This document shows, piece by piece, positions 1 through 25,206 of a DNA stretch of 25,206 nt. The stretch is taken from positions 55,261-80,466 of the forward strand of contig MGQK01000081.1 of the NCBI GenBank assembly GCA_001797815.1, given 5' to 3'. The DNA is from Deltaproteobacteria bacterium RBG_13_61_14 (lineage in GTDB: Bacteria; RBG-13-61-14). The translations under genes and the position numbers were made by a program. The notes under the pieces are model-generated. The model was not told the origin of the DNA. It worked only from the letters and a program-made list of their open reading frames with translations, and did no database searches. Numbering within the stretch: position 1 is the stretch's first letter; the number at the start of each line of letters is the position of its first letter.

Positions 1-2
1 TG

Positions 3-218
3 ATGGTCCGGGGCCGCGACACCACCACCGCTTATGAGATGGTGCCGGACGACTTCCGCCAGGTCTGGCCCAACCTGGCCCGGGAAATGGCCCAGGTGGT
101 CTTTCAGCAGCGGCCGGTCCGCTCGGACGGCGCCCTTTCCCGCCAGGCCCTGGCCCTGGCGCTGGCCGCGGGTAAAAGTGCGGCAGGGCATGAAGAGGTC
201 GTCTTCACCGAAGCTTAA
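3..218 (+). CDS. 3' end of an unidentified protein, possibly Gfo/Idh/MocA-type oxidoreductase tail
   Basis: The frame is open to the left edge, so the true start probably lies outside the window; the ATG at position 3 need not be the start. About 71 residues are visible. The tail has an alanine-rich helix (ALALALAAGKSAA) followed by a short strand (EEVVF). This resembles the C-terminal helix and strand that end many Gfo/Idh/MocA dehydrogenases, but no catalytic or cofactor motif is in view, so that name is a guess. A small hairpin (237-252) follows the stop without an adjacent T-run. Confidence 0.45.
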   Translation: MVRGRDTTTAYEMVPDDFRQVWPNLAREMAQVVFQQRPVRSDGALSRQALALALAAGKSAAGHEEVVFTEA

Positions 219-340
219 ATCGAGACCTCTCCCGATTCCTGGATTTCCAGGACGCGCCCGGGAGCGCAGGGGAAAAATTTTTGTCCGGCGAAGCTAAATC
301 GCTTTGGGGTTAATCCAAGGGGGGAAAATCCTTTTTACTC

Positions 341-369
341 TTCTCAAATTAGTTAGAGTTTGCTATAGT
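341..369 (+). promoter_or_regulatory. Candidate sigma70-like promoter for the FBP aldolase/phosphatase gene
   Basis: TTCTCA (341-346) and TATAGT (364-369) are separated by 17 bp, and the second hexamer lies 46 bp before the ATG at 416. The -10 box is good and the -35 box is weak. The segment is AT-rich compared with the flanking genes. Confidence 0.4.
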
Positions 370-415
370 ATTCGATCTACTACCACCATAACCTTTTCAG
401 GAAAGGAGTTGAAAG

Positions 416-1534
416 ATGAAAGTAACAATCAGCGTGATTAAAGCCGACATCGGCAGTATCGGCGGCCACATCAAACCCAGCGAGGCGCTGGTGGACGCGG
501 TCCGGGATTTTGTCGCGGCCAAGAAAGGTGACCTGGTCATTGACTACTTCATCGGCACCACCGGGGACGACATCGCCATCCTGGTCACCCACACCAAGGG
601 GGTGAACAACCGCCAGATTCACAAGATGGGCTGGGACGCCTTCAAGACCGCCACCGACGAGGTCGCCAAACCCCAGGGCCTGTATGGTGCCGGACAGGAC
701 TTGTTGGTGGATGCCTTTTCCGGCAACGTCAAGGGCATGGGCCCGGCGGTGGCGGAGATGAGCATCGAGGAGCGGCCGAACGAGCCGTTTGTCTTCTTTG
801 CCGCGGACAAGACCGACCCCGGCGCCTATAACCTGCCCCTTTACCTGGGCTTTGCCGATCCCATGTATTGCGCGGGCCTGATGTTGAGTCCCAAGATGTT
901 CAAGGGCTTCAAGTTCCGGATCATGGACGTCAACTACACGAAAGGCGACAAGTCTATTGACTTGAACACGCCGGAAGAGCTTTACGACATCGCCGCCCTG
1001 CTCCGCGACAACCAGCGGTTCGTGGTCGAGAGCATCTGGTCGCGGGAGACCGGGGCCCAAGCCGCGGCGGTTTCGACCACCCGGCTCCACAACATCGCCG
1101 GCAAATACACGGGCAAGGACGACCCGGTCATGCTCGTCCGCGTCCAGGGCGAGTTCCCGGCCACCGGCGAGGTGCTGGCGCCCTTTGAAAAGTGCCACCT
1201 GGTCGCCGGCTTCATGCGCGGAAGCCACACCGGCCCGCTCACTCCGAGCAAGCTCTACACCGACATTTCCTACTTCGACGGGCCGCCGGTGGTGACCGGC
1301 GCCGCCTTTTGCGTGCACCACGGAATCCTCACCGAGCCGGCCGACGTGTTCGCCAATCCGTTCTGGGACGCGGTGCGGACCAAGGCCGCGGCCAAGGCGG
1401 TCTATATCCGGGAGCAAGGCTTCTTCGGCGCGGCCATGCTGGGCATGAACGAGCTGGAATACGGCGGGATCGTGGAAAAACTGAAAAAGCTGGACGCCCG
1501 GTTCAAGATCCGGGAGACCAAGAAGAAAAAGTAG
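416..1534 (+). CDS. fbp: Fructose-1,6-bisphosphate aldolase/phosphatase (class V FBPase, archaeal type)
   Basis: This bifunctional gluconeogenic enzyme condenses glyceraldehyde-3-phosphate with DHAP and then dephosphorylates FBP to fructose-6-phosphate. It is 372 aa, the usual family length. Family features visible are the N-terminal KADIGSIGGH (residues 9-18), the metal-binding GDDIAI (50-55), GAGQDLL (91-97), and RGSHTGPLTP in the C-terminal third. Y231 and K234 show the Tyr-x-x-Lys spacing of the Tyr and Schiff-base Lys described for archaeal homologues. The start is supported by an AGGAAAGGAG Shine-Dalgarno just upstream. The gene appears monocistronic, with its own promoter-like sequence and a strong hairpin downstream. 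The family is widespread in Archaea and in deep-branching or thermophilic and anaerobic bacteria. The C-terminus is a lysine-rich tail (KKKK). Confidence 0.95.
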   Translation: MKVTISVIKADIGSIGGHIKPSEALVDAVRDFVAAKKGDLVIDYFIGTTGDDIAILVTHTKGVNNRQIHKMGWDAFKTATDEVAKPQGLYGAGQDLLVDAFSGNVKGMGPAVAEMSIEERPNEPFVFFAADKTDPGAYNLPLYLGFADPMYCAGLMLSPKMFKGFKFRIMDVNYTKGDKSIDLNTPEELYDIAALLRDNQRFVVESIWSRETGAQAAAVSTTRLHNIAGKYTGKDDPVMLVRVQGEFPATGEVLAPFEKCHLVAGFMRGSHTGPLTPSKLYTDISYFDGPPVVTGAAFCVHHGILTEPADVFANPFWDAVRTKAAAKAVYIREQGFFGAAMLGMNELEYGGIVEKLKKLDARFKIRETKKKK

Positions 1535-1547
1535 GCCGATGATTAAG

Positions 1548-1583
1548 GAAGGCAGGGGCGGCCATCCGGCCGCCCCTGCCTTC
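1548..1583 (+). terminator. Perfect 16-bp stem-loop after the fbp gene
   Basis: GAAGGCAGGGGCGGCC (1548-1563), loop ATCC, then the exact complement (1568-1583), beginning 13 nt after the stop codon. The stem is very GC-rich. No T-run follows, so it could be an mRNA 3' end stabiliser or a dispersed hairpin repeat rather than a classical intrinsic terminator. Confidence 0.55.
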
Positions 1584-1610
1584 AACTCTCTGCGCCTTGC
1601 GTTGGCATCC

Positions 1611-1637
1611 TTGAACCTACTTCTATCCTGGTATAGA
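1611..1637 (+). promoter_or_regulatory. Candidate extended -10 promoter of the WD40 gene
   Basis: TATAGA (1632-1637) is preceded by TG at 1629-1630 (TGnTATAGA, extended -10). A TTGAAC hexamer at 1611-1616 sits 15 bp upstream, shorter than ideal. The start codon at 1669 is 31 nt downstream of the -10 box. Confidence 0.4.
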
Positions 1638-1668
1638 TTAGAGTTTGTCTTCGACTGGGAGGTGCTTC

Positions 1669-2670
1669 ATGACCAAAATAATGCGCCGAGTCCTCATCTT
1701 TCCCCTGGCCATGCTCTTTCTGGCACCTTCTGGTCAACCTCAAAAGATTCTTCTCTCAGGCGACCCTTCGTGCTTCAAACAATCGCGGGTCATTATCACT
1801 AACCAAGATGAAATAAGATCTATTACCTTCTCTCCTGATGGGGAAATTTTAGCGGCTGGAGCTATTGGAGATCAGGGCATCACAGAGTTATGGGAGATTT
1901 CTTCCGGCACAAAGATACGCGCTTTTGAAAGATCCAGCACATCCGACCTGTGCTTTTCTCCAGATGGGAAAATTCTTGCTTCGGCAAGTTTCACTTTTGA
2001 CAAGATTTCTTTATGGGACCCTTCAACAGGCCAAGAGCTTAATAGCCTTTTCGGCCATGGCCCTATATCTTTTTCACCAGATGGCAAAATTTTAGTTTAT
2101 AAAGGTGAAGATAGAACGATAAGATTTTGGGAGGTTGCTTCTGGAAAAGAAATTCATATTCCCATACAAAAGGGCCCTATTGGAGCAATTTCATTTTCTC
2201 CGGATGGCAAAACCCTTGCTTCAAGTGTTACTGATAATTATGGCCATTATAGCGCCAAACTATGGGATGCTTTTAATTTAACAGAGATTTTAACGCTTCC
2301 TGGCACTCCTCCTTTATGCTTCTCCCCGGATGGAAAAATTCTAGCCATTGGCAGTAACTCGTATAATATTAAACTTTGGGATTCTTCTTCCGGAAAGGAA
2401 GTTCGCGCACTCAAAATGGGACAATTCGATATAAAGTCAATTTCTTTTTCTCCGAATGGAAAGTGGCTGGCGGCGGCTGATGGAATGAATATCTATATTT
2501 GGGAAGTTTCTTCTGGCCATTTGGTGAAAACCTTGAAAAGCAATAAGATTGACAGATGGGTTGTTTCCTTTTCTCCAAACGGGAAATGGCTTGCCGCCGG
2601 CGGATGCGCAGAAATGCCAGATCAACGTTGCATAAAGGGAGCAATCATGCTCTGGTCTTGCGAGGAATGA
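1669..2670 (+). CDS. Secreted WD40-repeat beta-propeller protein
   Basis: 333 aa from the ATG at 1669. That start is preferred over an in-frame TTG at 1645 because GGGAGG lies 7 nt before it. The N-terminus (TKIMRR then VLIFPLAMLFLAP) looks like a Sec signal peptide, so the propeller should be periplasmic or secreted. Seven repeats of the (S/C)FSP(D/N)Gxx(L/I) type follow, most continuing to a LWD/FWE/IWE-type strand, enough for a complete seven-bladed propeller. Nothing catalytic is visible; such propellers act as binding platforms and the partner is unknown. The coding sequence is clearly AT-richer and uses more A/T-ending codons than the genes on both sides, which suggests transfer or a recently acquired gene. 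Confidence 0.85.
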   Translation: MTKIMRRVLIFPLAMLFLAPSGQPQKILLSGDPSCFKQSRVIITNQDEIRSITFSPDGEILAAGAIGDQGITELWEISSGTKIRAFERSSTSDLCFSPDGKILASASFTFDKISLWDPSTGQELNSLFGHGPISFSPDGKILVYKGEDRTIRFWEVASGKEIHIPIQKGPIGAISFSPDGKTLASSVTDNYGHYSAKLWDAFNLTEILTLPGTPPLCFSPDGKILAIGSNSYNIKLWDSSSGKEVRALKMGQFDIKSISFSPNGKWLAAADGMNIYIWEVSSGHLVKTLKSNKIDRWVVSFSPNGKWLAAGGCAEMPDQRCIKGAIMLWSCEE

Positions 2671-2698
2671 TTGATCAATCCTCATAATAGGGCATAAT
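2671..2698 (+). promoter_or_regulatory. Candidate promoter of the M6 metalloprotease gene
   Basis: TTGATC (2671-2676) and CATAAT (2693-2698) with a 16-bp spacer, starting directly after the WD40 stop codon and 47 bp before the GTG at 2746. Confidence 0.4.
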
Positions 2699-2745
2699 CT
2701 AGATTTTTTCCAAACAGCCGAAATAGGGAGTAAAATTTATTTAGC

Positions 2746-5508
2746 GTGAATCGGCCCAAACATCTTTCTTTTTCTGGTCACCCCAAACACGTTTCTCTTT
2801 GTGCTTTCCGTGCTCTCTGTGTCTCGGTGGTGATATCTTTTTTCTTTCCTGTTTTCCTCCATGCCCAGCCCCGGCCCTCGCTCCCCGGCGTGCCCTACGC
2901 CTTCACACCTTCGCTGGGCAAGGCCCGGCTGCTGGTGTTGCTGATCAACTTTCCCAATCAAACGCCGCTTTTCTCGCCCGACCAGTTCCAGGAGCTTTTC
3001 TTCTCCCGCGGCGCCTACCCCACCGGCTCGCTGGCCGATTACCTGGCCGAAAATTCCTACGGCAAACTCATCGTGGAAGGTGAAGTGCGGGGCTGGTATC
3101 AGGCTAAAGAGCCGGAGGCCTATTACGCGGGCAACGCCTTTGGCCACAAGCCGACGCTGTATCCTCGGAGCATGGCGCGGCTGGTGGAGGAAGCGGTGGC
3201 CCAGGCCGAGGCCGAGGGGGTGGATTTCTCCGCCTACGACAACAACGGCGACGGTCATGTGGACGGTTTGGTGGTGATCCACCAGGGGCCGGGCGGCGAC
3301 GTGACCAATCGGCCCGACAACCTCTGGACCACGATGGACTATATTTCCCGCGGCCGGGGCACGGCCCTTCAGGTGGACGGCGTGAAGGTGGACCGGTTCC
3401 TGATTTTCGAGGAGTATTACCAGCCGGACCGGATCCTGCCCGTCGGGATTGTGGCGCACGAGTTCGGTCATGCCCTGGGGCTGCCCGACTTTTACCAGCA
3501 CGGCGGCCGGCTGGCGCTGGCCGGGGTCTATGACCTGATGAGCGCCGGGGTCTGGGGCGGAGGCGACGCCACCCGTCCCTTCCAGCTCTCGGCCTATTCC
3601 AAGGCCGAGCTCGGCTGGCTTTCGCCGAAGGTCATCACCGGCCGGCAGCGAGTGGCGCTGGCTCCCCTGGAGCAAAAGGCCGAGGCCGCGCGCCTGAACA
3701 CGCCCCGACCCGGGGAATACTTCCTCCTCGAATACCGCGCCCAGGTCGGCTTTGATCAGAACCTGCCGGGCCAAGGACTCCTGATCTGGCACGTGGATGA
3801 AAATGTCATCACCGGTAACGACCTGCCTTGCACCGGCTGTTGCAGAAACCATCCCTTGCTGGCCCTGGAACAGGCCGACGGCGGCAACGACCTTGAGCAG
3901 GGCAAAAACCGGGGCAACGCCGAGGACTTTTTCCCCGGCCCCAAGCAGGAGCGGAAGCTCTTTGCCCAAACTACCGGCACCGGCGGCGAGCGCAACCGGG
4001 GCGCTCATTCCTTGACCTGGGACTGTGAGCTGAGCGGGGTGCGGGTCTCGGATATCCGCCTGGCCGACGGCAAGGTTTTATTCCAGGCCCGAGATGACGA
4101 TCCCGGCCTTTTCTACACCGACTGGCCCTGGCTGGTGCTGCGCTCGGTGCAAGTGGAAGAGGTCCGGGGCGACGGCGATGGCCGGGCCGAGCCGGGCGAA
4201 AGCGTCCGCCTTTATCCCGTGTTCTATAACCAGGGAGCCAAGGCCAGGAAGCTCCGGATCACCGCCACGGGCCCGGGGCTAGATTTTTCGAACCGGCCCC
4301 TGAAAATTTCCAAGGTCCGGCCGCGGGAAGAGTTCCTGCCTGGCGCCGGCCTGGACCTGGAAATCCCGGCTGACTTTGGACCCGCCCGGGTGAAGGACAT
4401 TCATTGGACCATTGCCCTGCGCAAAAAGGAAACCAAGATCGAGCGGGTCACGCCCCTGGTGATCGGCACTCCGGAGATCCTGGTGGTGAATGGAGCCGGT
4501 CCGGGCGTGGCCGGCCTCTACCAGGACCTCCTGGATAAGTTGCAGGAGCCGTATGAACTCTGGGACCTGAACCGCCGGGGCGCGCCTCCCCTCGCCCGAC
4601 TAAAGGAGCAGCGCACGCTCATCTGGCTGGAGCCTTTTTCAGGCTCGGCCGCGGCCTCATTGACCTCCGAGCGGCAACAACTGATGCAACAGTATCTGGC
4701 GGCCGGCGGCAACCTCCTGCTGGTCGCGCCGGGCTTAAAGCTGGCCCCGGTCTTCGACCCTGTATTCGACCCTGAGGCTCATACCCGAAGGGAGGCTCCG
4801 TTCGGCCTGTCTTCGACCCTGAGTGCTCAGACCGAAGGGAGCTCACGGCCGAAGGCAGACCGAAGGGAGCCGGCGCCCGGCTCGGCCGAAGCCTTGGCAA
4901 AAGAGATGTTGCGCGTGCGGCCGGGCACGGCGTTCGGGGGAATTTCCCAGGTCAAGGGCCAGGCCGGAGATCTTATTTCCCGTGACCAGACCTTTGCGGT
5001 TCAAGACCTGTTCGGCTATCCCTCCTTGCCGGTCTATATGGAAATCCTTCCCGGCGAAGAAGCGGCGCCGGTCTATACCGACCCCTTTGGCCACGTGGTG
5101 GGCGTCCGCTACCCGGCAGAACGGCCCGGCAACTGGAAGGCGGTTACCCTCAGCTTCAGCTTCGAAGCCCTGCCCTTGACCGCGCAGATGCAGGCCCTGG
5201 CCCGCGTCCTCGATTTCTTCCGCCGGCCGGTGGATGCGCCGGTGGTGGACGCGATCCGGCCTTCCGCCGGGATGCGGGGCACCAGCCAGGTCAAACTGGT
5301 CCTGAGCGGGCTTAACCTTTGCCCGGAGATGACCGTGGACCTGGGCGAAGGAGTCCAGGTGGATGAAGTCCGGGCGAAGGACTCCAAGTCCCTGGAACTG
5401 ATCATCCATATTGACCCCAGCGCCCCGGTCGGCCGACGCGACCTGACCCTGCACGCGCCCGGCCAGGAGCCGCTGGTTCTGCCTGGTTCGTTCACTGTAA
5501 TCCCTTAA
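2746..5508 (+). CDS. M6-family (immune inhibitor A-like) zinc metalloprotease, multidomain, exported
   Basis: 920 aa. The zinc site is HEFGHALGLPD (H238, E239, H242, D248), with the downstream YDLMS Met-turn around M265. Other M6-typical segments are an EF-hand-like DNNGDGHVDG (165-174), EYFLLEYR (324-331), GQGLLIWHVDE (342-352) and LALEQADGGNDL (372-383). After about residue 430 come a beta-sandwich-like segment, an alpha/beta segment starting EILVVNGAG that resembles a GATase/ThuA-like fold, and a C-terminal IPT/TIG-like domain (from about APVVDAIRPSAG). Start: GTG at 2746 with AGGGAG about 13 nt upstream, which is long. A hydrophobic stretch (SVVISFFFPVFLHAQ, 27-41) gives a signal peptide with cleavage near HAQ. 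Two oddities: residues about 1-30 are written in a dispersed heptamer-like repeat, and residues about 669-708 are written in a palindromic repeat. Likely an extracellular or cell-envelope protease. Confidence 0.88.
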   Translation: MNRPKHLSFSGHPKHVSLCAFRALCVSVVISFFFPVFLHAQPRPSLPGVPYAFTPSLGKARLLVLLINFPNQTPLFSPDQFQELFFSRGAYPTGSLADYLAENSYGKLIVEGEVRGWYQAKEPEAYYAGNAFGHKPTLYPRSMARLVEEAVAQAEAEGVDFSAYDNNGDGHVDGLVVIHQGPGGDVTNRPDNLWTTMDYISRGRGTALQVDGVKVDRFLIFEEYYQPDRILPVGIVAHEFGHALGLPDFYQHGGRLALAGVYDLMSAGVWGGGDATRPFQLSAYSKAELGWLSPKVITGRQRVALAPLEQKAEAARLNTPRPGEYFLLEYRAQVGFDQNLPGQGLLIWHVDENVITGNDLPCTGCCRNHPLLALEQADGGNDLEQGKNRGNAEDFFPGPKQERKLFAQTTGTGGERNRGAHSLTWDCELSGVRVSDIRLADGKVLFQARDDDPGLFYTDWPWLVLRSVQVEEVRGDGDGRAEPGESVRLYPVFYNQGAKARKLRITATGPGLDFSNRPLKISKVRPREEFLPGAGLDLEIPADFGPARVKDIHWTIALRKKETKIERVTPLVIGTPEILVVNGAGPGVAGLYQDLLDKLQEPYELWDLNRRGAPPLARLKEQRTLIWLEPFSGSAAASLTSERQQLMQQYLAAGGNLLLVAPGLKLAPVFDPVFDPEAHTRREAPFGLSSTLSAQTEGSSRPKADRREPAPGSAEALAKEMLRVRPGTAFGGISQVKGQAGDLISRDQTFAVQDLFGYPSLPVYMEILPGEEAAPVYTDPFGHVVGVRYPAERPGNWKAVTLSFSFEALPLTAQMQALARVLDFFRRPVDAPVVDAIRPSAGMRGTSQVKLVLSGLNLCPEMTVDLGEGVQVDEVRAKDSKSLELIIHIDPSAPVGRRDLTLHAPGQEPLVLPGSFTVIP
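2796..2837 (+). repeat. Dispersed degenerate-heptamer repeat overlapping the protease signal peptide
   Basis: The sequence runs TTTGTGCTTTCCGTGCTCTC then TGTGTCTCGGTGGTGATATC. The same family recurs at 7391-7449. Read on the minus strand it encodes HHRDTESTEST, the peptide typical of this repeat family when it is spuriously translated in environmental genomes. Here the plus strand supplies the first codons of the M6 protease. Confidence 0.75.
4751..4870 (+). repeat. In-frame palindromic repeat insertion inside the M6 protease gene
   Basis: About 120 bp made of two related units: TTCGACCCTGAGGCTC...CCGAAGGGAGG, then TTCGGCCTGTCTTCGACCCT...GACCGAAGGGAGCTCACGG. The minus-strand reading of 5551-5610, just downstream of this gene, is nearly the same sequence. 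The segment is an in-frame block of about 40 codons (EAHTRREAPFGLSSTL... to ...RPKADRRE) lying between the strand GNLLLVAPGLKL and the following helix. This is low-complexity, charged protein unlike its surroundings. Confidence 0.75.
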
Positions 5509-5684
5509 AAAGCGTGCAGGCCTGTTGTTATCCGCCCTTGACCAACGGTCCTTCGACCCTGAGCTCCCTTCGGGTCTGAGCCTCAGGGTCGAAGACAGGC
5601 CGAAGCGGGAAAGGGCCCAGTTTCCCCCACCGGCAGGTGGTGGCGGCACACCAGAACTGCAACAAACTTACATATTATAGGGGA
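5509..5684. other. Intergenic segment after the protease gene with palindromic repeat
   Basis: No gene is seen. It contains the palindromic repeat at 5551-5610 and then unremarkable sequence to 5684. It opens a gene-free stretch that runs to hicB at 6324. Confidence 0.6.
5551..5610 (-). repeat. Palindromic repeat copy downstream of the M6 protease gene
   Basis: CTTCGACCCTGAG (5551-5563) pairs perfectly with CTCAGGGTCGAAG (5582-5594), a 13-bp stem with an 18-nt loop, followed by ACAGGCCGAAGCGGG. On the minus strand it matches the copy inside the protease gene (4797-4850) with a few indels. It lies 43 bp after the protease stop and could also act as a 3' hairpin, although no T-run follows. Confidence 0.75.
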
Positions 5685-5727
5685 TGATGAAGGATCAAGG
5701 ATCAAGGCTGAAAGATGAAGGCTGAAA
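5685..5727 (+). repeat. Short interspersed direct repeats (GATGAAGG / GGATCAA / GGCTGAAA)
   Basis: GATGAAGG, GGATCAAGG and GGCTGAAA each occur twice, interleaved. This is simple direct-repeat DNA without coding potential. Confidence 0.6.
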
Positions 5728-5907
5728 TAAAACGATGGTTCGAGATTCTAACCCGGCAATTTCTCAAGGCCTTTTTGTCCTACTGCACTCAAAACGCTCC
5801 CCCATTCCCGGCCCCGGCTCTTCCAAATCCCCAGATACTCCTCCCCGACTACCCGGGAACCAACTTAACCTGGCGAAATTTCTCTTGGTTTCTTCTTCTT
5901 CTCTTTC

Positions 5908-5939
5908 CCGACATACTACATACGACATACGATATACCC
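5908..5939 (+). repeat. Repeat A, left copy (CGACATAC family)
   Basis: A 32-bp segment of CATAC/CGATATAC units. Its reverse complement is at 7206-7237, with 29 of 32 positions identical by my hand alignment, forming a widely spaced inverted pair around hicBA. Confidence 0.7.
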
Positions 5940-5950
5940 TCTTCAAACGT

Positions 5951-6043
5951 CCCCCCATTCTGCACGCCAACCACCCCATCTTGCACGGCAGCCACCCCAT
6001 TCTGCTCAGCAACCACCCCATCCAACGCGGCAACCACCCCAGG
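5951..6043 (+). repeat. 21-bp tandem repeat, four copies plus a partial fifth
   Basis: Units start at 5951, 5972, 5993, 6014 and 6035 (partial). Consensus: CACCCCATyyTGCACGGCAAC with substitutions between copies. The 21-bp period is divisible by 3, so all frames stay open and short overlapping ORFs appear (5715-6146 and 5735-6163). There is no ribosome-binding site or composition to support a real protein. Units abut without spacers, so this is not a CRISPR array. Confidence 0.8.
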
Positions 6044-6050
6044 GGAAAAG

Positions 6051-6086
6051 GGTGTCATGGTGTCATGGTGGCAGGGTGTCAAGGTC
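6051..6086 (+). repeat. Repeat B, left copy (GGTGTCATGGTGTCA)
   Basis: GGTGTCATGGTGTCATGG followed by TGGCAGGGTGTCAAGGTC. The inverted counterpart is at 6931-6966. Confidence 0.65.
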
Positions 6087-6105
6087 AAGAGAAGAATAGG
6101 ATCAT

Positions 6106-6134
6106 CCACAGATTTCACCGATTACACCGATTTC
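6106..6134 (+). repeat. Repeat C, left copy (CCACAGATTTCACCGATT)
   Basis: Units of GATTACACC/GATTTCACC type, a dispersed repeat pattern. A second copy in the same orientation begins at 6835. Confidence 0.65.
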
Positions 6135-6189
6135 AAGAAAAACTAAAGCCTAAGCTCCCCTAATGTCTAAATCTACTGCATACTGCTAA

Positions 6190-6241
6190 ACTGGGGGACA
6201 GACATTCCGCCTTCGCGGAGGAAGTAGCGCTCCGGCGGAGT
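6190..6241 (+). repeat. REP-like element next to the hicBA promoter
   Basis: CTGGGGGACAGACATTCC is followed by the small hairpin CCGC-CTTC-GCGG (6207-6218) and a second GC-rich inverted segment (GCGCTCCGGCGGAG). A GGGGACAGACATTCC-like head plus a hairpin resembles REP/RAYT-type elements. No transposase gene is present here. Confidence 0.45.
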
Positions 6242-6286
6242 CTCTCTTGCTTGTCATCCATTGAATCCTCGGAGTTTCACCCGGCC

Positions 6287-6314
6287 TTGACAATGTTCGG
6301 CGGCGTGGTAGCAT
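6287..6314 (+). promoter_or_regulatory. Promoter of hicB-hicA
   Basis: Consensus TTGACA (6287-6292), 16-bp spacer, TAGCAT (6309-6314). The hicB ATG at 6324 begins only 10 nt after the -10 box, so the leader would be a few nucleotides at most. No Shine-Dalgarno is visible before the ATG. Confidence 0.5.
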
Positions 6315-6323
6315 AAAAGCATC

Positions 6324-6575
6324 ATGAGACAGGTTTATAAAATTCCTTTGATCCTGACCCCTCAGCCGGAGGGCGGTTACACCGTCACCAGCCCGGTCCT
6401 GCCCGAACTGGTGACCGAGGGCGACAGCCTGGAAGAAGCGCTGGCCAACGTCCGGGATGCCCTGGAGGCGGCGCTGGAGACCTACGAGGACTTGGGCAAA
6501 CCCCTTCCGGCCAATCTGCGCCAGGATTCTCAGGCCGAGCCGATCTGGTTTGAATATCTTGTGCCCGGCCGATGA
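6324..6575 (+). CDS. hicB: HicB-family antitoxin
   Basis: 83 aa. The sequence has the HicB partial RNase-H fold pattern: a first strand (YKIPLILTPQPEGGYTV), then SPVLPELVTEGDSLEEALAN, where the PELVTEGDS turn and following helix are typical, and a long helix (VRDALEAALETYEDLG). It is a short HicB: after about residue 65 there is only a tail and no obvious ribbon-helix-helix or HTH DNA-binding domain. It should neutralise the HicA mRNA interferase encoded by the next gene. The two overlap by ATGA (6572-6575), implying translational coupling. The antitoxin gene comes first, the reverse of the hicA-hicB order of many loci. The pair sits within a repeat mosaic, consistent with a mobile or recently acquired module. 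Confidence 0.9.
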   Translation: MRQVYKIPLILTPQPEGGYTVTSPVLPELVTEGDSLEEALANVRDALEAALETYEDLGKPLPANLRQDSQAEPIWFEYLVPGR

Positions 6576-6784
6576 AATATCGGGAAGCGGCCAAGAAGCT
6601 CGAACGGCTGGGCTGTCAGGAGTTGCCGCGCCGGGGCAGCGGCTCCCATCGCAAATGGCTTAATCCCGCCACCCAGCGCGCCACCGTCCTCCCTGACTGG
6701 GGTTCCAAGGATCTAAAACTCGGAACCTTGCGCGCGGCAGTCAAGCAACTAGGACTGGAATGGGAAAAGTTTGAAAAAAGCTGA
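6572..6784 (+). CDS. hicA: HicA-family toxin (mRNA interferase)
   Basis: 70 aa with the dsRBD-like HicA layout. An N-terminal helix (KYREAAKKLERLG) is followed by a strand and RRGSGSHRKW, where H26 in GSHRKW is the expected catalytic histidine. Then come a strand containing ATVLP, and LKLGTLRAAVKQLGLEWEKF, matching the usual C-terminal helix (GTLRxIxKQxGL). HicA toxins cleave mRNA independently of ribosome position or act as general RNases, and are held inactive by HicB. The start overlaps the hicB stop. The key residue is present, so the toxin is probably intact. Confidence 0.9.
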   Translation: MKYREAAKKLERLGCQELPRRGSGSHRKWLNPATQRATVLPDWGSKDLKLGTLRAAVKQLGLEWEKFEKS

Positions 6785-6834
6785 AAAGGATCAGCCGGTC
6801 CATGCGTCTCAGCGGGATGGCCTGAAACCTCTTT

Positions 6835-6855
6835 CCACAGATTTCACAGATTTTC
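6835..6855 (+). repeat. Repeat C, right copy
   Basis: CCACAGATTTCACAGATTTT, matching 6106-6134 in the same orientation. Confidence 0.6.
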
Positions 6856-6891
6856 TCAGCTAGACTTTAGGGGCGTGGCTGACCATAGGGG

Positions 6892-6911
6892 CGCGGGTGC
6901 CCGCACCCGCG
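6892..6911. repeat. GC-rich palindrome
   Basis: CGCGGGTGC (6892-6900), CC, then GCACCCGCG (6903-6911): a 9-bp inverted repeat with a 2-nt centre. It is of the same style as the palindrome at 9073-9100, with a preceding AGGGG. Confidence 0.65.
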
Positions 6912-6930
6912 TATCCACTAGATTGATTTT

Positions 6931-6966
6931 CCCTGACACCATGACACCTGGCAACCTTGATACCTT
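6931..6966 (-). repeat. Repeat B, right copy, inverted
   Basis: CCCTGACACCATGACACCTG followed by GCAACCTTGATACCTTA. The reverse complement shares AGGTGTCATGGTGTCA-type sequence with 6051-6086. Confidence 0.65.
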
Positions 6967-7004
6967 ATACGGCACTGTGCACTGCTTTATGTGTAAAGTG
7001 AAGC

Positions 7005-7123
7005 TCTGACCCCGATCCGTGACCCCGATCCGACCTTAGAACTCAATGGTGGTCCCTTGATTTGATAAAGTTTGAAAAATTGGAATAAGAGAAAGAAAAG
7101 CAAAGATCAAAGATGGGGTCAGA
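7005..7123. repeat. TCTGACCCC / GGGGTCAGA inverted pair with a 13-bp tandem duplication
   Basis: TCTGACCCC (7005-7013) is inverted relative to GGGGTCAGA (7115-7123). TGACCCCGATCCG is tandemly duplicated (7007-7019 and 7020-7032). The interior is AT-rich. GGGGTCAGAtct-type ends are common in REP-like non-coding elements. No ORF lies inside. Confidence 0.5.
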
Positions 7124-7167
7124 TCTAAATATAAAACATAACAAGCGGTGGACAGGGAAGAAGAGGC

Positions 7168-7293
7168 ATTAGACATTAGGCTTTGGGCTTTAGGCTTATG
7201 AAGATGGTATGTCGTATATCGTATGTTGTATGTCGGGGTAGGATTTCTTTTGAAGAATCAGTTCAAGTTCAAGCATAAGTTCAGGTTCAAGGG
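7168..7293 (+). repeat. Simple interspersed repeats (ATTAGACATTAGGCTTT; AGTTCAAGTTCAAG)
   Basis: TAGGCTTT/GGGCTTTAGGC units at 7169-7199 and AGTTCAAG/AGTTCAGGTTCAAG units at 7259-7293, with repeat A' between them. No coding potential. Confidence 0.55.
7206..7238 (-). repeat. Repeat A, right copy, inverted
   Basis: The reverse complement matches 5908-5939 at 29 of 32 positions by hand alignment. Confidence 0.7.
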
Positions 7294-7310
7294 TTAATTT
7301 TAAGGTGCTT

Positions 7311-7449
7311 CGTGTCTTTTCGTGGATAATTTCTTTCTCTTCCCCTTTTTGAGCCTTGGTGCCTTAGTGGTAAAATCTCTTTCTCCTCTTCCTCTGTGCT
7401 CTCTGCCTTCGGCCCGAGCTCAGGCCGAGGGGTGTCTCTGTGGTGAAAT
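7311..7449 (+). repeat. Three successive heptamer-like repeats, the last interrupted by a 27-bp palindromic insertion
   Basis: CTTCGTGTCTTTTCGTGGAT, then CCTTGGTGCCTTAGTGGTAA, then CTCTGTGCTCTCTG followed after an insertion by TGTCTCTGTGGTGAAATT. These share the GTGxCTxxGTGG(T)GAAAT pattern of the copy at 2796-2837. Positions 7406-7432 hold an imperfect palindrome centred on GAGCTC that is absent from the 2796 copy at exactly the corresponding point. Confidence 0.7.
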
Positions 7450-7464
7450 TATCAGGAGAGAACC

Positions 7465-8835
7465 CTAACGCCGGGCGGTCAGGGCCGCCAGCACGCGCAG
7501 GCCCTTGCGGATCTCGTCGAGCACCGGGATGCCCCGCCGCTCCAGCTCCCGGGCGATGTCCTGCGCGGTGTCGCCGTGGCCCATGACCCAGGCCACGATC
7601 GGCTTGTGGTGCCGGCGGGCGAGCGCGGCCATCTGCTCGTAATCGAAGAGCGGCATCTTGATCGGCGGCGCAAACAGGTGCACGAACACCGCGTCCACCC
7701 CGGGGTCGGCCATCACCGCTTCCAGGGCCAGGCGGTAAGGCTCGGTCGGCCCGGACTTCTCGACCGCGGGGTAGAGGTCCACCGGGTTCGAGGCTTCCAT
7801 CCAGTCCGGAAATACGGTCTTGATTTTGGCCAGGGTGGCTTCCTCAAGTTCCGCCAGTTCCAGGCCCAGGTCAAAAAGCCCGTCGCCGCAGACCACGCCG
7901 GCGCCGCCGGAAAAGGTGAGCACCGCCACCCGCGACCGGGGGGTCCGGGTTCCCGCGGCCACGGCCAGAGAGCGGGCCACGTCCATCATCTCGAAAAGGT
8001 CGTGCACCCGGATCACCCCGGCCTGGCGGAAGGCGGCGTCGAGCACGCGGTCGTCCTGGGCCAGGGCCGCGGTGTGCGACCGGGCGGCCAAAGCGCCGTA
8101 AGCGGAGCGGCCGGCCTTGAGGACCACCAGGGACTTCTTGGCGGCGCGGGCCAGCTCGAAGAAGCGCCGGCCTTTGGATAAGGACTCCAGATACATGGCG
8201 ATCACGCCGGTGTCGGGGTCCTGCACCAGGTATTCGAGCAGGTCCACCTCGTCCACGTCCACCTTGTTGCCGATCGAACAAACCTTGGCCAACCCGAAAG
8301 GCGTGCGGCTGAGGATGTGGATGAGGAACCCGGCCGAGAGCATGCCGCTCTGGACCACCAGGGAGACCGGGCCGGTGACCAGGCGGTCTTGCCACATCAT
8401 CGGGATCATAAAGGAGAGGATCTTCTTGCGGGGCACATTGAGCAGGCCCATGCAGTTGGGTCCCCACAACCGCATCCCCGCTTCCCGGGCAATGGCCAGG
8501 CAGCGCTCGGTGAGGCGCCGGCCTTTGCCCCCGACCTCGGCAAAACCGCCCGACTCGATGATCACCCTCCGCACGCCCTTTTTCGCGCACTGCTCGAGGG
8601 CGTCGGGCACGGCGGCCGCGGGGATGAACACCACCGCCACGTCAATCTCGGCCGGCACTTCGAGGATGTTCGGGTAACAGGTCTTACTCCCGATTTTGGA
8701 GAGCCGGGGGTTGATCGGGTAAAACCGCTCGCCGAAGCTGGTCAGAAGATTTTGAAAGAGGTGATGGCCGGGCCGCATCAACTGGTCGGTGGCTCCGATT
8801 TCGGCCACGGTTTCCGGATCGAAAAACAACTGCAT
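7465..8835 (-). CDS. Acyl-CoA synthetase (NDP-forming), CoA-binding/alpha-type subunit
   Basis: 456 aa. The N-terminal CoA-binding Rossmann domain (about 1-135) includes a variant first loop (GATDQLMRPGHH), YPINPR (39-44) and GPNCMGLLN (125-133). The succinyl-CoA-ligase-like part follows with VVQSGMLS (160-167), CSIGNKVDVDEVDLLEYL, and the phosphohistidine segment ARSHTAALAQDD (H254). A third domain reaches the C-terminus. Family members interconvert acyl-CoA plus ADP and Pi with acid, CoA and ATP. The ATP-grasp beta part is absent from this protein and from its neighbours, so a partner would have to be encoded elsewhere. The ATG at 8835 is preceded by GGGAAAGG on the minus strand. It stands alone between repeat-rich intergenic regions. 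Confidence 0.85.
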   Translation of the reverse strand: MQLFFDPETVAEIGATDQLMRPGHHLFQNLLTSFGERFYPINPRLSKIGSKTCYPNILEVPAEIDVAVVFIPAAAVPDALEQCAKKGVRRVIIESGGFAEVGGKGRRLTERCLAIAREAGMRLWGPNCMGLLNVPRKKILSFMIPMMWQDRLVTGPVSLVVQSGMLSAGFLIHILSRTPFGLAKVCSIGNKVDVDEVDLLEYLVQDPDTGVIAMYLESLSKGRRFFELARAAKKSLVVLKAGRSAYGALAARSHTAALAQDDRVLDAAFRQAGVIRVHDLFEMMDVARSLAVAAGTRTPRSRVAVLTFSGGAGVVCGDGLFDLGLELAELEEATLAKIKTVFPDWMEASNPVDLYPAVEKSGPTEPYRLALEAVMADPGVDAVFVHLFAPPIKMPLFDYEQMAALARRHHKPIVAWVMGHGDTAQDIARELERRGIPVLDEIRKGLRVLAALTARR

Positions 8836-8980
8836 GATACCCTTTCCCTGAACTGCCCTCTTGCCGCCGGTCTTGAGCCGGACCAGCAGCGCACCATCTT
8901 AACATGAATCGCCGGCGTTTTCAGGACCGGGAGGCGTTTTTTCTCGGGGCAAGCCGCTTGGGTTGACGGAGTTCCTGCCC

Positions 8981-9121
8981 CCCTAAATTTCCGGCTAAGA
9001 ATTTATCGGCTTGATTTTAGGCAATTGCCCTTTGCGTCAGGGTACGTTAGGCAAAGCCGTGGCTGTGGCCTGGTAGGGGCACGGCATGCCGTGCCCCTAC
9101 TTCTTAGCCGGAGATTTAGGG
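8981..9121. mobile_element. 141-bp MITE-like element with 21-bp terminal inverted repeats
   Basis: The left end (8981-9001, beginning CCCTAAATTTCCGG) and right end (9101-9121, ending CCGGAGATTTAGGG) are inverted repeats matching at 20 of 21 positions. Inside are a perfect 28-bp palindrome (9073-9100, centred on GCATGC) and a 10-bp palindrome GGCAATTGCC (9020-9029). There is no ORF and no clear target-site duplication. It could be a non-autonomous transposon or a large hairpin element. Confidence 0.6.
9073..9100. repeat. Perfect 28-bp palindrome
   Basis: GTAGGGGCACGGCA followed by its exact reverse complement. It lies inside the MITE-like element, immediately before its right terminal repeat. 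Confidence 0.85.
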
Positions 9122-9134
9122 CCTCCGAATTTTC

Positions 9135-9163
9135 TTGACTCGCTTTTCAGAGAGGGCTAGAAT
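9135..9163 (+). promoter_or_regulatory. Strong sigma70-like promoter of the coiled-coil/zapA operon
   Basis: TTGACT (9135-9140), 17-bp spacer, TAGAAT (9158-9163). Each hexamer differs from consensus at one position. The first ATG codons (9169, 9172) lie within 9 nt of the -10 box, implying a leaderless or nearly leaderless mRNA, or use of the later ATG at 9196. Confidence 0.6.
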
Positions 9164-9168
9164 AGAGA

Positions 9169-9429
9169 ATGATGGGGCAAGCGAAGCGACAGGAAATGCC
9201 GGGGTTCACCGAGTTGGAGAAGCGGGTCAAAGCTTTGCGGGCTTCGGAAAAGGCCCTGCAAAACGAGGTGGACAAGCTCCGGCAGAAACTGGCCGCGGCC
9301 GAAAGCGAGTTGGCCCGCTGGAAAGACGGCCTCGCCCGGGAGCAGCGCCGGCGGCAAAACCTGCGCGGGCGCCTGGACGGCCTGATCGGGCGCTTGTCCG
9401 AGCTGCCGGCGCTCTTGGAGCCGTCATGA
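9169..9429 (+). CDS. Small coiled-coil protein upstream of ZapA (ZapB-like position)
   Basis: Up to 86 aa, almost entirely heptad-patterned helix (FTELEKRVKALRASEKALQ... through LRGRLDGLIGRLSELPALLE), so a coiled-coil dimer is likely. There is no catalytic motif. The stop codon overlaps the zapA start as ATGA (9426-9429), so the two are translationally coupled and probably act together at the division ring. Start choice is uncertain: ATG 9169/9172 is almost on the predicted transcription start, while ATG 9196 leaves room for a short leader but has a poorly spaced AGG. It resembles ZapB or FtsL-type helpers by architecture only; sequence identity to ZapB cannot be claimed. Confidence 0.75.
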   Translation: MMGQAKRQEMPGFTELEKRVKALRASEKALQNEVDKLRQKLAAAESELARWKDGLAREQRRRQNLRGRLDGLIGRLSELPALLEPS

Positions 9430-9692
9430 GCGGGGAGACCGCGGTCAACATCTTCGGCCAGTCCTACCTGGTCAAAGGGGATGATCCCCGGCGCATCCGG
9501 GCGGTGGCGGATTACCTGGACGAGAGGATGAAGGAGTTGTTCGCCGGCAAGCCCGGAGGACTGACGATCCGGGGCGCGGTGATGGCCGCGCTCAATATGA
9601 GCGATGAGTTGTTTCGCGCGCGGGAAGAGGTGGAGCAATTGCGGCAAGAGGTGGAGGAACGCGCCCAGGCCCTGCTCAAGCTTTTGGACTGA
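9426..9692 (+). CDS. zapA: Cell division protein ZapA
   Basis: 88 aa. The N-terminal globular part reads VNIFGQSYLVKGDDPRRI, then VADYLDERMKEL, followed by a long C-terminal helix from ALNMSDELFRAREEVEQL to the end. This is the ZapA plan: an FtsZ-binding head plus a tetramerising coiled coil. It cross-links FtsZ filaments at midcell. The start is the ATG overlapping the preceding stop; a longer open frame reaching back to 9135 is not needed. The order zapA, structured RNA, 5-FCL is the same as around ssrS in proteobacteria. Confidence 0.9.
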   Translation: MSGETAVNIFGQSYLVKGDDPRRIRAVADYLDERMKELFAGKPGGLTIRGAVMAALNMSDELFRAREEVEQLRQEVEERAQALLKLLD

Positions 9693-10245
9693 TCGGGCAA
9701 TTCTCTTCCCCTGCGTTGTGCGTGCTTGGATAGCACATTTTCAGAACCGTAACGTATTTTCACGGGGGCCGTCCCTGGCGGCGGTGTGAAATTCGCGACG
9801 AATTTCCTGAAACCGTTACATGGCGCCCACCTGGTTTACCAGGTTCGAAAATCAGCTATTCACACGGCAAAGGCGGGGGAAGATTTAAATACCAGCGGTG
9901 ACGAACCCCTGCGAGTGGAGGAGAAGGAAAGGCGAGACCTTCTTCAAGGCACGACGCCGCGCCGCGAAACGAGTGAAGGAGTCGAGAGGAATTTGCTTTC
10001 GGTGATGATAGGGCGGAAATCAGTAGCTTTCACCCGATCGGAGGTCCGGGCGGAAAAGCCCGGGCCGCCGGGTTTACCATCTGGGGCTATCCAGATCAAC
10101 CGCGGGCAGATCAACGGAAAGGCTCGGGCCGAAGACCTGTGCTTGCCTAGGCCCTAGCCGCGTCACTCTCTTCTACGTTTCGCTTCGGGAATTGCCTTCC
10201 TCATTCCCCGCACCGGGGGCGTGTCACCTGCGCCGGGCAGGTTCT
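9693..10245. other. 553-bp gap between zapA and the 5-FCL gene, holding structured RNA
   Basis: An ORF at 9786-10157 exists but has no family resemblance and lies over dense inverted repeats. The gap contains the 6S RNA candidate (9749-9960) and further hairpins: GGTCCGGGC/GCCCGGGCC (10043-10051 with 10058-10066) and ATCTGG/CCAGAT (10079-10084 with 10091-10096). Confidence 0.55.
9749..9960 (+). ncRNA. ssrS: Candidate 6S RNA (zapA-ssrS-5FCL position)
   Basis: Several inverted repeats are seen directly: GTAACG (9749-9754) with CGTTAC (9814-9819), plus TTTCA with TGAAA inside it; GAAATTCG-CGA-CGAATTTC (9788-9806); ACCTGG-TTTA-CCAGGT (9829-9844); and GTGTGAA (9784-9790) with TTCACAC (9859-9865). 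The strings CCTGAAACCGTTACATGGCG and CCCCTGCG recall the two sides of the 6S central bubble and the CCTGAG...TGGCGC / CCTGCGG landmarks of the E. coli RNA. Location between zapA and 5-FCL is the classical site of ssrS. 6S RNA mimics an open promoter and sequesters sigma70 holoenzyme. Ends are approximate and alternative pairings compete, so identity rests mainly on synteny. Confidence 0.45.
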
Positions 10246-10827
10246 GTGAACCCGACCAAAAAAGCCATCCGCCAGGCCATGCTTGAACGCCGCAACGCCC
10301 TTTCCGCGGAAGAGGCGGCAACGCGGAGCGAGCAGATCCAGGAGCACGTGCTCCGCTCCGCGGCTTTTCAAAAGGCCCGGTGCGTGGCCTTGTATGCGGC
10401 GTTTGACCAAGAGGTGCGGACCGAACGCCTGCTCCGAGAAGCCGTGCGCCAGGGCAAGCAGGCGGCCTTTCCCCGGATGAAGGGCCGCGGGCCGGAAATG
10501 GACTTCGGTGAGGTGCGGGATGCCAAGGAAATGGTGCTGAGCTTTTTCGGCTTTCCCGAGCCGGCCCCCTCGGCGCCGGTGGTCGCGCTCCCGGCCATTG
10601 ACCTGATGGTGGTGCCGGGCCTGGCGTTTGACCGGGAAGGGTTTCGGGTGGGCTTTGGCGCCGGCTGTTACGATCGCGTGCTGGCGGCGCTTCGGCCCGA
10701 GGCTCTTACCTGCGGGATCGCCTATGACTTTCAGGTCATTGACCAGGTGCCCCGGGCCGCGCATGATCTGGCGGTCAAGCTCTTGGTCAGTGAAGGAGGT
10801 TTCATCCCTATCGGCCGCAACCGGTAG
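10246..10827 (+). CDS. ygfA: 5-formyltetrahydrofolate cyclo-ligase (5-FCL)
   Basis: 193 aa from the GTG at 10246, which begins NPTKKAIRQAMLERRNALS, the normal N-terminal helix of the family, with GGGCAGG just upstream. An in-frame TTG at 10192 would only add an unconserved extension. The signature GFGAGCYDR is intact, preceded by VPGLAFDREGFRVG and followed by the conserved GIAYDFQ. The enzyme uses ATP to convert 5-formyl-THF to 5,10-methenyl-THF, returning inhibitory folate to one-carbon metabolism in the cytoplasm. It follows the structured RNA and precedes rny by 35 bp, so it may be co-transcribed with rny. Confidence 0.92.
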   Translation: MNPTKKAIRQAMLERRNALSAEEAATRSEQIQEHVLRSAAFQKARCVALYAAFDQEVRTERLLREAVRQGKQAAFPRMKGRGPEMDFGEVRDAKEMVLSFFGFPEPAPSAPVVALPAIDLMVVPGLAFDREGFRVGFGAGCYDRVLAALRPEALTCGIAYDFQVIDQVPRAAHDLAVKLLVSEGGFIPIGRNR

Positions 10828-10862
10828 GTTAAGTTGCATAGATTTGCAAAGGGGAAGCCGTT

Positions 10863-12428
10863 ATGAATGCACAGTGGCTCATTGTAGTGTTGGTCGGATT
10901 AGGAGGGTTGCTGCTCGGCGGCGGGGCGACGTGGTTGGTCATCCGCATGCTCGATCGGCGCGAGCTCGAGACCGCCAGCCAAGCGGCGGCGCGGATTCGG
11001 GAGGACGCGGAGAAAGAGGCGAAAAGTCGGGTCAAGGAAGCCGAACTGCAGGCCAAGGATTACCTGTTCCAGGCCAAGACCGAGTTTGAAAAAGAGAGCA
11101 AGGCCGTCCGGGCGGAGCTGCAGGGAAAACAGGAGCGGCTGCTGCACCGGGAGGAAAACCTGGACAAGAAGGTGGACTTCCTGGACCAGAAAGAGCTGGA
11201 GCTGGGCAAGCGGGAGAAAAAGCTCCAACAGCAGCAGCAGAGCCTGGAGGAGTTGGAGGCCAAACGCCAACAGTTGCTGAACGAGGCCGGCAAGAAGCTG
11301 GAGCAAGTGGCCGGGATGAGCGCGGCCGAGGCCAAGAAGCAGTTGATGGACAGCATGCTGGACGAGGCCCGGCACGAGGCGGCGAAGAAGATCAAGCAGA
11401 TCGAAGACGAGGCCAAGGAGCAGGCGGAGCGGGAGGCGAAGAAGATCCTGTCGCTCGCGATCGAGCGCTATGCCGGCGAGTATGTGGCGGAGCGGACGGT
11501 CTCGGTGGTGACCCTGCCTTCGGACGAGATGAAGGGCCGGATCATCGGCCGGGAGGGACGGAACATCCGGGCGCTGGAAGCCGCCACCGGGATTGACCTG
11601 ATCGTGGACGACACTCCGGAGGCGGTGGTGCTCTCCGGCTTCAACTCGGTGCGGCGGGAGGTGGCGCGGCTGGCCTTGGAGCGGCTGATCACCGACGGCC
11701 GCATCCACCCGGCCCGGATCGAAGAGGTGGTCAAGAAGGTGGAGAAGGAGGTGGACGAGCGGATCCGGGAGGCGGGTCAGCAGGCCACCTTCGACGTGGG
11801 CGTGCACGGCATCCACGCGGAGCTGATCAAGCTGGTCGGGCGCCTGCGCTACCGGACCTCCTATTCCCAGAACCAGTACACCCACGCCCTGGAAGTCGCG
11901 TTCCTGGCCGGGATCATGGCCTCGGAGCTGGGCACCAACGTGAAACGGGCCAAGCGGGCGGGCCTGCTCCACGACATCGGCAAGGCGGTGGACCATGAGG
12001 TGGAAGGCCCTCACGCCCAGATCGGGGCGGAGCTGGCCAAGAAATACGGGGAGACGCCCCAAGTGATCCAGGCCATTGCCGGCCACCACGACGACGAGCC
12101 GGGCAGCCTCTTGGCCAACCTCATCCAGGCCGCGGACGCGCTGTCCGGCGCCCGGCCCGGCGCCCGGCGGGAAATGCTGGAGACTTACGTCAAGCGCCTG
12201 GAAGACCTGGAGCGGGTCGCCAACTCTTTCACCGGCATCGGCAAGTCCTATGCCATTCAGGCCGGCCGGGAGATCCGGATCATGGTGGAAAGCGACCAGA
12301 TCTCGGACGCCGATACCATGGTCCTGGCCAAAGACATCGCCCGCAAGATTGAAAAGGAACTGTCCTACCCGGGCCAGATCAAGGTGACCGTGATCCGGGA
12401 GACCCGGGTGGTGGAAATGGCGAAGTAG
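10863..12428 (+). CDS. rny: Ribonuclease Y
   Basis: 521 aa, the standard length. Domains in order: N-terminal membrane anchor (about 5-27, [17 protein letters not shown]); long charged coiled coil (about 33-200, including a Q5 run at 122-126); KH domain with [15 protein letters not shown] (225-239); and HD hydrolase domain with H341, [12 protein letters not shown] (H370, D371) and AGHHDDE (H408-H409). It is an endoribonuclease anchored to the inner membrane that starts mRNA decay. The start is the ATG at 10863 with AAAGGGG about 8 nt upstream. It is followed by ymdB, the same order as in Bacillus and many anaerobes, after a pair of hairpin repeats. Confidence 0.97.
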
Positions 12429-12476
12429 GGGCAGGTTTTAAACCTGCCCGCACTACCGGCGGGTTTCAAACCCGCC
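12428..12476. repeat. Two tandem hairpin repeats between rny and ymdB
   Basis: GGGCAGGTTT-T-AAACCTGCCC (12429-12449) and GGCGGGTTT-C-AAACCCGCC (12458-12476). Both are near-perfect palindromes of the same design, starting at the rny stop codon. They could attenuate read-through or protect mRNA ends; no T-run follows. Confidence 0.75.
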
Positions 12477-12505
12477 CCCACTAGTTCTAAGAACGAGAGA
12501 TCACC

Positions 12506-13291
12506 GTGAACCTGCTCTTTTTTGGAGATATCGTGGGCAAGCCCGGCCGCCGAGCCCTGTCTCGTCTCTTGCCCGAACTGGTCGAGCGTCATGACGTGGA
12601 CCTGGTCTCGGTCAACGTCGAGAACGCGGCCGGCGGCTTCGGCATGACCGTGGAGATCTACCACGAGTTGTGCGGGCTCGGGGTGGACGTCCTGACCTCC
12701 GGCAACCATATCTGGGACAAAAAGGACCTGGTCCCGCGCATGGGCGAGCTCGAACGCCTGCTCCGGCCGGTCAACTATCCGCCAGCCGCGCCCGGTCGCG
12801 GCAGCATTCTTCTCGACAGCCGCCAAGGGCCGGTGGCTTTCCTCAACCTGGCCGGCCGGGTCTTCATGCCGCCGGTGGACTGTCCCTTCCGCGCCGCGGA
12901 CCAGGAGCTCTCGGCCCTCGGCCCCGAGGTGCGCATGATCGTGGTGGACTTCCACGCCGAAGCCACCTCGGAAAAGAAAGCCCTGGCCGTTCACCTGGAC
13001 GGCCGGGTGAGCGCGGTGCTCGGCACCCATACCCACGTGCCCACGGCCGACGAAAGCATTTTGCCCGGCGGCACCGCCTTTGTCACCGACGTGGGCATGA
13101 CCGGGCCGATCAACTCCATTATCGGCATGAAGCCCAAGGGCGCGCTCCATCGCTTCCTGACCGGGGTGCCCCAGCAGTTCGAGGTGGCCGCGGGCCCGGT
13201 GGTCTTGATGGCGCTCTTATTGCAGGTGGACCCGGCCTCGGGCAAGACCCTAGCCCTTCAGCGCATCCAACGCACCCTGGAAAGCGCCTGA
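12506..13291 (+). CDS. ymdB: YmdB-family metallophosphoesterase (TIGR00282 type)
   Basis: 261 aa. Metal and active-site residues of the family are present: D8 in FFGDIVGKPGRR, E39-N40 in NVENAAGG, N67-H68 in SGNHIWDKK, H150 in VDFHAEATSEK, and H175/H177 in GTHTHVPTAD, then GMTGP and IIGMKP. YmdB enzymes are dinuclear-metal phosphodiesterases able to hydrolyse 2',3'-cyclic nucleotides, and in Bacillus they influence biofilm and sporulation decisions and associate genetically with RNase Y. The start is a GTG, with a weak GAGAG upstream. The stop lies 5 bp from the 3' end of the convergent acylase gene, leaving no room for a terminator between them. Confidence 0.94.
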   Translation: MNLLFFGDIVGKPGRRALSRLLPELVERHDVDLVSVNVENAAGGFGMTVEIYHELCGLGVDVLTSGNHIWDKKDLVPRMGELERLLRPVNYPPAAPGRGSILLDSRQGPVAFLNLAGRVFMPPVDCPFRAADQELSALGPEVRMIVVDFHAEATSEKKALAVHLDGRVSAVLGTHTHVPTADESILPGGTAFVTDVGMTGPINSIIGMKPKGALHRFLTGVPQQFEVAAGPVVLMALLLQVDPASGKTLALQRIQRTLESA

Positions 13292-13296
13292 GGAGA

Positions 13297-15954
13297 TCAC
13301 GGCGTCAAGACCAGGCGGTATTTTGCGCTCGCCGAGACCCGCTCCGGATTCATCTCCGCGGTCAGGTATTGGCTGTTGACAAAGAGAGGATGCAGGTCGT
13401 CATAGTGAGGCGACAGCCACTGGCCCGACTCCGAGCCGTCAATCACGATCAGAGCCTGGTCGGGTTCGCTTAAGTCCATGAGGTGTCTCAGGCAAGGCCC
13501 GGTCAAAGCCTTGTAAGGCACCCGGCCGAAACCCGCGCCCTTGGCGTTGCGCACCGTCTGCTCCGCGCCCAGGTGCGGATACGGCCCCACCGATAAAACC
13601 TTGCCCCGGCCCACGCCCAGCGGGTGAAACCACTTGATCGGGTGAAGTTTCCCCCACTCCCGGGCCTGCGGAGCGCGGCCCCACTTTTTCTCCACCGCGG
13701 CCAGGGCCTCCCCCAGCGCCTTCACCATCAACTCACCCATGTCCGCAACCGCCTGGGGCGAGCGCCGGTCATCAAAGAACGGCGAGCCGCCTTCCGCGAT
13801 CCACTTGTCCAAGAGCATTTCCGGGTAGCCCTCAATCCGGAGCGCGGCCAGGTCTTCCTTGTCCACCTCAGCTTCCACCGCGAGGCGGAACAGCGCCTTG
13901 GTGAACTCGAAAAAGATCACGGTCGCGGTCGAGTCCAGGTCCGCTTCAAAGTCCCAATGCCTCAATTCCTCCACCGCCGCCAAGACCCGCCGGTCGGTCG
14001 GATTCTTGGTTTCCACCGCTTGGAGCACAAGCGGCACCATCCATTTGGCCCGCCGCACCTGGATGTCGTTCTGGATCCGCTTCATGTCCTCCAGGTCCAG
14101 GGGCGCCAGCTCCGCGATCAGTTCCTCGATCCGCCAGGCCCGCCAAGGCTCGCCGTAATGGGTGGAAAACACATACGGATACCAGCGCGAGTCCACCACC
14201 TGGTTGTTGGCCGTTACCATCCAGCCCCGCTCCGGGTCTATGGCGTGAGGCAGATTCAAGAGCGGGATGAAGCCGGTCCAATCGAACTCGCCGGATTCAC
14301 CCGGCGCCGGGAGCGCGCCGATCCCCTTGCCGCGCACCGGCACCAGGCCGCCGGGGAGATAGGCGATGCGGCCATCGGCGTCCGCGGCCACCCAGTTTTG
14401 GTTGGGAAGGTCCACCAAGTCCATGGCCGCGATAAAGTCGTCCAGGTTTTGGCCCCGGTTCAAACGCTCCAGCGCCAACAGGATATTGAGCACTTCAAAC
14501 CGGTCCGGCATTTTTCGGAAGGCGCGGATGAACTCTTCCGGCGTGGAAGAGCTGATTGCCAGCGCGAAGGCGCGCGGGTCGCGGCTGAAGTCCCAGCCGG
14601 TCCAGCGCAAGGCCGCCGCCGGCGTGCCCTCGGGCAAACCCTTGACCGCGTCATTGATGATCGGGCCGTGGCGGCTTTGCCTAACCTCGATCACCTTCTC
14701 TTTCATTTTTTGGCCCGAGCGCACCCGGATCACCTCCCGGCGCACGTTGAACGGCCGCCATTCCCCGCGATCGCGGTATTGGCCGGGGCGCTTGGGGTCC
14801 GCGGTCTCGATGAACAGGTCCTGGACGTCGGCGCGCGAGGTGGTGGCGCCCCAGGCCAGCCGGCGGGTGTGGCCGAGCACGATAAAAGGGTTGCCGGGGA
14901 AAGTCGCGCCGTAGCTGTCGTAGCCGGCGCCCTGGATGTGCATCAGGTAGAACAGCGACGGTTGCAGGTGCTGCAGATGGGGATCATTGGCCAGCATGGG
15001 CGCGCCGGATTCGGTGAGCCGGCCGGACACGACCCAGTTGTTGGAACCCAGGGAGGGGTTGATCTGCAGGACCGATCGAAAAGCGGCCTCGGCCAGGGCC
15101 AGTCGAGTCGCGGCTTGGGCGCTGAGCGGAAGCTGGTCCCCGAGCTCCTGGTCCGAGGGCTTCCCTCCGGCCGGCAGGTCGCGGGGCGCGGCCAGCTTGT
15201 TTTTCAGCATCTCGGTGGGAACGATGATAGGTCCGAGCGCCTGGAAGAGCGGGTAGAGCTGCCAGGCTTTTTCCGGCCCGTATTTTTTCAGTGCCGCGTA
15301 GCGGGGCAGCTCGATCGCCAGGTTGGAGCAGAGCATGGTCCCGATGAAGCGGCCGAAGCTGATCATGTCGGCCACCCGCCAGGGCTCGGGCTTGACCTGC
15401 AGGATCCGGAACTCCACCGGCAGGTCTTCCCATGAGGGATGGGAAGCGATCAAAGCGTTGACCCCGTCGCAATAAGCCTGGAGCTTGCGGAAAAGCTCCG
15501 GCTGGGTTTCCTGAAGCAAGGCCTCTCCGATCTCGCCCAGATACTTCAGGCCCAGGACCCGCTGGTGCTGGTCGAGACCGAGGGTGGACAAGGGGAACCC
15601 GGAGAGTTCCATTCCCGGCACGCCCAGGTTGCCGAACAACTCCGCGGTCCGGCCTTCGGCAATCGCGCGGAACAGGATCATCTCCCAGAGCCGGTCCTGG
15701 GCCTGGACATAGCCCACGGCGAAGAAGAGGTCGTGCTCGTTGTCCGAGAAAATGTGGGGAACCCCATACTGGTCGCGGTAAATAACGACCTCGCCCTGCA
15801 GTCCCGGCACCCGGAGCCTTCCCTGGTAAGGCGCGAGCGAGGGATGAGCTGCATATTTTTCGACTTGATCGTAGTGAAAATTTTTCAGAATGGCACACCC
15901 GACCAGGAGTAAGCCCGTGAGAGCCAGGGCCAGCACTAGAACCGCTTTTTTCAT
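13297..15954 (-). CDS. Penicillin acylase-family Ntn-hydrolase lipoprotein
   Basis: 885 aa from the ATG at 15954, chosen because GGAGGAAAGG precedes it; an open frame continues upstream to 16161 but is not needed. The N-terminus MKKAVLVLALALTGLLLVGC is a lipoprotein signal with lipobox LVGC (C20) and +2 Ala, predicting an outer-membrane anchor. The alpha part includes YRDQYGVPHIFS (59-70) and GYVQAQDRLWEM (81-92). The N-terminal nucleophile is S304 in SLGSNNWVVSG, exposed by autocatalytic removal of a linker. LANDPHL (321-327) and RHGPIIND are also typical. Members hydrolyse amides such as beta-lactam side chains or N-acyl homoserine lactones; the natural substrate here is unknown. The promoter resembles that of the alkylsulfatase-like gene at 21995-23452. 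Confidence 0.92.
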   Translation of the reverse strand: MKKAVLVLALALTGLLLVGCAILKNFHYDQVEKYAAHPSLAPYQGRLRVPGLQGEVVIYRDQYGVPHIFSDNEHDLFFAVGYVQAQDRLWEMILFRAIAEGRTAELFGNLGVPGMELSGFPLSTLGLDQHQRVLGLKYLGEIGEALLQETQPELFRKLQAYCDGVNALIASHPSWEDLPVEFRILQVKPEPWRVADMISFGRFIGTMLCSNLAIELPRYAALKKYGPEKAWQLYPLFQALGPIIVPTEMLKNKLAAPRDLPAGGKPSDQELGDQLPLSAQAATRLALAEAAFRSVLQINPSLGSNNWVVSGRLTESGAPMLANDPHLQHLQPSLFYLMHIQGAGYDSYGATFPGNPFIVLGHTRRLAWGATTSRADVQDLFIETADPKRPGQYRDRGEWRPFNVRREVIRVRSGQKMKEKVIEVRQSRHGPIINDAVKGLPEGTPAAALRWTGWDFSRDPRAFALAISSSTPEEFIRAFRKMPDRFEVLNILLALERLNRGQNLDDFIAAMDLVDLPNQNWVAADADGRIAYLPGGLVPVRGKGIGALPAPGESGEFDWTGFIPLLNLPHAIDPERGWMVTANNQVVDSRWYPYVFSTHYGEPWRAWRIEELIAELAPLDLEDMKRIQNDIQVRRAKWMVPLVLQAVETKNPTDRRVLAAVEELRHWDFEADLDSTATVIFFEFTKALFRLAVEAEVDKEDLAALRIEGYPEMLLDKWIAEGGSPFFDDRRSPQAVADMGELMVKALGEALAAVEKKWGRAPQAREWGKLHPIKWFHPLGVGRGKVLSVGPYPHLGAEQTVRNAKGAGFGRVPYKALTGPCLRHLMDLSEPDQALIVIDGSESGQWLSPHYDDLHPLFVNSQYLTAEMNPERVSASAKYRLVLTP

Positions 15955-15991
15955 CCTTTCCTCCAAAATTCGCCCCACTATCCTTGACCAA

Positions 15992-16020
15992 GTTATAGAA
16001 CAGGTTGGGCCGCCAAGCAA
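15992..16020 (-). promoter_or_regulatory. Promoter of the penicillin-acylase gene
   Basis: On the minus strand: TTGCTT (16020-16015), 17 bp, TATAAC (15997-15992), about 38 nt before the start codon. The same two hexamers with the same spacing precede the alkylsulfatase-like gene (23549-23521). Confidence 0.5.
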
Positions 16021-16056
16021 CTTTTCTTTGCGAGGCTTCAGGGCTTCGGAACTGCC

Positions 16057-16086
16057 TTGACAGGGACGTGATAACAATGCAACAAT
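16057..16086 (+). promoter_or_regulatory. Candidate promoter of the Cys-rich lipoprotein gene
   Basis: Consensus TTGACA (16057-16062), 18-bp spacer, AACAAT (16081-16086). The predicted leader is about 140 nt. Confidence 0.35.
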
Positions 16087-16234
16087 AAAGTGCGAAAGTA
16101 TCGTTCCTATTCTTGATTGCATGCCGGCAAACCATTGGGGCGAGCAACCACGCCGCCGCATGGTTACCAGGGAATTTAGATACCATCGGTTTTTTCGCTC
16201 CCTGCCCCGGGACGGGGTATAGAAGGAGGGGTTG

Positions 16235-19132
16235 ATGATCTCTCAAAGACAAGCTATTTTCCGCATTCTTTCGATCTCGGCGCTTCTGTTGATCCAGGTC
16301 TTCATGGGATGCGGCGAGGCGGATGACTCGGAAGACACCGGGCCGCGGGCCCGATTTCAAAAAAATGTCCGGGTCTTTTCCGAAGAAAAGTTTTCCCAGG
16401 TGCGCCTGGACTACGAGAACGACGCGGCCTATTTCCCGCTGCACTATCAGGCGGCCTTGTCCGACCTGGAGCCCGGCCAGATTATCGCGATCACCACCTA
16501 CCCCGGCTTTATCGGGATGGTAACCAATTATGAAACCTTGGGAGGCGAGATCCGGGTGGACGTGATCGAGGTGCCCCTGACCATGGTCTTTGAAGAACTT
16601 TACTTTGATATGCACACCGAACCGGGAGAGACGGTGGTATTCGACACGAGTCAATTCCCGGAGAGCGAAGACCTCGCCATCTCCTCTGCCGGGAAAATTC
16701 CCATTATCTATCTGGGCGGCGGCATCAGCTTGTTGAATCCGCAGTTGGACCTGGCCGTGGAGTCGGTGAACGTAGGCGTGGATATCTGCCCGCCCATGGT
16801 CTGCACCGGCTCTCCCTTTCCGAAGTGCAAGACCAAATGCTCCGGCACCTGGTGGAAACCCTGGACCTGGAAATGCAAAACCAAGTGCTCTCCCCCGACC
16901 TTGAGCTGCGATTTTCAAGAGCCTTACCTCCGTTCGTTCAAGTTCATCACTGATTCCCGGGTGAACTTCGATTTCGACCTCGACGCCCATTACGAACTGA
17001 CCGGCGCTTATACCCGGGAGATGAACCTCGGGCCCAAGGTCGCTTATCCGGTGGGCGTGGTCATGGGCATGAACGTGGAGGTGGTGCCCCAGATGATGGT
17101 GGGCTGCCGGGTCTTTGGCAAAGCCGGGCAAACCCTGCAATACACTTATTTCAGCCATAATGATGTCCGCTCGGGCATGAAATACAACGGCTCCTGGGAG
17201 GGAGTCTTTTCCAAGGATACCGAGACTCATGCCGACAGCGCTTTTGACGACACCAACGCCATGGGCGCGGAATGTTATTTGCGGCCCACGCTCTGGCTCC
17301 GCTTCGCCAATCTGGCCGGTCCCTTTCTGGATATCGGACCTTACGGGGCGTTCGAGATCCATGACGTGGATGATCCTCCCCCCCGGGCGGAAATCAAAAG
17401 CGGCTTCAAGGCCCGGTTAGGCGGCAAGGTCGAGCTCCTGGGAGTGAACTGGCTGAATCTTTCCGCGGCCATGACCCTTTACGATTATGGTTATGTGATC
17501 TGGCAAAGCCGGCCGGAGTGTCCCGCCGGGGAAAGCCGGTGCTGGTCCGATTGGCGTTATCAAGTCTGCGGAGAATACGATCAGGACCCGTACCCGGAGT
17601 GGAGCCTTCCCATTAATTGCCCGCCCGGCGGGGTTTGCCGGCTGAGTTCGGGCGAGACCGAGCCCGGCTACGAATGTTCCATCTGCGGGGATGGAGTGAA
17701 GGACGAGGGGGAAGATTGCGACAGCGACTCCATCGCCTGTCAGATCGGGTGCTATGCCGGAACTCAAGCCTGTAGGCTCGATTGTTCGGGGTACCGGATC
17801 TTTTGCAATATCGGCAGCCAAGCCTGCGGCAATGGGGTGGTGGAAGCATGCGAAGTCTGCGACAGCGACCCGGCCATCCCCTGCACCGACCCGCTGACCA
17901 CTTACCAGGGGGTGGCCTCCTGCCAGGCCGATTGCACGATCTCCCCGGTCTGCCTGCCCACGGAATTCTGCGGCGACGGAACCGTGAACGGTCCGGAAGA
18001 ATGCGATGACGGCAATGCCGGGGACGGCGATGGCTGCTCCAGTAGCTGCCTGATCGAACGCTGCGGCGACGGAATCGTGGATCCCGGCGAAACCTGCGAC
18101 GATTTTCCCCATTCGCCAGCTCTCTTCGGCCGCTACCTCCCTCTCGATGAAGGCCACCGCGCGCTGGCGGTTTCCGGAGACCGCGCTTATGACGGGACCC
18201 TTGACTATAATACCGGCTCGGATCTTGTGCACATCCTGGACCTCACCGAGCCCTACACCGGCGATTCGGACGGCGACCTGATCCCCGACCCCAGCGCCGT
18301 CGGCCAGATCGCCGGCGGCAGTCGAGACCTCGCCCTCCTGGGCGACCGACTCTACAGCCTGGGCCTGGACGGGCTGTGCGAGCGCGATCTCTCCGGCGCG
18401 CCGCCCACCCTGGTCGGCTGCGACCCGCGCGTTACCGACGGAATTCTCGCCGCGGATTTGAACCCCCAACAGGGGCCGCGCGCTTATGTGCTGGGCTATG
18501 ATTTCGGCCACCCGAGTAACTCAGCCGGGTTGCTGGTCTTTAACATCGGAAGTCCGACCAACCCGCCCTCCCTGGCCGGCGCTTACTATGGGGACTACTA
18601 CCAACAGCCAAAGGGCCTGGCGGTTTCCTTTGCCGGCCCGCCCCGGGCTTACGCGCTCTGGGGCTACTCTTCCGGGGCCCCGGTCGGATTCCAGATCTTC
18701 GATATCGCTTCCGACACCCCCGCCCTCTTGTATCAGGACTCCACCATTTCCGGGAATAATCTCCAGGTGTCGGGGAATTACGCTTTTATCGCCACCGACA
18801 CCGGCCTGAAGGTCCTGGACCTCAGCGCGATCCCTCCGGTCTTGGTGACGACCTATCTCACCTGGTCCCCGGTTTACGGGATAGCCCTGCAAGACCCGCG
18901 GGCTTATCTTTCCAGCCTCAACTCGCGCATCACCGTGCTCGATATCGGCGCCCTGGTCCAAGACCTGCCGCCCCGCGTGGTGGGCTGGTATGACCTGCCC
19001 GCGGATTACTGCGAGGACCTGGCCGCGGTCGGCCCGCGCCTTTACGGTTCTTGCCGCGACCAGGGTTTTGTGGTCTGGAACATTGATGAATCCGGTCGGT
19101 GCAACGACACCTGCGATGGTTTCAATCCCTGA
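16235..19132 (+). CDS. Large Cys-rich lipoprotein with Myxococcus-type repeats and a beta-propeller-like C-terminus
   Basis: 965 aa from the ATG at 16235, with GAAGGAGG 6 nt upstream. The signal ISALLLIQVFMGC ends in an atypical lipobox (FMGC, C26). The N-terminal half is beta-rich and contains a Cys/Trp/Lys segment with KCKTKC twice. Four repeats of the CGDGxxxxxExCD type start near residues 484, 531, 579 and 610; the third (CGDGTVNGPEECDDGN then GDGDGCSSSC) is a full Myxococcus cysteine-rich/DUF4215-type repeat. From about residue 630 to the end, repeated strands such as DLVHILDL, GLLVFNI, VGFQIFDI, GLKVLDLS and RITVLDIG suggest an LVIVD-like beta-propeller. No enzyme motif is seen; a surface adhesion or binding role is an inference. 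It is divergent from the acylase gene. Confidence 0.85.
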   Translation: MISQRQAIFRILSISALLLIQVFMGCGEADDSEDTGPRARFQKNVRVFSEEKFSQVRLDYENDAAYFPLHYQAALSDLEPGQIIAITTYPGFIGMVTNYETLGGEIRVDVIEVPLTMVFEELYFDMHTEPGETVVFDTSQFPESEDLAISSAGKIPIIYLGGGISLLNPQLDLAVESVNVGVDICPPMVCTGSPFPKCKTKCSGTWWKPWTWKCKTKCSPPTLSCDFQEPYLRSFKFITDSRVNFDFDLDAHYELTGAYTREMNLGPKVAYPVGVVMGMNVEVVPQMMVGCRVFGKAGQTLQYTYFSHNDVRSGMKYNGSWEGVFSKDTETHADSAFDDTNAMGAECYLRPTLWLRFANLAGPFLDIGPYGAFEIHDVDDPPPRAEIKSGFKARLGGKVELLGVNWLNLSAAMTLYDYGYVIWQSRPECPAGESRCWSDWRYQVCGEYDQDPYPEWSLPINCPPGGVCRLSSGETEPGYECSICGDGVKDEGEDCDSDSIACQIGCYAGTQACRLDCSGYRIFCNIGSQACGNGVVEACEVCDSDPAIPCTDPLTTYQGVASCQADCTISPVCLPTEFCGDGTVNGPEECDDGNAGDGDGCSSSCLIERCGDGIVDPGETCDDFPHSPALFGRYLPLDEGHRALAVSGDRAYDGTLDYNTGSDLVHILDLTEPYTGDSDGDLIPDPSAVGQIAGGSRDLALLGDRLYSLGLDGLCERDLSGAPPTLVGCDPRVTDGILAADLNPQQGPRAYVLGYDFGHPSNSAGLLVFNIGSPTNPPSLAGAYYGDYYQQPKGLAVSFAGPPRAYALWGYSSGAPVGFQIFDIASDTPALLYQDSTISGNNLQVSGNYAFIATDTGLKVLDLSAIPPVLVTTYLTWSPVYGIALQDPRAYLSSLNSRITVLDIGALVQDLPPRVVGWYDLPADYCEDLAAVGPRLYGSCRDQGFVVWNIDESGRCNDTCDGFNP

Positions 19133-19625
19133 GCCGGACCCGCGCCCCGGCCGCTTCCACCGGCGAGCCGGGGATTATCCTCGCTACCGAACTTTTTTCC
19201 ATGCTCTTCAAAGGGATAGAGATAGACCGCGGCCTCCCTTTTCCAGCGAACTCGAGACAACGCCAAGGTCTGGCAGCGAAGGCTCTGGTGCCTGGCCCCG
19301 GGCACCATAAAAAGTTAGACCATTGGTCTGGAAGTATTCTACCGGGCCATTTTTGTGCTCCACCTTACCTAAACCTCCCTTGCCAAGACCAAAAACTGCA
19401 ACATTTCTCCATTTAATGGAGGAGTCTATCCATTGCTCATCTCGCTCACTGGGTGCCCTGGAATTCCCTGAGCCTCTTTCTGAAAGCTGCCGGACTGCTT
19501 CCTGGTGTCGTGGGAGAAATTCTTTCTTTTGTTAAGTCCTGCTTTACAGAAAGTTCTTTTTTAGCCTTAGGATTAATCAACAAAAACGTCCTTAATGAAA
19601 TCTTGAGCCAAGAGAGGAGCGGACC
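19133..19625. other. 493-bp intergenic region before the ParB/PP-loop cassette
   Basis: No convincing gene; a minus-strand ORF (19446-19826) runs antisense into the next gene and is unsupported. Small inverted repeats occur: GGTGCC/GGCACC (19287-19306) and CTCCAT-TTA-ATGGAG (19407-19421). Composition turns AT-rich from about 19500, close to the cassette. A weak promoter-like pair, TTTACA (19543) and TAGGAT (19568), has a long 19-bp spacer. Confidence 0.5.
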
Positions 19626-20231
19626 ATGCTGGACGTCAAAGAGATTGAAGTATCCAAACTGAAGCCCTGGGAGGATAACCCTCGCTTCAACGATCATGCG
19701 GTGGACTCTGTGGCGAAAAGCATCCAGACCTTCGGCTTCAATGTCCCAATTCTTTACGACCAAAACTTCACTATCATTGCCGGGCACACCCGCTGGAAGG
19801 CGGCCCAAAAGCTCGGCATGACTCATGTGCCCGCCATTATGCTTGATTTAAACGACTCGCAAAGGAAGGCCTTTTCCGTCGCCGACAATAAGCTGGCCTC
19901 ATTGGCGGATTGGGATGAGGAACTGGTCACCAAAATCCTTGAGGAGTTGAAATTCGAGAACTTTGACCTCTCTTCCCTGGGATATTCGGAGGCCGAATTG
20001 GAGGCGTTGATGGCTCCCCTTCAGGATTTCAATTGGGAAGAGTCCAATGATTACCTGACCAAAGAAATGGAGACAATTAATGCCGTATTACAATTTAAGA
20101 TAAAACTTGCGCTCAAGGATCAGGTCCTAACCGCAATCAAGCAGTATGCACTTAAGCGCGGGATGAAGGAAAAGGACTCGGCAGTCTTGGCGGGAAACGT
20201 CCTGTGTCATCTCCTGGGAGTGAACCTATGA
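19626..20231 (+). CDS. ParB/sulfiredoxin-fold N-terminal domain protein (IbrB-like)
   Basis: 201 aa. Residues about 1-95 form a ParB N-terminal domain: EIEVSKLKPWEDNPR (xNPR box at 18-20), AKSIQTFGFNVPILYD, and GHTRWKAAQKLG (53-64) in place of the classical GERRxxA box, then VPAIMLDL and ADNKLA. No HTH/KorB domain follows; the remaining about 100 residues are helical and unassigned. This domain type is found in phage and island proteins and, paired with a PAPS-reductase-like gene, in IbrA/IbrB-type pairs. AGAGGAG lies 6 nt before the ATG. The stop overlaps the next start as ATGA (20228-20231), so expression is coupled to the PP-loop protein. Base composition is lower in GC than the main flanking genes. 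Confidence 0.85.
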   Translation: MLDVKEIEVSKLKPWEDNPRFNDHAVDSVAKSIQTFGFNVPILYDQNFTIIAGHTRWKAAQKLGMTHVPAIMLDLNDSQRKAFSVADNKLASLADWDEELVTKILEELKFENFDLSSLGYSEAELEALMAPLQDFNWEESNDYLTKEMETINAVLQFKIKLALKDQVLTAIKQYALKRGMKEKDSAVLAGNVLCHLLGVNL

Positions 20232-21457
20232 ATAAAGTCCTCACTGAAAAAGTCCACAAGACCATCACCCGCCTTCGGACCATTTGGCCCAAGCTGGAAG
20301 GAAAGTATCCCTTTATCGCATTTTCAACCGGCAAGGACAGCCTTGCTATGGCGGCTCTCATCTATGAGGCGGTTGAGCCTGAAAAGCCAATCTGTCTTTA
20401 TGCCCATCACGACCTTGAATTCCCCAGCAACCTTGAATATCTTGCCCTCCTTATCCAGCGGGGATTTGCCATAAAGACGGCCAAGCCATTTCTGGAATAT
20501 TTTGAGTTGATGGAAAAGGGTATCAGCTTCTTGACCCTGGTTGAAGCCTGGTGTATCCCGCTATTGATCGGAACGACCTTTCTGGAATGGCTGCAACAAC
20601 AAGGAGCGAGAAGCCCCAGAGAGGGAGTGATGTTCCGGGGGATTTCAGGCAGTGAATATAGTCATAGATTCCACGGCGGGTTGGAACTGAACAAGGCGCT
20701 GAACTTACCCTGCTTCAATCCGATGCTGGAATTCACCAAGGAGGACATCCTTGAATTGATCCACACCCGCTACGGCCTTCCCCTCAATCCCATCTATGAA
20801 CACATGGACCGGACCTACTGCATTTGCTGTTACACCTCTGATGCCAAGAGACAGGAATACTGTCAAAAGCACTATCCAGAAGAATGTAAGAAGTATTACA
20901 GCCAGATTGAGAAGCTGCTTTTCGACAGCGGGCTGATCGAAAAGGTCCATCAGAAGGAGAGGTTCAAAACCCGCGAGGGAAAACTCTTTCGGCATGGTTT
21001 TGCCCATTGGCATAGGCTGAAAGCGCAGAAGGTGATGGGGGCAATTAAGCATCGGCTCTCTTCCGGTTCCATCCTGTATCAAATTCGGGACAATGATTTG
21101 ATTGACGCCAAGCATCTGACCCCGGTGAAAGGGAAGTGGGTCCGCAAAGGGAATGAGATCAGGTTTTGGGAGGTTCCAGAGCGGGTTACCGACACGTTGA
21201 TTAAAAGAATGATCAACTGTCTGGATTGCGGCTTTTGCATAGGAGAATGCTTCCCATGTCGGAGATTTGACCGCGAATCCAAAAGGCTTAGAATTGAGGG
21301 GTGCATCCAATGCGGGCGATGCTTGACCTTGACGTATTGCATGGGGCGGCGTCATCGCTTCTGGCGAAGGGTCATTGTGGAGAATACAGCTCATGGGCAC
21401 AAAGCAAGACAAGAAGAATTTGTCGCTGTTCCCGCTGCCGCGGCCTCCGGTCTCTAA
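20228..21457 (+). CDS. PAPS reductase-like PP-loop ATPase with Cys-rich C-terminal iron-sulfur-like domain
   Basis: 409 aa from the ATG overlapping the upstream stop. The PP-loop FSTGKDS (32-38) and HDLEFPSN (61-68) define the adenine-nucleotide-alpha-hydrolase/PAPS-reductase fold. A mid-region CICC motif (YCICCYTSD) and further Cys follow. The C-terminus holds C331-x2-C334-x2-C337-x3-C341-x2-C344 and C359-x2-C362-x2-C365-x5-C371, a ferredoxin-like arrangement that could carry one or two Fe-S clusters. Related proteins activate a substrate with ATP for sulfur transfer (tRNA thiolation, DndC/SspD-type DNA phosphorothioation) or reduce PAPS; there is no evidence for sulfate assimilation genes nearby. 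The 3' end overlaps the start of the DUF523 gene by 65 bp, so all three genes form one tight operon. The substrate is unknown. Confidence 0.85.
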   Translation: MNKVLTEKVHKTITRLRTIWPKLEGKYPFIAFSTGKDSLAMAALIYEAVEPEKPICLYAHHDLEFPSNLEYLALLIQRGFAIKTAKPFLEYFELMEKGISFLTLVEAWCIPLLIGTTFLEWLQQQGARSPREGVMFRGISGSEYSHRFHGGLELNKALNLPCFNPMLEFTKEDILELIHTRYGLPLNPIYEHMDRTYCICCYTSDAKRQEYCQKHYPEECKKYYSQIEKLLFDSGLIEKVHQKERFKTREGKLFRHGFAHWHRLKAQKVMGAIKHRLSSGSILYQIRDNDLIDAKHLTPVKGKWVRKGNEIRFWEVPERVTDTLIKRMINCLDCGFCIGECFPCRRFDRESKRLRIEGCIQCGRCLTLTYCMGRRHRFWRRVIVENTAHGHKARQEEFVAVPAAAASGL

Positions 21458-21860
21458 AGAGCCGGTGTTGATCAGCGCTTGTTTCCTGGGGATTCCCTGT
21501 CGCTGGCATGGGCGGAGGCCAAAGAAGAGGGATAAACTGATCGAGAAGCTCAAGGAGAGATATGTGCTGGTCCCGGTTTGCCCGGAACAGCTTGGCGGCA
21601 TGCCCACGCCCCGGACCGGGGAATACCTTCAAGGCACGGGAGCGCAAGTCCTGGACGAAGGATTGCGGATTATCGCGCCGGAGACTGGGCAGGATGTTAC
21701 CAGCTTCCACCTGAATGGCGCTCACTATACGCTTGAGCTGGCCCAGATTATTGGGGCGAGGCGGGCCTACCTCAAGGGTGGCTCCCCCTCCTGCGACCGG
21801 GATGGCGTAACCGGCGAAGTTCTCAAGCGCGCTGGCATCAAGGTCATCAGAGTGCCTTGA
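21393..21860 (+). CDS. DUF523-family protein (thiouracil desulfidase-like)
   Basis: 155 aa from the ATG at 21393 with GTGGAGA 9 nt upstream; an in-frame TTG at 21375 is less likely. Family motifs are ISACFLGIPCRWHG (C30, C36), PVCPEQLGGMPTPR (C63), GEYLQGTG, DVTSFHLNGA and LKGGSPSCD (C134). DUF523 includes TudS-type enzymes, which use a cysteine-bound 4Fe-4S cluster to remove sulfur from thiouracil, and C30, C63 and C134 are the likely ligands. It begins inside the 3' end of the PP-loop gene in another frame, so the association is very tight. In this setting it may process a thiolated product or intermediate of the PP-loop enzyme; that link is inference. The extra N-terminal 20 residues (KQDKKNLSLFPLPRPP) are not typical. 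Confidence 0.88.
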   Translation: MGTKQDKKNLSLFPLPRPPVSKEPVLISACFLGIPCRWHGRRPKKRDKLIEKLKERYVLVPVCPEQLGGMPTPRTGEYLQGTGAQVLDEGLRIIAPETGQDVTSFHLNGAHYTLELAQIIGARRAYLKGGSPSCDRDGVTGEVLKRAGIKVIRVP

Positions 21861-21994
21861 ATTCCAATTTTCCGCTAACCTTTTTCTCTCTGATGTTTCA
21901 ATTTGAAATCAACAACATAAAAGAACCGAAGTTCCCAACACTGGGGAATTCCGTCCCTGGGCACCATTCCAAGTGTAATTCCACTCCCTTTGAT

Positions 21995-23452
21995 TCAAAA
22001 CTCTTGGCCCAAGGCCGCCCCGGCGGCGGCCTTCAGGTGCAGGGCGTAGGCCGAGCGGTAGGCGCCGATGGCGAGCGCGTTGGTTGCGCTCATGGCCAGG
22101 TAGTGCATGGAGTGGGCTTTGACGGTGTGGGCCAGCTTGTCCCGGGGGTTGGCCGCGATCACAATGTCGCAGAGCTCGGCGGCAAGCTGGTGTTCGTCAT
22201 TCTTTTGCAGGGCGATGGCGCGGGCGAGGATCTTGTCCGCCCCGCCGGCCAGGGCCGCGATCTCCCGGGCCTGGTATTGCGGGGGCAGAGGGAACAGTTT
22301 GGTGCCCCAACCGTCATACCATCCGGTATAGTCCTGGTAGATGCCGCGGATGGACCAATCCACCCGGCCGTATAACCCCTGCAGATAGGGCAGGTCGGCC
22401 AAGTGTTCGGGAAGCTTGATCTCGGCCACCGCCTGGTGCACGGGCTTGCCTTGATTGATCGCGCGCAGGCTCTCCTCGTAAACGTATTCGATCGCCTCCC
22501 GGTAGTTCCGCAGATGCTCCTGTATCAGGTCCGCCCCTTTCAAATGGCGGGTATGGCCCAGGATCAGGTATTCGGGTTGCAACTCGATAAAGCGGGTGAG
22601 CGATTCGATCCAGCCCGGCACCGGACGGGCTTCGAGCAGGATGCCGGTGAGGTTGGGGAAGGAGGCGTAGTAGAGGTCGCCGACCTGGAGGGCGCGCTCG
22701 TCCGGAATCCAGACGGCCAGATGGTCTTCGGTCTCGCCCCGGGTGTGGAAGAGGTCGAAGCGTTTGCCGGCCAGGGTGAAAGTGTATTCCTGGTCAAAGG
22801 TGAGGGTGGGCATCATCACTTCCGGGGTCTGGCCCGCGGCCAGGAAAGGACTTCGGAAAGGCAGGGAAAAGGCATAATCCGGTTCGACCGCGCCGGCCAG
22901 GAGGTCGAGGGATCGCTGGAAGTGCCGGTTTCCCAGGTCGGGGTTCCGGCCGTGGATCCAATGGAGAAACTCACGGGTGGCCAGGATTTGCACTCCCTCG
23001 GAATAGAAGGCCCGGGTTCCCTGGTTATGGTCGGGATGAAAATGAGTGTAGATGATGTAACGGACCGGCTGATCCGTGATCTTGCGAAAGTCTTTGAAAA
23101 TCCGGCGGGCGGCGTCCTCGCTCTCGGTGGTGTCAATGATGACCAGACCCTGGTCGGTAATCACCATGGTCACGTTGCCCATGGCGTAGCCCATGGCCAC
23201 GTAGATGTCGTCGGTGACCTTGACCACCCGGGGCGTGATCATGTCCAGGAGCAGGGGCAGATACTTGACCATGAATTCAGCCGAGAATTTAGGCTCGGCC
23301 GGCGGCGTGTATTCCAGCCGGGACTCGCCCGGGATCTCGGGTTCCCGCACCACCAGCTTTTGGCTTTTCCACTTCAGGCACCCGAACGCGCACCCTAACA
23401 GCAGGCCGATCACGACTCCACCCGCGAAGATACCGACCTTGCCCATCTTCAT
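21995..23452 (-). CDS. Alkylsulfatase-like metallo-beta-lactamase-fold hydrolase, membrane-anchored
   Basis: 485 aa from the ATG at 23452; GGAGGA lies 7 nt upstream, so the frame's earlier GTG (23467) is part of the ribosome-binding site. The N-terminus MKMGKVGIFAGGVVIGLLLGC gives a signal/anchor with a possible lipobox LLGC (C21). The MBL domain has THFHPDHNQGT (H137, H139, D141, H142), FHTRGETEDHLAVW (E240, E242, H244), VGDLYY and LILGHTRHLKG (H300). The second half, with QEHLRNYREAIEYVYEES and LPEHLADLPYLQGLYGRVDWSIRGIYQDYTGW, matches the alkyl sulfatase dimerisation domain of SdsA1-type enzymes. It probably cleaves alkyl or aryl sulfate esters in the periplasm, though the substrate is not certain. 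The C-terminal SCP2-like domain of full SdsA proteins appears to be missing. Confidence 0.88.
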   Translation of the reverse strand: MKMGKVGIFAGGVVIGLLLGCAFGCLKWKSQKLVVREPEIPGESRLEYTPPAEPKFSAEFMVKYLPLLLDMITPRVVKVTDDIYVAMGYAMGNVTMVITDQGLVIIDTTESEDAARRIFKDFRKITDQPVRYIIYTHFHPDHNQGTRAFYSEGVQILATREFLHWIHGRNPDLGNRHFQRSLDLLAGAVEPDYAFSLPFRSPFLAAGQTPEVMMPTLTFDQEYTFTLAGKRFDLFHTRGETEDHLAVWIPDERALQVGDLYYASFPNLTGILLEARPVPGWIESLTRFIELQPEYLILGHTRHLKGADLIQEHLRNYREAIEYVYEESLRAINQGKPVHQAVAEIKLPEHLADLPYLQGLYGRVDWSIRGIYQDYTGWYDGWGTKLFPLPPQYQAREIAALAGGADKILARAIALQKNDEHQLAAELCDIVIAANPRDKLAHTVKAHSMHYLAMSATNALAIGAYRSAYALHLKAAAGAALGQEF

Positions 23453-23520
23453 CTCGTCCTCCTCCACCCGGGTCCAATACCGGTCACTGCCCAGTCCAGG
23501 GTTATGCTTCGTGAAACCAG

Positions 23521-23549
23521 GTTATAGACCAAGCGCCAAATTCAAGCAA
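23521..23549 (-). promoter_or_regulatory. Promoter of the alkylsulfatase-like gene
   Basis: On the minus strand: TTGCTT (23549-23544), 17 bp, TATAAC (23526-23521), about 68 nt before the start codon. Identity with the acylase promoter extends to TTGCTTG and CTATAACnTGGT. Confidence 0.5.
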
Positions 23550-23656
23550 CTGCCCGGCGGAGAGGAAAGCGGGGGTTCAGCCGATATTGCCAGTCTGACC
23601 AAGACCTGATATGTATAAGGGCCAAAGAAATCCTTTGTCGAAAAGGAGCTGGGCCA

Positions 23657-25009
23657 ATGCACCGAAGAGAGTTTATCTACGGCCTGGGCGCGGGCATGGC
23701 GGCCATGGCGGTGCCGGGAGCGTTCTGGGCGGGAGTTCCGGGCGAGAGCGAGGAGGCGCGGGACCGGCGGATGCAGTGGTGGCGGGAGGCGCGCTTCGGC
23801 CTGTTCATCCTCTGGGGGATCTACTCGATCCCGGCCGGGGTCTGGAAAGGCAAACAGGCCAAACTTATGCCCAGCGAGTGGATCATGAACGCGTTCGAGA
23901 TCCCGGACGCCGAGTATTCTCAGCTCGCGGCCCAGTTCAACCCGGTCCAGTTCGACGCGACCGAGTGGGTCCGGATCGCCAAAGCCGCGGGCATGAAATA
24001 CCTGGTGATCACCTCCAAGCACCACGACGGCTTCTGCATGTTCGACTCCAAGCTGACCGATTACGACATCGTGGACGCGACGCCGTTCAAACGCGACGTG
24101 ATCCGGGAGTTGTCGCAGGCCTGCGCCGAGGAGGGTATTCGGTTCGGCCTGTATTATTCCCAACTGGATTGGCACCACGCGGTCAAGCCCGGCATCCTGG
24201 GCCGGATTCCCGATTTTCCCGCATACCTGGAATACATGAAGGGCCAGCTCCAGGAACTCCTGACCAACTACGGCCCGATCAACTCGATGTTTTTCGACGG
24301 CGACTGGATGGCGCAGTGGACCCAAGAGCGGGGCCGGGAAGTGGAAGCCTGGGTCCGGAGCTTTCAACCTGAGGTGGTGATCAACAACCGGCTGGACAAG
24401 CGGCCGCTCCTTAACCACCTGGTGTTTTACCTCGGCCGCGCGCCGGAGTTGAAGCGGCCGGAGGTCGGCGATTACGCCACCCCGGAGCAGGCGATCCCTC
24501 AAGGAGTGCCGAAATGCGATTGGGAAACCTGCATGACCATGAACGACTCCTGGGGCTACAAGAGCTTTGACCAGAATTGGAAGTCCAGCACCACCTTAAT
24601 CCGTGACCTGGTTGACATCGCCGGCAAGGGCGGCAACTTCCTGCTCAACGTCGGGCCCACTTCGGAAGGGCTGATCCCAGAGCCCAGCGTGGAAAGACTT
24701 GCCGAGATAGGAAAATGGATCCAGGTCAACGGCGAGAGCATTTACGGGACCAGCGCCGGACCCTTCCCAAACCTGCCCTGGGGCCGCAGCACCCAAAAGC
24801 CCGGGAAAATCTTTGTCCAGGTTTTTGATTGGCCGCAAGGTGACCTGGTCATTCCGGGTATGAGTCAGAAAATCGTCAAAGCCTTTCTGCTCGCAGACCC
24901 GAAACAAAGTCCACTCGAATTTAAAACAACGGGAACGGATTTGCTCGTGAAGCTCCCGGCCCAGGCTCCTGACCCTGCCGCCAGCGTGTTAGTGCTCGCC
25001 GTCGGATAA
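23657..25009 (+). CDS. GH29 alpha-L-fucosidase-like protein with Tat signal
   Basis: 450 aa. The N-terminus MHRREFIYGLGAGMAAMAV has the twin-arginine RREF motif and hydrophobic core, so it is exported folded. GH29 landmarks are ARFGLFILWGIYS (45-57), SEWIMNAF (73-80), ITSKHHDGFCMFDS (H122, H123), FGLYYSQLDWH, SMFFDGDW with D214 as expected nucleophile, VINNRL, and GGNFLLNVGPTSEG. Family members hydrolyse terminal alpha-L-fucose from glycans by a retaining mechanism. One key residue differs: the first motif normally reads FIHWG, and here the His is Leu52. The fold is clear but activity on fucose may be altered. AAAGGAG precedes the ATG by 8 nt. The gene is divergent from the alkylsulfatase-like gene. 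Confidence 0.9.
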   Translation: MHRREFIYGLGAGMAAMAVPGAFWAGVPGESEEARDRRMQWWREARFGLFILWGIYSIPAGVWKGKQAKLMPSEWIMNAFEIPDAEYSQLAAQFNPVQFDATEWVRIAKAAGMKYLVITSKHHDGFCMFDSKLTDYDIVDATPFKRDVIRELSQACAEEGIRFGLYYSQLDWHHAVKPGILGRIPDFPAYLEYMKGQLQELLTNYGPINSMFFDGDWMAQWTQERGREVEAWVRSFQPEVVINNRLDKRPLLNHLVFYLGRAPELKRPEVGDYATPEQAIPQGVPKCDWETCMTMNDSWGYKSFDQNWKSSTTLIRDLVDIAGKGGNFLLNVGPTSEGLIPEPSVERLAEIGKWIQVNGESIYGTSAGPFPNLPWGRSTQKPGKIFVQVFDWPQGDLVIPGMSQKIVKAFLLADPKQSPLEFKTTGTDLLVKLPAQAPDPAASVLVLAVG

Positions 25010-25048
25010 AAAAGTTCCCGTCCGGCCAAGGATTAGCCGCCGGTTATC

Positions 25049-25077
25049 TTGACTTTGTTGCTTGAAACACATAAACT
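25049..25077 (+). promoter_or_regulatory. Promoter before the ferredoxin-like gene
   Basis: TTGACT (25049-25054), 17-bp spacer, TAAACT (25072-25077), followed by an AT-rich leader of about 60 nt. Confidence 0.45.
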
Positions 25078-25142
25078 TTTTGTTTAATTGCACCTTTTAC
25101 CGTTTCATTTTTTTTTGACCAGATGAAGAGAGGAGACTTTTT

Positions 25143-25206
25143 TTGAAATTAACGGTGATTCCGGAGCGGTGTTCAGGCTGCAAGATCTGCGAGCTGGTCT
25201 GCGCCT
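25143..25206 (+). CDS. 4Fe-4S ferredoxin-type protein, N-terminal fragment
   Basis: The start is a TTG at 25143 preceded by AGAGGAG at the end of the leader. The frame is open to the window edge and gives 21 residues: MKLTVIPERCSGCKICELVC then Ala. C10-x2-C13-x2-C16-x3-C20 is a 4Fe-4S cluster signature. This beginning is typical of small ferredoxin subunits next to oxidoreductases such as aldehyde:ferredoxin oxidoreductase, but the rest is cut off and no partner is visible. Confidence 0.75.
   Translation, partial: MKLTVIPERCSGCKICELVCA

Follow-up and report, generated by a model that had tools for sequence, protein, structure and literature searches.

The DUF523-family desulfidases TudS and RudS have been described in nucleotide salvage and in the removal of s4U from tRNA (PMC10611767, PMC11417400). 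TudS is a 4-thio-UMP desulfidase of known structure (PDB 6z92-6z96, 6zw9), and RudS is a TudS-DUF1722 protein. PP-loop domains with conserved cysteines occur in DndC, SspD and BrxP, the last of which has a ferredoxin-type tail; surveys of phosphorothioate and BREX systems make no mention of DUF523 (PMC10853773, PMC12839542). ParB-like and PAPS-reductase-like proteins are paired in IbrA/IbrB and in other phage pairs, and TtuA and LarE combine the PP-loop fold with a [4Fe-4S] cluster. Work by Iyer et al. in 2013 on DNA base modification systems is also relevant background. An earlier note on the DNA analysed here knew of no described system with ParB, PP-loop and DUF523 parts together. Our text search of the literature, which was partial in coverage and leaves earlier mention of parts possible, likewise returned no paper joining the three. 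Nor did we find a described system in which a PP-loop enzyme that adds sulfur is combined with a TudS enzyme that removes it.

The three parts stand together in the window, by which we mean the whole stretch of 25,206 nucleotides that was analysed (genome G000, contig C81). The cassette consists of three genes:

19626..20231, + strand: ParB/Srx-fold protein, 201 aa, with GHTR and a small conserved C-terminal part; matches ParB_N
20228..21457, + strand: PP-loop ATP-pyrophosphatase (PAPS-reductase superfamily), 409 aa, with STGKDS, C109, CICC (198-201) and a ferredoxin-like tail
21393..21860, + strand: DUF523/TudS-like desulfidase, 155 aa from ATG 21393; short form with CRWHG and SPSCD; matches PF04463

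The three reading frames, their positions and their overlaps agree with the earlier note: the ParB and PP-loop genes share an ATGA at 20228-20231, and the PP-loop and DUF523 genes overlap by 65 bp if DUF523 begins at ATG 21393. An alternative start at TTG 21375 would give a DUF523 protein of 161 aa. All three proteins score above the curated Pfam cut-offs, the PP-loop protein by a narrow margin. The cassette's neighbours in the window are ordinary chromosomal genes. We saw no virus genes beside it, no direct or inverted repeats around it and no tRNA genes within the window, and the cassette itself holds no cysteine desulfurase. Just upstream, window positions 16232-19132 encode a large protein with a Cys-rich middle and with matches to DUF4215-like and LVIVD repeats.

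How closely does the third protein resemble TudS? PF04463 (2-thiour_desulf) matches it at 7e-22 (78.4 bits against a cut-off of 34.7), and its AlphaFold model (pLDDT 88.3) retrieves the TudS crystal structures by Foldseek with E 2.9e-12 and a TM of 0.71. The earlier note had remarked on its cysteines, and the likeness extends to the full TudS active site. TudS residues C10, C43, C104, E45, S101, S103 and R17 correspond to C36, C69, C140, E71, S137, S139 and R43 of the window protein (161-aa numbering); thus the fold, the cluster cysteines, the Glu, the two Ser and the Arg17 equivalent are shared, and every cluster ligand and catalytic residue is kept. The three cluster cysteines and the TudS domain are also common to RudS. 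We therefore predict that the window DUF523 protein is a sulfur eraser.

The window protein nevertheless falls outside the ordinary cellular DUF523 proteins, which include the characterised salvage type. In a tree of 56 sequences, from which the crystallised TudS was left out, 10 cassette-type and 15 viral DUF523 proteins formed one clade (98/91) apart from the 31 others, among which were second copies from the same genomes. The clade is marked by CR[WY]HG, by SPSCD in most members and by a shorter C-terminal part; in 20 members the three Cys, the Glu and the first Ser are invariant and the second Ser is nearly so. Cellular TudS has an IYDGSF..G stretch after the third Cys that the window clade lacks. 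DUF1722 is likewise absent, and the clade proteins are too short to hold it. A second DUF523 protein in the L001 genome is of the ordinary kind: it is 36% identical and has the usual long C-terminal part. Judged by sequence, the DUF523 proteins of the cassettes form a clade of their own, apart from the ordinary cellular copies and tied to a ParB-linked PP-loop protein of the RTxCxCC type.

The PP-loop protein contains the FSTGKDS motif and the nine C-terminal cysteines to which the earlier note had drawn attention. The latter (C331, C334, C337, C341, C344, C359, C362, C365 and C371) lie in the ferredoxin-like tail and include two C..C..C motifs, at 331 and 359, an arrangement typical of 2[4Fe-4S] ferredoxins. 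C109, C198, C200 and C201 show little or no variation among relatives. Pfam PAPS_reduct matches the protein at 5e-05 (23.8 bits; curated cut-off 22.5), and there are weak matches to PRK13795 and BrxP; the BrxP model aligns with the PP-loop domain at 2.2e-12, partially, over residues 4-244. The AlphaFold model (pLDDT 77.7) is that of a PP-loop ATP pyrophosphatase. Its structural matches, LarE with and without [4Fe-4S], TtuA, GMP and NAD synthetases and CysH folds, are about equal, so that the reaction cannot be read from the fold by itself. TtuA and LarE, though among the closest structural matches, are about 14% identical to the window protein and have other partners and another cysteine arrangement. 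Given the partner enzyme and the cysteine set, sulfur transfer is the likeliest chemistry, and we predict that this protein is the sulfur writer of the cassette.

Membership in Dnd, Ssp and IbrA/IbrB was considered and dropped. DndC matched at 0.026 only, and no NCBIfam DndC model did so at E up to 0.1. Among those window proteins that were scanned by Pfam, which represent part of the window's ORFs, there were none of dndBDE or sspABC and no PglZ, BrxC, BrxL or DUF4007. The module differs from DndC, SspD and BrxP in its RTxCxCC motif and in its DUF523 partner, present in every viral case found. Similarly, DUF3440, which is found in IbrA, was not detected by Pfam in the cassette.

ParB_N matches the first protein at 2.2e-12 (47.3 bits against a cut-off of 26.3), while the NCBIfam partition-protein models all stay below their cut-offs. 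Against PHROG, the protein resembles ParB-like proteins (2.6e-48) and the N-termini of phage DNA methyltransferases (1.6e-40), and viral contigs contain fusions of this ParB domain with N6_N4 DNA methylases. The earlier note had seen GHTR in place of GERR. The substitution is real, and the window protein is without the GERR CTPase box, but it is not odd: GHTR is the usual motif in the phage-type ParB group to which the protein belongs. Full-length relatives are 64% (L004/L008), 52% (L009) and 45% (L010) identical. This protein is a predicted DNA-targeting or nucleotide-binding subunit.

Single-sequence scans with the PP-loop protein found nothing in genome or viral contigs; alignments were required for its relatives to be detected. 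A delta-proteobacterial MAG (G002) has a PP-loop protein 75% identical to that of the window, and G026 one 59-60% identical, both with the same neighbours. An alignment-based scan of genome contigs then gave further loci in Planctomycetota and Hydrogenedentota. The cassette is complete and in the window order in L009 and L010. In L005 the edge of the contig leaves just the end of ParB, and L011 has no recognisable ParB. The PP-loop gene is rare (3/386 sampled genomes). Because the same order recurs, the arrangement is far beyond chance. The earlier note had asked whether DUF523 adjoins the pair in this contig only; the linkage is found in other genomes and in viruses of both bacteria and archaea, and the genes behave as one recurrent module, in the same order in the delta-proteobacterial MAG, Planctomycetota, Hydrogenedentota and G026. 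Across these bacterial phyla, DUF523 proteins share 66-81% identity with the window copy, which points to horizontal spread of the cassette among them.

Several features were noted around the bacterial loci. The 3' end of the tmRNA gene is a common integration site, and the cassette remnant of L012 starts right behind such an end (L012:6429-6781). In L005 a tRNA-Sec gene lies about 0.9 kb from the cassette, accompanied by a small-gene pair resembling a nucleotidyltransferase/HEPN-type pair (L005:5-103 and L005:94-859). The Hydrogenedentota cassette is flanked by 250-bp direct repeats, 77% alike (L010:6876-7125 and L010:10127-10376), each inside the ORF of a small HTH-like protein; they may be a trace of a mobile element or of a duplication. 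Radical-SAM-like proteins are encoded near DUF523 in three loci (L018:3750-4715, L187:3861-4799 and L012:8485-9627).

Not every bacterial locus retains the writer. The PP-loop gene is reduced to its end in L013 and L187 and has lost its first part in L012; DUF523 is kept at all three loci, intact in L012 and L013. Cassette-type DUF523 genes also stand alone (L222-L226) in 5/392 sampled Planctomycetota genomes, at three tree positions. Eight bacterial loci in all have an eraser without an intact writer; the converse, an RTxCxCC PP-loop gene lacking DUF523, turned up at none of the loci searched. Between the stub-locus copies L013 and L114, dN/dS is about 0.11, indicating purifying selection on DUF523 there, although part of the divergence may predate the loss. 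A further PP-loop remnant before DUF523 in L018 was suggested by eye and not by HMM.

A DUF523 match led to the Methanoculleus virus L4768/Blf4, a lytic archaeal virus in culture (PMC8540584). Its gp05, annotated as a methylase, is instead a fusion of ParB_N with PAPS_reduct, and it is followed by gp06, a DUF523 protein, and gp07, the terminase large subunit. By profile comparison, the ParB parts of the bacterial and viral forms match with 99.3% probability (2.5E-20), and the bacterial PP-loop protein matches the viral fusions with 96.0% probability (4E-09). Scanning with the Blf4 fusion returned 17 viral loci. All six with a PP-loop partner (L025-L030) have DUF523 next door, whereas the 11 that match in the ParB part only (L019-L024 and L031-L035) have no DUF523; the four of these 11 that were checked are all DNA methylase fusions. 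A second viral scan added loci with the same split. DUF523 is present in 16/16 contigs with the R[ST]ACW[CM]C motif, compared with 0/29 loci whose PAPS-like genes are of another type (Fisher p about 3e-12, computed on 15/0 versus 0/30 with kinship among loci ignored). Does the link extend to any ParB/PAPS pair? Other viral ParB and PAPS genes (L096 and L104) lack CxCC and lack DUF523 as well, so the link is to the RTxCxCC PP-loop type.

The unbiased test was a DNA pattern for TACWCCP alone, applied to viral contigs and blind to both ParB and DUF523. It matched 71 stretches, of which 18 were PP-loop genes, seven contigs being newly found. DUF523 overlapped or lay no more than 3 bp away, on either strand, in 18/18, several of which are near-copies, so that the independent cases are fewer. 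ParB was fused in every case in which the gene lay wholly inside the stretch. In L071 the three are separate genes in the window order. At the level of sequence comparison, these results establish the three genes as a conserved unit.

Viral DUF523 genes are often convergent with the PP-loop gene rather than co-transcribed, and terminase genes were confirmed near several viral modules. A defence role, which the earlier note had thought possible, fits poorly with these locations: the relatives were met with in regions of viral packaging or as isolated cassettes, and not in defence islands. We conclude that the setting of the module is viral. A small clamp-loader-like ATPase gene adjoins the viral DUF523 gene on the same strand in two loci (L025:1927-2580 and L026:6955-7668). 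A PP-loop protein that has CWCC and a ferredoxin tail is also encoded on a plasmid of Methanobacterium congolense (L016:3950-5095), but neither ParB nor DUF523 turned up within about 4 kb of it. An Acinetobacter phage record has DUF523 among bacterial-looking genes, without ParB or PP-loop.

What might such a module do? We favour a mechanism, to which we give somewhat less than an even chance, in which a ParB-guided PP-loop enzyme thiolates a DNA base carbonyl and the relative of TudS takes the sulfur off again, from nucleotides or at misplaced sites. The ParB domain would carry the PP-loop enzyme to DNA, as it may carry the fused DNA methylases of sister viral genes. The PP-loop domain would adenylate the base carbonyl with ATP, and the oxygen would be replaced by sulfide held on a CxCC/C109 Fe-S cluster, in TtuA/LarE-like chemistry; electrons or sulfur may come from the ferredoxin tail that the bacterial form has. 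At its three-Cys [4Fe-4S] cluster the TudS-like protein would reverse C=S groups, acting on free thio-nucleotides from modified DNA or on misplaced sites and so sparing the host or the replicating virus from poisoning. We infer DNA as the target by analogy, the same ParB domain being otherwise fused to DNA methylases. The product would be a base C=S, since TudS cleaves C=S; its action on thiocarbonyl bases makes base modification a better fit than a backbone phosphorothioate. Several observations count against this mechanism: the PP-loop fold is common to non-sulfur enzymes, GMP and NAD synthetases ranking equally; the cassette lacks a cysteine desulfurase; the window copy has ordinary chromosomal genes and no virus genes for neighbours; and the DUF523 genes that stand as orphans point to a role independent of the writer.

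Those orphans would suit an addiction or conflict module, in which thiolation of DNA, tRNA or nucleotides by the ParB/PP-loop pair is harmful to the cell and DUF523 serves as the antidote; the orphan bacterial genes would then be immunity genes against such viruses. The one-sided loss at eight loci and the repeated origin of eraser-only states on the tree favour this, yet a costly partner would also be lost first from a plain writer/eraser pair, and the frequent convergent orientation of viral DUF523 is unlike most toxin-antitoxin operons. We regard this explanation as unlikely, if the most serious of the competitors. Remodelling of tRNA has a smaller chance. Here the PP-loop enzyme would thiolate tRNA, as TtuA, TtcA and ThiI do, and the TudS-like protein would remove host s4U or s2U, as RudS does; the structural matches to TtuA agree with this, as do the removal of tRNA s4U by RudS and the occurrence of RudS genes in phages (PMC11417400). 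The ParB partner and its exchange with DNA methylases, however, point to DNA, and Pfam found neither an RNA-binding domain (THUMP, PUA) nor DUF1722 in the module.

Sulfur might instead enter the DNA backbone, in a phosphorothioate modification of the Dnd/Ssp/BREX-4 kind with a TudS-like sulfur handler added. The BrxP match over the PP-loop domain speaks for this idea, as does the C-terminal ferredoxin-type region of BrxP (PMC12839542). We nonetheless consider it improbable: no DndB/D/E, SspB/C or PglZ was noticed in the flanks read around complete cassettes, DndC models matched only at 0.026-0.034, and known TudS chemistry acts on C=S and not on P-S. More doubtful still is a sulfur relay, in which DUF523 would take sulfide from a thio-nucleotide as [4Fe-5S] and hand it to the PP-loop enzyme, the two working in series and not in opposition. 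TudS does form a [4Fe-5S] intermediate (PMC10611767), the module lacks a cysteine desulfurase and the genes are very tightly linked; against this, DUF523 persists at orphan and stub loci where the writer is gone, and TudS readily releases sulfide (PMC10611767). Ordinary sulfur metabolism, with an assimilatory PAPS/APS reductase beside a TudS salvage enzyme, could draw on the PAPS_reduct match and the CysH folds among the structural matches. We dropped it as very improbable. The C-terminal ECGxH motif (ECG[IL]H) is absent from 7/7 PP-loop relatives and no NCBIfam CysH equivalog model matched at E up to 0.1, which bears out, by sequence motifs, the view that this is no assimilatory reductase, the second point on which the earlier note had let its reading depend; the recurrent ParB partner and the viral location are also unexpected for one.

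The addiction, tRNA, phosphorothioate and relay explanations rank behind base thiolation. Our overall reading, which we offer tentatively, is of a virus-encoded, reversible thiolation of DNA bases with a dedicated eraser, from which cassettes have spread to chromosomes, the eraser alone sometimes being kept. In a bolder form, the thiocarbonyl may be an intermediate into which an altered TudS swaps another group, yielding a new hypermodified base. Because a carrier virus, Blf4, is in culture (PMC8540584), base thiolation is directly testable. The superfamilies of all the parts are known; the novelty lies in how they are combined and in the dedicated TudS clade. If the reading is true, some viruses thiolate DNA bases and carry a matching eraser. 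A kind of DNA modification would then be added beside the phosphorothioates, and a role would be given to a clade of TudS proteins.
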